Shown piece after piece: positions 1 to 64,000 of a stretch of DNA of 64,000 nt. The stretch is taken from the NCBI GenBank assembly GCA_019637335.1, contig JAHBVV010000020.1, positions 62,001 through 126,000 on the forward strand. Direction: 5' to 3'. How positions within the stretch are numbered: position 1 is the stretch's first letter; each line of letters begins with the position of its first letter. The position numbers were made by a program, and so were the translations under genes. The notes under the pieces are model-generated. The model was not told the origin of the DNA. It did no database searches and saw nothing but the letters and a program-made list of their open reading frames with translations. Source of the DNA: Candidatus Hydrogenedentota bacterium. GTDB lineage: Bacteria > Hydrogenedentota > Hydrogenedentia > Hydrogenedentales > JAEUWI01.

Positions 1-149
1 TCGTGCAGGGTGACGGTGGCGTGTTCGCCGATGTTGAGATCCACCACGCGGACGAGCGGGGCGATAGTTTCCAGCGGCGCGGGTTGTGCGGGAAGTGCGG
101 CGGCTGATGCGGCAAACAAACACAGGACGTAAAGGCGAAACAGGGGCAC
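1..149 (-). CDS. Secreted protein, N-terminal part only
   Basis: Reading the minus strand from a GTG at 149-147 gives 49 codons that run off the window edge. The product begins with a basic/hydrophobic stretch (MPLFRLYVLCLFAASAAALP) that looks like a Sec signal peptide. The start is supported by a GAGGA ribosome-binding site 7 bases upstream and by a TATAGT-type promoter element further up. The mature part visible (about 28 residues) is too short to assign a family, so no function is proposed. Being upstream-most of a run of minus-strand secreted proteins, it is probably exported to the periplasm or outside. Confidence 0.6.
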   Translation of the reverse strand, partial: MPLFRLYVLCLFAASAAALPAQPAPLETIAPLVRVVDLNIGEHATVTLH

Positions 150-175
150 AGCGGGAATCCTCTCGGTTTTTTCCC

Positions 176-206
176 ACTATAGCGCGCCGCGCGTGGGAGG
201 TTCCAA
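176..206 (-). promoter_or_regulatory. Putative sigma70 promoter of the partial gene at the left edge
   Basis: On the minus strand TTGGAA (206-201) and TATAGT (181-176) are separated by 19 bases, a little long. The -10 lies about 27 bases upstream of the GTG start, leaving room for the GAGGA site. Confidence 0.35.
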
Positions 207-208
207 GA

Positions 209-253
209 ACGTAGGACGGGCGTCCCGCCTGGGTTTGGACAGCCGGGACGGCT
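209..253. repeat. Palindromic intergenic repeat with CGTCCCGCCTG core
   Basis: The segment holds a GGAC/GTCC inverted repeat around GGGC and, at 241-253, the small palindrome AGCCG-GGA-CGGCT overlapping the stop codon of the minus-strand gene. The CGTCCCGCCTG core recurs at 54.7 kb and 57.85 kb, so it appears to be a dispersed repeat; the AGCCG hairpin could also help end transcription. Confidence 0.4.
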
Positions 254-2396
254 ACTCTTCCATTTCGGTGAAGAATCCGTGGTGGCGGCCCAGCCAGTAG
301 GCGATGAGGTAGGCGGAACCGGTGTCGAGCAGATTGCCGTCTCGGCCGAAATCGGGGACATACGGGTTTCGATTCCAGCGGCCGAAGCAGCGCTCGTCGA
401 CGGGCAGCACGGAGAGGAGCTGGGAGACGCCGAAGCGGTCCACACGGGGATCGAAGACGACGTCGGCGCGGTGGCTGTTCTTCTGGGGCCACTGCCGGCG
501 ATCGGTGGGGATGCGGCTGAGGTTGAGCACGGCGGACTCGAGATCCACGTAGTGCGGGTCGATCGTTGCGGTGACGAAGTAGAAAAAGGCGCTGCGGTCG
601 CGGTCGATGATTTTGTAATGGCGCCGTACGGCCTTGTGAAGCTGTTCGCGAATCTGGGGGTCGTGTTCGAGCTGGAGGATCGGGTACCAGGCGACGTAGG
701 CGAGCTGGTTGTCCGAGTGGTTGTTCGAGTCGGGGAAGGTCTTCTTTTCGAGGAGGACATTGGCCAGGTAGCCGTGCTCGTGGATGAGTTTCTCGTAATG
801 TTCCTGGTACTTCGCGTCGCCGGTGATGTGGTGCGCGGTCTTCAGGAACGACAGGATCTGGAGCGAGTTGAGGCCGGTCTCGAGGAAGCGGTTCGGGTCG
901 TTGTTCAGGAGCTCGGGATTCCAGAAGCCCCAGCGCGTGCGTTCGCCGTCCCAGTCGAGGAAGAGGTAACCGTTGTCGACGATGTAGTCGGTGACTTCGC
1001 GGACCTGCTCGATATGCCGTGCGCGCAGTTCTGGATCGTGCTTCGCGATGTGCTCCCAGTACGTGTAGAACGCGAGGTAGTGGCCGTCGATCTCGTCCGC
1101 CGAGGTGTCGCTCTTCCAGTACATCGCGCCGTCGTGTGTGCGGCGCCACTGGGTTGTCTTGTCGTAGCCGCGTTCGGCGGCTTCCTCGGGGGTGACGACG
1201 GTGCGGGCGACGAGGCCGGGCGTGCCGGAGGCGTCCTGCAGCATGTAGAGGGCTTCCATGCCCTCGCGGGACGAGGCCTTCGCGGCGGGGTCGCCGGTGG
1301 TCCCGTGGGCGAGCGCCATGGCCGCGACGTGGTAGGCGGTCCACAGGCCGTCATTGTCCTGGTCGGGGGAGTACCAGGACGTCGGGTTTACCGGATTATC
1401 GAGCACGGCATCGGCAACGAGGCCCAGGCGCCGGTGGTAGGTGGTGACCTGTTTTTCCAGGGTCTCGGCGCGGGCCAGCAGGGTGGTTTCCGTGATATCG
1501 AGCTGGCCGACGCCGTCTTCCGTGGCCGTGTAGACTGTGCGGCCATCCGGCGTCAGCGCAACGTCGTGAATGTGGTTGTGGGGCAGGTAGCGCTGGCTCT
1601 CGCGGTAGAACCACTGGCGGCCCTCTTCGTAGGGGCGGTGGTGAATGAGGCCGTGGGAGGTCCCGATCCACAGACGGTCATTCGTATCGATTGCGATGCA
1701 GGTGACGTCTTCGACCGGGAGGCCGTCGCGGCCGCGGATGGCGCGCCAGGCGCCGTCCGGCTCGCGCACGGCGATGCCCACCGGGGATCCGGTCCAGAGC
1801 GCGCCGCGACTGTCGAGCGCGACGGCGGTGACGTTGGTGGCGAGCGGGCCATCGACGCCATAGGATTCGTGGCGGGTGAGTGTGGTCTTATCCGCGCGAT
1901 AGAGCCCGTTCCTGGTGGCGAGCCAGGCGCCATCGCCCTCCATAACGGCGTCCTGGATGACGCGCGCGCCGGCCAGGGTGAGGGCGGCCTCGTGCGGTCG
2001 AATGTAGTCACCGATTTCGCCGAAGAAATTCAGCCGCGGATGGTAGAGGGCCTTGCGCTTGACCAGGGCGACCGCGCCGGCGTTCCAGGTTGCGGTGTCG
2101 TAGGTGGCTTCGCCACCTGAAGTGCTGACCACAAGGCCTTCCGGGGTAATTTGAACGCCCATAATGGCGCCTTGGAGCACGGTGTCCGGGAGCCAGCGCC
2201 GCACGTGTTCCTCGACGGGGCCGACCTTGATCGGGAGTCGACCGGGGTCGGGTTCCGCGAGCGCGCGCGGGTCGTCGGTATCGCGCAGCGGTGGGACCAC
2301 ATTCCAGATGGGGAAGGGGAGGGTGGAGAGATCGGCCGTTTCGGCGGAGGCGGGGAGTGCGGACACGGTGAGGGCGAGCATGAGAAGCAGGCGCAT
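252..2396 (-). CDS. Secreted protein: Reg_prop-like beta-propeller plus alpha-barrel domain
   Basis: The 714-residue product starts at ATG 2396 (MRLLLMLALTVSALPASA, a clear signal peptide) with AAAGG about 10 bases upstream; a longer reading from 2663 is rejected because it adds 89 low-complexity residues before the signal. Residues of about 50-300 carry blade-like repeats typical of two-component-regulator propellers (ALDSRGALWTG, AIDTNDRLWIGTSHGL, ALTPDGRTVYTATEDGV). The C-terminal half begins with DNDGLWTAYHVAAMALA and is all-helical with repeated Trp/Tyr/His-rich segments, resembling (alpha/alpha)6 barrels of glycan-active enzymes. The propeller probably recognises a ligand and the barrel may act on polysaccharide, but I see no diagnostic catalytic motif. 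It acts outside the cytoplasm. Transcribed alone on the minus strand. Confidence 0.75.
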   Translation of the reverse strand: MRLLLMLALTVSALPASAETADLSTLPFPIWNVVPPLRDTDDPRALAEPDPGRLPIKVGPVEEHVRRWLPDTVLQGAIMGVQITPEGLVVSTSGGEATYDTATWNAGAVALVKRKALYHPRLNFFGEIGDYIRPHEAALTLAGARVIQDAVMEGDGAWLATRNGLYRADKTTLTRHESYGVDGPLATNVTAVALDSRGALWTGSPVGIAVREPDGAWRAIRGRDGLPVEDVTCIAIDTNDRLWIGTSHGLIHHRPYEEGRQWFYRESQRYLPHNHIHDVALTPDGRTVYTATEDGVGQLDITETTLLARAETLEKQVTTYHRRLGLVADAVLDNPVNPTSWYSPDQDNDGLWTAYHVAAMALAHGTTGDPAAKASSREGMEALYMLQDASGTPGLVARTVVTPEEAAERGYDKTTQWRRTHDGAMYWKSDTSADEIDGHYLAFYTYWEHIAKHDPELRARHIEQVREVTDYIVDNGYLFLDWDGERTRWGFWNPELLNNDPNRFLETGLNSLQILSFLKTAHHITGDAKYQEHYEKLIHEHGYLANVLLEKKTFPDSNNHSDNQLAYVAWYPILQLEHDPQIREQLHKAVRRHYKIIDRDRSAFFYFVTATIDPHYVDLESAVLNLSRIPTDRRQWPQKNSHRADVVFDPRVDRFGVSQLLSVLPVDERCFGRWNRNPYVPDFGRDGNLLDTGSAYLIAYWLGRHHGFFTEMEE

Positions 2397-2652
2397 GATA
2401 AAGCCTTTGATTTGAAACTTCGCTACTGAACGGTATTCAACGCGAATTGCGGTCGCGGCGCTTTGAGAGTGGATCGATTGGGGCTCAATCGCCCGTTGTC
2501 GCGTCTGGAGGGCGGTTTGATAGCGTTGCGTGGGCATTGCGTTTCCCGGCGCGCACCGGATGCGGCCCTCCGGGGCCGGACTCCTCGGAGTATACCCCAG
2601 CCCGCCGCCGCGCGGCCAACCGTTTGTTGGTGGTTCTCGCCCAATAGTAAAG
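2397..2652. other. Intergenic region upstream of the propeller gene
   Basis: About 300 bases between two minus-strand genes, including the terminator listed next. It holds the leader of the propeller gene, where a TTGAAT is visible on the minus strand about 60 bases before the ATG without a convincing -10 partner. No RNA gene or coding frame with normal codon use was seen. Confidence 0.4.
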
Positions 2653-2684
2653 CGCCCCGGCATCGCGGGGGCGACGCCGGGGCG
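2653..2684 (-). terminator. Intrinsic terminator-like hairpin after the cupredoxin gene
   Basis: CGCCCCGGC at 2653-2661 pairs perfectly with GCCGGGGCG at 2676-2684. On the minus strand it lies 20 bases beyond the stop codon of the copper protein and is followed by a short T-containing run (CTTTACT). Confidence 0.55.
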
Positions 2685-2703
2685 CGGGGGCGCGGAACGT
2701 GGG

Positions 2704-3432
2704 TTAGTTCTTCGTGGGGCGCGAGAAGGTGAAGTTGGCTTCCGCCGCCGCGTCCGCCGTCACGGTGACCGTGGCGGTCTGCGTGCCGAGGCGCTCGTGC
2801 CAGGCTTCAATCTCGTATTCGCCGGGTTCCAGGTCCTTGATCTCGAAAAGTCCGTCCTTCTCGGAGATGTCGTAGAAGGGGTGGTCGAGCACGGCGCAGT
2901 AGGCCATCATCCAGGGGTGCACATCGCACTTGAAGCGGAAGGGCTCTTCCTCGACCTTGTCGAAGGTGAATTCGAGGACGGTGGTGTTGGCGGGCATGGC
3001 GCGGTTCTGTGGGGTGTTGAGCTTGGGCGCGCAGTTCACATTGTGGAAGATCTTGTCCGGGTTCAGCACGTACAGGGTCTGGCCGAGACGCACGACGTTC
3101 ACGTGCGGCGAGTACTTGCAGCCTTCCTGCGTCATCCGGTACGGCTCTTCGGGCACGGGCCATTCCTTTTCCGGGAGGCCCTTGGTGACGCGGACGATGA
3201 CGTTGGCCAGTTCCTTGTTGTCACCCAGCACGAGGATCTCGTTCATCACGGGTTTCCCCTCGGTGTGATGAACGCAATTCGGGTCGGAACTGACGTCAAG
3301 CGGCTTGCTGAGCACGGGGGGGATATCGCCCTCGTATACAATCTTGCCGGTGACGGAGCCGGCGTGCGCGACGCCGCAGGTAAAGAGGGCCGCCGCGCCG
3401 AAGACGGCGGCGTTTCGAAGAGAGAAATTCAT
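2704..3432 (-). CDS. Secreted blue-copper (cupredoxin) protein with C-terminal carboxypeptidase-regulatory-like domain
   Basis: The 242-residue product begins at ATG 3432 with AGGAG 11 bases upstream and a signal peptide cut near residue 24 (VAHA-GS). A cupredoxin fold is indicated by what look like the four type-1 copper ligands: His130 in KIFHNVNCA, then Cys169, His172 and Met175 or Met176 in FKCDVHPWMMAY. Residues about 195-235 (LFEIKDLEPGEYEIEAWHE) match the small beta-sandwich found after such domains in methylamine-utilisation/plastocyanin-like proteins. The expected role is periplasmic electron transfer or copper binding; the partner is unknown and no oxidase or dehydrogenase gene adjoins it. 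Flanked by terminator-like hairpins on both sides, it is probably transcribed singly. Confidence 0.8.
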   Translation of the reverse strand: MNFSLRNAAVFGAAALFTCGVAHAGSVTGKIVYEGDIPPVLSKPLDVSSDPNCVHHTEGKPVMNEILVLGDNKELANVIVRVTKGLPEKEWPVPEEPYRMTQEGCKYSPHVNVVRLGQTLYVLNPDKIFHNVNCAPKLNTPQNRAMPANTTVLEFTFDKVEEEPFRFKCDVHPWMMAYCAVLDHPFYDISEKDGLFEIKDLEPGEYEIEAWHERLGTQTATVTVTADAAAEANFTFSRPTKN

Positions 3433-3549
3433 CGGACTGGGTACTCCTGAAGTGAGTGGCTTCGGGGGCATGCCGGCGGCGCGCCGCAGCTCCCCCGCTA
3501 CATGTAATGCCCGGCCGACCGCAACGAGCCGGGCCTGTTGAACCCGTAA

Positions 3550-3558
3550 ACGATAGCA
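3550..3558 (-). promoter_or_regulatory. Possible extended -10 element for the cupredoxin gene
   Basis: The minus strand reads TGCTATCGT, a TGn-TATnnT extended -10, about 120 bases before the ATG. No -35 is evident; weak call. Confidence 0.25.
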
Positions 3559-3609
3559 AAAAACGCGGGGGCCTTCAAACGCGGCATGCGACCAGCCTCC
3601 GCCGTTATG

Positions 3610-3624
3610 GACGCGCGGCGCGTC
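3610..3624 (-). terminator. Short hairpin just after the FG-GAP gene
   Basis: GACGCG-CGG-CGCGTC is a perfect 6-bp stem with a 3-base loop, 7 bases beyond the stop codon on the minus strand. There is no T-run directly after it, so termination is only suspected. Confidence 0.3.
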
Positions 3625-3631
3625 TAAACAT

Positions 3632-6202
3632 TCAATCCGCGGCGCCGAAGACGCGAATTCGCCCGTCCGCGCCGGCGGCGATGAGTTCCACGGCGCCGTC
3701 GCCGTCGAGATCGGCGAGGATGGGTGCGCCGGGCGGTGCGCCGGTATCCCGGGTCCAAACGACGCGGGGCGATCCGTTGTCGTCGCCGAGGGCCAGGAGT
3801 TGCCCGTGGCTCGTGCCGAAAATGAACTCGAACTGGCCGTCGCCGTCGACATCGCCGGCAATCACATCGGTCGCGGCGGCCTGCAGGTCAAATTCCCAGC
3901 GCAGTTCGCCTGTGCGGGCGTTCACGCAGGCGAATTGGCCGTTCTGGCGCCCGAAGCCCATCAGCCACGCGCCGTCCGGCAAGGGGAGGAAGGCTTCGTG
4001 GCCTGTCCGGCTGTCGCCGGGCCGCCCGGCGCGATGCCAGTAGGGATCGGCGGCGATGGACATGCCGCCCTGGAAGTAGTGTCCGCCGGCGAGGCAGACG
4101 AGCGGCGCGTCCCCGTCACGGGGGAGCACGGCCGGGAAGGTGTAGAGGCCCTGGCTCGGCTGATCGAAAATGTGGGGGGGAAACAGCGGGCCGAGGAGCA
4201 GGTCGCCGGTCGGGCCATCGGCGACGCAGTAGTAGTCCGGGTTCGTGAAAACCAGGTCCTCCTTGCGGTCGCCGTTGAAATCGAACGCGGACGCATAGTT
4301 GACGCTCGGGCCCCAGTACCGCTGGACTTCGGTCTCGCCCTTTTCCCAGAGGAGCCCGCCATTCGATCCGTTCAGGCCGGCGCTGCGCACGACCGGTGTG
4401 CCGGCCCACACGTAGAGATCCGGCGTATCCCGCCCGGTCAGGTGGATCGTGCGGAGGTAGGCGCGGCGCGGCTGGGGCAGGCCGGGGCGGTCGGGTTCGG
4501 GGAAGGTCATCTCCCAGAGCAGTGCGTTGTCCTTCGCGGGCGTGATGACGCGTACCGAGGGCAGGGCGGTGGGGGAGACGCGCAGCAGGGCCAGATCCGT
4601 CAGGCCATCGCCGTTGAAGTCCGCAATCGCGGGCGGCGTGCTTGCGGCGTGGCGCCCCGCCTCGACGAAGGATCCGTCCCGGTACGACAGGACGGTCAGG
4701 TCGGGTTCCTGGAAGAGCAGGAGTTCATTGCGCCCATCTCCGGTCAGATCGGCGGCGAGCAGCACGGGCGCGGGCGGGCCTTGCAGGGCCGGGAGGCGGG
4801 AAAAGTCGGGGCCGGGCGTGGGGGGCGGCGCCGGGGGCGCGGGCGCCAGCGAGAATGCGCCGTCCGGGGATACAGCCGCGTGGAACGGCGCGCCGTCACG
4901 CTGAATAACGGGCGGGTCTCCCGAAGCGAGCGCCGTTGCGGCGTCGTCCGCCCAGCGCTGCGCGAGCGCGCCGTCGCGCACGCCGAGGATACGCGCGCCG
5001 GCCAGGCGCGTGCGGGTCGGGTCCTCGGACGCATTGCCGAGGATTTCCGCGCGGCCGTCCCCATCGAGGTCGTGGATTCGCTCGGCGATCACGCCGGGAA
5101 AGGTGTACTTGAGCGCGCCATCCATCACATCGTAGGCGCGGACGAGCCAGGCGCCCTCGCCTTCGCTGTTGAACATGGAAACGACGATCTCGTAGACGCC
5201 GTCGCCATCCAGATCGGCGTAGGGCGGCTCCGGCCAGGTCGTCGCGACCTTCCCGGTGGTCACGCTCTCGGGCCACCCGTAGTGCCACGCCTTTTCCATG
5301 GCGCCGCCGCGATTAAAGAGCACTTCGTGGTGCTGCGAGAAGTTGGCGATACAAAGGAAATCCTCGCGGCCGTCGCGATCGAGATCGACGAAGCGCGTCA
5401 GGCCGTAGCTGCGCACGTTGCCGGGGCTGACGTCCCAGGAGGCGAAATGCTTCAGGGCTCCGGAGACCGCGTCGAGGAACCACATGCGGCTGTGGGTCTG
5501 GAGGACGAGCTCCTGCACGCCGTCCGCGTCAAGATCGGATTGGAGGAAGCTGGGGAAGCAGGTGTATTCGTGGAAGTCGTAGCGCCACTGGAGCCGGGGA
5601 AGACCGCCCGGCGCTTCGAAGGCGAATAGGGCGCAATAGCCGTTCTCCGGATCGGGCGGATAGCCCATCATGACCACGAAGATCTGTTCGTCCTTGCGAT
5701 CGGGTAGATAGCTTCCCGCGTAGAGGTACCATTGGTACGACATGGGATCGACGTCGTAGCGCCACCGGATTGCGCCGGTCGCGAGATCGGCCAACACGGC
5801 GGCGGCGTAGGGGCTGCCCGGGCGGCCGGCCTGAAGCAGGATCTCCCGCGCGCCGTCGCCATCGAGATCGGCGACGCGCACCAGCGTCTCGAAGTTCAGG
5901 CCCGGCGGATGCGCCCGCCACACCTCGTTTCCCTCGGCGTCGTGACAATAGAGCGCGCCCGCGACAATCGAGAGGGCCCAGTGTCCGTCTTCCACGGCGA
6001 CGGGCGTGATGTCGGCGCGGGTGCGTCCCAGATCGTATTCGCCAAGTAGCGCGGGCGCGTCCCGCATGGCGCCGGGGCGCGGTTGCAGGGCGGTGAGATG
6101 CGGATTCTGGCGCGGCTCCGGCCAGGCGCCGTCCGCCGCGAATGCGGAGCGCGCCACGAGCAGAATAAGGGCGATCAGCGCGCGCGGGCGGCAAGGGGGC
6201 AT
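3632..6202 (-). CDS. Secreted FG-GAP/VCBS-repeat beta-propeller protein
   Basis: An 856-residue exported protein, starting at ATG 6202 with CAGGAG about 10 bases upstream and a signal peptide ending near AFA-ADG (residue 23). It is built from many repeats centred on calcium-binding loops such as VADLDGDGAREIL, QSDLDADGVQELV, FVDLDRDGREDFL, DLTGDGRNELLLF and AGDVDGDGQFEFI, the hallmark of integrin-like FG-GAP/VCBS propellers. Such proteins sit outside the cell or on its surface and bind ligands or scaffold other proteins; no catalytic site is visible. A proline-rich linker near residue 450 divides two propeller halves. Its gene follows the AAA ATPase gene by a 69-base gap on the same strand, so co-transcription is possible. 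Confidence 0.8.
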   Translation of the reverse strand: MPPCRPRALIALILLVARSAFAADGAWPEPRQNPHLTALQPRPGAMRDAPALLGEYDLGRTRADITPVAVEDGHWALSIVAGALYCHDAEGNEVWRAHPPGLNFETLVRVADLDGDGAREILLQAGRPGSPYAAAVLADLATGAIRWRYDVDPMSYQWYLYAGSYLPDRKDEQIFVVMMGYPPDPENGYCALFAFEAPGGLPRLQWRYDFHEYTCFPSFLQSDLDADGVQELVLQTHSRMWFLDAVSGALKHFASWDVSPGNVRSYGLTRFVDLDRDGREDFLCIANFSQHHEVLFNRGGAMEKAWHYGWPESVTTGKVATTWPEPPYADLDGDGVYEIVVSMFNSEGEGAWLVRAYDVMDGALKYTFPGVIAERIHDLDGDGRAEILGNASEDPTRTRLAGARILGVRDGALAQRWADDAATALASGDPPVIQRDGAPFHAAVSPDGAFSLAPAPPAPPPTPGPDFSRLPALQGPPAPVLLAADLTGDGRNELLLFQEPDLTVLSYRDGSFVEAGRHAASTPPAIADFNGDGLTDLALLRVSPTALPSVRVITPAKDNALLWEMTFPEPDRPGLPQPRRAYLRTIHLTGRDTPDLYVWAGTPVVRSAGLNGSNGGLLWEKGETEVQRYWGPSVNYASAFDFNGDRKEDLVFTNPDYYCVADGPTGDLLLGPLFPPHIFDQPSQGLYTFPAVLPRDGDAPLVCLAGGHYFQGGMSIAADPYWHRAGRPGDSRTGHEAFLPLPDGAWLMGFGRQNGQFACVNARTGELRWEFDLQAAATDVIAGDVDGDGQFEFIFGTSHGQLLALGDDNGSPRVVWTRDTGAPPGAPILADLDGDGAVELIAAGADGRIRVFGAAD

Positions 6203-6271
6203 GGTGAATGCGGCTCCTGTGGGGTCAATGCGTGGCGGGCCCCGGAGAGACGTCGCGGGCGTCGCGCTCTG

Positions 6272-8788
<2,517 letters not shown>

Positions 8789-8840
8789 AGTGTCCTCAAC
8801 CAGCGTCAATAATGCAGCGAGGTCCCCAAGACCACAGGAT

Positions 8841-8869
8841 AGCCTAGCATTTCATGAAAAGGCAGTCAA
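8841..8869 (-). promoter_or_regulatory. Sigma70-type promoter for the GspA-like gene
   Basis: On the minus strand TTGACT (8869-8864) is followed after 17 bases by TAGGCT (8846-8841) preceded by TGC, an extended -10. It lies about 50 bases upstream of the start. Confidence 0.55.
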
Positions 8870-8884
8870 TTACGGGGCGCGCGG

Positions 8885-8914
8885 TTGTATTTGGAACATG
8901 TTCGGACCTACACT
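8885..8914 (+). promoter_or_regulatory. Putative sigma70 promoter for the AlgX-like lipoprotein gene
   Basis: TTGTAT (8885-8890) and TACACT (8909-8914) are 18 bases apart and end 26 bases before the ATG. It is divergent from the promoter of the GspA-like gene. Confidence 0.45.
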
Positions 8915-8940
8915 CGCCCCAGGGACCCGAAATCACGACC

Positions 8941-10575
8941 ATGCGACAAAATCTTCTCACATATGCCGTGGCGCCGGCCTTGATTCTGGCCTCTTGCGGC
9001 CCAAACGCCACCGTGGATACCGGGGGAATTCCGCCCATGGCGCCGGAGGTCCCGACACGCTATGCCATCGATTCCGGGCCGCCGTTGCTTCCAAACGGCG
9101 CGTTTGAGGAATGGCTGAGCGCCCAGCCGGCCCCGCCCGGCTTTGTGGCGCCCGCGGACCCCGCCGTGACCCGCGTGCGGCGCGATGTTCGGTCGGGTCG
9201 CCTGGATACGCCGGGCTACACCGCGCGCCAGACGTGGTTTCGGAGCGATCTAATGGCGCCGCCGCCGGATCGCTTTCATGCCGCCGTGACGCTTGATCCG
9301 GAGACCTGGTATCGCCTTTCCGCCGTGGCGGAGGCGGATGATGGCGTTATTGCGTCGCTGGGCGTCTGGGAGGGCGATGGCGCGGGGGGCTGGCGGGTGA
9401 TCGCGCGGGATGTGGTCCGGGTGCGCGGGAGCGAGCCCGCGCGATACGAGGGGGAATTTCAGACCGTTGCGGGCGGGCGGGTGCTGATCGCCAGCCAGGT
9501 TCATCCCGACAGCAGGTTGCCCGGCGACGTGGTGTGGTCGGCGTGGGCGCTGGAACGCGCGGCGGATCCGGGCATCCCCGCCACAGTCGCGGACCAGCCG
9601 GTGCGGCGCGGCCTCCTTGCCGCCACGTTGGACCAGGTGCGGGCGCAGCTTGCGCTATACGGGGGCGAAACCGAATGGCTGCGCGGCGTCGCGCCGGTGC
9701 AACGCAACGTGGCGCGCGTGCTGGGCGAGGCGGAATCGCGCGCGGGGACCAGCGTGCTCGGCTACAACGGGTACGTGTTCCGGAAAGAGGAACTTGCGCA
9801 ATACGCCGAGACGGAGCGTCTCACGCAGGAGGCCAGCGGCGCGGTCCGGCCCGCGTATGCGGCGCTGGTGCGGGCGGAGCGCAGCCTGGCCGCGCGGGGG
9901 GTGCATTTCGTTGTGATGCCGGTTCCGGGCCGGATGCCTCTGTACGCGGACGAGCTGTTCAAGCCCGCGGCGGACGCACCGGTTAACCTGCGCGCGCACG
10001 CCCTGCTCGTGGAGCGCCTGCTGGCGGATGATGTGTTTGTGATTGATGTGGCGCCCGAGTTGTGGCGAATGCGCATGGCGGGAGAGGCGCCTTTCTGGCG
10101 CGCGAACACCGATCTGCCCAGCGCGACGGCGCTGGCGATGGCGGCGTGGTCCGCTCCAGCGCTCGCGGCGCTGCTGCCGCCGCCCGGATCGGGCCGCGGT
10201 TACACCGTCGAAACGCACCGGTTGCCGCTGGAACAGCCGCTGGTGGAGGAGATTCTCCCGAGCCAGCGCGAATTGGTGGCGCCGGAGGAGAATACCATTC
10301 ACACCGTGCGCGATGCTGCGGGGGCGCTTCATGCGCTGACGCCGGACGGGGCGTTGTATGTGCTGGGCAGCTATGGGCTGGCGCACCAGGTCCGGGGGGC
10401 TTCGGTGGCGGCGCACCTGGGGCGTTTATTGGACTGCGCGGTCGCCGGGCCGCCGCGCAACGTGTCCGACGATGCGGCGCCGCGCTTTCTGCGGGAGGAA
10501 GCGCGGCTCGATGGGGTGTCGGTGGTGTTGTTCTGTTTTCCGGAGGCCGCGATGCTGGAGGCGGGCTGGGAGTAG
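8941..10575 (+). CDS. Lipoprotein with AlgX/AlgJ-like SGNH-hydrolase domain, possibly inactive
   Basis: The 544-residue product starts at ATG 8941; its leader MRQNLLTYAVAPALILASC ends in a lipobox, so Cys19 would be lipidated. An upstream in-frame ATG at 8854 is rejected because it lies before the promoter. Residues about 40-220 form a beta-rich region of unknown type. The central part (VLGYNGYVFRKEELAQYAE, then LAARGVHFVVMPVPGRMPLY) matches the AlgX/AlgJ/DHHW family that O-acetylates exopolysaccharides. However, where family members have the catalytic DxHW motif this protein reads RANTDLPSATAL, and the later GDS-type serine segment reads VLGSYGLAHQV. It may be a non-catalytic carbohydrate-binding relative. 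Neighbours do not include an MBOAT acyltransferase. Confidence 0.6.
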   Translation: MRQNLLTYAVAPALILASCGPNATVDTGGIPPMAPEVPTRYAIDSGPPLLPNGAFEEWLSAQPAPPGFVAPADPAVTRVRRDVRSGRLDTPGYTARQTWFRSDLMAPPPDRFHAAVTLDPETWYRLSAVAEADDGVIASLGVWEGDGAGGWRVIARDVVRVRGSEPARYEGEFQTVAGGRVLIASQVHPDSRLPGDVVWSAWALERAADPGIPATVADQPVRRGLLAATLDQVRAQLALYGGETEWLRGVAPVQRNVARVLGEAESRAGTSVLGYNGYVFRKEELAQYAETERLTQEASGAVRPAYAALVRAERSLAARGVHFVVMPVPGRMPLYADELFKPAADAPVNLRAHALLVERLLADDVFVIDVAPELWRMRMAGEAPFWRANTDLPSATALAMAAWSAPALAALLPPPGSGRGYTVETHRLPLEQPLVEEILPSQRELVAPEENTIHTVRDAAGALHALTPDGALYVLGSYGLAHQVRGASVAAHLGRLLDCAVAGPPRNVSDDAAPRFLREEARLDGVSVVLFCFPEAAMLEAGWE

Positions 10576-10727
10576 CGTGGCGGAATGGGGGAGGTCGCCT
10601 GGCGTTACCCTGAGAACGCTCTTTTGGGGTACAGCCTCGGGCGGGATTGGCGGTGTTTGCTCCGGGTGTTGGGCTGGTTTGCCCGCCCGATGCAGTCCCC
10701 TTGTCTCCGATGCGGTCCCCCTTCTTA

Positions 10728-10934
10728 TCAATAAAGGCAGGGGATCGCGCCGTTGCCGGTGGCGCGGCGGTATTCTTCGGCGACGGCCATCAGCGAGCCG
10801 AGAACGACGTGATCGAGGGAGACGCCCAGTTCTTCCGCGTAGCGGCGAAGGGTGGATTCCAGCGCGGGCTGCGCTTTGACGATTTGCTGCGCGGTGGTCC
10901 GGAATTCTTCACTGATCGCGAGGGTGGCTGGCAT
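10728..10934 (-). CDS. Small hypothetical helical protein
   Basis: A 68-residue frame from ATG 10934, with GAGAAAGGG about 8 bases upstream. The predicted product (MPATLAISEEFRTTAQQIVK then LRRYAEELGVSLDHVVLGSL) is amphipathic and helical, with no Cys pairs except one near the C-terminus and no signal peptide. I do not recognise the family. It sits between the AlgX-like lipoprotein gene (convergent) and the KDPG aldolase gene (same strand, 85 bases upstream), so it could be the second gene of a small operon with the aldolase. Sequence composition fits coding, but short length keeps confidence modest. Confidence 0.45.
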   Translation of the reverse strand: MPATLAISEEFRTTAQQIVKAQPALESTLRRYAEELGVSLDHVVLGSLMAVAEEYRRATGNGAIPCLY

Positions 10935-11019
10935 GTCGTTGGCCCTTTCTCTCGGTTGCCCGTCGTGTACTGGTCTTATCGACGGCATGCCGGGAAACTT
11001 TAGCGCGGGCCCGAATCGA

Positions 11020-11673
11020 TTAGTGCTTCCTCGCGGCGGCGTAGGCATCGGCGAAGCGCCGCGCGGCGGCCTCGATACCGGCGAAATCGCGCTCGGCCAT
11101 GAGTTTTTTGGATACGAGCGCCGTGCCCACGCCGACGGCCGCGACACCCGCCGCCACGAAGGTGTGGAGGTTCTCGGCGTTCACGCCGCCCGTGGGGACG
11201 AGGGGAATCTGCGGCATGGGCGCCTGCACCGCCTTGATGTAGTCGAGGCCGCCGAGGGTTGCGGGGAAAACCTTGATCAGGTCGCCGCCCAGTTCCCAGG
11301 CGTTGAAGATTTCGGTCGGCGTGAAGGCCCCGGGTAGCACCGGGACGCCGTAGCGGTGGCCCATGGCGATGACGGGTGCGACGGTGACGGGGCAGACGAC
11401 GTATTGCGCGCCAGCAAGAATGGCGAGCCGCGCGGTCTCGGCGTCGAGCACGCTGCCGACACCCAGGAGTACGTCCTGGCCCTGTAGTTTCGCGCTGGCG
11501 GCCTCGATGCACTGCAGGGCGCCCGGCGTGGTCATGGTGATCTCCACACAGTGGATCCCGCCGCGCACGAGTGCGTCCACCGTGTGCGCGAGATCGTCGC
11601 CGCCGCCGTCCGCGCGCACAATCGCGACAATGCCCTTGTCCTTGAGGTATTGAATCCGCTGATACCGGTCCAT
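11020..11673 (-). CDS. eda: 2-dehydro-3-deoxy-phosphogluconate (KDPG/KHG) aldolase
   Basis: A cytoplasmic class I aldolase that splits KDPG to pyruvate and glyceraldehyde 3-phosphate in the Entner-Doudoroff and hexuronate pathways. The 217-residue length from ATG 11673 (MDRYQRIQYLKDKG) equals the family norm; GGAG lies 10 bases upstream, and an earlier ATG at 11700 adds residues the family lacks. Signature motifs are present: the catalytic Glu in HCVEITMTTPGAL, the phosphate-site GVGSVLD, the Schiff-base lysine in DLIKVFPA, and PTGGVN. No edd, kdgK or uronate genes adjoin it, so its substrate route here is open; the divergent neighbour is a sialidase-like secreted protein, which suggests a link with glycan breakdown. 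Confidence 0.9.
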   Translation of the reverse strand: MDRYQRIQYLKDKGIVAIVRADGGGDDLAHTVDALVRGGIHCVEITMTTPGALQCIEAASAKLQGQDVLLGVGSVLDAETARLAILAGAQYVVCPVTVAPVIAMGHRYGVPVLPGAFTPTEIFNAWELGGDLIKVFPATLGGLDYIKAVQAPMPQIPLVPTGGVNAENLHTFVAAGVAAVGVGTALVSKKLMAERDFAGIEAAARRFADAYAAARKH

Positions 11674-11785
11674 GGATGCCTGGCTCCCGCGCGCGAGCAT
11701 TCCGCCCCGGCATGGGACTGTGGTATGCTCGCCGTTCTGATTGGTTGAGCGAATAGTATCGCAAATTCTGTGTGAGGTCTGCATT

Positions 11786-12952
11786 ATGACGAGGATTTCA
11801 AGGCCCTGGCGGCGTTTCGGGGCCGCGGGCTTGTGTGTTGCGGCGATCGCCCTGGCGGGCGCGGCGCCCGACCGCGGCTACACCATCCCCGTTGTCGATG
11901 TCAGCGGAGACACGGCCCGCCAGGTGGTCGTAGATCGCGAGCCCGGCCAGTATCTGGGCCACCCGACGACCGTGTTGCTTGAAGATGGTCGGACGATGAT
12001 CGCGGTGTATCCCAAAGGCCACGGGCGCGGCGCGATTGTGATGAAACGCAGCGAGGACGGCGGGCGCATGTGGAGCGAGCGATTGCCCGTGCCGGAGAAC
12101 TGGGCCACGTCGCAGGAAGTTCCCACGATCCACCGCGTGGTCGATCCGCGGGGCGTCAAGCGCCTGATCCTCTTCTCGGGCTTGTACCCGATCCGCATGG
12201 CGGTGTCGGAGGACGATGGGCATACCTGGTCGCCGCTGGAGCCCATTGGCGATTTCGGCGGCATCGTGGCCATGGGGGCCGTGGAGCGGTTGAAGAACGG
12301 GAACTATATCGCGCTGTTTCACGACGACGGGCGCTTTATTGACGGAAGCGGGTCCAGGGGCGCTCCCCCGTCCGGCGGCCCGGTGTTTCAGGTTTACCAG
12401 ATTGAATCGGCGGATGGCGGGCTCACCTGGAGCGCGCCCCGCGTGATCGCGGCGCACCCCACGGCGCATCTCTGCGAGCCGGGGCTTATCCGGTCGCCGG
12501 ACGGGAATCAGATCGCCGTGTTGCTGCGCGAAAACAGCCGCAAGATGAATTCGTTTCTGATCACGTCAGATGATGAGGCGACCGCGTGGTCGGAACCGCG
12601 CGAGTTGCCGGGCGCCTTGACGGGTGATCGCCATACGGGCAAGTACGCGCCCGACGGGCGGCTGTTTATTTCGTTCCGGGACACCACGCTCGAAAGCCCG
12701 ACCAAGGGCGACTGGGTAGGCTGGGTAGGGACTTACGACGACATTGTTTCGGGCCGCGAGGGCCAGTACCGCGTGCGCTTGATGGACAACCACAAGGGGG
12801 CGGATTGCGCCTACCCCGGCGTCGAGGTTCTGCCCGGCGGCGAATTCGTCACGACAACCTATGGCCACTGGACGCCCGGCGAGGAACCGTACGTGGTTTC
12901 GGTGCGCTTTACGCTGGACGAACTTGACGCGCTGGCCGTAACGGGCCGGTAA
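11786..12952 (+). CDS. Secreted sialidase-like (BNR-repeat) protein
   Basis: The 388-residue product starts at ATG 11786 with GAGG 9 bases upstream, and an N-terminal hydrophobic stretch (GAAGLCVAAIALAGAAPD) acts as a signal peptide. Three Asp-box motifs of six-bladed sialidase propellers are visible: SEDGGRMWS, SEDDGHTWS and SADGGLTWS. A YPIR near SGLYPIRMAVS could be the equivalent of the F/YRIP arginine motif. Family members hydrolyse sialic or related acid sugars, or are general exo-glycosidases; many planctomycete-type homologues are of unknown specificity. The PIG-L deacetylase gene follows 27 bases downstream, so the two are likely co-transcribed and both act on extracytoplasmic glycans. 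Confidence 0.8.
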   Translation: MTRISRPWRRFGAAGLCVAAIALAGAAPDRGYTIPVVDVSGDTARQVVVDREPGQYLGHPTTVLLEDGRTMIAVYPKGHGRGAIVMKRSEDGGRMWSERLPVPENWATSQEVPTIHRVVDPRGVKRLILFSGLYPIRMAVSEDDGHTWSPLEPIGDFGGIVAMGAVERLKNGNYIALFHDDGRFIDGSGSRGAPPSGGPVFQVYQIESADGGLTWSAPRVIAAHPTAHLCEPGLIRSPDGNQIAVLLRENSRKMNSFLITSDDEATAWSEPRELPGALTGDRHTGKYAPDGRLFISFRDTTLESPTKGDWVGWVGTYDDIVSGREGQYRVRLMDNHKGADCAYPGVEVLPGGEFVTTTYGHWTPGEEPYVVSVRFTLDELDALAVTGR

Positions 12953-12979
12953 ACCCGAATGGATTCAGGTAGCTACGCG

Positions 12980-15301
12980 ATGAAAAAACTGATAATTCTT
13001 GGTCTCCTTTTCGTTCTTTCGGCCCCCGCGCTTGCGCTGGATCTCGGCGCGGTCGCGTGGGAGCAGGCGCGGAAGGATCTCGCGAGCCCCTTCCGCATGA
13101 TGTGCGTCGCCGCGCACCCGGACGACGAGGACGGCGCCACGCTGGCCTACTACCGGATGCTGCACGGCGTGAAGACGCACGCGGTCATCGCGACGCGGGG
13201 GGAGGGCGGCCAGAACGAGATCGGACCGGAGCTTTACAACGAACTGGGCGTGATCCGCACACGCGAGATGCTGGCCGCGGCGGAGATCGAGGGGGCGCAA
13301 CTTCACTTTCTGGATCTTCCCGACTTCGGCTATTCCAAGACCCCCGGAGAAACCTTTGAAATCTGGGGGCGCGAGGTTGCCCTGGAACGCACCGTGCGCG
13401 CCATACGGGAGACCCGCCCGCATATCATCATTACGAACCACGGGCGCCTGCAGGATCACGGCCACCACCAGGCGATCGGCGCGGTGGTGGAGGAGGCGTA
13501 TGCCGCCGCGGCGGATCCCGAGCGATTCCCGGAGCACCGGCAGGCCGGCCTGGAGCCCTGGCAGGTTGCGCGCCTGTACATCCGTGATTTTCAGGGCAAC
13601 ACGGGATCGGTCGCGACAAACATCAGTGCGCTGGAACCGGCCCGGGGTCGCACCATCGCGGAAATTGCGGCCAGCGCGCTCGAGGCCCACGAATCCCAGG
13701 GCATGTTCTACTTCATCAACCTGCTGCGCAACGAGCGCCACGAGACGCACTACCAAATCGTGCAGAGCCGCCACGGAGCCGGCAACCCGGCGCGGGCCGC
13801 CGCGCCGTTTGGCCCGCTGTTCGCCGGGCTCGACCCCGGCAGCGGCCGCGACGCCTTGGCGGCGATCGCGGCGCTGGAGGATCGCGCCGAAGCGAAGCGC
13901 GCGCTTTTTGGCTGGCTCCAGGAACACGAGCATTGGAAGGAAGGCAACGCCGACGAGCGGGAGGCGTGGCATGACGCGGCCCGCGCGGTCGCCGTGGCGT
14001 CGGAGCTTCGCCTGCGCGCGCGGCCCGATGACGATGTGGTGACGCGGGGCCAGACGGTCGCGATCCACGTGGATTTGGAAGACTTCGGCGAACCGGACGC
14101 CATCCTGGCGGAGGTATCGATCCACGAGCGCCACGGGCTTGGTTTGTCCGGCGCGCACCGGATGGAGCTGCCCTTGCACGGCGCGCAGCGGGGCGAGGGC
14201 AGCCTGTCGCTGGCGATCCCGGATGGCGCGGCGCTCACGATTCCCCACGCACCGCGCCTGTTCGCGCCCCGTTTTCTTGAGCCGCAGCTCGAAGTGCGCG
14301 CGCGCGTCAACTGCCGCGATGGCGTGCTGGAACTGATTGCCCCGGTGTACCTGGACGTGGCGCCGCCCATAGAAATCCGGTTTCCCGGCGCGCCCGTGCT
14401 CGCCCGCGCGGGGCATACCGAGCCCCTTACCGCCGACATGCACGTGACCAACCATATGCCCGAGGCGTATACCGAGTACGTCAGCGTTACGCCACCCCCG
14501 GGCTGGCGGGTTTCGCCCGAGCGCATTTCCGTTTCCTTCGCGCGCGAGGGCGAGCAGCGCATCGTGCCCTTCACGCTCACGCCGGACGCCGCGCCGGATG
14601 CGGGCGATTATGTCGCCCGCGCGGGCATCACCGGCGGCGCGGATCGCGCCGAGTTGCTGGTGCGCGCCGCCGACGTTCGGGTGGCGCCCGGGCGTCGCGC
14701 CGGCGTGATTCAGAGCTATGACACCACCTTTGTGGAGACGCTGGAGAAGCTGGGCGTCGCGCACGAAACCCTGGCCCTGGATGACTTCCGCCCGGCGCGG
14801 CTCGACACCTTCAGCACAATCATCGTCGACATTCGCGCGTACCAGTACCACCCGGACCTGGCGGCGAACAACGGGGCGCTGATCGACTTTGTCCGGCGCG
14901 GCGGAACCCTGCTGGTCATGTACCAGAAAGAGTTTGACTGGCTTCCGGACTATGCGCCGTACCCCATTACGCTTTCCCGAAACCGCGTGACCCGGGAAGA
15001 CGCGCCCGTGCGCGTGCTGGCGCCGGGCCACCCGCTCTTCACGACGCCGAACGCGATTGTGGACGCCGACTGGGATGGCTGGATACAGGAGCGCGGCCTG
15101 TATTTTCCGGAGTCGTGGCACGACAACTACACGCCCCTTATTGATGTGCAGGACCCCGGCGAGCCGATCCCCCCGGGCAGCTGCCTGATCGCGGAGGCCG
15201 GCAAGGGCATCTATCTGTATACCGCACTGGGCTGGTACCGCCAGTTGCGCGAGCTGCATCCCGGGGCGTTGCGCGTGTTCGCGAACATGCTGGCGCTGTG
15301 A
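12980..15301 (+). CDS. Secreted PIG-L/LmbE-family deacetylase with extra C-terminal domains
   Basis: A 773-residue exported protein from ATG 12980 (MKKLIILGLLFVLSAPALA signal). The N-terminal 250 residues are a zinc-dependent PIG-L deacetylase: AAHPDDED (His46, Asp48, Asp49) and the later HGRLQDHGHHQAIG with zinc-binding histidine. These enzymes remove acetyl groups from N-acetylglucosamine units of glycoconjugates. The middle contains a beta-sandwich (NHMPEAYTEYVSVTPPPGW) like NEW3 domains of alpha-galactosidases. The last 220 residues (GVIQSYDTTFVETLEKLGV, then FVRRGGTLLVMYQKEF) resemble a class I glutamine-amidotransferase-like fold used as a non-catalytic module. It follows the sialidase-like gene by 27 bases. 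The three-part architecture is common in planctomycete-like genomes, by my recollection. Confidence 0.8.
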   Translation: MKKLIILGLLFVLSAPALALDLGAVAWEQARKDLASPFRMMCVAAHPDDEDGATLAYYRMLHGVKTHAVIATRGEGGQNEIGPELYNELGVIRTREMLAAAEIEGAQLHFLDLPDFGYSKTPGETFEIWGREVALERTVRAIRETRPHIIITNHGRLQDHGHHQAIGAVVEEAYAAAADPERFPEHRQAGLEPWQVARLYIRDFQGNTGSVATNISALEPARGRTIAEIAASALEAHESQGMFYFINLLRNERHETHYQIVQSRHGAGNPARAAAPFGPLFAGLDPGSGRDALAAIAALEDRAEAKRALFGWLQEHEHWKEGNADEREAWHDAARAVAVASELRLRARPDDDVVTRGQTVAIHVDLEDFGEPDAILAEVSIHERHGLGLSGAHRMELPLHGAQRGEGSLSLAIPDGAALTIPHAPRLFAPRFLEPQLEVRARVNCRDGVLELIAPVYLDVAPPIEIRFPGAPVLARAGHTEPLTADMHVTNHMPEAYTEYVSVTPPPGWRVSPERISVSFAREGEQRIVPFTLTPDAAPDAGDYVARAGITGGADRAELLVRAADVRVAPGRRAGVIQSYDTTFVETLEKLGVAHETLALDDFRPARLDTFSTIIVDIRAYQYHPDLAANNGALIDFVRRGGTLLVMYQKEFDWLPDYAPYPITLSRNRVTREDAPVRVLAPGHPLFTTPNAIVDADWDGWIQERGLYFPESWHDNYTPLIDVQDPGEPIPPGSCLIAEAGKGIYLYTALGWYRQLRELHPGALRVFANMLAL

Positions 15302-15334
15302 CCGGCGGCGGGGCGCGGACTTCGCAACCGGTTG

Positions 15335-15343
15335 TGGTATAGT
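15335..15343 (+). promoter_or_regulatory. Extended -10 promoter element of the GGDEF gene
   Basis: TGGTATAGT matches the TGnTATAAT extended -10 in all but one base, 69 bases before the ATG. No -35 at the normal distance, as is usual for extended -10 promoters. Confidence 0.45.
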
Positions 15344-15412
15344 GTCGGTGCGGGCGGCGCGGCGCCCGAAGTGAAGGACTGCGAGGACTGGCCGCGGGCG
15401 ACGAGGAAACGC

Positions 15413-16780
15413 ATGGCGCACACGATTCTCCTGGTGGATGATGTGGTTTCGAACCTCATGATCCTCGAGAAGATACTGTCCGGCGAGGGGTTTCACTGTG
15501 TTCGCGCCACCAGCGGCGTGGAGGCGCTGGCGCTGATCGAGACGGAGCCCGTTTCCGTGGTGCTGCTGGATGTGCAAATGCCGGATATGGACGGATGCGA
15601 GGTCGCGCGCCGGATCCGGGCCCGCGGGAATACCGCCGGTGTCCCCATCATCTTCATCACCGCTTCGGCGACCGCGGAGGAGGCGGTTTTTGACGGGTAC
15701 GCCGCGGGCGCAATCGACTACCTCGTGAAGCCGGTGCATTCCCGTATACTCTGCCGCAAGGTGCAACAACTCTGCGATCTGGTGGAGCAGGAGCGCGAGT
15801 TGAAGCGGCTCTACGCCGAGGCGGAAAGCCGCAACGCGGAGCTGGAGCGGCTTCTCGCGCAATCCCGCCAGCTGGAGGAGGCGCGGATGGAGAGCGAGGC
15901 CCGCTACCGTTCGCTTATCGCCCTTTCTCCGATTCCGATTCTCGTGCAGGTCGAAGGCGGTATTGTCTATCACAATGCGTCGGCCAGCCGTCTGCTGGGA
16001 CTGACTTCCGAGGCCGAAACGCGCGATTTGCCGTTTCATTCGTTCGTCGAGGAGGCGGGCCGCGCCACCGTGCGGGCGCAGATCGAGGAAATCGCCCGGT
16101 GCGGCGGACGGAGCGATGCGGTACCCTGCCGCCTGACCGGGGGGAATTACGTGGAGCTCAGTATCGGCTGTATCCTGTTCGACGACAAATTGGGTGTGCA
16201 GATGGCGATTCAGGATGTAACCGCGCACAAGGTGCTTCAGGATGAACTCGCGCGGCTGTCGCAAATCGACGGATTGACCGGCGTGGCCAACCGCCGCCAC
16301 CTGGACGAGGCACTTCAGCTGGAGTGCAAGCGCGCGCAGCGATCCGGCGCGCCGCTTGCCTTCCTGATGCTCGATATCGACCAGTTTAAGCCGTATAACG
16401 ACCACTACGGCCACCAGGCGGGGGACGAATGTCTCAAGCGCGTCGCGGAAGCCCTGGGCAACACCGCTTCGCGCCCCGGGGACCTGGTGGCGCGATACGG
16501 GGGCGAGGAATTTGTGGCTATTCTGCCGAACACGGATCTCGCGGGCGCGCGGCATATCGGCGAGATGGCCGTGGAAGCGGTCCGCGCGCTTCAGGTCCCG
16601 CATGAAGCGTCGCGCGGTGGCGGCTGCGTCACCATCAGCGCGGGGATAGCCACGCTGTCTCCTGGCGGCGGGGGCGAGGCGCCGGCGGACCTGGTCCGGC
16701 GCGCCGACCAGGCCCTCTACCGGCGCAAGCAGGCGGGCGGCGATGGCTGCCACCTCGACCCGGCATCCGCCGGAGCCTGA
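15413..16780 (+). CDS. Response regulator diguanylate cyclase (REC-PAS-GGDEF)
   Basis: A cytoplasmic 455-residue protein from ATG 15413, with GAGG 7-8 bases upstream. Residues 1-120 are a receiver domain with acidic pocket LLVDD, phospho-acceptor Asp53 in LLDVQMPDMDG and Lys106 in YLVKPV. A coiled-coil linker (about 120-165) leads to a PAS-like domain (about 165-275, YRSLIALSPIPILVQ). The C-terminal 170 residues are a GGDEF domain with intact GGEEF (363-367) and a product-inhibition I-site RPGD exactly five residues earlier (354-357), so it should synthesise cyclic di-GMP from GTP and be feedback-inhibited. No cognate histidine kinase lies next to it. Cyclic di-GMP could feed into the exopolysaccharide locus at 29-40 kb, but that is inference. 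Confidence 0.9.
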   Translation: MAHTILLVDDVVSNLMILEKILSGEGFHCVRATSGVEALALIETEPVSVVLLDVQMPDMDGCEVARRIRARGNTAGVPIIFITASATAEEAVFDGYAAGAIDYLVKPVHSRILCRKVQQLCDLVEQERELKRLYAEAESRNAELERLLAQSRQLEEARMESEARYRSLIALSPIPILVQVEGGIVYHNASASRLLGLTSEAETRDLPFHSFVEEAGRATVRAQIEEIARCGGRSDAVPCRLTGGNYVELSIGCILFDDKLGVQMAIQDVTAHKVLQDELARLSQIDGLTGVANRRHLDEALQLECKRAQRSGAPLAFLMLDIDQFKPYNDHYGHQAGDECLKRVAEALGNTASRPGDLVARYGGEEFVAILPNTDLAGARHIGEMAVEAVRALQVPHEASRGGGCVTISAGIATLSPGGGGEAPADLVRRADQALYRRKQAGGDGCHLDPASAGA

Positions 16781-16781
16781 G

Positions 16782-16812
16782 GCCGGCGCAGCCCCGAGGA
16801 GGCCGCGCCGGC
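16782..16812. terminator. Bidirectional terminator-like hairpin between convergent genes
   Basis: GCCGGCGC (16782-16789) pairs with GCGCCGGC (16805-16812), and the inner GCC/GGC extends the stem past one mismatch. It fills the 52-base gap between the ends of the GGDEF gene and the phosphoesterase gene. Confidence 0.5.
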
Positions 16813-16832
16813 GAGGCCGCGGTGACTTGTGA

Positions 16833-18461
16833 TCAGTTCGTCGCGACGACCCGGATGATGCGGGTTCCGGATTCGCGCTGCCCGAACTGGTCTGTCGTTT
16901 CCACTTCGATCACGTGGTAACCCGCCGGGAGACCGGCCGGCAGCGCGGCCTTCCACAGGTGATCCGTTTCGCGGGGATCGGGCAGGCTGCGCCCGACGAT
17001 GGCCGCGTTGTCGTTCACCACGCGCTTCAGCTCCCGGTCGTCCGGCGCTTCGATGCCCTCGGCCCTGGCGAGCAGGCTCGCGAGGGCCAGTTCACGGTCC
17101 TTGTTGGCCACGTAGAAGGGGTCCAGGCCGCGGAATTGCGTCATGGGGGTCCAGTCCCCGTGATCGCGCACGCGCATCCGCACGGAGGAGCGCTCCGAGC
17201 CGGAGAAGATATTGGCGACGACTTCCGTCGCGGGGCCTTCGGCGGGCGTAATCGACTCCGGAGCCCAGACGTTCATCTGGTAGCTGGCGGGCCGGCGCGA
17301 CGCCTGGTACCGAACGCGGTAGTTCGTTCCATCGAAATCCAGCAGCGCGTACCCGTTGGGGACGCCGTCGGACATGGTGGCGTGGGGGATGCCGAGCTCG
17401 TCGAGACTTCCGCCCCACCAGGATCCGCAGGAGGCGCCCTGCACGAGGTGGTGGTGCTGACCCTCGCCGTGCCAGCCCTCTTCCGCGCCAAAGTAGAAGT
17501 GGCTCTGCCGGTGCCAGTGCGAGGCGATCGAGAAGGTGTTCGGGAAGGGGCGCAGCAGCTCCAGAAGCTGCTCGCGATCGGCGACGTCCTGCAGGGGAAT
17601 GTGCATCAGCGGCACGATGAGATAGTCCTTTGGCACGAGCGCCAGGTCTTCCCGGATGAACTGCAATTGCGCCTCGCCAAGCTCGCCGTGGTAGCGCTTG
17701 TTCTCCACCTCCCAGTAGATGTCGTTGAGCGCCAGGAAATGGACCTTCCCGTAGTTGAAGCTGTAGTACGGCGGGCCGAACACGCGCGCATAGGTTTCCG
17801 CCTGCCGTTCGTAGTCCGGCGTGTCGAAGTTGATGTCGTGGTTCCCGATGACGTGGTACCAGGGCAGGCCGAGCGTCCCCACGCCGCCGGCGATCTGGGG
17901 CAGCATGTCCAGGTTGTCGAAAACCAGGTCGCCGAGGGTGATGCCAAAGGCCACCTGGGCGCCCTGAAGTTCCTCCACGACGTCATGCGATACGAAATCC
18001 ACTTCCATCTGGTTGCGCGGCTGGGTGTCGCCGAAGCAGAGCGCCGTAAAGGGGCCGTGCTCATCCCGGGGCGTCAACGCGAAATCGACCGACGCGGGGA
18101 GGGGGCCCGTGGGGGCGACGCCGGGAAACTTCAGTTCGGGCGAGCCCTCCGGGCGGTGAACGTAGTAGTGGCGGGGCAGTTTCGTGACCGGATCCAGCGT
18201 CACCTGCCAGTGCGAGGGCTTGATCACGAAAAGGATGGCGTCCCCTTCGATGTCCAGGGCGTACCGGCCCTCCTGATCCGTCGCGACGACCTGGCGCCCG
18301 TTGGAAACCCCGACTCCCGGCACGCCCGGTTCGCCCGCGTCCCAGGACCCGTTGCCATTGATATCGTTGAAAACCCGCCCGTGAACGGTTTCGGCGGCCG
18401 CCGCGCCGCAGCATGCCGCGGCAAGCATCAGGGCGGCGCCCAAGCCAGAATAGTATCGCAT
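16833..18461 (-). CDS. Secreted calcineurin-like phosphoesterase with flanking beta domains
   Basis: The 542-residue product begins at ATG 18461 ([18 protein letters not shown], signal peptide) with GGGAG 11 bases upstream. An N-terminal domain ([20 protein letters not shown]) is the small beta-sandwich that precedes the enzyme in this family. The metal-binding motifs of calcineurin-like phosphoesterases follow in order: [30 protein letters not shown] and SHWHRQS. A C-terminal beta-domain of about 130 residues completes the usual MetallophosN-Metallophos-MetallophosC layout. It should hydrolyse phosphoester bonds, possibly phosphodiesters, outside the cytoplasm; the substrate is unknown. The leader contains a perfect 14-base palindrome at 18476-18489 close to the ribosome-binding site. 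Confidence 0.85.
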
Positions 18462-18568
18462 GAAGTTTTCTCCCTGCGCCGGCCGGCGCCGGCGGTTTGG
18501 CAATTGCTTCGAACCATACACGCTACCCCACGGCCTCGCGCCGGGTCAACCGGCCCACGGATGCCGGG

Positions 18569-18599
18569 TTGCCGCCGCGCCCCTGTTTTGCGGTATAGT
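18569..18599 (+). promoter_or_regulatory. Putative promoter of tpx
   Basis: TTGCCG (18569-18574) and TATAGT (18594-18599) are 19 bases apart; the -10 is good and the spacing long. The ATG is 40 bases further on. Confidence 0.4.
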
Positions 18600-18638
18600 G
18601 AGGCCCGTTTTCACCCCAACCAACAAGGAGAAACGAAG

Positions 18639-19154
18639 ATGAACGAGCGCACCGGTGAATTAACCTTCAAGGGCGGCCCGCTGACGCTGCTGGGCAACCG
18701 CCTGTCCGCCGGCGATACCGCCCCCGATTTCAAACTCGCCGCGAATGACCTGTCTCCCGTTACCCTGGCCGATAGCGCGGGCAAGGTCCGCATTATCAGT
18801 GTCGTGCCGTCGCTCGACACCGGCGTATGCGATCAGCAGACCCGCCGCTTCAACGAGGAGGCTGCGGCTCTGGGCGACAAGATTGCCGTCCTTACGGTCA
18901 GCGCCGACCTGCCGTTTGCGCAGGCGCGCTGGTGCGGCGCCGCGGGCGTCGATCAGGTGCAGACGCTTTCGGACCACTACGATATGAACTTCGGCGATGC
19001 CTATGGCGTGCACATTAAGGAACTCCGGCTGGACACGCGCGCGATCTTCGTTGTGGACAGCGCCAACAAGCTGGTTCATGTGGAGTATGTGCCGGAGATG
19101 ACCGATTTCCCGAATTTCGACGCGGCGCTTTCGGCGGCGCGCGCGGCGTCCTGA
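18639..19154 (+). CDS. tpx: Thiol peroxidase, atypical 2-Cys peroxiredoxin
   Basis: A 171-residue Tpx that reduces hydrogen and alkyl hydroperoxides using thioredoxin. The start ATG 18639 has a strong AAGGAG (18625-18630). The peroxidatic Cys64 lies in [12 protein letters not shown] and the resolving Cys99 in [13 protein letters not shown], the spacing typical of Tpx rather than of AhpC or Bcp. Length and the N-terminal GGPLTLLGN match the family. The gene has its own promoter and a strong terminator, so it is monocistronic. In many bacteria this protein is periplasmic or cytoplasmic; no signal peptide is present here, so cytoplasmic. Confidence 0.95.
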
Positions 19155-19178
19155 GGGATACTTTTCCGAAGCAGTTCG

Positions 19179-19209
19179 TGCGGGGCGTTCCGCTTGGGAG
19201 CGCCCCGCA
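19179..19209 (+). terminator. Intrinsic terminator of tpx
   Basis: TGCGGGGCG (19179-19187) pairs with CGCCCCGCA (19201-19209), extended inward by TTCC/GGGA to about 13 pairs with one wobble. It is followed by the T-rich TTGCGTTGTT and begins 25 bases after the stop. Confidence 0.75.
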
Positions 19210-19331
19210 TTGCGTTGTTAAGGGGACGGTTTCGGGCGGAATTGGCCGGAAACCCGCCCAAACATACAAGCGAGTTGACGCGGCGGCGTTGTACAGGGCA
19301 TCATAAAGTAGACCTTGACCAGGAAGAATTC

Positions 19332-20072
19332 ATGAATAGTGATAATATCGGTGCTCATCCCCGGCCGGAAGTGCTGGACGCCGATGCGGTTTGCGCCCAA
19401 TGCAACACCGTCAATGCCGAAGGCACCCTCCTTTGTAAGGTCTGTGGCAATAACCTCCGCGACCAGCGCGCGATCCGGCTTGCCGCCGATCAGGTGATGG
19501 ATCTGGAGCATACCGGCAGACGCCGCCGGACCTGGGCCTCGGCCGGCCTTTTCGTCGTCGCAATCGGGGTCATCGTCGCCACGCTCGTTAATCAGGATCT
19601 TATTGTCTCGTGGCTGATCCAGGCGCCGGGCGGATCCGAGACCGCCGCGGCCCTCTGGCGCGGCGCGGACAGCGCCCGGTTCGAGGCGATGACCGGCGAT
19701 CTCAGCCAGACCAGCATTTCAGAGGAACTGGCGCGGGAATCGCTGGAGAACCCGCGGCCCTTCGGGTCAATAGAAGGCAATTACGCCCTCTTTCAAGATG
19801 GCGCATTCGTGGGGACGGCGCTCGTTGAGGTGGACGGGGACGGTATCTATTTTGTGGCGCTGCTGGACAACGGCAGCGAAGTGCGCGGGCGGGGCGCGGT
19901 TCAGGGCAACTATTTTGCGGCGCCCCTGGAGTACACGGGGGTCCGCCGGCGCGGGTACACGACGGAAGCGCGCGGCGTGGCCATGCCGCGGGGGAACGGC
20001 GTGGTGGACTGCATTGGCGATTACCTGAACAGCCAGATTTCCTTCGTGGCCTGCCAGGTGTCATCGTTCTGA
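19332..20072 (+). CDS. Zinc-ribbon membrane protein of unknown function
   Basis: A 246-residue protein from ATG 19332 with AGGAAG 5-6 bases upstream. Residues 21-38 form a zinc ribbon (CAQCN then CKVCG), followed by a charged stretch and one transmembrane segment at about 70-90 (TWASAGLFVVAIGVIVATLV). The remaining 150 residues lie on the far side of the membrane and contain beta-strands (SIEGNYALFQDGAFVGTALV, VRGRGAVQGNYFAAPLEYTG) without a motif I recognise. The topology, a cytosolic zinc ribbon with an outer-facing domain, suggests a sensor or a protein-protein adaptor, but this is inference. It stands between tpx and ftsY, with 109 bases to ftsY. Confidence 0.65.
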   Translation: MNSDNIGAHPRPEVLDADAVCAQCNTVNAEGTLLCKVCGNNLRDQRAIRLAADQVMDLEHTGRRRRTWASAGLFVVAIGVIVATLVNQDLIVSWLIQAPGGSETAAALWRGADSARFEAMTGDLSQTSISEELARESLENPRPFGSIEGNYALFQDGAFVGTALVEVDGDGIYFVALLDNGSEVRGRGAVQGNYFAAPLEYTGVRRRGYTTEARGVAMPRGNGVVDCIGDYLNSQISFVACQVSSF

Positions 20073-20181
20073 GTATTGAGGGATTCCAGGATTTTCGTGC
20101 CGCCCTGGCGGAACCGCCGGTCCATTGTGCGACCGGTGGCCCCGGCAGGGCTGATTGTACCGGAGAGGTGTCGCTTACGAC

Positions 20182-21105
20182 ATGGCGAAAACAGGATTCA
20201 TAGGCCGGCTTCGGGAGAAACTGGAGAAAAGCCGCGACAACCTCGTGGGAAACGTCAAGCGAGCGCTTGGGCGGCCATTCATTGACGACGAGGCGTTTGA
20301 CGCGCTCGAGGAAGTCCTTATCGGGGCCGATGTGGGCGTCGCCACCACGCTTAAAATCATCGAGGAAATGCGCGGCGCGGTCAAGGCCCGCCGGCTCACG
20401 GATTCGGAAGACCTGATCGCGCTGCTCAAGGAGGAGCTGACGGGGCTGCTGTCCGAGGGCAACCACGCGATTGACTGGTCGCGCCCGGGGAGCCCCCACG
20501 TGACCCTGGTCGCGGGCGTGAACGGGTCCGGCAAGACGACCACGACCGGCAAACTGGCCTCCAGGCTCATCGCCGACGGGCGAACGGTGCTGCTCGGCGC
20601 GGCGGACACGTTCCGCGCGGCGGCGACGGAGCAGCTCGCCATCTGGAGCGAGCGCACGGGCGCGGACCTGGTGCGCCTGAGCGATGGCGCGGATCCGGCC
20701 TCGGTGGCGTATGACGCGACGGACGCCGCGGTGGCGCGGAAGATAGACAATGTCCTCATCGACACGGCGGGCCGCCTGCACACCAAGGTGAATCTGATGG
20801 AGGAGCTGAAGAAGATCCAGCGGGTGGTGCGCAAGCGCATCCCCGACGCGCCGCACGAAGTCTTGCTGGTGCTCGACGCGACCACCGGCCAGAACGGGCT
20901 GGAGCAGGCGCGCCAGTTTACCCAGGCGCTCGATGTGACGGGCATAATCCTGACGAAACTGGATGGCACCGCCAAGGGGGGGATGGCCGTGGCGATCCAG
21001 CGCGAACTGGGCATCCCGATCAAGATGATTGGCATCGGCGAAAGCGTCGATGACCTGGATATGTTCGATGCCCGCGAGTTTGTTGAAGCCCTGTTCGCAC
21101 AATAG
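20182..21105 (+). CDS. ftsY: Signal recognition particle receptor FtsY
   Basis: An SRP-family GTPase that receives the Ffh-ribosome complex at the membrane for co-translational insertion. The ATG 20182 gives 307 residues, with GGAGAGG 13 bases upstream. The N domain covers about 1-95; the G domain has the P-loop GVNGSGKTT (112-120), DTFRAAA, DTAGRLHTK and TKLDGTAKGG. The acidic A domain of long FtsY proteins is missing, as in many bacteria. Downstream, 60 bases separate it from the GspE/PilB-like ATPase gene, and the three genes ftsY, ATPase and HDOD may form one transcript. Confidence 0.95.
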   Translation: MAKTGFIGRLREKLEKSRDNLVGNVKRALGRPFIDDEAFDALEEVLIGADVGVATTLKIIEEMRGAVKARRLTDSEDLIALLKEELTGLLSEGNHAIDWSRPGSPHVTLVAGVNGSGKTTTTGKLASRLIADGRTVLLGAADTFRAAATEQLAIWSERTGADLVRLSDGADPASVAYDATDAAVARKIDNVLIDTAGRLHTKVNLMEELKKIQRVVRKRIPDAPHEVLLVLDATTGQNGLEQARQFTQALDVTGIILTKLDGTAKGGMAVAIQRELGIPIKMIGIGESVDDLDMFDAREFVEALFAQ

Positions 21106-21165
21106 CGGCGCGGCGCCGTATACTTCCGCCGCAGGCCCTCGGGGGGAGGGTGAGAAACCAGCCAT

Positions 21166-23052
21166 ATGACGCCAGAAGCGCGTAACGAACAAACACGATC
21201 AGCCATCGGCGACGCGCTGATGGCCGCCGGGGCAATTACCGAAGAGCAGTTGGCGCGCGCGTTGCGCGTCCAGTCCCTGCTCGAAGATCCGCGCCAACTC
21301 GTGGATGTCCTGGTGGAGCTGGGATACGGGGAGCGGTCGGCGCTCAATGAAGCCATCACGCGCCAGGGGAAAAGCCTGCGGCTGGGGGATCTGTTGCTGG
21401 AGCAGGGCATCATCACCGCCGACGCGCTGGCGATGGGCTTGCAGTTGCAGCGGGAGAGCGGTCTCCGCCTGGGCGAGGCGCTAATCCAAATCGGCGCGAT
21501 TAACGAGCGCACCCTGTTGCGCAACGTGGCCCACCAGATGGGGGTCCCGTACATTGAGCCCAATATCAATATGATCGACCCCGAGTTGCTCCGGGGGCTC
21601 TCCCCGGATTACCTCCTCCGCTACCTATTCGTCCCCTTCATTCGCGGTGAAGACGGCATGCTCACGGTTGTGGTTTCCGAACTGGAATCCGATCCCACCC
21701 GGCAGGCCATCCGCGATATCTATCACCGGGACGTGCGTTACGCGCTGGGCCCGGCGGACGTGATCCGGCAGAGTATCGAAGACATACGGCACCGGCGGAA
21801 TATTGGGGAAGGAGCGGAGGCCGGGGCGCCGGACCGCGCCGAGGACACCATCGTTCCCATTCTCAATCACCTCATACAGGAGGCGATCGAAGATGGCGCC
21901 AGCGATATTCACATCGAGCCCATGGCGGATGTGGTCCGTATCCGATACCGCATCGACGGCGTCCTGGTCTACAAGACGGATCTGCCCAAGGATCTGCTGG
22001 TGAAGCTCATATCCCGGCTCAAGATTCTGGCGGAACTGAACATCGCCGAACACCAGCGCCACCAGGGGGGTCGATTCCAGATCGAGCACAAGGAGCGCGA
22101 GGTGGACCTGCGCCTGTCCATCTACGTGACCGTTCACGGCGAATGCGCGGTGATGCGCATCCTGAACCGCGAGATGGCGCTCGTCACGCTCGAAAAGCTG
22201 GGGATGGCCCCGAGCATGCTGGCGCGCTACCGGGACGACGTGCTGCACTCGCCCACCGGCGTCGTGCTGTACACGGGGCCGACGGGATCGGGGAAGACGA
22301 CGACCCTGTACAGCAGTATCGCGTACTGCAATAATATCCATACGAAGATCATCACGGCGGAGGACCCGGTCGAGTTCACGATCGAGGGGATCATCCAGTG
22401 CACGATCCACGAGAAGATCGGGCGCACGTTCCACTCGACGCTCCGCGAAATCGTGCGGCAGGATCCAGACATCATTGTCATGGGGGAGATCCGGGACAAG
22501 GAGTCCGCCGAAGTCGCTATCCAGGCGGCGCTGACGGGCCACAAGGTCTATTCGACGTTCCACACCGAAGACACCATTGGCGGCCTCCTGCGCCTGATCG
22601 ATATGGACATCGAGACGTTTCTCATCTCCTCCACCGTGGTTTCCGTTGTCGCGCAGCGCCTGCTCCGCCGCATCTGCGACCATTGCAAGGCGCCCTACGT
22701 CCCTACGGCGAAGGAAGCCAACGCGGTCGGGCTGCCGCTCGAGGATTTGCGGCGGCACGAGTACATGCGCGGCCGGGGCTGCAATCGCTGCGCGCATACC
22801 GGCTACCGGGGACGGATCGGCGCCTACGAACTGCTGGTCCTGAATGAGCCGGTCAAGGAGGCCATTCTTGCGAAGAAACCGGCGCACACGATCCGGCAGT
22901 TGAGCGTGGAAACGACGGGGTTGATCAGCATGCGGGAAGACGCCTGCGCCAAGGTGGTACGGGGGCATACGACGTTTGAAGAAGTGTTGCGCCATACGCC
23001 GCGGACCTTTTCCGTGCGCCCCCTGCGCAATATCCTGGCAATGTCCGAATAG
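21166..23052 (+). CDS. GspE/PilB/MshE-type secretion or pilus assembly ATPase
   Basis: A hexameric ATPase that powers type II secretion or type IV pilus extension. The product has 628 residues from ATG 21166, preceded by GGGGGAGGG at a rather long spacing. Two N-terminal GspE/MshE_N-like repeats (LLEQGIITADALAMGLQLQ, LGEALIQIGAINERTLLR) precede the motor domain. Walker A GPTGSGKTTTLY is near residue 370, followed by the Asp box EDPVEF, Walker B IIVMGEIRD and the His box TGHKVYSTFHTED. A C-terminal zinc finger (CDHC ... CNRC) is that of GspE/PilB. There are no platform-protein or pilin genes nearby, so the machine it serves is encoded elsewhere. MshE_N-type domains can bind cyclic di-GMP; whether this one keeps the motif was not resolved. 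Confidence 0.9.
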   Translation: MTPEARNEQTRSAIGDALMAAGAITEEQLARALRVQSLLEDPRQLVDVLVELGYGERSALNEAITRQGKSLRLGDLLLEQGIITADALAMGLQLQRESGLRLGEALIQIGAINERTLLRNVAHQMGVPYIEPNINMIDPELLRGLSPDYLLRYLFVPFIRGEDGMLTVVVSELESDPTRQAIRDIYHRDVRYALGPADVIRQSIEDIRHRRNIGEGAEAGAPDRAEDTIVPILNHLIQEAIEDGASDIHIEPMADVVRIRYRIDGVLVYKTDLPKDLLVKLISRLKILAELNIAEHQRHQGGRFQIEHKEREVDLRLSIYVTVHGECAVMRILNREMALVTLEKLGMAPSMLARYRDDVLHSPTGVVLYTGPTGSGKTTTLYSSIAYCNNIHTKIITAEDPVEFTIEGIIQCTIHEKIGRTFHSTLREIVRQDPDIIVMGEIRDKESAEVAIQAALTGHKVYSTFHTEDTIGGLLRLIDMDIETFLISSTVVSVVAQRLLRRICDHCKAPYVPTAKEANAVGLPLEDLRRHEYMRGRGCNRCAHTGYRGRIGAYELLVLNEPVKEAILAKKPAHTIRQLSVETTGLISMREDACAKVVRGHTTFEEVLRHTPRTFSVRPLRNILAMSE

Positions 23053-23093
23053 CTCTAATGCGGGCGCCGGGCGGCGTCCGGGAATTGTGAAAA

Positions 23094-24122
23094 ATGACCG
23101 CATGCCCTTTCTGTGAGAGCCCTGTACCCGAGGATCAGTTGCCTGGAGACGGCCCCGGGCTGGCAGTCTGTGTGCACTGTTTCAATCCGCTCCGCCTGAG
23201 CTGGAGCGACGGCGGCTTCGAGGCTACCCGTCTTTCGGATCATCGGGATATGCGCCGGAACAGCGGCCCGGACACCATTGCCGGAGCGATTCTGGCGCAG
23301 GCCGGCCCCGCGCTCCAGCAACTGCCCGTCCTGCCCGAGATCTCCCAGCGGATTCTTACGCTGCTCCGCGATCCGGAATTCGGCATGCCCGAACTGGCCG
23401 GTATGATTCGCGAGGATCCCGCGATCGCGCTCGCAATTATGAAGCAAGCGAACAGCGCCGCGTTCGGCGGCCTGAGCCCGATCAAGGACCTGAATGGGGC
23501 CTGCGCGCGCCTCGGCATGCGCAATGTCGCGAACACGGTGCAGATCGTGGCGAACCAGCGGTTGTTTGTCGCGGGCAACCCGCGCGTGAAGATCACGATG
23601 CAGTTGCTCTGGCGCCACTCCGTGGCGGCGGCCTACTGCGCAGGCCAGATCGCGCGCCTCACCCTGGCGCCCGATCCGGAGGCGGTCTTTCTGGCGGGGC
23701 TGGTGCACGACGCGGGCAAGTTGTTTCTGCTTCAAGCGGTCGGCAACCCCGAGATCGGCGTGCTGCGTGACGTGGAGGACAATCCCGAGCTGTTTCGCGA
23801 GATCCTGGACAGCATGCACCCGCTGTTCGGGCTGCTGGTATGCCAGGCGTGGACGCTGCCTGCCGAATTCCGGGCTGCGGCGTTCTTTCATCACCGCCCG
23901 GAGCAATGCCCCGAAGCCGACTGGCTGCCCCTGGTCCACACCGTCGCTCTGGCCAACACCATCGTCCGCGTGGAGGGATACGGCATGTACCCCGCCGGTG
24001 CGGACACCTTCCTGGCGTCCCACCCGTCGACCCAATACCTTGGCCTTTCCGATATCAAGTTGGCGATGCTTCGGGTAGACCTGCGCGACGCGCTGGAGGC
24101 CCTTTTCGACGCCACCTCCTGA
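23094..24122 (+). CDS. HDOD-domain signalling protein with N-terminal zinc ribbon
   Basis: A 342-residue cytoplasmic protein from ATG 23094, preceded by a weak GGAATTGTGA. Residues 4-29 form a zinc ribbon (CPFC ... CVHC). Residues about 65-290 form an HDOD domain (LPVLPEISQRILTLLRDPE, SAAFGG, LGMRNVANTVQIVAN, HDAGKL), a helical module related to HD phosphohydrolases that usually acts as a signalling platform. The HDAGK sequence is kept, but other metal ligands of active HD enzymes are not evident. It follows the pilus-type ATPase gene by 41 bases and probably shares its transcript; HDOD proteins often influence motility and cyclic di-GMP signalling, which fits that partner. Confidence 0.85.
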   Translation: MTACPFCESPVPEDQLPGDGPGLAVCVHCFNPLRLSWSDGGFEATRLSDHRDMRRNSGPDTIAGAILAQAGPALQQLPVLPEISQRILTLLRDPEFGMPELAGMIREDPAIALAIMKQANSAAFGGLSPIKDLNGACARLGMRNVANTVQIVANQRLFVAGNPRVKITMQLLWRHSVAAAYCAGQIARLTLAPDPEAVFLAGLVHDAGKLFLLQAVGNPEIGVLRDVEDNPELFREILDSMHPLFGLLVCQAWTLPAEFRAAAFFHHRPEQCPEADWLPLVHTVALANTIVRVEGYGMYPAGADTFLASHPSTQYLGLSDIKLAMLRVDLRDALEALFDATS

Positions 24123-24141
24123 ACGCGCCGGGCCGATCCGT

Positions 24142-24170
24142 TTGAATCGCTTCGGGGCGCGCGCTACAAT
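24142..24170 (+). promoter_or_regulatory. Sigma70 promoter of cysS
   Basis: TTGAAT (24142-24147), a 17-base spacer and TACAAT (24165-24170) form a near-consensus promoter 54 bases upstream of the ATG. Confidence 0.65.
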
Positions 24171-24223
24171 ACCGGTCGTCCCCTCCGCATCCCCTAATCC
24201 TTGTCAAATGAAAGAGATAGCGC

Positions 24224-25624
<1,401 letters not shown>

Positions 25625-25653
25625 TCCCGGAGGCGCGCTGCCGCCCGGCGGAT

Positions 25654-25681
25654 GGAACCTTTCCGGCGCACCCGGGTTCAA
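25654..25681 (+). promoter_or_regulatory. Possible ECF-type promoter of the sigma operon
   Basis: GGAACC (25654-25659) resembles the -35 of many ECF sigma factors; 16 bases later stands GTTCAA. Its place 28 bases before the sigma gene would suit autoregulation, but the -10 is not diagnostic. Confidence 0.25.
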
Positions 25682-25708
25682 CTCTGTGACAGAGAGGTTC
25701 GCCCCCGC

Positions 25709-26275
25709 ATGAGGGAACTCGATGACTGGGCGCTTGTAGAGCGGGCGCAATCCGGAAACAGCGATGCGTTTGCCCTGATCGTGCGGCGGTATCAGGGACC
25801 CGTCGTGCACTTTTGCTACCGTATGGTCGGTTCCCGGCAGGATGCCGAGGATATTGCGCAGGAGGCTTTCCTGCGGGTCTACCGCTATCTGGGCCGCCTG
25901 CGCCCGGAAGCCCGGTTTTCCACCTTCCTCTTCGGGATCGCGCGCAATCTGGCGCTCAATCACCTGCGGGATGCGCGCCGGCGCGGCCGGGACCGGGCGC
26001 AGCCCCTGGACGCGCGCCCCGATGTGGAATCGCGCTACGGGCGCCCCGCGCACGACGCCGAGGCAAGCGAAACCGGCGCGCGCATCGCCGCCGCGCTGGC
26101 GCAGCTCAGCCCCGAGCACCGGATGGCCGTCCATCTGCGCGAAATCGAAGGTCTGGACTACGCGGACATCGCCCGGATCATGCGGTGCCGGCCGGGCACG
26201 GTGAAAAGCCGCCTGGCCCGCGCGCGCGACCAGTTGCGGCGGCTGATCCTCGAACAGGAGAGTGACGCACCATGA
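25709..26275 (+). CDS. ECF-family RNA polymerase sigma factor
   Basis: A 188-residue group IV sigma factor that redirects RNA polymerase to a stress regulon. The ATG 25709 has AGAGAGG about 11 bases upstream; a longer frame from 25652 lacks a good site. Region sigma2 (about 5-75) contains the RNA-polymerase-binding DAEDIAQEAFLRVYRYL and the promoter-melting FSTFLFGIARNLALNHLRD. Region sigma4 (about 125-180) has LSPEHRMAVHLREIEGLDYADIARIMRCRPGTV (split: LSPEHRMAVHLREIEGL and YADIARIMRCRPGTVKSR). The stop overlaps the ATG of the anti-sigma gene (ATGA), a sign of translational coupling. This follows the normal sigma/anti-sigma arrangement. Confidence 0.92.
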   Translation: MRELDDWALVERAQSGNSDAFALIVRRYQGPVVHFCYRMVGSRQDAEDIAQEAFLRVYRYLGRLRPEARFSTFLFGIARNLALNHLRDARRRGRDRAQPLDARPDVESRYGRPAHDAEASETGARIAAALAQLSPEHRMAVHLREIEGLDYADIARIMRCRPGTVKSRLARARDQLRRLILEQESDAP

Positions 26276-26922
26276 AGTCCCCCCACGTTCTGCGGGAATT
26301 GAGCGCCTATATCGACGGCGAGGCGCGCAACCCGGATCGCATAGCCCGGCATCTGCAATCCTGCCCGGACTGCGCCCGCCGCCACCTCGACCTGCTGAAG
26401 ATCGCCTACCAGATCCGCGGCTTGGAGGGGCCGGCTGTCTCCGCCGGCTTTGAGGGCCGGGTGGTCGCGCGGGCGGCGGAACCGCAGGAGCGTGAGATTT
26501 CGTGGCTCTGGGCCGGAGGCCACCCCCTCGTGGCGTGTGCGGCCATCTTCGCGGTGATCGCGGGTGTCGCGGCCTTCAACACCATGCGCGCGGATGCGCC
26601 GCCCCGGATCGGGGCCGAGTTGGCGCCCGCGCTGAACCCGGCCTGGCGCGAAGACGAGCCGGTGGTGGCGGCGCTGGCGCACCTGCTGGAGACCGGGGCC
26701 CCCACGGATCTTTTCGCGGCCTTCGATGGCGTGGAAGACGAGCTTCCGGACCGCGGCGACGTTCCGCTGGAGGAGGTATTGGATATGTTGGCGGAAGGCG
26801 CGATTGGCGGCGGCGGCGCGGAGGAGGCGTATGCGGGGTTTGGCGCGCCGCTCGATGACCTGGTGGAATTGGATCGGCGCGTGTTGGCCGATATGCTGGA
26901 AGAATACAGAGGCGAGGTGTGA
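26272..26922 (+). CDS. Membrane anti-sigma factor with zinc-finger (ZAS) motif
   Basis: A 216-residue single-pass membrane protein overlapping the sigma gene by four bases. Residues 27-34 give the HxxxCxxC zinc anti-sigma motif (HLQSCPDC), which binds and silences the ECF sigma factor. A membrane segment lies near 84-106 (PLVACAAIFAVIAGVAAF), and the last 110 residues face the periplasm; they are acidic and helical. Release of the sigma factor would follow proteolysis or a change in this outer part. It is followed after one base by the gene for a small periplasmic helical protein, a likely third component of the signalling route. Confidence 0.9.
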   Translation: MKSPHVLRELSAYIDGEARNPDRIARHLQSCPDCARRHLDLLKIAYQIRGLEGPAVSAGFEGRVVARAAEPQEREISWLWAGGHPLVACAAIFAVIAGVAAFNTMRADAPPRIGAELAPALNPAWREDEPVVAALAHLLETGAPTDLFAAFDGVEDELPDRGDVPLEEVLDMLAEGAIGGGGAEEAYAGFGAPLDDLVELDRRVLADMLEEYRGEV

Positions 26923-26923
26923 A

Positions 26924-27577
26924 ATGAACATCGGGCGTTTATTGCAGATCGTGTTGCCGGCGCTCCTGCTGTTGCTGGCGGGGCCCGTGTTGGCTCAGCC
27001 GGAAGGCGGGGCACAGGAAGACGGGAGCGCGGCGCGGCGCGCGCAGGCGCAGGAGTCGCGAAAGCTGCTGGAAGAGGTGCTGATGGCGCGGCTCTCGCGG
27101 GACCTGGCGCTGGAAGAGGGCCAGACGGTCGTGCTGGTCAAGCGCCTGGCCGAGTTTCGCGAGCGGGCGGCGGGATTCCGCCGGGATCGCATGCAGTTGA
27201 TGCGGTCGCTCAAGCAGGCGGTGCGCGAGAGCCAGGATGAGGGCGCGATCACGGCCCTGCTCGAGCAGATCGCGGAGCACGACGAGGCCGCGTTCCGCGC
27301 GCGCCAGGAGGTGCTGGACGTGGAGGGCCTCGATCTGACGGCGTGGCAGCAGGCCCGGCTGCTTATCTTCGTAAACGAATTTGAAGCCGACATGCGGCGC
27401 CTGCTCAACCAGGCGCAGGAGCGCCGATCGCAGGCGATCCAGCGTGGCCAGATGCGCGGCGGGCCGGATCGCGAGCGGGGCGCCCGCGGGCCCGGCGAAT
27501 CCGCGGAGGGGGAGGATACGGAGCCGGACGAGGGCAACACGGGTCCCGCCGGAGGCGGAGGAACGGAAACCCCCTGA
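26924..27577 (+). CDS. Periplasmic helical protein, Spy/CpxP-like, in the sigma operon
   Basis: The 217-residue product from ATG 26924 has a signal peptide (MNIGRLLQIVLPALLLLLAG, cleaved near VLA-QP). The mature part is almost wholly helical and rich in Arg/Glu (LLEEVLMARLSRDLALEEGQ, AEFRERAAGFRRDRMQLMRS), reminiscent of Spy/CpxP/ZraP periplasmic chaperone-sensors, although no LTxxQ repeat is clear. The last 45 residues are a disordered Gly/Glu/Pro tail. It begins one base after the anti-sigma stop, so it is surely in the same operon and may report envelope stress to the anti-sigma factor. Family assignment is tentative. Confidence 0.65.
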   Translation: MNIGRLLQIVLPALLLLLAGPVLAQPEGGAQEDGSAARRAQAQESRKLLEEVLMARLSRDLALEEGQTVVLVKRLAEFRERAAGFRRDRMQLMRSLKQAVRESQDEGAITALLEQIAEHDEAAFRARQEVLDVEGLDLTAWQQARLLIFVNEFEADMRRLLNQAQERRSQAIQRGQMRGGPDRERGARGPGESAEGEDTEPDEGNTGPAGGGGTETP

Positions 27578-27679
27578 TTTTCCGGGGAAACGGCCTCGCG
27601 CTATGCTGGCGCGTCGCGGCGCGGGTATGGTACCATCCACGCTCGTTTGCAGCAAAGGCCTTTTCTTCTGGAGTTTCCG

Positions 27680-28474
27680 TTGGATTACATTAAAGCATTC
27701 ATTTTGGCGGTGGTGGAAGGTGTGACGGAGTTCCTTCCGGTCAGCAGCACCGGCCACCTTATTCTTGTCGAGTCGCTCCTGGCGATGGGCGACGACCCGA
27801 GCTTTACGGCGACGTTTATCGTCATTATCCAGTTGCCCGCGATTCTCTCGGTCTGTGTTTATTTTCGCAAGACCTTGTGGCCGTTTGAGGGCGGGTCGCT
27901 CGATCCCGCCACGGTGACCCTCTGGACGAAGGTGGTCGCCGCGTTTCTTCCGGCCGCCGTGCTCGGTTTCCTGCTCGACGATTTCATCGAGACGCTGTTC
28001 GACGACCTGGTGGTGGCGGCCGCGCTGATCGTGGGCGGTATCGTGCTCATCGTCATCGAGCAGCGGAAGCACCAGGGGGCGACCGACACGATCGCGGCGC
28101 TGACGTACCGGCAGGCCGTGGGGATAGGCTTCATTCAGTGCCTGGCGATGATCCCGGGGACATCCCGATCCGGCGCAACCATCATCGGGGGCCTGCTGCT
28201 TGGCGCGAGCCGCCCCGTTGCCGCGGAGTTTTCGTTCTTTCTCGCCATTCCCACGATGCTTGGGGCGACGGCCTACAAGCTGGTGAAGAGCGGATTCGCC
28301 TTCACATCGCACCAGTGGGCGCTGATCGCGGTGGGCTCGGTGGTGTCCTTTCTGGTGGCGTACGCGGTAATTGCGATGTTCATGGCCTACATCCGCCGCC
28401 ACACCTTTGTGGCGTTTGGGGTATACCGTATCGTTCTGGGGTTGATCGTCCTTCTGGTTCTATACGTGCTCTAG
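27680..28474 (+). CDS. uppP: Undecaprenyl-diphosphate phosphatase (UppP/BacA)
   Basis: Recycles undecaprenyl diphosphate to the monophosphate lipid carrier used for peptidoglycan and exopolysaccharide. I choose a TTG start at 27680 (giving MDYIKAFILAVVEG), with GGAG 6-7 bases upstream; this matches the family's N-terminus, whereas the ATG-type frame from 27647 adds eleven unrelated residues. The 264-residue length is typical. Both conserved motifs are present: EGVTEFLPVSSTGHL and PGTSRSGATI. Eight hydrophobic segments span the inner membrane. Location just upstream of the sugar-phosphate transferases suits a role in lipid-carrier supply to them. Confidence 0.95.
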   Translation: MDYIKAFILAVVEGVTEFLPVSSTGHLILVESLLAMGDDPSFTATFIVIIQLPAILSVCVYFRKTLWPFEGGSLDPATVTLWTKVVAAFLPAAVLGFLLDDFIETLFDDLVVAAALIVGGIVLIVIEQRKHQGATDTIAALTYRQAVGIGFIQCLAMIPGTSRSGATIIGGLLLGASRPVAAEFSFFLAIPTMLGATAYKLVKSGFAFTSHQWALIAVGSVVSFLVAYAVIAMFMAYIRRHTFVAFGVYRIVLGLIVLLVLYVL

Positions 28475-28508
28475 ATCCGGCCGCTCCGGCCGCGGGAGTG
28501 TACGCGAG

Positions 28509-28955
28509 ATGTCCGGGTATTCAAGCGAGATAGCCAGGTACCAGCTTATTGCCTTCGCGATAGCCGCCGCGCCGCCCGTCTACATGCTGGTAATCCTGGT
28601 TATGAAGCTCTCGGGCGCCCTGCCGGAGAACGGCTTCGTCGAGTTTCCGGCGGACATTGCGCCGCTGATATCGCTCGCCCTGCTCGGCGCCGGCGTCGTG
28701 GCCCCGCTCACGTCCTTCTTCCTCAAGCCCGTTCTGATGGCGCGGCAGCGCCAGTCCAGTACGCCGCCGGGGCGCTTTCACGTGGCGCTGGTATCGATGG
28801 CGCTGTCGGAGTCCGGGGCCGTGCTGGGACTGGTATTGATGCTGATGACCGGCAACCTTCTCTACGGCGGCCTGCTCTGCGGTCTCTCCTTCGCCATAAC
28901 CTGTTTTCATATTCCCGGCCGCCACTGGCTCGCGTTCGGCGGCGCAACGCAATAA
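28509..28955 (+). CDS. Four-helix membrane protein of unknown function, F/V-ATPase c-like motif
   Basis: A 148-residue integral membrane protein from ATG 28509 with four predicted membrane segments. Segments 1 and 2 are about residues 10-33 and 48-72; segments 3 and 4 cover about 92-112 and 114-134. The third contains VALVSMALSESGAVLGLVLM, whose buried Glu in an ALSE-GAVLGL context resembles rotor-ring c subunits, though length and spacing differ and no ATP synthase genes are near. It lies 34 bases after uppP on the same strand and could share its transcript. I do not assign a function. Confidence 0.6.
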   Translation: MSGYSSEIARYQLIAFAIAAAPPVYMLVILVMKLSGALPENGFVEFPADIAPLISLALLGAGVVAPLTSFFLKPVLMARQRQSSTPPGRFHVALVSMALSESGAVLGLVLMLMTGNLLYGGLLCGLSFAITCFHIPGRHWLAFGGATQ

Positions 28956-29002
28956 CAGACCCACCCGCGCGGCGGGATCGCCGCCGAATGCCGGTAACCA
29001 TT

Positions 29003-29032
29003 TTGACACGGTGGGCGTAGCGGCGCTACAGT
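29003..29032 (+). promoter_or_regulatory. Sigma70 promoter of the exopolysaccharide transferase genes
   Basis: A perfect TTGACA (29003-29008), 18 bases, and TACAGT (29027-29032). The first start codon is 120 bases downstream, giving a leader of about 110 bases. Confidence 0.65.
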
Positions 29033-29151
29033 ATGGGCGAGGAGCGTGGCCAGCAGGGGAGGATCTCGCCGCCTGTCGTAATTTCCTCCTGTACGGCTTT
29101 CCCGGTCGCGCGCCGTTCGTCAATCTCATCGTGCTCAGCAGGAGGTTTGAG

Positions 29152-30348
29152 TTGGGTTTCTTTTCCAGGCGCCATGAGTTCCTCAATGCGAGTCTCCGGA
29201 TTGCGCTGGACCTCTCCTGTCTCGCCGGGGTCTACCTTCTGGCGGCCGTGCTGGTCCTGCCCGAGGGGGGATCGCTCGTAGCCTACGCGCGATCGGGCCT
29301 TCCGTACCTCGTGGCCTTCTCGACGATCTGGATCCTGGTTGCGACCGATCAGCGCCTCTTTCTCTCCCGGCGGAGCGAAGCCATGGTGGCGCTGCTCTTT
29401 TCCGTGGCGAAGGCTTTCTTCACCGCGTTCCTTTTCACGGTGTTCGTGATCGCGCTGTACATGCGCAATGACGACGGAAGCTCCGATCTGGACCGCACCT
29501 TTCTCTTTGTTTTCGGGCTTCTGGCGCTGTGCACCTTGCTCTTGTTCCGGCTGCTTCTCGGGTTGAGCCTGTGGAACCTGCGCCGCCGCGGCTTCAATTC
29601 GCGACGGATTCTGATCATCGGCAGCAACGCGCGCACGCAGAAGCTCGTGGACATTCTGCACGCAAACGAGCAGTACGGCTACCACGTCGAGGGCTTCCTG
29701 GAAGTGGACCCGGATCGCCGCCCGCTGCTGGAGGAGCGCGGGGTGACCTATCTGGGCCCCCTGGACGAGCTGGACAAGATCCTGGTTAACCGCGTCATTG
29801 ACGCGGTCTATATCGCGCTGCCGGTGCGCTCCTATTACGAGAAGATCCAGAGCGCGGCCCACCTCTGCGAGGGCGTCGGCGTGCCCGTGCGCTTCATGGC
29901 GGACCTGTTCCCCCTTCGCCTCGCCACCAGTGAGATGAACCATGTGGGGGACATCCCGCTGCTGTCGCTTTCCACGGAGCCCGGCGCGCGACCGCAATTC
30001 GCCTTGCACCGCGCCGTGGATATGGGGGTTTCCGCGCTGTTGCTGGTGGTGTTGTCGCCCGTGTTTCTGCTCGCGGCCGCCCTCGTGAAACTCGACTCGC
30101 CGGGGCCGGTCTTTACCACCCGGCCCCGAAGGACGCCGGGCGGGTCCATCGACCTGTGGGTGTTCCGCACCACGTCCGCCTCCACCCCGGAAGGCGGCGA
30201 GCCGGCGCTGACGCGCACCGGGCAAGTTTTCCGGCGGTACGGGATCGACGAATTGCCCGAGCTGATCAACGTGTTTCGGGGGGAGATCAGCCTGTCCGGC
30301 CCGATAGCCGGCGATGGCCGCGCAAGCAAGGTGGATAGCCCCGTTTAG
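29152..30348 (+). CDS. Polyprenyl-phosphate sugar-1-phosphate transferase paralogue, C-terminally truncated
   Basis: I place the start at TTG 29152, six bases after a perfect AGGAGG (29140-29145); this gives 398 residues starting MGFFSRRHEFLNASLRIALD. Four to five membrane helices (about 15-145) precede a CoA-binding-like Rossmann segment (RRILIIGSNARTQKLVDIL), as in WbaP/WcaJ proteins. The transferase domain starts well (VKLDSPGPVF) and keeps the catalytic Asp-Glu in GIDELPELINVFRGEISL. However, the usual KFRSM reads VFRTT, GPRP reads GPIA, and the last 60 or so residues (PG-TGLWQVSGR onward) are absent. It is immediately followed by an intact paralogue. It may be inactive, or serve as a partner of that enzyme. 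Confidence 0.8.
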   Translation: MGFFSRRHEFLNASLRIALDLSCLAGVYLLAAVLVLPEGGSLVAYARSGLPYLVAFSTIWILVATDQRLFLSRRSEAMVALLFSVAKAFFTAFLFTVFVIALYMRNDDGSSDLDRTFLFVFGLLALCTLLLFRLLLGLSLWNLRRRGFNSRRILIIGSNARTQKLVDILHANEQYGYHVEGFLEVDPDRRPLLEERGVTYLGPLDELDKILVNRVIDAVYIALPVRSYYEKIQSAAHLCEGVGVPVRFMADLFPLRLATSEMNHVGDIPLLSLSTEPGARPQFALHRAVDMGVSALLLVVLSPVFLLAAALVKLDSPGPVFTTRPRRTPGGSIDLWVFRTTSASTPEGGEPALTRTGQVFRRYGIDELPELINVFRGEISLSGPIAGDGRASKVDSPV

Positions 30349-30384
30349 TCCGAACACGCTCCCGATCAGGTTGAGGTAACTACA

Positions 30385-31821
30385 TTGTTAATGTCTTCCA
30401 GCCCGCGAAAACGCGCAGTCCCGCCCGGCGTGCTTATCTTTCTGGACACCTGCTGCATTGTGGGCGCTTTTGCGACGGCGATAAACCAGTATGTTCCAAT
30501 GACCGAGCCCATCTGGCCGTCGGTGCGCGAAAACCTGCCCTACCTGGCCGTCATGTTGCTCGTCTGGTACAGCGCGGCGTTCGAGCGCGGGTTGTGGAGC
30601 GTGCGCAACCGCCAGGATGTCGTTCACTATCTGAGCGCCGTGACGAAGGCCGTCGGCGACGCGTGCGTGATCTGCGTCTTCGTCATGGTGCTGTTCACGC
30701 GCGGCGCGCTCAACCAGGTTTTCCTGGTGGTGTTTTGCCTTTCCACGCTGGCGTTTCTGCTCATGTTTCGCTTCGGCCTGCGCCTGATTATCCACAAGCT
30801 CCGCGACTTCGGGTATAACCAGCAGCGCGCCGCGATTGTGGGCGCGAACGTGCGCACGCGACGCCTCATCGAGGTGCTGCGGAGCCAGCAGGGTCTCGGG
30901 TATACGCTTGTGGGCGTGCTCGACGACGACCCCGGGCGCGCGAGCGCCATCGAAGGGACCGGCGTCCCCTATGCGGGGAAAATTGAGCAACTCGAGGGCA
31001 TGGTCGAGCGCGGGGAGGTCGAGGAAGTATACATATCCCTTCCGGTCCGGTCGTGCTACGAGGAGATCCAGGGGATCGCGCACCTGTGTGAAGGCGCCTC
31101 GGCGCCGGTGCACATGGTGGCGGACCTGTTTCCGATGCGGGTGGCGACCAGCCGGCTGATGCACCTGGAAGACATTCCGCTGCTGAACCTTTCGACGATC
31201 CCGGAAGCGCACGGCAAGGTGTTCATGAAGCGGGCCATTGATTTCATCGGCTCGTCCATTCTGATATTCATCCTGTGCGTACCGGTTCCCCTGATTCCTA
31301 TCCTGGCGCTGCTCATCAAGCTTGACTCCAAGGGGCCCGTGTTCTTCCTGCAGGAACGCGTCGGCCAGAATCAGCGCCGCTTCAAGATGATCAAATTCCG
31401 GTCCATGGTGACGAACGCCGAGGAATTGAAGGCGAAGCTTCTCGAGCAGAACGAAATGGACGGTCCGGTCTTCAAGATTAAGAATGACCCGCGGATCACG
31501 CGTCTGGGGCGCTTCATACGAAAGTACAGCCTGGACGAATTCCCGCAGCTCTTCAATGTCTGGCGCGGGGAGATGAGTCTGGTCGGCCCGCGCCCGCCGA
31601 TTCCCTCGGAGGTGGAGGAATACTCCTGGAGCCAGCGGCGGCGGTTGAGCGTTCGCCCGGGGATGACCGGCCTCTGGCAGGTGAGCGGGCGAAATGACGT
31701 TACCTTCGAAGAGTGGGTTGAGATGGATTTGGAATACATCGATTCGTGGTCCATCTGGCTGGATTTTGTTATATTGATGAAAACCTTCCGGGCGGTTGTC
31801 GCCGGGCGGGGCGCGTCCTAA
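30385..31821 (+). CDS. Undecaprenyl-phosphate sugar phosphotransferase (exopolysaccharide priming enzyme)
   Basis: The enzyme that starts a repeat unit by moving a sugar 1-phosphate from a nucleotide sugar onto undecaprenyl phosphate in the inner membrane. Start is TTG 30385 (GAGG 8 bases upstream) or ATG 30391; the former gives 478 residues. N-terminal membrane helices, a Rossmann segment (QQRAAIVGANVRTRRLIEVL) and a last hydrophobic helix lead to the catalytic domain. All motifs are intact: KLDSKGPVFFLQERVG, MIKFRSM, SLDEFPQLFNVWRGEMSLVG, GPRPPIPSE, and RPGMTGLWQVSGRN. It follows the truncated paralogue by 36 bases, aligns with it over the whole length that survives, and is doubtless co-transcribed. 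Sugar specificity cannot be read from sequence. Confidence 0.92.
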   Translation: MLMSSSPRKRAVPPGVLIFLDTCCIVGAFATAINQYVPMTEPIWPSVRENLPYLAVMLLVWYSAAFERGLWSVRNRQDVVHYLSAVTKAVGDACVICVFVMVLFTRGALNQVFLVVFCLSTLAFLLMFRFGLRLIIHKLRDFGYNQQRAAIVGANVRTRRLIEVLRSQQGLGYTLVGVLDDDPGRASAIEGTGVPYAGKIEQLEGMVERGEVEEVYISLPVRSCYEEIQGIAHLCEGASAPVHMVADLFPMRVATSRLMHLEDIPLLNLSTIPEAHGKVFMKRAIDFIGSSILIFILCVPVPLIPILALLIKLDSKGPVFFLQERVGQNQRRFKMIKFRSMVTNAEELKAKLLEQNEMDGPVFKIKNDPRITRLGRFIRKYSLDEFPQLFNVWRGEMSLVGPRPPIPSEVEEYSWSQRRRLSVRPGMTGLWQVSGRNDVTFEEWVEMDLEYIDSWSIWLDFVILMKTFRAVVAGRGAS

Positions 31822-31873
31822 AAAATTTCCCTGTGGGCCATTCCCCGCGGCCATTACGGCTGTTCGCACGAAG

Positions 31874-31895
31874 TGGCGCGCCGCTCGGCGCGCCA
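31874..31895 (+). terminator. Strong GC hairpin after the sugar transferase
   Basis: TGGCGCGCC (31874-31882) and GGCGCGCCA (31887-31895) pair perfectly around GCTC, 53 bases beyond the stop. There is no T-run, so it could slow or end transcription between the transferases and the regulator gene; the rest of this 208-base gap shows nothing else. Confidence 0.4.
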
Positions 31896-32029
31896 GGTCT
31901 GACGCTCAGGCCAGGATTGTAGCGTCGCGCGCCCTGTCCCTGTTCCGCGTGGCCTCCGCGATGCCGCAGCAGCCGCCGCGCGCCCCGGTCCGGTGGTCGC
32001 ATAAGTAACCTATTGGATAGGAGCCGCAA

Positions 32030-33865
32030 TTGTTTCAAGTCACGGCGAGGAGCGGGGCGTCGAAGGGCACATCCTGGGTGATCGCGGAGCGTCCGCTCGT
32101 GTTCGGGCGTGACATCGTGTGCGACATCCGGGTGAGCGATCCCCTCGTATCGCGCCGTCACTGCCAGATCTGGCTGGATGGCGATCGCGTGACGCTGCGT
32201 GATCTGGGCAGCAGCAACGCTACCTTCGTCAACGGCGAGCCGGTCAAGGAGGCGCGGCTGGAGCCTGGCGACGAGGTGGCGGTCGGCAGCGCGATATTCC
32301 TCGTTGCGCGGGTGGTGATGGACACCGAGGTTCCGTCGTTTTCCCCGAACTCGCCTCCGCCCACTCAATCTTTGGTGCCCGGCGAGCCCCTCTATCTCGA
32401 CCGCGACCGCACCGCGCTCGCGGTCCAGGGCCGCCCGCGCACGGCGGAGGATCTCGCCGAACTGTTCGCGCTGGGCCGACTGCTCAGCGAGGCCTCCTCC
32501 TTCTCGGGCCTCATTATGGCGCTGGTGCAGCGCGTGGCGGATCGATTTTCGCCGCGCGTGGTGTTGGTCGCGTACCGCCGCTACCTGGGCGAGGGCCTCG
32601 ACTTCTACCCGCAGGACAGCCACCGGCTGTTTTCCTCGCGGTATCCTGTGGACGAGGTGATCGGACGTTGCATGCAGGATCAGCAGGGGGTGCTTCTGCC
32701 GGAGGGTTATCGCAACGGGGAGGAAGCGGGGGTGCGCACGACGCTGGTCGCGCCCATGGTGCTCGGCCAGGAGGCGATCGGCGCGCTCATCGTGCAGGCC
32801 GAGTCGCCTGTGCAGATCTACGACGAGGGCGATCTCGAGTATCTGCTCGCCGTGGCGCAGGTCACGGCGCCTTACGCGCACGCGCTGGACCGGCTCCGTA
32901 TCCTGGAGCGCGAGAACGAGCTGCTGGTCGCGGGCGCCGCGGAAGGCGTGGCGCTGATCGGGGAGAGCCCGGCCGTCGAGCGGGTTCGGGGCCTGGCCCG
33001 GGACTGCGCGCGGTCGGATTTGAACACGATTGTGCTCGGGGAGACGGGCACGGGCAAGGAACTCGTCGTGCGCCTTATCCACCAGCTGTCGGCCCGATCG
33101 TCCGCGCCGCTGACGGTGGTGAATTGCGCGGCGATACCGCCCGAGCTGCTGGAGAGCGAACTGTTTGGTTACGAGCGCGGGGCGTTTACCGGCGCGCACA
33201 AGCAGAAAACCGGCCTTTTCGAAGAAAGCGACGGCGGCACGATGTTCCTGGATGAGCTGTGCGATCTCAGCCCGGCGAACCAGGCGCGGCTCCTGCGCGC
33301 AATCGAGACGGGGATCTTCCGGCGGCTGGGCGGGACCTCGGACATCCGCGTGAACGTCCGTTTCATCAGCGCGACGAACCGGAACATGGCCGAAGAGGTC
33401 AAGAGCGGCGCATTCCGGCGCGACTTGTACCACCGGCTGGGCGTCTTCGAAATCACGATCCCGCCGCTTCGCGAGCGCAAGAGCGATATTCAACTCCTGG
33501 CGAAGCATTTCCACCGCCAGGCGCGCGAGCGCCTGGGCAACCGAACCCTGGGTTTTACGGAGGACGCGCTCCGCTACCTGGAGGGCCAGCCGTGGCACGG
33601 GAACGTGCGCGAACTGCGGAACCGGATCGAACGTGCGATGGTAACCGCGCCGACGGAGCGTATCCGGCGCAAGGACCTGGAGCAGAGTCCCGACGCGGCG
33701 CACTCGGACGGCGAGCAGCCGCTCGCGACCCTGGAGGAGGCCGAAAAGGCCCACATTCACGAGGCGCTTCTCCGCTGCGATGGGAACATCGCGGCGGCGG
33801 CGCAGCTGCTGGATATCGGGCGCAGCACACTCTACCGGAAGGTCAGCGAGTACCGCCTTCTGTAG
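32030..33865 (+). CDS. Sigma54-dependent activator with FHA and GAF domains
   Basis: A 611-residue transcription activator from TTG 32030, with AGGAG 6 bases upstream. Residues about 20-95 form an FHA domain (FGRD 25-28, SRRH 41-44, NG 68-69) that binds phosphothreonine. A GAF-like domain (about 140-290) follows. The AAA+ domain has Walker A GETGTGKE (337-344), the sigma54-contacting loop GAFTGA (384-389) and Walker B GGTMFLDEL. A Fis-type helix-turn-helix (NIAAAAQLLDIGRSTLYRKV) ends the protein. It should couple a Ser/Thr kinase signal to RpoN-dependent promoters, probably including genes of this exopolysaccharide locus; no kinase gene and no clear -24/-12 site (GG-N10-GC) was found nearby. 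Confidence 0.92.
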   Translation: MFQVTARSGASKGTSWVIAERPLVFGRDIVCDIRVSDPLVSRRHCQIWLDGDRVTLRDLGSSNATFVNGEPVKEARLEPGDEVAVGSAIFLVARVVMDTEVPSFSPNSPPPTQSLVPGEPLYLDRDRTALAVQGRPRTAEDLAELFALGRLLSEASSFSGLIMALVQRVADRFSPRVVLVAYRRYLGEGLDFYPQDSHRLFSSRYPVDEVIGRCMQDQQGVLLPEGYRNGEEAGVRTTLVAPMVLGQEAIGALIVQAESPVQIYDEGDLEYLLAVAQVTAPYAHALDRLRILERENELLVAGAAEGVALIGESPAVERVRGLARDCARSDLNTIVLGETGTGKELVVRLIHQLSARSSAPLTVVNCAAIPPELLESELFGYERGAFTGAHKQKTGLFEESDGGTMFLDELCDLSPANQARLLRAIETGIFRRLGGTSDIRVNVRFISATNRNMAEEVKSGAFRRDLYHRLGVFEITIPPLRERKSDIQLLAKHFHRQARERLGNRTLGFTEDALRYLEGQPWHGNVRELRNRIERAMVTAPTERIRRKDLEQSPDAAHSDGEQPLATLEEAEKAHIHEALLRCDGNIAAAAQLLDIGRSTLYRKVSEYRLL

Positions 33866-36758
33866 CCGCGCCGGCGCCGCTCAGCGCTTGCAGTTCGCGC
33901 TGGATCTGGCCGGCCGCGCCCGGCGCGAGGTCCGGATCGGCGAGCAGGCGCTGGAAGGTGGCGCGCGCTTCCTCCGCATTGCCGGCGGCGGCCAAAGCCC
34001 GCGCGATGCTCCACTGGATCTCCAGGTGATCCGGGAATTCGGCCTCGGCTTCCCGGAGGCGTTCAAGCGCGCCCTCCGCGTCGCCGCCGCGCAGAAGCAG
34101 ATCGCCCCAGTGGACCGCGCAGGCGGCGCGCTGTTCGCCTTCCAGACAACCATGGGCGCGTTCGAAGAGTGTTGCCGCCAGGTCCCGCCCGCCGAGGGTT
34201 GCCGCCACGATCCCCAGATTGAGGGCGCTTTCGCAGGGCGCCCCGACGTCCGCCTGGAGCTGGTCGTAGGCCTCCTGGACCCGGCTGGCCGCCCAGCCAT
34301 ACGCCAGCATAAGCGCAAGGGGGGGCGTCTGTGGGGGTTGCGCGCGCAGCGCGGCGAGCAATACGCGGGAGGCGGCGTCGAGCTGGCCCGCGGGATCGCG
34401 CAACACCATGGCGACCGCCTCCACCTGGGGCAGCGGGGTTTCGGCGCGCTCCGCGAGCGCATCGGCGGACGCCAGCAGGGTGTCGTCGAAGTCCTGCCGC
34501 CGTTGATGTTTCTCGGTAAACGTGGCGAAGCGGTTCCACAGGTCCGGGCGCATGGGGCCGGCCTCCACGGCGCGGGCCAGGGCGTCGGCGGCGCCTTCGG
34601 CATCGCCAAAGCCCTCGTCCAGCACGGCTGCAAGCCAGGACCACGCCTCCGCGAGCTCCGCCCGATCCGCGGCGGACGGGTCGGTGATCGCCAGCAGCAT
34701 GTCGATCTGCCTGTACAGCACGCCGCGGTATTGATCGAAGCGATCGTGCTGCTTCGCAAACTCGTAGAACGCCGTCCAGGATGATTTGTCTTCCGGGGCG
34801 ATCTGGATTGCGGCGGCCAATGCCTGGCCCGCCGCGTCCAAATCGCCCTGGGCGGATTCGACCTGCATGATCATGCGGTAGATCTCGGCCGGGTTCCGCG
34901 CGCCGCCGTCAATGGCCTCCTGGAAGTGATCGCGGGCGGCGGCCCAGTGCGCGCCCGCCTCATCGGCGCGGTCGGGCTGGTCGCGCTTGAGTATAGCGGC
35001 GATCGACTCAACGCGCCCCAGGAGACCGTGCGCCGAAGGCAGGCCGGGCGCGGTCTCCAGAATCGCGCGCGCGTTTTCGCGCGCCGCCTCCAGCCGGTCT
35101 TCGGCCACCGGGATCCCGCCTTCCTCGCGCGCAGCGGCCTGCGCGAGCATGAGGTTCGCGCGCCCGGCGGGGAGGTGGTTCAGAAAAGCGTGGGGATTGA
35201 GCGCGAGCGCGGTCTCGAAGTGCCGCAGCGCGGCATCGGGCCGCTGCCGGTCCAGCTCGGCCAGGCCCATGTGCCCGGGGATCCTCCAGTTCCAGCCGGC
35301 GTGCCCCGCGGCGGATTCGAAGGCCCGCATGGCTGCGTCCAGATCGCCGGCTTGCCGGGCATCCTCGCCCGCATTGAAGTGATACTCGGAGACGAAACGG
35401 CGGGTTTCCTGCCAGGTGGCCAGGGCCAGCAGCACGGCGAAGGCGGCGCGCAGCGCGCGGGACCAGCCGGGCGGCAAGGAGGCCGCGTTCTGGCGGTTCT
35501 CACGCCAGAGCCCGTCGAGCAGGCCCATCACGATGAAGAAGAGCGCGGCGGTGACGGGTACGCGGAGGTTGAAGCCGAAGAGGCCGTCGATGGCGAAGGC
35601 GGCGAAGAAGGCGGCGAAGGCGTAGCCCAGGCGGCGGTGGGCGGGGGAGGGTCCCTGCGCGGCCATCAGCAGGCCAAAACCCGCGCCGAGCACAATCAGG
35701 GTGAGGTAGAGCCCGGCGGCCGCGATGCCGCCGTCGATGGCCAGCTCCAGGAGGTCATTGTGCACATGTTCGTTGACCCGCAGCTCCTGCGCGAACCAGG
35801 CCTGCTCGAAGGGGGTCCAGTGGGGCGCGTAGGCCAGCGCGTAGACGCCGGGCCCATGCCCAACCAGGGGAGACTCGAACAGCATGCTGGTTGCGCTGAC
35901 GTAGGATTGGTAGCGGAGGAGCAGGGAGAGGTCTAGGGGGAAGATCTGGCCCGTCCGCAGGTGGGTCATGTACATGGCGCTTCCGGCGGCGGCGAATCCG
36001 AGCGCGGCGAAGATCAGGAGCGAGGCCGTTACGCCCAGCACGGGGCGCCGGGACTTGCGGAGGAACACCCAGGAGATCGCCACGAGCGCGGCGGCCCCCG
36101 CCAGCGCGATCCAGCCGGCGCGTTGCCCGGTGCTGGCGAGGTGGAAGAGCAGCACGGGCGCCAGCACCCAGGCTGTCCACGCCGCGCCCGAGCGCAACAG
36201 GCAGGCGATCATGATCAGCGCGAGAATAATTGCGTGCGCGGCGTAGTTGGGGTTGCCGAAGGTCGCCGGGAGATTCGTGTAGGTATCGCTCGTCCTGTCC
36301 TCCCAGGGGAAGGGGTCGAGGCCGGCTTTCTGCGCCACGGCGTACAGCCCGGCCACAAAGACCGCGGTACAGAAGACGGTGAACAGGCGGAGGACCTGCT
36401 CGGGCGTCCGGTAGATCTGGCTGGCCAGCCAGTAGAGCGCAAATAGGCCGAAGAATTGCCCGGTCTCGAGCAGGCTGTAGCGGAAGTAGCCGGAAAAGGC
36501 GGTTCCGATGGCGAAAAACGCGAGCAGGCAGAGGATGACCTCGGCAAAGATGGCGGGCCGGCGGAGCGGGCGCCCGGTAATCCAGCTGACGAGCACATAG
36601 CTGCCCGCGAGCAGCCCCGCCGCCCAGGCGGTGATCAGCTCCTTGATGTGAATCGTCGGATCGTCCGTGCCCCAGTACATGGCGAGCACCAGAACAAACA
36701 AATAGGCGGCGAGCGCGAATCGGTAGAACGAATCGAGCTTGGAAGCAGGTTGGCTCAC
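33843..36758 (-). CDS. O-antigen ligase/polymerase-like membrane protein with C-terminal TPR domain
   Basis: A 971-residue protein from GTG 36758 (GGAGA 7 bases upstream). The first 430 residues hold about 11-12 membrane helices with the Wzy_C signature region: FGNPNYAAHAIILAL, LASTGQRAGWIAL and the periplasmic-loop motif RVNEHVHNDLLELAIDGG. Such proteins join or polymerise polysaccharide chains at the periplasmic face. The following 540 residues are TPR helices (for example AIDGGARNPAEIYRMIMQVE), an uncommonly long tail. Its 3' end overlaps the end of the sigma54-activator gene by 23 bases on the opposite strand. Together with the priming transferase and the GT4 enzyme it would build an exopolysaccharide. 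Confidence 0.85.
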   Translation of the reverse strand: MSQPASKLDSFYRFALAAYLFVLVLAMYWGTDDPTIHIKELITAWAAGLLAGSYVLVSWITGRPLRRPAIFAEVILCLLAFFAIGTAFSGYFRYSLLETGQFFGLFALYWLASQIYRTPEQVLRLFTVFCTAVFVAGLYAVAQKAGLDPFPWEDRTSDTYTNLPATFGNPNYAAHAIILALIMIACLLRSGAAWTAWVLAPVLLFHLASTGQRAGWIALAGAAALVAISWVFLRKSRRPVLGVTASLLIFAALGFAAAGSAMYMTHLRTGQIFPLDLSLLLRYQSYVSATSMLFESPLVGHGPGVYALAYAPHWTPFEQAWFAQELRVNEHVHNDLLELAIDGGIAAAGLYLTLIVLGAGFGLLMAAQGPSPAHRRLGYAFAAFFAAFAIDGLFGFNLRVPVTAALFFIVMGLLDGLWRENRQNAASLPPGWSRALRAAFAVLLALATWQETRRFVSEYHFNAGEDARQAGDLDAAMRAFESAAGHAGWNWRIPGHMGLAELDRQRPDAALRHFETALALNPHAFLNHLPAGRANLMLAQAAAREEGGIPVAEDRLEAARENARAILETAPGLPSAHGLLGRVESIAAILKRDQPDRADEAGAHWAAARDHFQEAIDGGARNPAEIYRMIMQVESAQGDLDAAGQALAAAIQIAPEDKSSWTAFYEFAKQHDRFDQYRGVLYRQIDMLLAITDPSAADRAELAEAWSWLAAVLDEGFGDAEGAADALARAVEAGPMRPDLWNRFATFTEKHQRRQDFDDTLLASADALAERAETPLPQVEAVAMVLRDPAGQLDAASRVLLAALRAQPPQTPPLALMLAYGWAASRVQEAYDQLQADVGAPCESALNLGIVAATLGGRDLAATLFERAHGCLEGEQRAACAVHWGDLLLRGGDAEGALERLREAEAEFPDHLEIQWSIARALAAAGNAEEARATFQRLLADPDLAPGAAGQIQRELQALSGAGAATEGGTR

Positions 36759-36934
36759 GAGTATCTCCAGGGATCGCGGGCGGCGCGGGGCGACCGGTAG
36801 ACGCCGTTCCCGCCGGCAAACGGCGAGTTGCGCGCACCGCGAGATGCCGGCGGGGCGTTTCCCCGTATGGGGGGTGAAGTGCGTATGCTACCATTGCCAT
36901 CCGGGAAGGCGCAATGACTTGCGGCGGGCGGATC

Positions 36935-36943
36935 TGCTAGGAT
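36935..36943 (+). promoter_or_regulatory. Extended -10 element upstream of the TPR protein
   Basis: TGCTAGGAT fits TGnTAnnAT. A TTGCGG stands only 13 bases ahead, too close for a -35. Expected transcript start is near 36950. Confidence 0.35.
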
Positions 36944-36968
36944 GCCGCGCATAACCCGCCCACAACCA

Positions 36969-36990
36969 GGGGCCGCGTATCCGCGGCCCC
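36969..36990 (+). promoter_or_regulatory. Leader hairpin covering the ribosome-binding position
   Basis: GGGGCCGCG-TATC-CGCGGCCCC is a perfect 9-bp stem with a 4-base loop ending 3 bases before ATG 36994. It would replace or hide any Shine-Dalgarno sequence, so translation may be controlled; alternatively it ends antisense transcription. Confidence 0.45.
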
Positions 36991-36993
36991 GCA

Positions 36994-37785
36994 ATGGATT
37001 CCATGACAGCAGATACCCCCAGCCCCACCGATTGCGCGCTGGCGCCGGTTGCGCCGCGCGGCGCCTACGAGGTGCTGCTTGCAATCAGCGCAATCGCCTT
37101 CCTCGTCCTTGCCGGGGCCTTGATAGGTTACCGCGTGTATGGCGCGCAATTGACGGCCGGTCTCGATGCGGCGTGCGCCGAGGCTTCGTTTCAGGCGGGC
37201 CAGAAATTCGAAGCGCAGGGTAACCTGGCGCAGGCGGTATTGAAGTACCGGCAGGCGTTGGGGGGGCGATTCTCGAATGACGAGTCGCGCTTCATGTGCG
37301 GGCGGGCAATAGGCGACCTGTTGGTCCGGCAGGGCATGCATGAAGAGGCTACCGAGGCCTACGATGAACTTCCCCCGGAAGCCTTCCGCCTGTCCGGGCA
37401 CTACACCGGATACGTGACCGCGCTGTGGCGCACGGGCGCGCTGGAACGCGCGCGGAAACTCGGGGAGATTTGGCTGGAGAAAGCGGACGCCGAGGCGGAC
37501 AGTACGCAGCGCGTCTGGGCCCGCCACGTCCTGCACGGCGTCGCCCGGGAGGAGGGGGACGTCGACGCCGCGCTCCGGTATGGCCGGGACCTGTTGGCGA
37601 TCGATCCCGGCCACTCGACGGCAAACACGGTCGCGCGCCTGCTGATCGATCGCGGCGAGTTCGACGCCGCGCGCGAAGTCGTCGAGACGATGCTTCGAAA
37701 CACGGAGAGCCCGGGACTCCGGCGCGCGGGCGAGCGGGTATTGCAGCAGATTGCGGCCGCCGCCGCCGGAAAGTCGGACCCGTGA
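36994..37785 (+). CDS. Membrane-anchored TPR protein
   Basis: A 263-residue protein from ATG 36994 (or ATG 37003; neither has a Shine-Dalgarno, see the hairpin just upstream). A single membrane helix lies at about 26-46 (VLLAISAIAFLVLAGALIGY), with the rest outside the cytoplasm. Four or five TPR-like helix pairs follow (FQAGQKFEAQGNLAQAVLKY, GDLLVRQGMHEEATEAYDEL, LIDRGEFDAAREVVETMLRN). TPR domains mediate protein binding; beside the polymerase-like/TPR protein on the opposite strand, this one may hold together the polysaccharide assembly or export complex. The GT4 glycosyltransferase gene follows 37 bases downstream in the same direction. Confidence 0.75.
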   Translation: MDSMTADTPSPTDCALAPVAPRGAYEVLLAISAIAFLVLAGALIGYRVYGAQLTAGLDAACAEASFQAGQKFEAQGNLAQAVLKYRQALGGRFSNDESRFMCGRAIGDLLVRQGMHEEATEAYDELPPEAFRLSGHYTGYVTALWRTGALERARKLGEIWLEKADAEADSTQRVWARHVLHGVAREEGDVDAALRYGRDLLAIDPGHSTANTVARLLIDRGEFDAAREVVETMLRNTESPGLRRAGERVLQQIAAAAAGKSDP

Positions 37786-37822
37786 CCCGGTCGCGCGCGC
37801 GTTGGCGGGATGCGACGGCCCG

Positions 37823-39016
37823 ATGACACGCCGGATCGCCTTTTGCCACTTCACATCCGACACCTGCGGGGGGTCCGATCGCGCCCTTTTCGATTTGGTG
37901 GCGCACCTGGACCCTTCACGCTTCACGCCCTTCCTGCTGCTCAAGGCCGGCGACCCGATGGCGGCGGAATACCGCGCCCTGGGCGCGGAGGTGGCCGAGA
38001 TCCCGTTTGTCTCCCCGAGGCGCGCGCTGGAATGGCGCAAGTTGACGGCGTTTTTCCTGTGGTTCTGGCCGCACACGCTGCGCGCCGCGCGCCAGTTCCG
38101 CCGCTGGAACGCCGATCTGGTACACGTGAACACGAGCACGAACCTGCAAGGGGCCGTGGCCGCCCGATTGGCGCGCAGGCCGTTGGTCTGGCACGTGCGC
38201 GAGCTTATCCCCGATTCACGATCCGGCGCCCTGATGCGCGCGATGGTCCCGATCCTCGCCACGCGCGCGGTGGCGATTTCGAGCGCGGTGGCGGCGAGCC
38301 TGGAGCGATGCGGCGCACGCCTGCGCACGGTCCCGGACGGCATCGACCTGGCTCGCTACCTGGAATCCGAGCGCACCGGCGCCGTTCGAGCGGAGTTTGG
38401 CGTTCCGGACGGCGCGCCGCTCGTGGTGACGGTGGGGCGCCTGGAGCCGTGGAAGGGGCAGGATGTGTTGATCGAGGCGGCGCCGGCCTTGTTTGCCGGC
38501 ATGCCCGAAGCACATATCCTGATCGTGGGCGGGGCGGCGGTCAACAAGCCGGAATACGCGGTCGCGTTGCAAAATCGTTGCCGGGAACTGGGCCTCGAGG
38601 GCCGGGTGCGCTTCACCGGGGTGCGGCATGATATTCCGGCCATACTCGCGGACGCGGACGTCCTGGTGTTACCCTCGGTAACGCCCGAACCCTTCGGGCT
38701 GACCGTGATCGAGGCGATGGCGTCGGCGCGGCCCGTGGTGGCGACGGCGGCGGGCGGCCCGCTGGACACGGTGGTGGAAGGGGAGACCGGGCGGCTGGTG
38801 AGGCCCGGCGATCCCAATGCGCTGGCGGCGGCGGTGCTTTCCGTGCTGCGGGATCCGGCGGGCGCGGCGGACCTCGGCGAGGCCGGGCGGCGCCGCGCGG
38901 TGGCGCGCTATGGCATCGGGCGGCTGGTGGCGGATATGGCGGGTGTCTTTGAAGAATTGACCGCGCGCGGCGACCGGGATGCCGATCGCCGCGCGCGCGT
39001 TCGGGACGGCGTTTGA
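37823..39016 (+). CDS. GT4-family glycosyltransferase
   Basis: A cytoplasmic retaining glycosyltransferase of 397 residues from ATG 37823 (MTRRIAFCHFTSDTCGGSDR). The N-terminal GT-B half has the acceptor-site glycine-rich turn (CGGSDRA). The C-terminal half shows VVTVGRLEPWKGQDVLIEAA and the nucleotide-sugar-binding E-x7-E (EPFGLTVIEAMA), both typical of GT4. It would add a hexose or derivative to the lipid-linked repeat unit begun by the priming enzyme upstream. The start lies 37 bases after the TPR gene and the epimerase gene follows by 39 bases, so the three form an operon. Confidence 0.9.
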   Translation: MTRRIAFCHFTSDTCGGSDRALFDLVAHLDPSRFTPFLLLKAGDPMAAEYRALGAEVAEIPFVSPRRALEWRKLTAFFLWFWPHTLRAARQFRRWNADLVHVNTSTNLQGAVAARLARRPLVWHVRELIPDSRSGALMRAMVPILATRAVAISSAVAASLERCGARLRTVPDGIDLARYLESERTGAVRAEFGVPDGAPLVVTVGRLEPWKGQDVLIEAAPALFAGMPEAHILIVGGAAVNKPEYAVALQNRCRELGLEGRVRFTGVRHDIPAILADADVLVLPSVTPEPFGLTVIEAMASARPVVATAAGGPLDTVVEGETGRLVRPGDPNALAAAVLSVLRDPAGAADLGEAGRRRAVARYGIGRLVADMAGVFEELTARGDRDADRRARVRDGV

Positions 39017-39055
39017 ATCGGGGCCGCAAGGCCGCACAGGAACATGGAGAGCGAC

Positions 39056-39982
39056 ATGGCAAAGATTCTGGTTACCGGCGGCGCCGGGTTTATCGGCAGC
39101 CACATTGTGGACGCCTGTATCGAGGCGGGCCACGTGGTGTGTATCGTGGACGATTTCAGTTCCGGCGTGCACGAAAACGTGAACGCGGCCGCGACGGTTT
39201 ACGACATGGACATCCGCTCCGGCGGGCTGGCGAGCGTGTTTGAAACGGAGCAACCGTCGATTGTGTTTCACCTCGCCGCGCAGATGGACGTGCGCCGGAG
39301 CGTGCAGGATCCCATCTTCGACGCGGGCGTGAATATCCTCGGCGGCTTGAACATGCTGGAATGCGCCGTGGCCCACGGTGTGAAGAAGGTCTTGTTCTCG
39401 TCCACCGGCGGCGCGATCTACGGCGTTCAGGATACGCTGCCCGCTTCCGAAGAGGCGATCCCGAAACCGGAGTGCCAGTACGCCGCGAGCAAGCTCGCCT
39501 TCGAGCACTATCTCGCGCTGTACGGCCGCCTCTATGGCCTCCGCTACACGATTCTTCGCTTCCCGAACGTCTACGGGCCGCGGCAGCGCGCCGATGGCGA
39601 GGCGGGCGTCTGCGCGATTCTCGCCGGACTCATGCTCGACGGCAAGAACCCCACCCTCTACGGGCACGGCATGCCGCTGCGCGACTACGTCTACGTGAAG
39701 GACATCGCCCGCGCCGGGCTGCTCGCGCTCGATATGGGCGACGGCGAGACGCTGAACCTCGGATCGGGCGAGGGAACCTCGGTCCGCGCGCTCTTCGATA
39801 TTCTCAAGAAGGCCCTCGATTTCCGGGGCGAGCCGGTGCTGGCGGACCTGCGCCCGGGCGAAGTCCAGGAGAACTACATCACCGGCGACCGCGCGGCGAA
39901 GGTGCTGGGCTGGAAGCCCGAGGTGGGCCTGGAAGAAGGGCTCCGGGCGACCGCGGAATATATTCAGGATAATCGGGGGTAA
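39056..39982 (+). CDS. NAD-dependent nucleotide-sugar epimerase (UDP-glucose 4-epimerase-like)
   Basis: A 308-residue extended short-chain dehydrogenase/reductase from ATG 39056, with GGAGAG 5-6 bases upstream (ATG 39044 has its site too close). The NAD-binding TGGAGFIGSH is at the N-terminus, followed by HLAAQMDVRRSV, the active-site serine segment FSSTGGAIYG and catalytic YAASK; the substrate region RFPNVYGPRQ is intact. This matches GalE-type 4-epimerases making UDP-galactose or UDP-GalNAc, though related dehydratases or decarboxylases look alike. It would provide a sugar for the GT4 enzyme encoded just upstream. Confidence 0.9.
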   Translation: MAKILVTGGAGFIGSHIVDACIEAGHVVCIVDDFSSGVHENVNAAATVYDMDIRSGGLASVFETEQPSIVFHLAAQMDVRRSVQDPIFDAGVNILGGLNMLECAVAHGVKKVLFSSTGGAIYGVQDTLPASEEAIPKPECQYAASKLAFEHYLALYGRLYGLRYTILRFPNVYGPRQRADGEAGVCAILAGLMLDGKNPTLYGHGMPLRDYVYVKDIARAGLLALDMGDGETLNLGSGEGTSVRALFDILKKALDFRGEPVLADLRPGEVQENYITGDRAAKVLGWKPEVGLEEGLRATAEYIQDNRG

Positions 39983-40019
39983 AGGTATCCCAGACCGGCG
40001 CGAGTTTGTGGCCAGGTTC

Positions 40020-40028
40020 TGGTAGAAT
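40020..40028 (+). promoter_or_regulatory. Extended -10 promoter element of the RelE/ParE-type TA pair
   Basis: TGGTAGAAT fits the extended -10 and stands 33 bases before the antitoxin ATG. The same element (TGTTAGAAT) precedes the related antitoxin at 46350. Confidence 0.45.
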
Positions 40029-40060
40029 CGGAACAGGGAAAACAGGCTGGAGATCCGACA

Positions 40061-40264
40061 ATGACGAGTTCCGAGACGACTGCGGAAGGGTTTGTGGCCA
40101 TACTGAAGGCGTTGTCAAAAGCCGATCAAGATGCCGTATTGGCGCGAATCGCCTGCGACGAAGAGTTTGGTCAGGATCTGATCGACCTTGCCACGATTGA
40201 GGCCCGAAAGGACGAACCCGAGCGGCCATTCCGTGAGTATCTTGAACAAAAGCGGGGCCAATGA
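40061..40264 (+). CDS. Antitoxin of a RelE/ParE-type toxin-antitoxin pair
   Basis: A 67-residue acidic helical protein from ATG 40061, with GGAGATCCG 7-8 bases upstream. Its N-terminus (MTSSETTAEGFVAILKALSK) and following 45 residues match the first half of the antitoxin at 46350 ([20 protein letters not shown]), including the leader DNA. It stops at EPERPFREYLEQKRGQ and lacks the Phd/RelB-like second half seen at 46350. The toxin gene starts three bases after its stop. The pair is presumably co-transcribed and self-regulated by the antitoxin-toxin complex, as is general in such modules; the fold of this antitoxin is not one I can name. Confidence 0.75.
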   Translation: MTSSETTAEGFVAILKALSKADQDAVLARIACDEEFGQDLIDLATIEARKDEPERPFREYLEQKRGQ

Positions 40265-40267
40265 GGC

Positions 40268-40525
40268 GTGCCATATAGCGTCTCTATCAAGCGGTCCGCG
40301 GAAAAGGAAATTGACGATCTCCCCGTGGGCATCTTTGAACGGGTGGCGTCGGCTATCCTTGAGCTGGAGGCGGAACCCCGGCCACCTGGGTGCGTAAAGC
40401 TTCGGGGAATGGACAAATTCCGAATTCGCGTTGGGTCTTATCGAATTCTATACACGATTGATGATGAGAGGCTTTCAGTCCGGGTGGTGGCCGTGGGACA
40501 TCGCGGCGATGTTTACCGCAAGTGA
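40268..40525 (+). CDS. RelE/ParE-family toxin
   Basis: An 85-residue basic protein from GTG 40268 with the canonical RelE/ParE layout: N-terminal strand (YSVSIKRSAEKEIDDLP), two helices, and the C-terminal sheet ([32 protein letters not shown]). RelE-type members cut mRNA on the ribosome; ParE types poison gyrase. The arginine-rich GSYRI and the ending GHRGDVYRK favour the RelE/YafQ-like group, but this is not certain. No frame break is seen, so this is the only complete copy of the toxin among three related loci in the window. Confidence 0.85.
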   Translation: MPYSVSIKRSAEKEIDDLPVGIFERVASAILELEAEPRPPGCVKLRGMDKFRIRVGSYRILYTIDDERLSVRVVAVGHRGDVYRK

Positions 40526-40566
40526 CTTGACACAGCCTGGAACGGGCATTACTTCGGAGATAACCT

Positions 40567-41541
40567 GTGAATCGTCTCATGTTTATTGCGATTGGCGTAC
40601 TATCTAGTCTTGGGACAGGATTCGCCCTGGCCGCCGAGCTTCCCCGCGTCTTCGTTTCCACCGACATCGGCGGGAGCGATCCGGACGATTTCCAGTCCAT
40701 GGTACACTACCTGGTCTATGCGGACCGCTTTGAAACGGAGGGCCTGATAAGCTCGCCGCCGGACAAGGGGCGCGCGGCGCATTTGCTGGAGGCCATCGAC
40801 GCCTATGCCGTGGACTACGAAAATCTCCGAACGTGGTCGGCGGATTACCCGGCGCCGGATGCGTTGCGCGCGGTGGTTCGCCAGGGCGCCATCGACCCCC
40901 AGGCGGGTGAGACGCCGGAAACACTGAGTGAAGGGGCGGCGCTTCTTATCGAGCGCGCCCGCATGGATGACCCGCGCCCGCTTTATGTGCTGGTGTGGGG
41001 CTCCATCACGGATGTGGCGCAGGCCGTGCACGCGGCGCCGGAAATCAAGAAATCGATCCGGGTCTACGCCATCGCGTCATGGAACACCAGCCAGGACCGC
41101 AAGGCGCGAGATTACCTCTTCAACCACCACCCCGACCTGTGGTGGATCGAAAGCGAAACGACCTTCCGCGGCATGTACATGGGCGGGAACCAGGCGGGCG
41201 AGTGGGGGAACGTGGCGTTTCCCGCGGAGCACGTGGCGGGGCACGGGGCCCTGGGCGCGCTGTTTATGGCGCAGAAGCGGGACATCAAGATGGGCGACAC
41301 GCCGAGCGTGTTGTACCTGCTGCACGGCGATCCGGCGGACCCCGAGGGCGAGCACTGGGGCGGCGCCTACGTGCGGCCCATGCCGGATGAACGCCCCAAC
41401 TACTGGCGCGACAACCCCGACCCGGCGCTGCAACACAAGGACAAGCCCGGCGCGGTGACGGTCAGCCGCTGGCGCGAGGACTTCCTGTCGGACTGGCGCG
41501 ATCGGATGGATCGCGTACGGGCGAAGAAGGGCGCGGAGTAG
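40567..41541 (+). CDS. Secreted DUF1593 (nucleoside-hydrolase-like) protein
   Basis: The 324-residue product starts at GTG 40567 with GGAGA 6 bases upstream and carries a signal peptide (MFIAIGVLSSLGTGFALA). The mature protein begins with VFVSTDIGGSDPDDFQSM, the acidic calcium-binding-type motif shared with nucleoside hydrolases and typical of DUF1593, which is often found beside carbohydrate-active enzymes. Further family motifs are LYVLVWGSITDVAQAV and HHPDLWWIESETTFRGMYMG. Full-length members have a second C-terminal beta domain; this one ends after the hydrolase-like domain. Substrate unknown; expected location periplasm. Confidence 0.85.
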   Translation: MNRLMFIAIGVLSSLGTGFALAAELPRVFVSTDIGGSDPDDFQSMVHYLVYADRFETEGLISSPPDKGRAAHLLEAIDAYAVDYENLRTWSADYPAPDALRAVVRQGAIDPQAGETPETLSEGAALLIERARMDDPRPLYVLVWGSITDVAQAVHAAPEIKKSIRVYAIASWNTSQDRKARDYLFNHHPDLWWIESETTFRGMYMGGNQAGEWGNVAFPAEHVAGHGALGALFMAQKRDIKMGDTPSVLYLLHGDPADPEGEHWGGAYVRPMPDERPNYWRDNPDPALQHKDKPGAVTVSRWREDFLSDWRDRMDRVRAKKGAE

Positions 41542-41649
41542 AGCCTGGTTGCCAGCGGAGTTTGCAACGACGCCGTTCGGAGGTCATGATGATCGCCGGG
41601 AAAGTTACGCCGATTTTCGGGATGCCAAAAGGCACACAAGTATGGGATA

Positions 41650-41937
41650 ATGACCTGTGTGAAGACCTTCAATTGGAACCACGCCAAGAACCAGCAGCTC
41701 GTTGAGACACGAGGGATTTCCTTCGAAGATATTCTCTTCTACATCCAGCAGGGACAAGTGCTGGACGATCTGGAACATCCCAACAGGAGCCGCTATCCCA
41801 ACCAGCGAGTATTTGTTGTCGGCGTTGATGACGTGGCCTATCTTGTCCCCTATGTCGAAGATGACAGCGAAATTTTTTTGAAGACGATCATTCCCAGCAG
41901 GAAAGCGACCAGGAAATACTTTGGAGGTGGATCATGA
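41650..41937 (+). CDS. BrnT-family (DUF497) toxin
   Basis: A 95-residue BrnT-like ribonuclease toxin: TFNWNHAKNQQLVETRGISF is the usual N-terminus (FEWDxxK...K..G.SF) and NQRVFVVGVDDVAYLV the central strand. The ATG at 41650 has no ribosome-binding site and overlaps a TGGGATAAT that looks like an extended -10; a GTG at 41659 (MKTFNWN) better fits the family and would then be nearly leaderless. The 3' end overlaps the next gene by four bases (ATGA). BrnT is a RelE-fold toxin normally encoded upstream of its antitoxin, the order seen here. Confidence 0.8.
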   Translation: MTCVKTFNWNHAKNQQLVETRGISFEDILFYIQQGQVLDDLEHPNRSRYPNQRVFVVGVDDVAYLVPYVEDDSEIFLKTIIPSRKATRKYFGGGS

Positions 41938-42236
41938 AGAAAGTAAGGCTCGATACCGAGGAACAGCGCGTGCTCGAAGATTTTGAAGTGGACGCCTTTG
42001 GCTCCGTGTTGACACCCGAGCGGAGGCGGAATCTGGCGGAAGCCGCAAAAGCGACCTCAAGAAAGGACCGCCGCATCAATATCCGCATTTCTACCCGAGA
42101 CCTTACGTCGTTGCAGCGGCGGGCGCTGGAGGAGGGCGTCCCCTACCAAACCCTGGTATCCAGTGTGCTGCACAAATACGTATCGGGCGGGCTGTACGAC
42201 ATTACAGCGAACAAAGCCGTTGGCAAGGACAAGTGA
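41934..42236 (+). CDS. CopG/BrnA-type antitoxin
   Basis: A 100-residue protein overlapping the BrnT gene. Its C-terminal half is a ribbon-helix-helix domain (RINIRISTRDLTSLQRRALE, VPYQTLVSSVLHKYVSG), which binds the promoter and, through its N-terminal part, neutralises the toxin. In this toxin-first module the antitoxin usually represses the operon. Its stop codon overlaps a possible GTG start of the DUF2809 frame (GTGA at 42233-42236), so the third gene might be read in the same message. No frame damage is visible. Confidence 0.85.
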   Translation: MKKVRLDTEEQRVLEDFEVDAFGSVLTPERRRNLAEAAKATSRKDRRINIRISTRDLTSLQRRALEEGVPYQTLVSSVLHKYVSGGLYDITANKAVGKDK

Positions 42237-42274
42237 AGGGCGCCTTTTCTCTTCATATCTCGTCGCGAGCGACC

Positions 42275-42658
42275 ATGCCATACCTGTTGCCTGCCATCCC
42301 CGTCGTGGCGCTCGGCTTGGCGTCCCGCCGTTACGGCAGCCACCTGCCTCCCTTCCTGGCCGAGTACGCCGGGGACACCCTGTGGGCGCTGCTGGTCTTT
42401 CTGGGTATCAGCGCCGCCGCGCCCGGCGCGCGGCTGCTCCACCGGAGCGGGGCGGCCCTCTTCGTCTCGTTTGCTGTAGAATTCAGCCAACTTTATCACG
42501 CGCCGTGGATTGACGCGCTTCGCGACACCACGTTGGGCGGGCTGGTGCTGGGCTTTGGCTTTCTGTGGAGCGATCTGGTCTGCTACACGGTGGGAATTGC
42601 GCTGGGCGCGCTGGCGGATCGGGCCGTATGTGAAATACGGGAACACTACGGCGAGTGA
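42275..42658 (+). CDS. DUF2809 membrane protein carrying an antitoxin-like C-terminal tail
   Basis: A 127-residue inner-membrane protein with four hydrophobic segments. FLAEYAGDTLWALLVFLGIS and SQLYHAPWIDALRDTTLGGL are DUF2809 signatures; its function is unknown. I choose ATG 42275, though a GTG at 42233 overlapping the antitoxin stop is possible. The last 14 residues (RAVCEIREHYGE) are not DUF2809-like but nearly identical to the end of the antitoxin at 46350 ([12 protein letters not shown]), and the DNA over about 40 bases agrees, including the stop. This shows a fusion with the tail of a lost antitoxin gene. Confidence 0.8.
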   Translation: MPYLLPAIPVVALGLASRRYGSHLPPFLAEYAGDTLWALLVFLGISAAAPGARLLHRSGAALFVSFAVEFSQLYHAPWIDALRDTTLGGLVLGFGFLWSDLVCYTVGIALGALADRAVCEIREHYGE

Positions 42659-42771
42659 ATTACACGGTCGAGATCCTGCGCCGTGCACAGAAGCAACGTT
42701 CCCAGATCGAGCGGATCGATCGTGAGCGTATCATTGAGGCCGTTGGTGGTCTGGCGGTCAATCCCCGTCCC
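42655..42771 (+). pseudogene. N-terminal fragment of a RelE/ParE-type toxin
   Basis: From GTG 42655, overlapping the DUF2809 stop as GTGA, 39 codons read NYTVEILRRAQKQRSQIERI and on to VGGLAVNPRP. They align with residues 2-39 of the intact toxin at 40268 (PYSVSIKRSAEKEIDDLP ... AEPRPPG). After PRP the frame turns into unrelated sequence, which is the reverse strand of the acyltransferase gene. The missing half is the type retained at 46.7 kb. It cannot encode an active toxin. Confidence 0.8.
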
Positions 42772-43387
42772 GCCCCCGCGGTTTCCCCAGCACCGCCTCA
42801 CTCCGGTTTTCCGGGCGTTTTGGCGTCTTGTCCGCGTAGAACGCGCGAATCCGCTCGAAATCCGCCGCCCTGTCCCCCGTGGGCGTCATAACAGGCCCCA
42901 GCCCGGCTTCCTTTTTCGCGTAGTCCGCGTACAGCAGCAGAATGGACGCTCCGGCGCGTTCCGCGATGTGGTAGAACCCGGTTCGCCAGTGATCGGTGTA
43001 GCGGCGCGTGCCCTCGGGTGCGAGGCCGAGGTAAAAGCGATCGTGCGCCGACAGTGCTTCCACCGCGCTGTCCACGAGGTGCTCGGTGCGCCGCCGCACC
43101 ACGGGAATCGCGCCGGCCGCGCGCATGAACCAGCCCAGCGGTGGGCGGCACAAGGTGTGCTTGGCGAAGAAATTGCCCTTGATGCCGAAGGCGTTGGCCA
43201 TCAGGTAGACCACCACAAAATCCCAGTTCGACGTGTGCGGCGCGAAGATGGCCACGATCTTCGGTTCCGGCGGCACGGCCCCGGCAAGGCGCCAGCCCGC
43301 CAGCCGCAACAAGGCCCGTGAGATCCACCGGAGCGGGCGATTGACCTGCCCGAAGTTGCGCGCGATGGGCCGGGGCGCGGTATTCAT
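42758..43387 (-). CDS. Lysophospholipid (1-acyl-glycerol-3-phosphate) acyltransferase-like protein
   Basis: A 209-residue PlsC-type acyltransferase from ATG 43387, whose ATG overlaps the NUDIX stop by four bases. The catalytic His-Asp motif is in APHTSNWDFVV (HxxxxD form, as in this subgroup), followed by KHTLCRPPLGWFMRAAGAIP and the EGTR box (LAPEGTRRYTD). It would add an acyl chain to a lysophospholipid or a similar lipid at the inner membrane. Its last few codons (GRDGD and the stop) are reverse-strand sequence of the toxin fragment, so the natural 3' end was probably replaced by recombination. Confidence 0.85.
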   Translation of the reverse strand: MNTAPRPIARNFGQVNRPLRWISRALLRLAGWRLAGAVPPEPKIVAIFAPHTSNWDFVVVYLMANAFGIKGNFFAKHTLCRPPLGWFMRAAGAIPVVRRRTEHLVDSAVEALSAHDRFYLGLAPEGTRRYTDHWRTGFYHIAERAGASILLLYADYAKKEAGLGPVMTPTGDRAADFERIRAFYADKTPKRPENRSEAVLGKPRGRDGD

Positions 43388-43914
43388 GCGCCGGGCGCCG
43401 CGGCGCCGTTCCAGCCGTGCAGCGCGACGGCGATCCCCAGAAACACCTTCGGATCCACCAGCCGGTCCCCCGCGCTCATCCGCTGGACCCATGCGTGTGC
43501 TTCCGCGACCGGCACGGCGTGCACGACGATGTCTTCGTCCGCCACACCGCCGCCCGCATGCACCCGGACCACATCCCGCGCGAGGTAATAGTGGACCCGC
43601 GCCGCCGTGATTCCGCCGGCACTCGGACCCACCATCAGAAACGCCAACGAATCCGCCGCGTACCCCGTCTCCTCCAGCAACTCGCGGCGCGCCGCGGTTT
43701 CCAGCGACTCCTCGCCCTCGTCCCCCGCCAGGCCCGCGACCAGTTCAATCGTCCGGCATCCCAGCGGCGGCCGGTACTGCTCCACGAAGAGCAATTCGCC
43801 CTCCGCCGTCACAGCGATCACCGAAACAATGCCGGAGCAGCCCTTGCGCTCCACGTATTCGTAGGTCTCGTGCTCCAGCAGCCGCACAAAGCGGCCTTCT
43901 CCCAATATCCGCAT
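43384..43914 (-). CDS. NUDIX hydrolase, ADP-ribose-pyrophosphatase-like
   Basis: A 176-residue NUDIX protein from ATG 43914 (MRILGEGRFVRLLEHETYEY). An N-terminal extension through the minisatellite is rejected as it merely reads WTG/WTE repeats. The ADP-ribose-pyrophosphatase type is suggested by VEQYRPPLGCRTIELVAGLA, and the NUDIX box is ESLETAARRELLEETGYA with the REL-EET-G core intact, the glycine ahead of it one position off consensus. It likely cleaves ADP-ribose or another nucleoside diphosphate in the cytoplasm. It is translationally coupled to the acyltransferase downstream; both are on the minus strand after the minisatellite. Confidence 0.85.
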   Translation of the reverse strand: MRILGEGRFVRLLEHETYEYVERKGCSGIVSVIAVTAEGELLFVEQYRPPLGCRTIELVAGLAGDEGEESLETAARRELLEETGYAADSLAFLMVGPSAGGITAARVHYYLARDVVRVHAGGGVADEDIVVHAVPVAEAHAWVQRMSAGDRLVDPKVFLGIAVALHGWNGAAAPGA

Positions 43915-43969
43915 GGCCGGGTGGATCCCTTTCTGGTGCTGCGCAGTATACGGAGCGGGGCAAGGCGGA

Positions 43970-44258
43970 TTACAGTTGACAGTTGACAGCGGAGACCACA
44001 GGGTGAAAGTGCCTCGATTCCCCGTCCACCCCGTCCACCCTGTCCACCCCGTCCACCCCGTCCACCCCGTCCACCCCGTCCACCCCGTCCACTCTGTCCA
44101 CCCTGTCCACCCTGTCCACCCTGTCCACCCTGTCCACTCTGTCCACTCTGTCCACCCTGTCCACTCTGTCCACCCTGTCCACTCTGTCCACCCTGTCCAC
44201 TCTGTCCACTCTGTCCACTCTGTCCAACATCCAACTGTCAACTGTCAACTGTCAACTG
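43970..44258. repeat. 9-bp minisatellite flanked by inverted 7-bp repeats
   Basis: From about 44024 to 44226 a 9-bp unit (GTCCACCCC, GTCCACCCT or GTCCACTCT) is repeated some 22 times. On the left (43975-43992) stand copies of GTTGACA, on the right (44231-44258) their reverse complement in four CAACTGT copies, so the whole forms a potential hairpin. Because the unit is 9 bp, all frames stay open; the resulting HPV, WTG or VDR repeats are not proteins. The array lies just upstream of the ettA promoter and the NUDIX gene. Confidence 0.9.
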
Positions 44259-44259
44259 T

Positions 44260-44289
44260 TTGCACGGTCCATCCGGCGCATACTACAAT
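44260..44289 (+). promoter_or_regulatory. Sigma70 promoter of ettA
   Basis: TTGCAC (44260-44265), 18 bases, TACAAT (44284-44289), 61 bases before the ATG. It begins directly beside the right flank of the minisatellite. Confidence 0.6.
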
Positions 44290-44349
44290 GCGCGCCGTCA
44301 TTCGACGGCCCCTTTCCCCCTTCCCTACGACCCTTCCAGTGAGGATTTC

Positions 44350-46026
<1,677 letters not shown>

Positions 46027-46311
46027 CGGTTAGACTCGGAGTCGTTCGGAGCGGTGAAATTTCGGTCGGCTGAAGCAGCAATGCGGAGCAATAGCAGCAA
46101 GCGGTCCGGCAAATTACGAGGAAGCACGGCAAAGGATCGCGGACATTCTTGTCTGCGGCAACGGAAGCGCAAGGTCCCAACGACCGCGCGAAGTCTGTAC
46201 TGATTGCCGAGCGTCTTCCACGAAGCGCCTCCCGAATTCCACAGTGGTGCGAGAACCCCGTCGAGGCCATGGAAATTCGTGGTCTCGTTGCCGCAGGTCG
46301 GTACTCGCTTC
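46027..46311. other. Gene-free gap after ettA
   Basis: About 320 bases up to the antitoxin gene. I see no convincing frame, RNA or hairpin; the only feature is the antitoxin promoter at its right end. Base composition is lower in GC than the flanking genes. Confidence 0.4.
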
Positions 46312-46320
46312 TGTTAGAAT
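46312..46320 (+). promoter_or_regulatory. Extended -10 promoter element of the second related antitoxin
   Basis: TGTTAGAAT, 29 bases before the ATG and homologous in position to TGGTAGAAT of the intact TA pair at 40 kb. Confidence 0.45.
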
Positions 46321-46349
46321 GGTGTGGCATACACACAGGAGATCCGGAA

Positions 46350-46694
46350 ATGACTAACGCTGAAACAACGGCGGAGGGCTTCCTGGCCGTGTTGAAAGCA
46401 TTGCCAAAATCGGAGCGAGACGACGTCATCCTACGAATTGCGCGAGACAAGGAAATCGGACGCGACCTCGTGGACCTTGCGATAGTGGCTGAGCGCGAGG
46501 ATGAGCCGAGCCGTCGCTTTGGGGAGTATGCTGGCCAGCCCTTCGTGCTACCCTTGGCGAAATGGGAGCAGGTCCTCGAAGAGCTTGAGGACCTCGACGA
46601 TATTCGAGCATACGATGCCGCAAAGTCGGAGTCCGGTGAGTCCGTCCCGTTCGATCAAGCCGTATGCGAGATAAGGGACCGGTACGGCGAGTGA
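46350..46694 (+). CDS. Antitoxin with helical N-terminal half and Phd/RelB-like C-terminal half
   Basis: A 114-residue protein from ATG 46350, with AGGAGA 7 bases upstream. Residues 1-50 match the short antitoxin at 40061. Residues about 55-110 ([20 protein letters not shown], then [20 protein letters not shown]) have the LEDLxDxRAYDxAK signature of Phd/RelB-type antitoxin tails that wrap the toxin. Its stop overlaps a GTG that begins only a broken toxin, so it is an orphan antitoxin. It could still neutralise the intact toxin made from 40268, a testable cross-talk. Confidence 0.8.
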
Positions 46695-46843
46695 ATTCCC
46701 GTCCGCCGGGTTGCATGAAGCTTTCGGGGAGACCCGCTTGGCGAATTCGAGTAGGCTCCTACCGCGTGATTTGCGAGATCCACGATGGGCGGCTTCTGGT
46801 CCTCGTCGTGACTATTGATGACCGCAGGGAAGTCTACCGATAG
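46691..46843 (+). pseudogene. Internally deleted RelE/ParE-type toxin keeping the C-terminal half
   Basis: From GTG 46691 (GTGA overlap with the antitoxin), 50 codons read [20 protein letters not shown] then [10 protein letters not shown] and end DDRREVYR. They align with residues 37-84 of the intact toxin (EPRPPGCVKLRGMDKFRIRV ...). About 35 N-terminal residues are missing, with a junction at GTGAAT, which resembles the GTCAAT before CCCCGTCC in the 42.7 kb fragment: a likely short-homology deletion. Probably non-toxic. Confidence 0.8.
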
Positions 46844-46904
46844 TGAGACTTTTATTCCTGTTTATCATCGCCCCCGGGGGAGTGGTATTTCGGATGACGA
46901 ATGC

Positions 46905-47360
46905 ATGTTAGAACAACCGGCATTATTACCAATGATTGAAGCGCTTCAGCGAATGGTTCCTCCTCTAAGGACGCACACAAATGCGTTTCGTTCACTCATG
47001 CCCGATGACATCTTAAGGGCGCTTGACGACCAAGGCATTGACTATCGGTTTGTTCGACTGGGCGAAGTTGACTGGGAAATCGAATCATCCAGGCTTTCCG
47101 ACGAAGATATTTATCCCTTACTGAACCTGAGCGATGCGGGCCACGAAGGCGAGATTTGGATTTGTACGGATGATTGCTCGTCGCGCCAGCTTCCACCGTT
47201 CAAATGTGATTCGAGTGAGCTCGCGGAATTCATTCGAAGTTACGATCTGGGAATGTTCTTTGACGGCGATGTCGTAATGCTGTGCTCAGAAAGCCGTACC
47301 CTTACGATCTATCATCATTCCGGGGGCTACGCTCACGTCAAGTTTCCACATGAAGTGTGA
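46905..47360 (+). CDS. Hypothetical protein, less GC-rich than its surroundings
   Basis: A 151-residue frame from ATG 46905 (MLEQPALLPMIEALQRMVPP); an ATG at 46818 in the toxin remnant is also possible. There is no signal peptide or membrane helix. The product is acidic and mixed alpha/beta, with segments DILRALDDQGIDYRFVRLGE, LSDAGHEGEIWICTDDCSSR and MLCSESRTLTIYHHSGGYAH; I do not recognise the family, although small acidic proteins of this kind beside toxin loci are sometimes immunity proteins. Codon use is visibly more A/T-rich than the neighbours, suggesting recent acquisition. Confidence 0.55.
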   Translation: MLEQPALLPMIEALQRMVPPLRTHTNAFRSLMPDDILRALDDQGIDYRFVRLGEVDWEIESSRLSDEDIYPLLNLSDAGHEGEIWICTDDCSSRQLPPFKCDSSELAEFIRSYDLGMFFDGDVVMLCSESRTLTIYHHSGGYAHVKFPHEV

Positions 47361-47416
47361 TTACTTGTCAACCCCTCTCGCCGCAGCCTTCGGAGATAGA
47401 GAAAGCTAAATGCAAA

Positions 47417-47446
47417 AAGCCCGGCGCGCTTTCCCGCACCGGGCTT
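47417..47446 (-). terminator. Intrinsic terminator of ahcY
   Basis: AAGCCCGG (47417-47424) and CCGGGCTT (47439-47446) form the stem, extended by GCG-type pairs inside. On the minus strand the stem is followed by TTTTTGCA, and it begins 25 bases after the ahcY stop. Confidence 0.8.
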
Positions 47447-47470
47447 CGTCATTTCTAATATAGCCACCGA

Positions 47471-48931
47471 CTAATAGCGGTAGTGCTCCGGCTTATACGG
47501 CCCTTCGACCGGAATGCCGAGGTATTTGGCCTGGGCGCTGGTGAGGGTGTCGAGCTTGACGCCGAGCTTTTCGAGGTGGAGCCGGGCGACTTCTTCGTCG
47601 AGGACCTTCGGCAGCGTGTAAACCTGGCCGATTTCGAATTCGTTCGGGCGCGAGTAGAGCGCGATCTGCGCGAGGGTCTGGTTCGCGAAGGAGTTCGACA
47701 TGACGAAGGAAGGGTGGCCCGTCGCGCAGCCGAGGTTCACGAGGCGGCCCTTGGCCAGCATGATGATGGACTTGCCGTCGGGGAAGGTGAACTTGTCGAC
47801 CTGCGGCTTGATCTCCAGTTCCTGGACGCCCGGCTCGCGCTCGAGCGCGGCGATCTGAATTTCGGAGTCGAAGTGCCCGATGTTGCAGACGATCGCGTTG
47901 TGTTTCATCGCCTTCATGTGATCCAGCGTGATCACGTCGCAACAGCCCGTCGTGGTGACGAAAATGTCGCCGCGTTTCGCCGCTTCGCTCATGGGCAGTA
48001 CCTGGTACCCTTCCATGGCCGCCTGCAACGCGCAAATTGGATCAATCTCAGTTACGACCACGCGGGCGCCGAGGCCCTTCATCGCGTCCGCGCAGCCCTT
48101 GCCGACATCGCCATACCCGGCAACGACGACGACCTTGCCCGCGATCATCACGTCGGTGGCGCGCTTGATGCCGTCCGCCAGGGACTCGCGGCAACCGTAG
48201 AGGTTGTCGAACTTCGACTTGGTGACCGAGTCGTTCACGTTCATCGCGCGGGTGCGGAGCTTGCCCTCTTTCATCATCTGGTAGAGCCGGTGCACGCCGG
48301 TGGTCGTTTCCTCGGAAACGCCGATCCAGTTTTCGACCGTGTTGTGCCAGCGGTTCGGGTCTTCGGCGTGGATCCGGTGCAGCAGCGAGTCCACAATCCG
48401 GATCTCGTCGTTGTCCGTGCAGATGTCGGGGAGCACGCCGTGCGCGTTGTAGTGCTCCTCAAAGTCGTAGCCCCGGTGGATGAGCAGCGTCGCGTCGCCG
48501 CCGTCGTCCACGATCATGGTCGGCGTGCGCCCGCCGGAGAAGAGCATGGCCTGGTACGTGCACCACCAGTACTCTTCCAGGGTCTCGCCCTTCCACGCGA
48601 ACACGGGCACGCCCGTCTCGGCGATGGCGGCGGCGGCGTGGTCCTGGGTCGAGAAGATGTTGCAGCTCGCCCAGCGCACTTCGGCGCCGAGCGCGGTGAG
48701 GGTCTCGATGAGCACGGCCGTCTGGATGGTCATGTGGAGGGAGCCCATCACCACCGCGCCCTTCAGCGGCTTGTCCTTGGCGTAGCGCTCGCGGATGGCC
48801 ATGAGGCCCGGCATTTCCACCTCGGCCAGATCGAGCTCCTTGCGGCCCCAGGCCGCCAGGCTCATATCAGCGACCTTGTAGGGCAGGGTTTCGTCGATCG
48901 CCGGGAAAATGTCAATTTCAGCAACAGCCAT
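47471..48931 (-). CDS. ahcY: S-adenosylhomocysteine hydrolase
   Basis: Splits S-adenosylhomocysteine into adenosine and homocysteine, clearing the inhibitor left by methyl transfers. The 486-residue product from ATG 48931 has AGGAG 10 bases upstream. Family motifs are intact: [37 protein letters not shown] (substrate Lys/Asp), the NAD-binding [12 protein letters not shown], and the C-terminal KPEHYRY with its conserved Lys and Tyr. Length includes the about 40-residue insert seen in bacterial/plant-type enzymes. It has its own promoter and terminator. I looked for the SAH riboswitch in the leader and did not find its core. Confidence 0.96.
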
Positions 48932-49067
48932 GAATAGTCTCTCCTTTGGTGAGTCAAGTGTCGTCGTTGGATAGTCGCGCGGGGCGCTCCCCAGGGATGT
49001 CTAAAGAGACCCGCCCGGCATGCAAGTGGATACGCGGCGGGGAGAATCTGGGAAGGGCGTGGGGTTT

Positions 49068-49097
49068 AGTATAGGGCTTGGAGGGGATTTGAGGCAA
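49068..49097 (-). promoter_or_regulatory. Sigma70 promoter of ahcY
   Basis: On the minus strand TTGCCT (49097-49092), 18 bases, TATACT (49073-49068). The leader to the ATG is about 130 bases, long enough for regulation, but no known riboswitch is recognised. Confidence 0.55.
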
Positions 49098-49129
49098 CAG
49101 GCAGGCAGGGGGAGTAGGGGAGGTTTTCA

Positions 49130-49161
49130 GGGACTACAGGGACTACAGGGACTACAGGGAC
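49130..49161. repeat. Short 9-bp tandem repeat
   Basis: GGGACTACA is repeated three and a half times between ahcY and the sigma-ankyrin gene. Same 9-bp period as the large minisatellite at 44 kb but a different word. Confidence 0.75.
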
Positions 49162-49216
49162 GGCAAGCAGGGAGTACTGGGTCAACCGAAACTGGGCTCT
49201 CGAAGGATCGATCTTG

Positions 49217-50815
49217 TTAATTGCCGCTTCCCGCGCGGAGTTCGCCGCCGTGCACGCGCAGGAGGCGCGCGGCGTTTTCGCGCCCGAAAAAGAGCGCTTC
49301 GTGCATCGGGGTTTTCCGGAACAGGCGGTCGGGCCGGTTGATTTCCGCGCCCTGGTGAATCAGGAGGCGGACCAGCCCCTCGCGGCCGCGCACAGAGGCC
49401 GCGTGCAGAGGGGTAAACCCGAACGAGCCCGCGCGCCGATCCACGGTTTTCGGCTGGCGCGCCAGCAGGTCCATCAACGCGTCTTCCCGGTCCAGCGCGA
49501 TGGCGCTGATGGGATCGAGCCGCGCGCCGCGCGAAAGCAGGTATTCCGCCAACTCGGCGTGACCATGCTCCGCGGCAATATGCAGGGGGGAGGCACCGAT
49601 CCGCAACCGCGCGTTGACCTGCGCGGGATCCCGGCGGATCAGGCGGCTCGCCAACGCCAGGTCTCCCAGCGAGGCGGCGGCGAACAGATCGAACGGGAGG
49701 CCCGCGCCGTGGGCGATGCGCAGCAGGTCGAGGTTGCTATGGCGCGCCGCCAGGTGCATCAGGTTCTTGCCATTGTTCATCACGCGCCGGGGATCGCCCG
49801 AGGCGGCCAGGAGCGCGGTAAGCACGTCGCCATGCCCGAAATCGGCGGCCAGGTGCACCGGCGTGCAGCCCCACTGATCCGGGCGGTTCGGGTCCGCGCC
49901 AAGCAGCAGCAGCCTCCGTACGAGCGTGCCGTGTCCCCCGCAGGCCGCCCAGTGCAGCGCGGTGCGCCGCCACGGTCCCGGGGTATCCACCTCCGGACCC
50001 CGGCCGGCGGCGTCGCCGAAGCCGAGCGCGGCTTTTTCAAAGGGTCCGGGCCGGGCCCCGCGGGACAACAGCAAGTCGGTGACGCGGCTGTTCCCGCCAT
50101 AGTGGGCCGCGTGGGCCGCGAACAGGAGCAGGGAGAGGCCCTCGTCGTTGGCGGCATCCAGCAGTTCGGGCGATTCGTCCAGCAGCGCGGCCACGCGGTG
50201 GGCGTGCCCGTGCCAGGCGGCCATGAACAGCTGTACCTCGCGCGGGAAAACGTCCGCCGGGTCCGGCGAATCGGCGAATTCGTTCGTCTGATGGAGAAAC
50301 TGCGCCAGCCGCTGCCGGGCGGTGTAGAGCCGCTTTTTCACGGTCGTTAGCGGGAGTCCGAGCCGCCGCGCCAGGTCCTGCTGCGGCTCGCTTTCCCAGT
50401 AGACGGCGTGGATCAGGTCCCGTTGGTCGGGTGTGAGCACCGTGAGGGCGATGTGCACCAGGGAACTCCGCCGATCGCGGGCAATCCGCTCCCCGGCGGG
50501 CGCACTATCGTCCGCCAGGTGCGCCGCGGCGGAAAGCTCCACCGAGGGCAGGGACTTCAAGCGCGTGACGCGGTCGCACTGCTTGATCAGGATGCGCTTG
50601 AACCAGGCCGAAAAGGCCGCCGGCGCCTGGAGCTGGTGCAGCTTGAGGGCCGCCTCCAGAAAGGCCTCCTGCACCACTTCTTCCGCGCGGTGGTGATCGC
50701 CGAGCCACGCATAGGCCCGATCGTGGGCGAAATGGTGGAAACGGCGCACCAGCGACGCAAACGCGGTGGTGTCGCCTTCCTGGGCGGCGCGAATGGTTTG
50801 TGCAAGGTCGTTCAT
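49217..50815 (-). CDS. ECF sigma factor fused to C-terminal ankyrin repeats
   Basis: A 532-residue protein from ATG 50815. Residues about 10-75 are sigma2 (HHRAEEVVQEAFLEAALKLH, FSAWFKRILIKQCDRVTRLK) and about 118-173 sigma4 (LTPDQRDLIHAVYWES, LARRLGLPLTTVKKRLYTAR), so it should bind RNA polymerase and a promoter. Residues about 190-532 hold some nine ankyrin repeats (RTALHWAACGGHGTLVRRLL, TPVHLAADFGHGDVLTALLA, SPLHIAAEHGHAELAEYLLS, TPLHAASVRGREGLVRLLIH). No frame break or internal stop separates the parts. There is no anti-sigma gene beside it, so the ankyrin tail may replace one, holding the factor inactive or sensing a partner protein. Ribosome-binding site is poor. Confidence 0.88.
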   Translation of the reverse strand: MNDLAQTIRAAQEGDTTAFASLVRRFHHFAHDRAYAWLGDHHRAEEVVQEAFLEAALKLHQLQAPAAFSAWFKRILIKQCDRVTRLKSLPSVELSAAAHLADDSAPAGERIARDRRSSLVHIALTVLTPDQRDLIHAVYWESEPQQDLARRLGLPLTTVKKRLYTARQRLAQFLHQTNEFADSPDPADVFPREVQLFMAAWHGHAHRVAALLDESPELLDAANDEGLSLLLFAAHAAHYGGNSRVTDLLLSRGARPGPFEKAALGFGDAAGRGPEVDTPGPWRRTALHWAACGGHGTLVRRLLLLGADPNRPDQWGCTPVHLAADFGHGDVLTALLAASGDPRRVMNNGKNLMHLAARHSNLDLLRIAHGAGLPFDLFAAASLGDLALASRLIRRDPAQVNARLRIGASPLHIAAEHGHAELAEYLLSRGARLDPISAIALDREDALMDLLARQPKTVDRRAGSFGFTPLHAASVRGREGLVRLLIHQGAEINRPDRLFRKTPMHEALFFGRENAARLLRVHGGELRAGSGN

Positions 50816-50838
50816 GGGGGGGATCCGGAATTCTCCCT

Positions 50839-50844
50839 ATTATA
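50839..50844 (-). promoter_or_regulatory. Consensus -10 of the sigma-ankyrin gene
   Basis: TATAAT on the minus strand, 23 bases before the ATG, implying a leader of about 15 bases. No -35 is obvious. Confidence 0.4.
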
Positions 50845-50975
50845 CCCGGAAAGACCCGCATCGTGCGTTTCGGGATACTCTCGGGTTCACGGCAAGCGCA
50901 TTTAAACCCGCTCGCGGCGTATGGGCGCATGACTGAGGCGATTTGGAGCCTTGGATCAAGAGAAGTGAGCGCGCA

Positions 50976-51015
50976 GGAGCGCCGGCATCTCTGCCGGCAA
51001 GGTCTTCAGCGCTCC
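50976..51015. repeat. Double-hairpin intergenic repeat
   Basis: GGAGCGC (50976-50982) pairs with GCGCTCC (51009-51015), enclosing CCGGCA/TGCCGG (50982-50987 with 50992-50997). It is the only structured element seen in the 425-base gap 50816-51240; the rest of the gap contains leader sequences for the two divergent genes and AGGAG at about 51222 before the cytochrome-type gene. Confidence 0.55.
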
Positions 51016-51240
51016 AACACGCGGCCCTTATGACATTGTAGCTAATTCGATGGCGACCGTCGCAAAGAAGACATCTGAATGCCATTGTCCTGCCCTCCGG
51101 CTAGAGGGACAGCATTCCGCGCCGAAAATTGGTGTTACACCAGAATTTCATAGTTTAAGTAGTGTTGCTTAGCGGGGAGCATTGAAACTTTCGGGGAACT
51201 TCGGGGATGATAGAGCCCATACACGAGGAGTAGTACATAC

Positions 51241-54200
51241 ATGATCCTGAAGTTTCCACGTGGCGGGCGTCTGGCTGGCGGTTTGCTGGCGCTGGGGGGC
51301 CACATCTGGGCCGCGGGCGCCATCGCGACCGACCCCAGCCAGGACGCCCTCGACTTCTTCGAGACGAAGGTGCGGCCCGTGCTTGCGGAGCGCTGTTTCA
51401 AGTGCCACGGTCCCGAAACCCAGAAATCCGGACTCCGGCTCGATTCCCGCGCGGCGATGCTGTCCGGCGGCGAAGGCGGCCCCGTGTTGCTGGAAGGAGA
51501 CAAGTCGGCCGGCAGTTCCCTGCTGGCGGTGATCCGCTATGACGGCGCGCTGAAGATGCCGCCGGACGCGAAACTGCCGCAGGATCAGATCGACGCGATC
51601 AACGCGTGGGTGGCGATGGGGAGTCCCTGGCCGGGCGGCGGCGAGATCGTGGCGGCGAACAAGGAACTGACGTGGGAAGAACGCACGGCGGCGGCGCGCG
51701 CCTCGCACTGGGCGTACCAGCCCGTCTCGAACGTGACCCCGCCGGCGGTGGCGTCCGCGGACGCCGTTCGGACTCCGGTGGACAATTTTCTGCTTGCACG
51801 CCTGGAGGAAGCGGGCCTGGGCATGTCGCCCGTGGCGGACCGTCGCACCCTGATCCGGCGGGCCTACCTCGATCTTATCGGGCTCGCGCCGTCGATGGAG
51901 GAGGTGCGCGCTTTCGAGGCGGATGACGCCCCCGACGCCTTTGACCGGGTCATCGAGCATCTCCTGGCGTCGCCGCACTACGGCGAGCGCTGGGGCCGGC
52001 ACTGGCTGGACATTGCGCGGTACGCCGATACGAAGGGGTATGTGTTCCAGCAGGAGCGCAATTTCGGTTTCTCGCACACCTACCGCGACTACGTGGTGCG
52101 CGCGTTCAACGAGGACCTGCCGTACGACACCTTCCTGAAGCACCAGATCGCCGCCGACCTGATGGACCTGGGCGAGGACAGGCGCCCGCTGGCCGCGCTG
52201 GGCTACGTCACGCTGGGGCGCCGCTTTGTGGGCAACATCCACGACGTCACGGACGACCGCATCGACGTCGTCACGCGGGGGATGCTGGGGCTGACGGTCT
52301 CCTGCGCGCGGTGCCACGACCACAAGTACGACGCGATCTCCGCGCGCGACTACTACGGGCTCTACGGCATCTTCCGGAGCGCGTCCGAGCCCGCCGAGCC
52401 GCCGCTGATCGAGGAGCCGGATCCGGACGACCCGGAGTACCAGGCGTACCAGAAGGAATTGCAGGAGAAGGAGGCCGACCGGGAGGCGCTGGTGGATCGC
52501 CTGCAGATTGACCTGCTGAAGCACGGCCGGGATAAGGCCGCCGACTACCTCCTGGCGTCCCACAAGGCGTGGGACATGGCGGACAACCACCTGAAGGTGG
52601 TCGCGAAGGAGCACGAGCTCAAGGGCGATCTCCTGATCCGCTGGCGCAACCACCTGAAGACGCTGTCGGAAGCGCACCATCCCGTGCTGGGGCCGTGGTT
52701 CGCCTACCGCGCGCTGCCGGCGGAGGAATTCGCCGCGAAAAGCACCGAGCTGGCGGCCCAGATTGCCGGCAAGCAACTGAATGGCCAGGCGGTGAACCCG
52801 CTGGTGGCGAAACGTTTCGAGGGCGAGCCCCCCGCGTCGGTGGAGGAGGTCACGGAGCGGTACCGCGGGCTGATCGCCGAAGCCGTCAAGGCCTGGAGCG
52901 ACATCCTGGCGTCCCACACGCAGATGACGACGACGAGCCCGGAGCGGGCGCTTGCGGCGCCGGACGCGCTGCCCGACGCCAACCTCGAAGCGGTGCGCCA
53001 GCTGCTTTTCGCGACGGACAGCCCCTCGAACATCGCGCGCGGCGATGTGTGGCCGCTGAGCGAGGTGCCGCAGCAGAACCAGGTCCGCGATCGCGACAAC
53101 GCCATCGCGCGGGTCAAGAGCACGCACCCGGGCCGCCCGAACCGCGCCATGGCGCTGGAAGAAACCGCGCCCTTCGATCCGTATGTGTTCCGCCGCGGCC
53201 AGCCGGGCAACCGGGGCGACAGTGTGCCGCGGAAGTTTCTCGATGTGCTCTCGCCGGAAGGCGCGGCGCCCTACACCGAAGGCAGCGGCCGCCTGGAGAT
53301 GGCGAAGGCCATCGCGACCCACGAGAACCCGCTCACGGCGCGCGTGATGGTGAACCGGATATGGATGCACCATTTCGGCGAGCCGCTGGTGGGCACCCCG
53401 AGCGATTTCGGCGCGCGCAGCGATGCCCCCACCCATCCGGAGCTGCTGGATTATCTCGCGGGCGAGTTCATGGCGGGCGGCTGGTCGGTAAAGCACATGC
53501 ACCGCCTGGTCATGCGCTCCGCCGCCTACCAGCAGGCGAGCCTGTCGCGCGCGGACGGCGACGCGGCGGATCCGGAGAACCGGCTGCTCTGGCGCCAGAA
53601 CCGGCAGCGCCGCGATTTCGAGACGATGCGCGACGGCGTGCTGCTGGCGGCGGGCCGGCTGGACCTTCAGATGGGCGGCGAGGGCGTGGAGCTGACGGTG
53701 GCGCCGTTCCCCGTGCGGCGGACGATCTATGGGCGCATCGAGCGGCAGAACCTGCCGGATCTGTTCCGCACCTTCGATTTCGCCAGCCCGGACGTCCACG
53801 TTCCGCGGCGCGTCAACACGACCGTGCCGCAGCAGGCGCTCTTCCTGATGAACAGCCCTTTCCTGCGCGAGCAGGCGTCGGAGCTGGCGCGGCGCGAGAT
53901 GGTGGCGATACGGGAGACGCCGGAAGAGCGCATCGCGGCGCTTTACCAGGCCGTCTTCCAGCGCGATCCCGCGCCCGAGGAAATTGAGCTGGGCCGCGCC
54001 TTCGTGGCCTCGCAGGAGACCGCGCCGCCCGAGAAGTTCGGCAACCGCCGCTGGCAGTACGGGTACGGGCCGGTGAATGCCGAGACCGGGCTGCTGGAAT
54101 CGTTTACGCCGTTGCCGCATTTCACGGGATCGGCGTGGCAGGGCGGGCCGAATCTGCCCGATCCCGCGCTGGACTGGGTCAGCCTGAATTCGCACGGCGG

Positions 54201-54639
54201 GCATCCGGGCAAGCCGGGGCTGGCGGCGGTGCGCCGCTGGGTGGCCCCGTTCGACGCGACGATTGCGCTGGACGGCGAATTGAAACACGGCGCCTCCCAG
54301 GGCGACGGCGTCACCGGATCGGTCATAGCGCGCGGCGGCGAGGTGCTCTGGACGGGCCGCGCCCACAACGGGACGGTCTGGAGCGAATTTGAAAACGTCA
54401 ACGTAAAAGCGGGCGACACGATTGACCTGGTGGTGGATTGCGGCGCCAACCAGAGCCACGATTCCTTCACCTGGCACCCGCGCATCCGCGTGGTAGGCGA
54501 TGTGGAAGGCGATTCCAGCCGTCCACGGGAATGGTTGTCGCGGCTGGGCTTTGATGGCCCCGCGCCCGAGCCCATGGGCCCGTGGGAGAAGTACGCGCAG
54601 GTGCTGTTGATGTCGAACGAGTTTATGTTTGTCGATTAA
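51241..54639 (+). CDS. Planctomycete-type cytochrome-c (PSCyt1)/DUF1549/DUF1553 protein
   Basis: A 1132-residue exported protein from ATG 51241 with AGGAG 10 bases upstream and an N-terminal signal region. Residues 40-110 carry a PSCyt1 domain with haem motif CFKCHG (52-57) and KMPPD as possible axial Met region. DUF1549 (about 175-385, DNFLLARLEEAGLGMSPVAD, YGERWGRHWLDIARYADTKG) contains a second CxxCH (CARCHDHKYDAI). DUF1553 occupies about 670-960 (EGSGRLEMAKAIATHENPLT, NRIWMHHFGEPLVGTPSDFG). The function of this family is unknown; a role in surface or extracytoplasmic polymer breakdown is often guessed. As usual, a DUF1501 gene follows on the same strand. Confidence 0.93.
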   Translation: MILKFPRGGRLAGGLLALGGHIWAAGAIATDPSQDALDFFETKVRPVLAERCFKCHGPETQKSGLRLDSRAAMLSGGEGGPVLLEGDKSAGSSLLAVIRYDGALKMPPDAKLPQDQIDAINAWVAMGSPWPGGGEIVAANKELTWEERTAAARASHWAYQPVSNVTPPAVASADAVRTPVDNFLLARLEEAGLGMSPVADRRTLIRRAYLDLIGLAPSMEEVRAFEADDAPDAFDRVIEHLLASPHYGERWGRHWLDIARYADTKGYVFQQERNFGFSHTYRDYVVRAFNEDLPYDTFLKHQIAADLMDLGEDRRPLAALGYVTLGRRFVGNIHDVTDDRIDVVTRGMLGLTVSCARCHDHKYDAISARDYYGLYGIFRSASEPAEPPLIEEPDPDDPEYQAYQKELQEKEADREALVDRLQIDLLKHGRDKAADYLLASHKAWDMADNHLKVVAKEHELKGDLLIRWRNHLKTLSEAHHPVLGPWFAYRALPAEEFAAKSTELAAQIAGKQLNGQAVNPLVAKRFEGEPPASVEEVTERYRGLIAEAVKAWSDILASHTQMTTTSPERALAAPDALPDANLEAVRQLLFATDSPSNIARGDVWPLSEVPQQNQVRDRDNAIARVKSTHPGRPNRAMALEETAPFDPYVFRRGQPGNRGDSVPRKFLDVLSPEGAAPYTEGSGRLEMAKAIATHENPLTARVMVNRIWMHHFGEPLVGTPSDFGARSDAPTHPELLDYLAGEFMAGGWSVKHMHRLVMRSAAYQQASLSRADGDAADPENRLLWRQNRQRRDFETMRDGVLLAAGRLDLQMGGEGVELTVAPFPVRRTIYGRIERQNLPDLFRTFDFASPDVHVPRRVNTTVPQQALFLMNSPFLREQASELARREMVAIRETPEERIAALYQAVFQRDPAPEEIELGRAFVASQETAPPEKFGNRRWQYGYGPVNAETGLLESFTPLPHFTGSAWQGGPNLPDPALDWVSLNSHGGHPGKPGLAAVRRWVAPFDATIALDGELKHGASQGDGVTGSVIARGGEVLWTGRAHNGTVWSEFENVNVKAGDTIDLVVDCGANQSHDSFTWHPRIRVVGDVEGDSSRPREWLSRLGFDGPAPEPMGPWEKYAQVLLMSNEFMFVD

Positions 54640-54664
54640 CGAATGGGCCGCGCTTAAGGCAGGG

Positions 54665-54751
54665 TAGGCGTCTCGCCTGTCCCGACCCAGAGTAGGATAG
54701 GCGTCCCGCCTGTCCCGACCCAGAGTAGGATAGGCGTCCCGCCTGTCCCCC
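54665..54751. repeat. 33-bp tandem repeat, three copies
   Basis: Copies begin at 54665, 54698 and 54731. Each contains TAGGCGTCCCGCCTGTCCC (first copy with one change), whose GGCG/CGCC arms can pair. The array fills most of the gap between the DUF1549 and DUF1501 genes; the core is shared with repeats at 0.2 and 57.85 kb. Confidence 0.85.
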
Positions 54752-54811
54752 TGGTCCGCCGGTTGCGCGCAGTATGTACACGATACGAATATCCCCACGG
54801 AGATGCAGTTT

Positions 54812-56251
<1,440 letters not shown>

Positions 56252-56286
56252 GGCGGCGTGTGTTGGAAACCAATCACACGAATTCG

Positions 56287-56889
56287 ATGATGCCGTGCCG
56301 GACTCATAACCCCACCTATTACCGGCTGGTCGCAGTTTATCTGGCAGCGATTATTGCGCCGTTCCTTCTGTTTGCGGCTCCGACGGTGTGGTGGACCGTG
56401 GCGCCATGCACCGTCTATTCCGAGCAGTATGACGAAGCGGTGTTTCAGTCGATACAGATCGGACAGTCCATTGGTGATGTCATCGCCGAGCTTGGCCCGC
56501 CTTATCGCGTGCTTCCCGTGTATGCCGAGTGCTGGGAGTACGATGGGTGGTCCGTCTTTTTTAATGATGAAGGCGTCGTCGAAGTTGATCAGCTTTATCA
56601 ATGGGATAGAAAAGACTTGGAAGATAACATGGGTGAGCTCCCGCCGGGGGTTACGTTCGCGACTCTGGCGGGCAAGACGCGCGGTGAAATGCGTGCGAGG
56701 TTTGGTGAGGCCAATATAGATGACGGCGGTTCACAGCTCGAGCAGTACTTTTTCTACACTCATCCATCGGAAGGTGGGATGTGGGCGGATCGCACGTGGA
56801 AGAAGCGGCTTCTCGTGGTGGATAGGAAAAGCAGGCGTGTGACCGCTAAACATTCGTTCTGGGTTGTGGCCGGGGACCCGGTTACGTAG
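56287..56889 (+). CDS. Membrane-anchored protein with two SmpA/BamE-like repeats
   Basis: About 200 residues. The start is uncertain: ATG 56287 or 56290, or GTG 56260; none has a good ribosome-binding site. A hydrophobic segment (YYRLVAVYLAAIIAPFLLFA) at the N-terminus anchors or exports it. Two similar halves follow: SIQIGQSIGDVIAELGPPYR with WSVFFNDEGVVEV, and KTRGEMRARFGEANIDD with KKRLLVVDRKSRRV, the pattern (G-S...V-LGxP followed by strands) of SmpA/OmlA/BamE-type domains. Its role is unknown; the context suggests no operon link with DUF1501 beyond closeness. Confidence 0.6.
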   Translation: MMPCRTHNPTYYRLVAVYLAAIIAPFLLFAAPTVWWTVAPCTVYSEQYDEAVFQSIQIGQSIGDVIAELGPPYRVLPVYAECWEYDGWSVFFNDEGVVEVDQLYQWDRKDLEDNMGELPPGVTFATLAGKTRGEMRARFGEANIDDGGSQLEQYFFYTHPSEGGMWADRTWKKRLLVVDRKSRRVTAKHSFWVVAGDPVT

Positions 56890-56931
56890 GGGACAGTACA
56901 CATCCGTCCTTTTGATTTGCTCTTGAAATTG

Positions 56932-56984
56932 GACAGGATTTACAGGATTTACAAGATGATGTACTCCATCCTGTATATCCTGTC
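56932..56984. repeat. 17-bp inverted repeat element (GACAGGATTTACAGGAT type)
   Basis: The arms 56932-56948 and 56968-56984 pair with one mismatch around a 19-base loop. Each arm itself holds the direct repeat ACAGGAT. It is the main element of the 325-base gap 56890-57214; nothing else was recognised there. Confidence 0.8.
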
Positions 56985-57214
56985 TCCATTCAATCGGTAG
57001 CTACCCTCTGGCGCAAGTGCCGGCGCCCGTGTGTGGGAATAAGGGACGGCTTCGCACTGTTTACCTTGGGCCGGTCATGTTCCTGGCCGGTATCCCCCAA
57101 TCTGGATCGTGTTGGCGTGGCTCCCGCCTGCACTTCACAGCCTGGTGACGCGGGTTGCGAAGGGCTCCGGCGGCGCGTGAAGTACCTGGCGTTTTCCTCA
57201 ACGAATGGACTGTG

Positions 57215-57772
57215 ATGCAACGGACGACCCTGATCAAGATACACCTGCTGCTTGCGGCTTTCACCTTTCCGGCGGCGCTCCTGTTTCTGATAACGGGCGG
57301 GCTCTACACCTGGGGCGTGAAGGGCTCCTACGCCTCGGAAACGCATACCATTGCGCTGGAATCGCCGCTGGTGGCGGACGCGGGGTCGCTGGCCGCGCTG
57401 GCTGAGGCCGAACTGCAACGCCTGTCCGTGGCCCCGCCCTCCGGCGCGCCGGGAATTCGCACGGTCGGCACGTCCTTTCAGATGGAGTGGACCGGGTCCC
57501 GCCGCGACGTGCTGCTGGAGCCCACCGCCGACCCGCTCTCGGCCCGGCTCACCGTCAAGGAAACTACGGGATACCGCCACCTCGTGCAGCTGCATAAAGC
57601 CAAGGGCGGCGTCCTCTTCAAGGTCTATGCCGCACTCTTCGCGATCGCGCTCCTGCTCATCCTGGCCAGCGGCTTTCTGATGGCCTGGCGGGAGCCCCGG
57701 TACCGCGCCCTGGCGGCGGCCTGGTCCGCCGCGGGCGTGCTGCTATTCGTGCTTGCCGCCTGGCTGAGCTGA
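57215..57772 (+). CDS. PepSY-associated-TM-like membrane protein
   Basis: A 185-residue protein from ATG 57215 (GTG 57212 possible). A first membrane helix (HLLLAAFTFPAALLFLITGG) is followed by LYTWGVKGSY, a periplasmic domain of about 85 residues with FQMEWTGSRRDVLLEPTADP, and two more helices near the C-terminus (KVYAALFAIALLLILASGFL, AGVLLFVLAAWLS). The LIKIHLL...ITGGLYTWG start resembles PepSY_TM proteins involved in iron-siderophore reduction or transport. No receptor or transporter genes adjoin it, so the role is unassigned. Confidence 0.65.
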   Translation: MQRTTLIKIHLLLAAFTFPAALLFLITGGLYTWGVKGSYASETHTIALESPLVADAGSLAALAEAELQRLSVAPPSGAPGIRTVGTSFQMEWTGSRRDVLLEPTADPLSARLTVKETTGYRHLVQLHKAKGGVLFKVYAALFAIALLLILASGFLMAWREPRYRALAAAWSAAGVLLFVLAAWLS

Positions 57773-57841
57773 GCGGCGTCAGCGCGGGGTCGCCCGGACG
57801 GTCTCGCTGGTGACATTCAGGCCACCGCGAAAAGAAAGTGG

Positions 57842-57860
57842 CACAGGCGTCCCGCCTGTG
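57842..57860. repeat. Perfect CACAGGCG/CGCCTGTG palindrome
   Basis: An 8-bp stem with loop TCC, of the same family as the repeats at 0.2 and 54.7 kb. It stands between convergent genes and might end transcription from either. Confidence 0.6.
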
Positions 57861-57947
57861 TCGGCCACGGAGTGGCCGGTGGAATTGCCGGCAAACCGGA
57901 GTGAGGCGGCGCCGGGGAGGCTGCGGGGGCGGGGTAGGGGGCCGGCC

Positions 57948-58349
57948 TCAGCGCGGCGCCACGTGGTGCGCAAACCAATCGGTGAGTGCTTCCTCGCTCA
58001 TTTCGCCGCTGGCCACGGCGAGCATGGTCTCCACGACATCATCTTCCGAGGCCTCGACATTAAATCCATTGAGCAACATGAAAACGCTTGCGACAACGAA
58101 CGAGACCCGCTTGTTACCGTCGATAAACGGGTGGTTTCTTGAAATGCCGAAGCAGTAGCTCGCTGCCAGCCTCGCGAGCGGTACCGGCCCCTCGTAGTGG
58201 AACACGTTGCGGGGGCGATTGAGAGCCGAATCCAAGAGACCCAGATCGCGGACGCCATCCGAGCCACCGTATCGCGCGATCTGCCGGCGATGGATCTCCA
58301 ACGCCATGGGCGTCGTGATCCAGTGAGGTTCCGCGGCTGCGTGCTCCAT
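57948..58349 (-). CDS. Doc-type (Fic/Doc family) toxin
   Basis: A 133-residue Fic/Doc-fold protein from ATG 58349. The active-site motif HPFIDGNKR is complete; the GNKR end rather than GNGR is typical of Doc, which phosphorylates elongation factor Tu, rather than AMP-adding Fic proteins. Other family segments are IHRRQIARYGG and LARLAASYCFGISRNHP. The gene begins four bases after the antitoxin stop, so the two are surely one operon. Toxic activity is inferred from the family only. Confidence 0.9.
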   Translation of the reverse strand: MEHAAAEPHWITTPMALEIHRRQIARYGGSDGVRDLGLLDSALNRPRNVFHYEGPVPLARLAASYCFGISRNHPFIDGNKRVSFVVASVFMLLNGFNVEASEDDVVETMLAVASGEMSEEALTDWFAHHVAPR

Positions 58350-58353
58350 CGCG

Positions 58354-58575
58354 CTATTCCGCGAGCCGTCTCAACGCATTGTCGTTTTCACGCATGACAC
58401 GTTCGGCATGCGTCATTGCCAATTCGAAATCCGCGTCATGGGGAGATATGCGGACCCCATCGGGTGATTCCGTCAGATACACTTTGTCACCGTCTTTCAA
58501 TTGGAGGCGTTCCAGAAAGTCTGGGGGCAGAATGATTCCGAACGAATCACCGATTTTCGTAATCGTCGTTTCCAT
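58354..58575 (-). CDS. AbrB/MazE-like antitoxin partner of the Doc-type toxin
   Basis: A 73-residue protein from ATG 58575 with AAGGAG about 10 bases upstream. Residues 1-45 are a swapped-hairpin AbrB domain (TTITKIGDSFGIILPPDFLE, LKDGDKVYLTESPDG), a DNA-binding fold that usually represses the operon. The helical C-terminus (AMTHAERVMRENDNALRRLA) would cover the toxin, as the corresponding Phd segment does. Doc is classically paired with Phd; an AbrB partner is less usual but known in related families. Confidence 0.88.
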   Translation of the reverse strand: METTITKIGDSFGIILPPDFLERLQLKDGDKVYLTESPDGVRISPHDADFELAMTHAERVMRENDNALRRLAE

Positions 58576-58596
58576 GGCTCGTGCTCCTTTCGTTCG

Positions 58597-58605
58597 ATTA
58601 TAACA
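58597..58605 (-). promoter_or_regulatory. Perfect extended -10 promoter of the Doc/AbrB operon
   Basis: The minus strand reads TGTTATAAT, a full match to TGnTATAAT, 21 bases before the ATG. No -35 resembling TTGACA at the usual distance. Confidence 0.6.
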
Positions 58606-58641
58606 CGGACGATATGCGCACTCGGGGCCGGTTCCGGGTCA

Positions 58642-61353
58642 TCAGCTATCGCTGGCCAGCCGCTGGATGGCCGCGTCGGTCAGGGCGGATGCATAGAAGC
58701 GCACATCCGCAATCGCGCCCTGGTAGCCTTCGAGCTCGCCGAAGTTCGGGTTGCAGCCGAGGCCGACCCGCGTGGCCGAGGTCCTGAGTTCCTCGGGGAC
58801 GGAGGTCTCGTGCGCCAGGTCGCCGTTGACATAGAGGCGCAGGCGGTTGCGCTCCTTGACGGCGGCGACATGGATCCACTCGCCTTCCGCCAATTCCGGG
58901 CCGGGACAGTGCGCGCCGCCCGCGTGTTGTTCAATATTCACCACGAGCCGCCGGTTCTGCACCGAGACCCGCAGCGGGTCGTCGGATCCCTGCGCCCAGG
59001 CGGAGAACACGTGATGCCAGCCGGCGTCGTTGGCCGCGAGGTTGTCCGGCGCGATCCACGCGCTGAAGGTGTAGTCCCGCGCCGGGAAGACGCCAATGTC
59101 ATAGACCAGTTTGGTCTTCTGGCCGTCGAAATACAGCGCGCCGTTCTCGCGGCCATCGCGGCCGGGTACGGCGCGGGCGTGCTCGTTCACCACGAGTTTG
59201 CCAACGGACGCCGCGGACTTGCCCTGGAGCGCGGCGTCCAGGAGGAGCGCCGCCTCGGCGGCCGGGAGCGATGAGTCGATGCGGAAGTGGTAGGGACCAT
59301 TGTTGCTGGCGCTCTGGCCGCCCGGACCCTGCGCCATTACGGTCCAATAGTAGTCCCCCGCGCTGGCGGAGGGCTCGAAGTAGGCCGCCGGCTGCGCGAT
59401 ATCGGTCTGCGTCGCCACCACGTCGCGCATGGCCGCATCCCGCGCAATCGTGAGCGTGTAGCGTATGTCACGCCCCGCCGCGCTCCATTGGAGGTACAGT
59501 GCGCCCGCCGGCAACGTGTCCCCGTTCCCCGGGCGGAGCAGAGCCACCGGCATGGGGGGCAGGTTCTGGATGGGCAGCCAGGACTGGTAGTAGGTTCCGT
59601 GTGCGCCCGCGGTCGCATAGTCGACCAGGCGCAGCGGACCGCTCGGGGTGTCCGTTTCCAGCAGCAGCATCGGCTGGAAGCGCGCGTCGGATGTCACGGG
59701 CTTCAGCGCGATCTCGGCGAGATCGAGCGCCGGCAGCTGCGCGGGCTCCAGCGTGTTGTGCTTCTGATCGTAGGCAAGCAGCAGCGGGCCGTGGTAGAGC
59801 GAGCCCCGGAAGTCCACGTAGCTGTCCCCCGGCAGAGCGCGCAGGCCCATGTCGAGTTCGAGGGTGATGGCGTCGCCCGGGGCCCACGTGCGCGCGAGCG
59901 GCAGGTAGGTTCCCGGGGAGACGTCCCGCACGCGTTCGCCATTCACGGATACCTCGGTATTGATCGACCACGCCGGAATACGCAAATGCAGCGTGGTTTC
60001 GGCGTCGCTTCCCGGCGTCACGACAATCGTTATCGCGCCATCGGACGGATAGGCGGTCTTCTGGTCAAAGCGCCAGGCGCCATGCCGCGCCGTGGCCGCT
60101 TCGATGCGTCCGGGCCCGTAGTAGTTGAGGTACAGGCCGTCCGCGCCCTCGAGCACACCCCAGTCCGCGATGATACTGAGGCCCCGCGCGCCATTGACCG
60201 AGCAGCAGTTGAGCTCCGGTGTGCCCTCGCGCGATTGGAAGACGATGCTGTGCGCCGACGCCGGACGCTTGCCGTCCATGGGCGTATCGTAGGTGCACCA
60301 GCGTCCGCTGGGATGCTCGTAGCCCAGCACGGTGTTCAAGGTCGCCAGTTCGATGGCGTCCGCAATCGCCGGATCGGCCTCGAGGCGCAACGCGTCCACG
60401 CTGTAGGCGATCCAGGCCACGGTGCAGCAGGTTTCGATCGCGCCCGGCTTGAAGGGATTGCCGACCGCGCCTTCGCCGGTGGAGAAGCTGCCCGCATTGT
60501 GGATATCCGTGGCGTGGATGCTGCGCCAGAAATGCAGCAGCGCATCGCGGTACGGCGCCTCGCCGGTAATCCGGTAGAACTCGCCGAGGCCCTGCATGCA
60601 ATGCAGACTTTCCCAGCGCGGTTTCGGCGTTTTGTAAAACGGGATTCCGTCCAAGCCGGTCCGGAGGTAATCCCCCGCGGGCGGGACCTGCCAATCCTGC
60701 TCGATCTCGCGCATCATGCGGAAATAGCGGTCGTTCCCCGTCTCGCGGTGGAGGATACCCAGCGCGTGCATGATTGCCATGTTCATTTCGTGGCTGCCCG
60801 CGTCGTGCACGCGCCGCCCCGTGTCGAGGTAGGTGTCGCAGATCAGATTCGCCGCGCGGGTCGCCGCGTCCAGCGCGTCGTCGTCGCCTGTGGCCTTGTG
60901 CCAGGCGTGGAGCGCGTAGAGCACGTGGTAGTGCCCCCACAGATCCCAGTGGCCGAGCAGGCGTTCCTCTTGCCGGAAAGGGCCCAGGTAGCCCTCGGGG
61001 CTCTGGGTGGCGATCAGCTCGGCGACCGTCGTCTCCACGCGCTCCCGGAGCCGGGGATCATCGGTGAATTGCAGGAACTGCACCGCCGACTGAAGGTATT
61101 TCCCGATGAACTCGCCCGCCCAGGGAACCGGATTGTTGTAGGCCGGTTCGCGATCGCGGAGGCGGAACATTTCGAGCACCGCCGGGTTCGCGTCGGGCAT
61201 TGGCAGCACCCAGTTCTCGATGACGGCCTCGGTCCGGCGCCCTACCTCGCCTTCCAGGCGCAGCCGGGTGTCGGGAATGGCCAGTTCCTCGCCAGGCGAC
61301 GGCGCGGCGATCAGCACGCCCAGCGCGGCCAGCAGACAGATGCACAAGCCCAT
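58642..61353 (-). CDS. Secreted GH127-family glycoside hydrolase with C-terminal LamG domain
   Basis: A 903-residue protein from ATG 61353 (MGLCICLLAALGVLIA signal; GGAGGAG 8 bases upstream). Residues about 60-600 form the GH127 (alpha/alpha)6 barrel and beta domains. Residues that in beta-L-arabinofuranosidases bind zinc and act as nucleophile are present: Glu307 and Cys309 in ETCCTVAW, Cys383 and Cys384 in NCCSVNGARG. It likely releases L-arabinofuranose from plant-type glycans. A fibronectin-III-like stretch (LYLQWSAAGRDIRYTLTIAR) and a concanavalin-like LamG domain (about 690-900) follow, suited to carbohydrate binding. It is transcribed ahead of neighbours in the same direction, downstream of the trx-sialidase gene. 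Confidence 0.88.
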   Translation of the reverse strand: MGLCICLLAALGVLIAAPSPGEELAIPDTRLRLEGEVGRRTEAVIENWVLPMPDANPAVLEMFRLRDREPAYNNPVPWAGEFIGKYLQSAVQFLQFTDDPRLRERVETTVAELIATQSPEGYLGPFRQEERLLGHWDLWGHYHVLYALHAWHKATGDDDALDAATRAANLICDTYLDTGRRVHDAGSHEMNMAIMHALGILHRETGNDRYFRMMREIEQDWQVPPAGDYLRTGLDGIPFYKTPKPRWESLHCMQGLGEFYRITGEAPYRDALLHFWRSIHATDIHNAGSFSTGEGAVGNPFKPGAIETCCTVAWIAYSVDALRLEADPAIADAIELATLNTVLGYEHPSGRWCTYDTPMDGKRPASAHSIVFQSREGTPELNCCSVNGARGLSIIADWGVLEGADGLYLNYYGPGRIEAATARHGAWRFDQKTAYPSDGAITIVVTPGSDAETTLHLRIPAWSINTEVSVNGERVRDVSPGTYLPLARTWAPGDAITLELDMGLRALPGDSYVDFRGSLYHGPLLLAYDQKHNTLEPAQLPALDLAEIALKPVTSDARFQPMLLLETDTPSGPLRLVDYATAGAHGTYYQSWLPIQNLPPMPVALLRPGNGDTLPAGALYLQWSAAGRDIRYTLTIARDAAMRDVVATQTDIAQPAAYFEPSASAGDYYWTVMAQGPGGQSASNNGPYHFRIDSSLPAAEAALLLDAALQGKSAASVGKLVVNEHARAVPGRDGRENGALYFDGQKTKLVYDIGVFPARDYTFSAWIAPDNLAANDAGWHHVFSAWAQGSDDPLRVSVQNRRLVVNIEQHAGGAHCPGPELAEGEWIHVAAVKERNRLRLYVNGDLAHETSVPEELRTSATRVGLGCNPNFGELEGYQGAIADVRFYASALTDAAIQRLASDS

Positions 61354-61427
61354 TGCGGCACTCCTCCTGTTACCCTTTCGGGTTCCGGGTCATCGTACCG
61401 CAATGCCGGCGGGGAATCCACCGGGCC

Positions 61428-61445
61428 GGCGCGCCCCTGCGCGCC
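61428..61445 (-). terminator. Hairpin after the thioredoxin-sialidase gene
   Basis: GGCGCGC-CCCT-GCGCGCC, a perfect 7-bp stem, starts 5 bases beyond the stop on the minus strand. No T-run follows. Confidence 0.35.
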
Positions 61446-61449
61446 GCTA

Positions 61450-63006
61450 TCAGTTCGGGCGTTCTTCGTGAATCAGCCAGCCCTCGTCAAAGGCCACGTG
61501 CTTGATGTGGTAGCGGCGGTAGGTATAGCTCACGTGGATCATGCCGTCGCTTGACTGGATGATGCAGGGGTAGGAGAATTCGCCCCAGTCGGCCTCCAGC
61601 GTGCGCTGCTCTTCCCAGGTCATGCCGCCGTCGGTGGACTGGATGATGTTCAGCGGGTACCGGTCGGATTGATCGGTGTCGTTGTAGACGAGGAGCACCC
61701 GCCCGCTCTTCAGGCGCGTCATGGCGATGCCGGAACCGGGGTTCTTGAGATCGGTGCTGGAGGGCGCGCCCCAGGTGGCGCCGCCGTCGGTGGAGACAAC
61801 CTGGGGGATCCGTGGCTTGTTGCGCATCAGCGCGAGAAGGTCGCCGTTGTCCCGCTGGATGACCGTCGGCTGGCTGCCGCCCGAGGCGAAGCCGCCCCGG
61901 GTCCACGCGTCGCTGCCCTTCTGGAGGTACAGGAGGAAGGATCCCCGGCCCTCCTGGGTCTCGCCGCTGATGGGCAGCGCGAGACGTCCATCCTGAAGCG
62001 TGAGGGGGACGTTGCGCGGCGTCGTGCCGTAGGAGTCGGGGATTTCTACGTCCGTGCTCCACGTGCGGCCGTTGTCGCTGGAGGTGCGGTAGAGCAGGCG
62101 GCACTCGCTCCAGCCCGTGCCCCGGCGCATGGGGCGGCTCTTCTCCATACGTCCCCAGACGATCCCCACCTGGTCGTTCGGCGTGCGGAAGATCACCGCG
62201 TTGCCCGGGGGCTGTTCCGGGTTCCACAACACGCGCTCGGTGGGCGCCCACTGGCGTTCGCCCTTTGGGAGCCGGGCGAGGTAGAGCGCCTGATCCTCGG
62301 CGGATTCGTAGCTCCCGCCATACCAGAGGCAGAGCAAGTCACCGTTTGGCGCCTCGGCGAGCGTGGAGCAATGCTGGACCGGCACGCCGGGCAACTCGTC
62401 GAAAACGAAGCTCGAATAGAAACGCATGGAACCATAGGGGTTGTCCACGTCGCGCGCGGGCGCCGGATCGCTCAGCGGCGTGCCCGAGACCGGCCCGCGC
62501 GGGGTCGCGATGGCGTCGCCGCGCATCATTTCCTGGATCGCGGTGTCGAGGGTCGTCGCGCCGTCTGGACCCCGCAGCGCACCATGGTAAACCAGTTTCC
62601 CGGCGTTGTCGAGCAGAAAGAACTCGGGCGTGACGGTCGCGCCGAATTGCTTCGCCACGGCGCCATCGGGATCGCGGTAGACTGGGAAAATCACCCCCCG
62701 ATTCTGCGCCCAGGCCCGGATTTCCTCGGGATCCTCCGCCGGATTGGACACCACGCCGACGAAAAGGACCTCGCGGATTCGGTAGCGTTCATGGGTCTCG
62801 ACGATTTCGCGGATTTGCGCCTCGGTTTCCGGGCATCGCTCGGACAGAAACACCACGGCGGTGCCCCGGCGTTCGCCGTAGTTGTCCATGACGCGATCAA
62901 GCCCCTCAAGGTTGACGAGCGGCACAGGTCCGGCCGCTTCACCGAGTTGCAGGGCGGCGGCGGGGACGGTAATCAGGGCGCAGAGTAGTGCAGGCAGCAG
63001 TCGCAT
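61450..63006 (-). CDS. Thioredoxin-like (redoxin) domain fused to a sialidase-like propeller
   Basis: A 518-residue exported protein from ATG 63006 (MRLLPALLCALITVPAAALQ), AGGAG 9 bases upstream; a longer frame from 63153 is rejected. Residues about 30-165 are a thioredoxin/AhpC-TSA-like fold: GTAVVFLSERCPETEAQIRE (one active-site Cys, no CxxC), then FGATVTPEFFLLDNAGKLVY with the family cis-proline. Residues 180-518 form a BNR propeller with Asp-box-like SSDNGRTWS, STDGGATWG and STDGGMTWE. Sialidase-like propellers with a redoxin domain are uncommon in my knowledge. It probably acts in the periplasm. The gene lies 97 bases upstream of the GH127 gene. Confidence 0.85.
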   Translation of the reverse strand: MRLLPALLCALITVPAAALQLGEAAGPVPLVNLEGLDRVMDNYGERRGTAVVFLSERCPETEAQIREIVETHERYRIREVLFVGVVSNPAEDPEEIRAWAQNRGVIFPVYRDPDGAVAKQFGATVTPEFFLLDNAGKLVYHGALRGPDGATTLDTAIQEMMRGDAIATPRGPVSGTPLSDPAPARDVDNPYGSMRFYSSFVFDELPGVPVQHCSTLAEAPNGDLLCLWYGGSYESAEDQALYLARLPKGERQWAPTERVLWNPEQPPGNAVIFRTPNDQVGIVWGRMEKSRPMRRGTGWSECRLLYRTSSDNGRTWSTDVEIPDSYGTTPRNVPLTLQDGRLALPISGETQEGRGSFLLYLQKGSDAWTRGGFASGGSQPTVIQRDNGDLLALMRNKPRIPQVVSTDGGATWGAPSSTDLKNPGSGIAMTRLKSGRVLLVYNDTDQSDRYPLNIIQSTDGGMTWEEQRTLEADWGEFSYPCIIQSSDGMIHVSYTYRRYHIKHVAFDEGWLIHEERPN

Positions 63007-63033
63007 GGCGGTTCTCCTGGTAGTAATGCGGCG

Positions 63034-63042
63034 ATTATAGCA
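63034..63042 (-). promoter_or_regulatory. Perfect extended -10 promoter of the thioredoxin-sialidase gene
   Basis: Minus strand TGCTATAAT, 27 bases before the ATG. Directly upstream (63044-63058) is the hairpin GCGCCGC-A-GCGGCGC. Confidence 0.6.
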
Positions 63043-63058
63043 GGCGCCGCAGCGGCGC

Positions 63059-63310
63059 GCATGTTGCACGAACAGGCGCAAGGGACGTACCCGCGCAGAT
63101 ACGCCCGATACAGGGAAACCGACCCACACGCAATCCAGGCGCCCGCGATCCAAACGGCAAGCGCTGCCGGGCGTGGGTATGTCCCGGTGGGGGTAGGCGG
63201 AGGTCGCGTGATCTTATCAGGCCCCACCGGGCGACCCCGATCGGGATGGACCCAGACCCTGCGGCTATCGTCGGCCGGCGTATCCATCCCTGGCCTTGCG
63301 CATTCTTTCC
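63059..63310. other. Divergent intergenic region
   Basis: With the promoters on both sides this gap is 371 bases long. Apart from the hairpin next to the minus-strand promoter I see no frame or RNA; a few CGGG-rich stretches are not repeated elsewhere. Confidence 0.4.
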
Positions 63311-63340
63311 TTGATACCGCGTCCGCCTTCCACATACCAT
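63311..63340 (+). promoter_or_regulatory. Putative sigma70 promoter of the last gene
   Basis: TTGATA (63311-63316), 18 bases, TACCAT (63335-63340), 37 bases before the ATG. Confidence 0.4.
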
Positions 63341-63377
63341 GCGGCCAGTACGTCAACCTGCCGGAGTTTGCGCAGCC

Positions 63378-64000
63378 ATGGCCGAGAACGAGTCCGAATC
63401 GAAGAAGCCCGAATCCGAGAGCGAAGCTACCCAACCGGCGGCCGCCGCCGAGGCCGCGGACGGCGCGGCGGAAGAAGCGCCCGAGTCTTTAGAAGCGCAG
63501 GCGCCCCCCGAACCCGCCGGCCCGCCGCCGGAACCGCGCCCGGGCATCGTCGTGCCGCTCCTCATCATTGCCGTGCAGCACGCGCTGGCCTGGAGCATCG
63601 CCTCCACGAGCACGACGCCCCACCAGACGTATATCGGGATCGCCGCCGTTCCGCTGATCGGCGCGCTGCTGCTGCTGGCGTGGTGGCTCCGCTCGCGCAC
63701 CGTGCCGAAGCGCGAGCGCTTTATTGGCGCGGGCCTGGCTTTGGGGGCCGTTGTGCTTCCGGTGTTGTTAAGCCGCCCCTTCGCACCTATGCTGCTCGTG
63801 TATACGCTGCCCACGCTCGCGACCGGGCTGGCGGTCGTGCTGCTGGCCACGGCCGGTATGCGCTGGGACGTGCGCCGAAAGGTCCTGCTCGGCGCGATGG
63901 CGGTCTGCGCGGTTTTCTACTGCCTGGTCAAGGTCGCGGGGGTCGACGGCAACATGGCGCCCCTGTTAAGTGCGCGCTGGAGCACGGCTCCCGAGGCCGG
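63378..64000 (+). CDS. Membrane protein, N-terminal part; likely PQQ-propeller protein
   Basis: The frame from ATG 63378 (GGAG about 12 bases upstream) is open to the window edge, 207 codons. The first 50 residues are a disordered Glu/Ala/Pro tail (ENESESKKPESESEATQP). Four membrane helices follow at about 58-76, 83-102, 115-131 and 135-155, then AVCAVFYCLVKVAGVDGNMA and LSARWSTAPEA. In planctomycete-type genomes a similar four-helix region with a VDGN...RW(S) motif precedes a PQQ-type beta-propeller related to BamB, which is the likely identity; the propeller itself is outside the window, so this is inference. Confidence 0.6.
   Translation, partial: MAENESESKKPESESEATQPAAAAEAADGAAEEAPESLEAQAPPEPAGPPPEPRPGIVVPLLIIAVQHALAWSIASTSTTPHQTYIGIAAVPLIGALLLLAWWLRSRTVPKRERFIGAGLALGAVVLPVLLSRPFAPMLLVYTLPTLATGLAVVLLATAGMRWDVRRKVLLGAMAVCAVFYCLVKVAGVDGNMAPLLSARWSTAPEA

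Follow-up and report, generated by a model that had tools for sequence, protein, structure and literature searches.

A tandem paralogue with a broken active site as a probable regulatory partner of an intact large monotopic phosphoglycosyl transferase in Hydrogenedentota

The first gene of a tandem pair found in the window, i.e., in the whole analysed stretch of 64,000 nucleotides of Hydrogenedentota DNA, probably encodes a pseudoenzyme subunit (hereafter A) that carries the regulatory role of the Rossmann DUF (PF13727) for the product of the second gene (B), a large monotopic phosphoglycosyl transferase (PGT) that initiates the synthesis of a surface polysaccharide. This reading draws on the broken active site of the A copies, their grouping in the tree, the purifying selection on A, the division of constraint between A and B, the linkage of the two genes and their fusion into single chains, and by it a single ancestral protein appears to have been divided into a catalytic and a regulatory subunit.

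The genome to which the window belongs (7.16 Mb in 55 contigs) contains three PF02397 genes, namely A, B and one elsewhere. A truncated sugar-transferase paralogue placed before an intact copy had been proposed originally, and this was borne out by the domain searches, in which PF02397 matched A at 68 bits over the profile positions 2-107 of 179 only and B over the positions 1-178, the two genes lying on the same strand, A then B, 36 nt apart. A C-terminus of A hidden between the genes was ruled out, because the spacer is just that long. The match of PF13727 reached 62.8 bits in A (profile 8-175 of 175) and extended over 27-169 in B. Judged from the domain content, both proteins are large monotopic PGTs, B with the full domains and the catalytic residues, and A with the TM four-helix bundle and the PF13727 DUF and without a complete catalytic domain; they share the TM part, the Rossmann DUF and the re-entrant catalytic layout with WbaP/WcaJ (PF13727 and PF02397; TIGR03023, TIGR03025). 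B scored 419 bits with TIGR03025 (cut-off 295.55) and is a member of that family, and since its 366.5 bits with the WcaJ equivalog TIGR03023 are below the cut-off of 410.75, it was filed under the wider TIGR03025 only. The coordinates of the pair and of the neighbouring features are given in Table 1.

Table 1. Features of the A-B locus in the window
Feature	Position	Strand	Remarks
A, predicted pseudo-PGT	29152..30348	+	398 aa, TTG start 29152, TAG stop 30346-30348
Parts of A			TM bundle ~residues 9-145; Rossmann DUF ~143-256; eroded catalytic remnant 287-384; tail ends SKVDSPV
Rossmann DUF of A (part of PF13727)	29578..29919	+	most constrained part of A
Catalytic-domain remnant of A	30010..30303	+	PF02397 profile 2-107/179
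B, intact large monotopic phosphoglycosyl transferase (by sequence)	30385..31821	+	478 aa, stop 31819-31821, TIGR03025 above cut-off
Shine-Dalgarno AGGAGG of A	29140..29145	+	6 nt ahead of TTG
Sigma-70-like site upstream of A	29003..29032	+	10/12 matches, not above chance
UppP/BacA undecaprenyl-diphosphatase	27647..28474	+	same cluster in four congeners
FHA-GAF-sigma54 activator	32030..33865	+	

The alignment of A with B covers 390 columns at 38% identity and ends at the common 'GP', beyond which 76 residues follow in B and 14 in A. As had been described originally, the membrane part, the Rossmann segment and the DE dyad (IDELPE) are kept in A, and KFRSM, GPRP and the last about 60 residues are lost, with VFRTT and GPIA standing in place of the first two; the frame is clean, with no internal stop in 29152-30345. 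The catalytic core of A is more than cut, since residues upstream of the cut are also substituted. With the catalytic set taken as K59/R88/D93/E94/R111 in the PglC numbering given in PMC12802240, the window A reads V, R, D, E, I and the window B reads KRDER, so that the remnant of A is devoid of the K59 and R111 equivalents as well as of the C-terminal part. The DX12P motif of the re-entrant helix is kept in the window A, has E in place of D in the A copies of four genomes (G007, G015, G029, G042), and reads D..V at the strict spacing in the window B. The tail K[V/M]DSPV (window 30328-30345) also ends A in G001, G002, G003 and G005, which belong to two genera; the residues right before it vary.

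The structure of A was predicted by AlphaFold2 with an alignment of four rows (A and three relatives), and the model (mean pLDDT 62.5, pTM 0.44) is usable for the DUF and pieces of the TM bundle only, with the pLDDT of 70-87 in all ten blocks of the residues 151-250 and low values from 251 on. It contains the predicted helices 9-35, 42-71 (in two pieces), 78-104 and 112-145, along with the Rossmann strands. Foldseek placed WbaP 8t53 first among the PDB matches, ahead of NADH-sensing Rossmann proteins of the Rex type, and WbaP 8t53 was also the top PDB match of both A and B by profile. The superposition on WbaP gave an rmsd of 22 A over the whole chain, and thus the domain fold is supported and the domain arrangement is not.

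The tandem pair had been proposed to be sought in related genomes, and among 68 Hydrogenedentota genomes, all of one order and comprising 11 families, a protein of the A type that either immediately precedes B or forms one chain with it was found in 20 genomes (G000-G003, G005, G007, G009, G011, G013, G015, G018, G021, G024, G029, G042, G047, G054, G055, G056, G060) of eight families (f1, f2, f4, f5, f6, f8, f10, f11). In 14 of these the genes are adjacent on one contig, on the same strand, with A upstream; four pairs are fused, the B of G009 is cut at a contig end, and the pair of G056 was inferred across a contig break, its A being split over two contig ends. The frame is open in 19 of the 20 A genes; in G056 the frame of A changes shortly before the contig end (L074:1-200, minus strand), which may be an assembly error or real damage. 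With the reduced A of G047 as a query, no A copies were recognised past these 20. The search with A gave one locus (L034) in the genome contigs and, in the plasmids, 42 records (30 of them listed), every one with less than 60% identity and with a coverage of the query short of 80%, and no relative of B was found in the viral contigs. Single-copy relatives, designated S, served for comparison; the S-type matches seen in G062-G067 and G054:C269 are not part of the S set, and weaker transferase matches in G062-G067 and G054 lie outside the study.

A full-length first copy in the relatives was expected to expose A as a recent frameshift or a pseudogene, and in all 20 A copies the catalytic domain is incomplete or absent. 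The complete five-residue catalytic set was found in none of the 20 A rows vs. all 20 rows of B and all 20 of S, where one A row (G056) is cut by the contig end and three (G047, G055, G021) have no domain. The A of G024 extends furthest and has the PGMTG motif, but a DD dyad; one residue of the five is missing there and in G018 (R88 to L), and the end of the catalytic core is absent in both. The DE dyad is kept in nine of the 20 rows (G000-G003, G005, G013, G018, G029, G060), changed in seven (G007, G009, G011, G015, G024, G042, G054) and gone with the domain in three (G021, G047, G055), and a piece of the G056 protein on the other contig has DE kept and A for K. Because just these nine rows keep it, the dyad is not the target of selection across the group. 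On the sequence evidence, A is a catalytically broken relative of the intact B.

The most reduced A proteins, of 222 aa in G047 and 177 aa in G055, still stand directly before B and consist of the Rossmann domain (PF13727 at 36.3 and 27.8 bits, respectively) and a hydrophobic C-terminal segment, which is a predicted membrane anchor, with no four-helix bundle. The A half of the fused chain of G021, which is joined to a complete B, comprises the TM part and the Rossmann domain with no catalytic remnant. Thus, the Rossmann domain is the part retained in every A found. The segment equivalent to the swap hairpin/linker of WbaP is hardly recognisable in these three A forms (10-16% identity to S). 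A 147-aa single-domain receiver (PF00072, 2.1e-20; L049:3640-4080, plus strand) is encoded directly upstream of the Rossmann-only A of G055, and this row of response regulator, DUF protein and PGT recalls EpsW/EpsZ.

In an unrooted tree of 57 rows (19 of them A), built from the TM and Rossmann columns only with 200 bootstrap trees, a branch with 94/88 support (96% of the bootstrap trees) sets the A rows apart, B forms a clade at 99/90 that includes a fragment evidently representing the B of G009, and 19 single-copy proteins make up the third group at 100/98, the deep forks inside A being poorly resolved. One old tandem duplication would be the simplest reading of this tree; it is probably older than the split of most families sampled, and A has not been truncated recently. 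The A+B tree and the identity comparisons exclude G056, whose A is divided between two contigs, and G060 was included only in the later analyses, among them the fusion test. In four genomes A and B occupy one open frame (868 codons in G007, 941 in G015, 830 in G021 and 869 in G042, stop to stop), and each of the four fused chains has two PF13727 stretches. One fusion origin was rejected on the joined A+B tree (AU p=0.0108), and a single fusion group of G015, G042 and G021 was compatible with it (AU p=0.368). The fusion may thus have arisen at least twice if the joined tree is right; the A tree and the B tree, built separately, place close pairs alike but disagree at deep forks of low support, and the joined tree under the test is weaker for it. 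Both A and B of G015 and G042 (L046, L047) group with full support, the two genomes being coded as the families f10 and f5, which points to either horizontal transfer or a taxonomy issue.

The constraint is divided between the two proteins. In four congeners, the Rossmann part of A has the lowest pN/pS of that protein (0.13-0.21) and the catalytic remnant the highest (0.26-0.44); the minimum in B falls in the catalytic part (0.09-0.21), with 0.16-0.31 in the Rossmann part. The whole-gene values of A are 0.21-0.30 with the synonymous sites near-saturated, from which A appears to be under purifying selection in these congeners. Between genomes, the mean pairwise identity of the Rossmann domain is 51.7% in A vs. 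41.1% in B, being higher in A in 146 of 153 genome pairs, and that of the catalytic domain is 38.8% vs. 69.0%, being higher in A in none of 120 pairs, where the per-domain counts skip the cells with too few aligned columns (therefore 120 and not 153 pairs, and 17 and not 18 genomes). The TM bundle is about equally variable in A (34.3%), B (33.3%) and S (32.3%), with the A copies more alike in 66 of 120 pairs. The genome pairs are not independent, and among the seven taken as near-independent the Rossmann pattern holds in six, with the exception of G055/G047 (A 64%, less than B 71%).

The same division was found in the comparison with S: the Rossmann domain of A is closer to S than that of B in 18 of 18 genomes, and the catalytic domain of B is closer in 17 of 17, as is the segment of the WbaP swap hairpin/linker in 18 of 18; in the TM part, with A closer in 11 and B in five, there is no clear split. 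With one genome per genus, which leaves out G001, G002, G003 and G047, A resembles S more closely than B does in 15 of 15 for the Rossmann domain and in none of 13 for the catalytic one. At one marked site, R247 of A, the residue is R in 17 of 19 A copies and in all 20 S proteins, and H in 15 of 20 B. The DUF of B is still present, merely drifted. Such a split is what duplication, degeneration and complementation would leave, with the DUF role kept by A and the chemistry by B.

The Shine-Dalgarno sequence of A was predicted to be the strongest of the locus, and it is so among the starts of the seven neighbouring genes compared, matching AGGAGG at 6 of 6 positions vs. 2-5 at the others. The claim of the strongest promoter failed, as one sigma-70-like site was found in 28400-32100 vs. 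0.8 expected in shuffles. In the search for sigma-54 promoters ahead of A, at least 13 of 100 shuffles equalled the best site in 19 of the 20 loci, the window included, and one candidate (L050) was equalled by 1 of 100. In four congeners the genes follow each other as CysS, sigma factor, anti-sigma factor, a gene without a name, UppP, another such gene, A, B, the sigma54 activator, and a Wzy_C/TPR protein. The last of these (window 33846-36758, minus strand) has a Wzy_C O-antigen ligase domain and a long TPR region and is near A-B in the four congeners, and the two small genes at 26918-27574 and 28509-28952 have no Pfam match at 0.001 and keep their order there. Outside the genus most neighbours change, and the A-B adjacency stays; of the window neighbours it is mainly the sigma54-type activators that recur.

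The flanks of 12 of 20 pairs contain an activator of this type, and those of the 20 single-copy loci, from 18 genomes, have none (Fisher p 4.5e-5); the flanks differ in length, and the activator is 2-3.4 kb away in some cases. As the query came from the window, the count was also taken with the window excluded (11 of 19 pairs), and with the genus counted as one it is 9 of 17 pairs (p 2e-4). Four genomes encode proteins of 566-594 aa that adjoin the sigma54-type activator (L038:9176-10888, L039:8798-10540, L041:3660-5357, L045:4076-5857), have an N-terminal receiver domain and are divergent from A, with no further Pfam match at 1e-8 (0.001 for L045). No single-domain response regulator was found by Pfam content among the nine window neighbours scanned.

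Several other roles of A may be weighed against these results. The original prediction argued against simple decay, and it is upheld: that A is a decaying pseudogene hardly deserves any credence, for although it is truncated, has lost catalytic residues and shows a frame change near the contig end in G056, the purifying selection on the whole gene, the 19 open frames of 20, the grouping of the A copies, the conserved A-then-B adjacency and the repeated fusion speak against decay, and independent recent events throughout are very unlikely given the tree. For the window A, a pseudogene or a recent frameshift was rejected on the tree, the pN/pS, the occurrence in 20 genomes and the active-site comparison. 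It is also very improbable that A would retain a transferase or other activity with an altered active site; the DE dyad with DX12P in the window A and the dyad in nine rows would fit such an activity, but the dyad is changed in seven A and absent in three, and those A copies that were aligned to B stop short of the end of the catalytic core.

The remaining alternatives accept A as a partner of B. As a purely structural partner, i.e., a membrane anchor or a dimer-stabilising chaperone with no ligand sensing, A would replace half of a homodimer; the TM bundle in most A, the DUF in all of them and the fusion to B are in keeping with it, as is EpsW, proposed in PMC12802240 to favour the EpsZ dimer. 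However, the A of G047 and G055 keep the Rossmann domain without the four-helix bundle, and the Rossmann domain of A is better conserved than its TM part, the latter argument being weak because the TM part is equally variable in B and S, so that this role appears unlikely, albeit worth keeping in mind. Still less probable is a negative regulator, a dominant-negative partner lowering the initiation and saving undecaprenyl phosphate. The active site of A is broken, and according to PMC10942596 UMP inhibits WbaP and may act at an allosteric site in the DUF; with A and B fused in two or more lineages, the inhibition would nevertheless be permanent, though a conditional brake is conceivable.

The reading of A as a regulatory pseudoenzyme subunit would account for the pair by a tandem duplication of a large PGT followed by a division of labour between the copies. 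B would have kept the catalytic domain for the transfer of sugar-1-phosphate to undecaprenyl phosphate, and A would have lost the catalysis and retained above all the Rossmann DUF; together they would form a heteromeric large PGT (A-B) in place of the homodimer, in which A may supply a nucleotide-sensing DUF and a partner surface and so set the activity of B. The regulatory or scaffolding partnership proposed in the original prediction is thereby supported and sharpened to a keeper of the Rossmann DUF, where we infer the physical A-B complex, the ligand binding by A and the direction of the regulation. As the swap hairpin is better kept in B than in A, a mutual hairpin swap of the WbaP type would not be the whole interface. 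The catalytic remnant of A is still mildly constrained and may have a use of its own, which is a point against the subunit reading. The stronger version, to which we give somewhat less than an even chance, is an obligate heteromeric initiating transferase with the sensing DUF on the dead paralogue and the catalysis on B, re-joined more than once as a single-chain pseudo-dimer.

Pseudoenzyme subunits are known in which a dead paralogue is kept beside the active one and is sometimes fused to it, and the A-B pair resembles this class. In the literature search, which covered mostly open-access papers with the broad queries partly inspected, no non-catalytic paralogue partner of a PGT was found. 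According to PMC10942596, the large PGTs are the most abundant monotopic class, and WbaP is a homodimer of catalytic subunits whose DUF carries most of the dimer contacts and is implicated in uridine-nucleotide binding; unlike it, every pair found here has one intact and one broken paralogue, between which the constraint on the DUF and on the catalytic domain is divided. The Bi-PGTs, described in the same source as a monotopic PGT fused to another functional domain, are alike in the fusion to the PGT core and differ in that the fused part here is a second large PGT with a broken or absent catalytic domain. A large PGT with a second, non-catalytic protein is also seen in Myxococcus xanthus, where EpsW (EpsW~P) activates EpsZ, as reported in PMC12802240, but the second protein there is a single-domain response regulator, and here it is a paralogue of the PGT.

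The role of the DUF in the large PGTs is unsettled, and in these genomes nature separates it from catalysis. Thus, A shows what the DUF must keep in order to serve without an active site of its own, and B shows which features the enzyme can dispense with once it has a partner for the DUF role. The A-B pair makes the question of the DUF directly testable, with the single-chain versions as tractable targets for the structure of the supposed dimer.

Follow-up and report, generated by a model that had tools for sequence, protein, structure and literature searches.

An ECF sigma factor with an ankyrin-repeat tail and its putative methionine/SAM-cycle regulon in Hydrogenedentota

Which promoters would be served by an ECF sigma factor that runs in a single frame into a long ankyrin-repeat domain, and what would the repeats contribute? 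A gene of this kind (sigma-Ank, 532 amino acids) lies on the minus strand of a 64,000-nucleotide stretch of Candidatus Hydrogenedentota DNA (the window, from genome G000), running from an ATG at 50815 to a stop at 49217 (49217..50815, minus strand). Its description rests on the open reading frame, Pfam and NCBIfam matches, AlphaFold2 modeling and seven orthologues. We propose, with a probability of about 0.8, that sigma-Ank is a one-component ECF sigma factor that regulates its own gene, serves the methionine/SAM cycle and the supply of one-carbon units, and is controlled through its ankyrin domain.

The protein comprises sigma region 2 (residues 22–80; 50576..50752, minus strand; Pfam Sigma70_r2, E 2.6e-8), sigma region 4 (residues 123–170; 50306..50449, minus strand; Sigma70_r4_2, 1.8e-8, and Sigma70_r4, 2.3e-8) and an ankyrin domain (residues ~191–527; 49235..50245, minus strand) matched by Ank_2 in five stretches (9e-46), all above the curated cut-offs. 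With the NCBIfam sigma70-ECF model the protein reaches 62 bits (cut-off 42.9), and a profile search of the PDB places the sigma part among the ECF factors SigW, SigH and RpoE. With sigma2 and sigma4 only, and neither sigma1 nor sigma3, the domain content is that of ECF (sigma70 group 4) factors. The initial annotation had described sigma2, sigma4 and ankyrin repeats in one frame, and the Pfam and NCBIfam matches bear this out at residue ranges close to those first given; it named no strand, and the ahcY neighbor, promoter motif and methyl-cycle regulon described below are additions to it. Region 4, on whose helix-turn-helix the assignment had been made to depend, scores as such in both Pfam and NCBIfam sigma70-ECF.

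An AlphaFold2 model built on the seven orthologues (mean pLDDT 80, pTM 0.64) resolves the ankyrin part into 10 clear helix pairs and one degenerate pair, so that the nine repeats counted originally become approximately 11. The sigma2–sigma4 linker of approximately 35 residues (86–119) is modeled with low confidence, as is the short segment that joins sigma4 to the ankyrin part (177–187); residues 177–190 are the least conserved of the protein (46%). No transmembrane stretch was found in sigma-Ank (highest 19-residue Kyte-Doolittle mean 1.33), and no anti-sigma gene was evident on reading the neighboring open reading frames. Both results agree with the earlier view of a one-component, cytosolic ECF factor. 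That view had been contrasted with an ECF gene and its partner at 25.7–26.9 kb in the window; the ECF gene (25652–26275) is there and is followed by a small protein gene (26272–26922), which the initial annotation put forward as an anti-sigma protein.

Full-length orthologues of sigma-Ank (43–71% identity) occur in seven of 68 Hydrogenedentota genomes belonging to three families: the genus contributes all four of its genomes, family f5 two and f10 one. The fusion is not an assembly artefact, since each of these seven independent genomes keeps the frame open. Searches for plasmid-borne relatives yielded none of full length, the two ankyrin matches examined being ankyrin proteins, and candidates from Bacillota (L003) and Paraburkholderia (L004) match in the ankyrin repeats only. 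A second, separate group of sigma-Ank proteins (761 amino acids, other neighbors) exists outside Hydrogenedentota in the same domain, with two full-length copies in G316 and one relative in G179; the architecture thus arose or spread more than once. This distinct family is represented by L085:1866-4151 (minus strand) in G316 and L108 in G179; one G316 copy has a glnA-like gene two genes away, and the other has ankyrin-only relatives tens of kilobases away.

Other ECF fusions were seen in the course of this survey. Three Hydrogenedentota genomes of family f11 (G049, G045, and G044) encode an ECF factor whose fusion partner is the core domain of a PheRS-type class II aminoacyl-tRNA synthetase (PF01409, E down to 2e-38; L086:3633-5009, plus strand; L087:3619-4932, plus strand; L088:2505-3770, minus strand, respectively). 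Should the synthetase-like part act as a sensor, this would be a striking kind of sigma factor. Related ECF domains in L071:1459-3144, L084:1489-3126, and L070:1453-3075 carry other C-terminal parts, namely GNAT-like and protein-kinase-like regions (both by eye) and DUF1835 (Pfam), indicating that the sigma module has often been recombined with possible sensors. In the genome of the window, another ECF factor opens a frame of 1390 amino acids with carboxypeptidase-regulatory-like repeated segments, as judged by eye (L011:1-2088, minus strand; G000:C1:608713).

Conservation within the ankyrin domain is concentrated on one face. Across seven aligned repeats, finger positions 3 and 5, which are among those randomized in DARPins, are nearly invariant at 89% identity, against 46% for the convex face and 82% for the framework; compared with all non-framework ankyrin positions, the difference has a permutation p of 5e-5. 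On sequence grounds, this pattern is as expected of a conserved ridge for partner binding, and it favors the earlier suggestion that the repeats act as a platform, one that appears to be protein-binding. Structure searches returned ankyrin proteins and DARPins, matches that say nothing on function.

In all seven carriers, across three families, ahcY (S-adenosylhomocysteine hydrolase, NCBIfam TIGR00936; 47471..48931, minus strand, in the window) lies downstream of sigma-Ank on the same strand. It is the immediate next gene in six of the seven (gaps of approximately 120–560 nt); in the seventh, 2.8 kb including an insert separate the two genes. The other side varies, with a cytochrome-c-type gene, a toxin–antitoxin-like pair, a purH-like gene and others recognized by eye; in the window the neighbors are ahcY, a large divergent gene of the Planctomycete cytochrome-c type (by eye) and two small open reading frames. 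In G036 (L001:3506-4170) and G037 (L002:4127-4900), the upstream side of sigma-Ank is occupied by a divergent Phd/RelE-like toxin–antitoxin pair (by eye). In non-carriers the neighbors of ahcY vary; family f3, for example, has a PfkB-type kinase-like gene there (by eye). The ahcY tree tracks the families and places the carriers in two separate parts, with non-carrier sisters, which argues against joint horizontal transfer of sigma-Ank and ahcY and indicates that the pair was kept, or made again, beside a resident ahcY.

An asymmetric two-box motif, GTATC[CT]-N15-GGG[AT]C[AT]TT, precedes sigma-Ank in seven of seven carriers, with single departures in G024 and G025. In the window it forms a putative autoregulatory ECF promoter, GTATCC-N15-GGGTCTTT (50850..50878, minus strand), 34 nt before the ATG. 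GGAAC and GTAAC are the usual −35 elements of ECF promoters, and in family f5 box 1 shifts from the GTATC of the genus to these forms; at the sequence level, sigma-Ank is thus preceded by a predicted autoregulatory two-box promoter with the GGAAC-like −35 that characterizes ECF factors. In a leave-one-out analysis, the best site per locus scored 16–24 bits, lay upstream of sigma-Ank in all seven cases and ended 30–106 nt from its start. The motif sites are non-palindromic and oriented to their gene, with a spacing of 15 and sometimes 14. Just 3′ of the site in the window, a TATAAT (50839..50844, minus strand) may provide a second, housekeeping-type −10; it is conserved only within the genus (four genomes), and the target promoters lack it.

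Scanning both strands of the 64-kb window gave only two sites above 14 bits, the promoter of sigma-Ank itself and that of ahcY (GTATCC-N15-GGGTCTCT; 49005..49033, minus strand; 18.5 bits by matrix; 73 nt before ahcY). A third, at 32641 (13.7 bits), is within the coding region of a sigma54-activator-like gene. Simpler patterns fared worse: GCGGGTCTTT alone was not enriched (28 matches versus 50 in the control), and GGGTCTTT-N5-TATAAT had its sole exact match at the sigma-Ank gene, so that the two-box form is needed. Most of the other motif matches in G000 and G035 are inside longer reading frames and were discarded. A sigma70-type promoter-like site (TTGCCT-N18-TATACT; 49068..49097, minus strand) also lies between sigma-Ank and ahcY, with equivalents in G035 and G037. 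Given this housekeeping-type promoter in three carriers, ahcY probably receives an additional, conditional input from the ECF site. The same intergenic gap contains short direct repeats (CCTGTAGTC; window 49130–49160, minus strand).

A genome-wide search with the two-box pattern in the seven carriers and one non-carrier led unprompted, amid chance matches, to glyA (G000 and G024), metH (G035 and G037) and gcvPA (G035), with the glyA and metH sites positioned approximately 50–160 nt before the genes. AhcY, MetF, and GcvPA were identified above NCBIfam cut-offs; MetH and GlyA are best NCBIfam matches from N-terminal parts, below the full-length cut-offs. A matrix trained on the seven sigma-Ank sites only was then scanned over the 400 nt before glyA, metH, ahcY, and gcvPA. 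Sites of at least 13 bits were found in 12 of 25 promoters of carriers and one of 72 of non-carriers (Fisher 8e-8), and sites of at least 16 bits in 11 of 25 and none of 72, counts that are partly circular because glyA, metH, and gcvPA had been picked from matches. A count restricted to held-out gene–genome pairs corrects for this: seven of 20 reach at least 14 bits (p 6.6e-9, taking the rate seen in non-carriers), although these p-values overstate independence, since the close relatives G000 and G035 contribute much. For comparison, each strand of 8 Mb of second-order random sequence contained two sites of at least 18 bits; this level is reached by a site before each of sigma-Ank, glyA, metH, and ahcY in the genome of the window. 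Non-carriers of the same family lack the sites, and the non-carrier G039 has a 15.1-bit match before ahcY.

The sites are unevenly distributed among carriers. That of ahcY is clear only in G000 and G035 and weak in G024 (10.7 bits), that of gcvPA is restricted to G000 and G035, and the metH site of G036 is displaced to −686. The metF gene diverges from metH and is faced by a site of its own, opposite in orientation, in the four members of the genus; the site is weaker in G000 (12.4 bits) than in G035, G037, and G036. The metF region of G025 contains an 11.2-bit site on the reverse strand. In L165 and L166, the ECF sites in the metF–metH gap are opposed such that the leaders would overlap by approximately 100 nt and would be mutually antisense. 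Rfam searches of the window and of the ahcY, metH, glyA, and gcvPA loci examined detected no SAM, SAH, cobalamin or glycine riboswitch at gathering scores.

As judged from sequence, the predicted promoter link of sigma-Ank to methyl-cycle genes is strong. Sigma-Ank itself is the likely reader of the motif, given sites that are asymmetric, gene-facing and of fixed spacing, that stand before the sigma gene in every carrier, take the ECF −35 in f5 and are missing from nearly all non-carriers; transcription would then start at these sites. The motif could in principle be bound by another methyl-cycle regulator (SahR-, MetR- or MetJ-like), sigma-Ank being merely one of the regulated genes with an unrelated role. 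Known regulators do govern the same gene set: the core SahR regulon comprises sahR, ahcY, metH, metF, and metK, and the conserved MetR targets are metH, metF, and glyA (PMC4239095). SahR sites are, however, 20-bp palindromes (PMC4239095), whereas the motif described here is non-palindromic and gene-facing, has ECF-type −35 variants, precedes sigma-Ank in all seven carriers and is absent from nearly all non-carriers, and we consider an operator of this kind very unlikely. The resemblance to these systems is one of physiological task. SahR (ArsR family) and SAH riboswitch regulons share ahcY, metH, and metF with the set found here, and SahR also targets its own gene; MetR (LysR family) shares metH, metF, and glyA. 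Sigma-Ank differs from SahR and the riboswitch in being a sigma factor with an asymmetric promoter in place of a palindrome or RNA element, and in including glyA and gcvPA, and from MetR in protein family and mode, ahcY being outside the MetR groups in PMC4239095. Its domains are sigma2, sigma4 and ankyrin, with no ArsR- or LysR-type DNA-binding domain. Sigma-Ank would work like SahR and MetR but belongs to neither family.

How the tail acts is the second matter to be weighed. The sensor role of the ankyrin domain is an inference, as are its signal, its partner and the sign of its control. In an autoinhibited variant of our preferred explanation, which takes up the self-inhibition raised in the initial annotation, keeps the methyl-cycle regulon and differs in the sign of control, the ankyrin arc would mask sigma2 and sigma4 in cis until relieved by a partner. 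The extensions of ECF41 factors inhibit by contacting the sigma part (PMC8999054), and no separate anti-sigma is evident beside sigma-Ank. On the other hand, the TPR tails of ECF42 are required for activity instead (PMC8999054), the segment before the repeats is poorly conserved and modeled with low confidence, and no docking is visible in the model. We regard masking in cis as possible but less likely than not. The repeats might also be a mere scaffold that anchors the sigma factor at some site or in a complex, its activity being set by expression level alone. The autoregulatory site and possible housekeeping −10 before sigma-Ank would suit such an arrangement, and conserved finger positions fit a scaffold too; but their conservation resembles that of a specific binding ridge, and a scaffold without sensing seems unlikely.

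Known ECF groups provide partial parallels. ECF42 factors lack an anti-sigma and have a helical-repeat, protein-interaction tail, an arrangement that sigma-Ank, with no anti-sigma evident beside it, resembles; the tail of sigma-Ank is ankyrin rather than TPR and approximately 340 rather than approximately 200 residues long, and its gene adjoins ahcY, so that neither the TPR extension nor the YCII-related neighbor of ECF42 is present. Members of ECF57 (WD40-like repeats) and ECF41 (SnoaL tail) likewise have a C-terminal regulatory extension in cis, of a different fold. NCBIfam and PADLOC models of MzaA, the sigma factor of the MZA defense system, weakly match part of the ankyrin region, but at 46.9 against 800 bits (NCBIfam) and E 4.4e-5 (PADLOC), through ankyrin repeats only, sigma-Ank falls far short of an MzaA assignment. 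Among the papers accessible to us, none combines an ECF sigma factor with ankyrin repeats as a C-terminal extension, and ankyrin is absent from the ECF groups with extensions listed in one review (PMC8999054); the primary ECF classification may note ankyrin tails.

In the mechanism we favor, sigma-Ank would recruit RNA polymerase to G(T/G)A(T/A)C(C/T)-N15-GGG(T/A)CTTT promoters before its own gene, ahcY, metH, metF, glyA, and gcvPA, and would thereby set the capacity of the SAH–homocysteine–methionine cycle and of folate one-carbon supply, with positive autoregulation. The ankyrin domain would bind a conserved cytosolic protein partner through its finger ridge and switch the sigma part on or off; the simplest guess at this partner is a cycle enzyme, for instance AhcY. 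It is tempting to speculate, although we regard this as rather doubtful, that the ridge recognizes AhcY, GlyA or MetH in a ligand-dependent state, such that a metabolic enzyme would directly inform the sigma factor of methylation status, and that sigma-Ank factors form a branch of a broader class of ECF proteins with metabolic-enzyme-like or repeat sensors (synthetase-like, GNAT-like, ankyrin) in this phylum.

Bacterial control of the methionine/SAM cycle relies on the transcription factors MetJ, MetR, SahR, and SamR and on riboswitches; we know of no report of a sigma factor dedicated to it, and we believe the sigma-Ank regulon to be undescribed. If sigma-Ank, with its own repeat-protein sensor, acts on ahcY, metH, metF, glyA, and gcvPA, bacteria would have evolved one more independent way of controlling the cycle, and the present work gives the ankyrin-tailed ECF architecture a testable function and a ready set of promoters.
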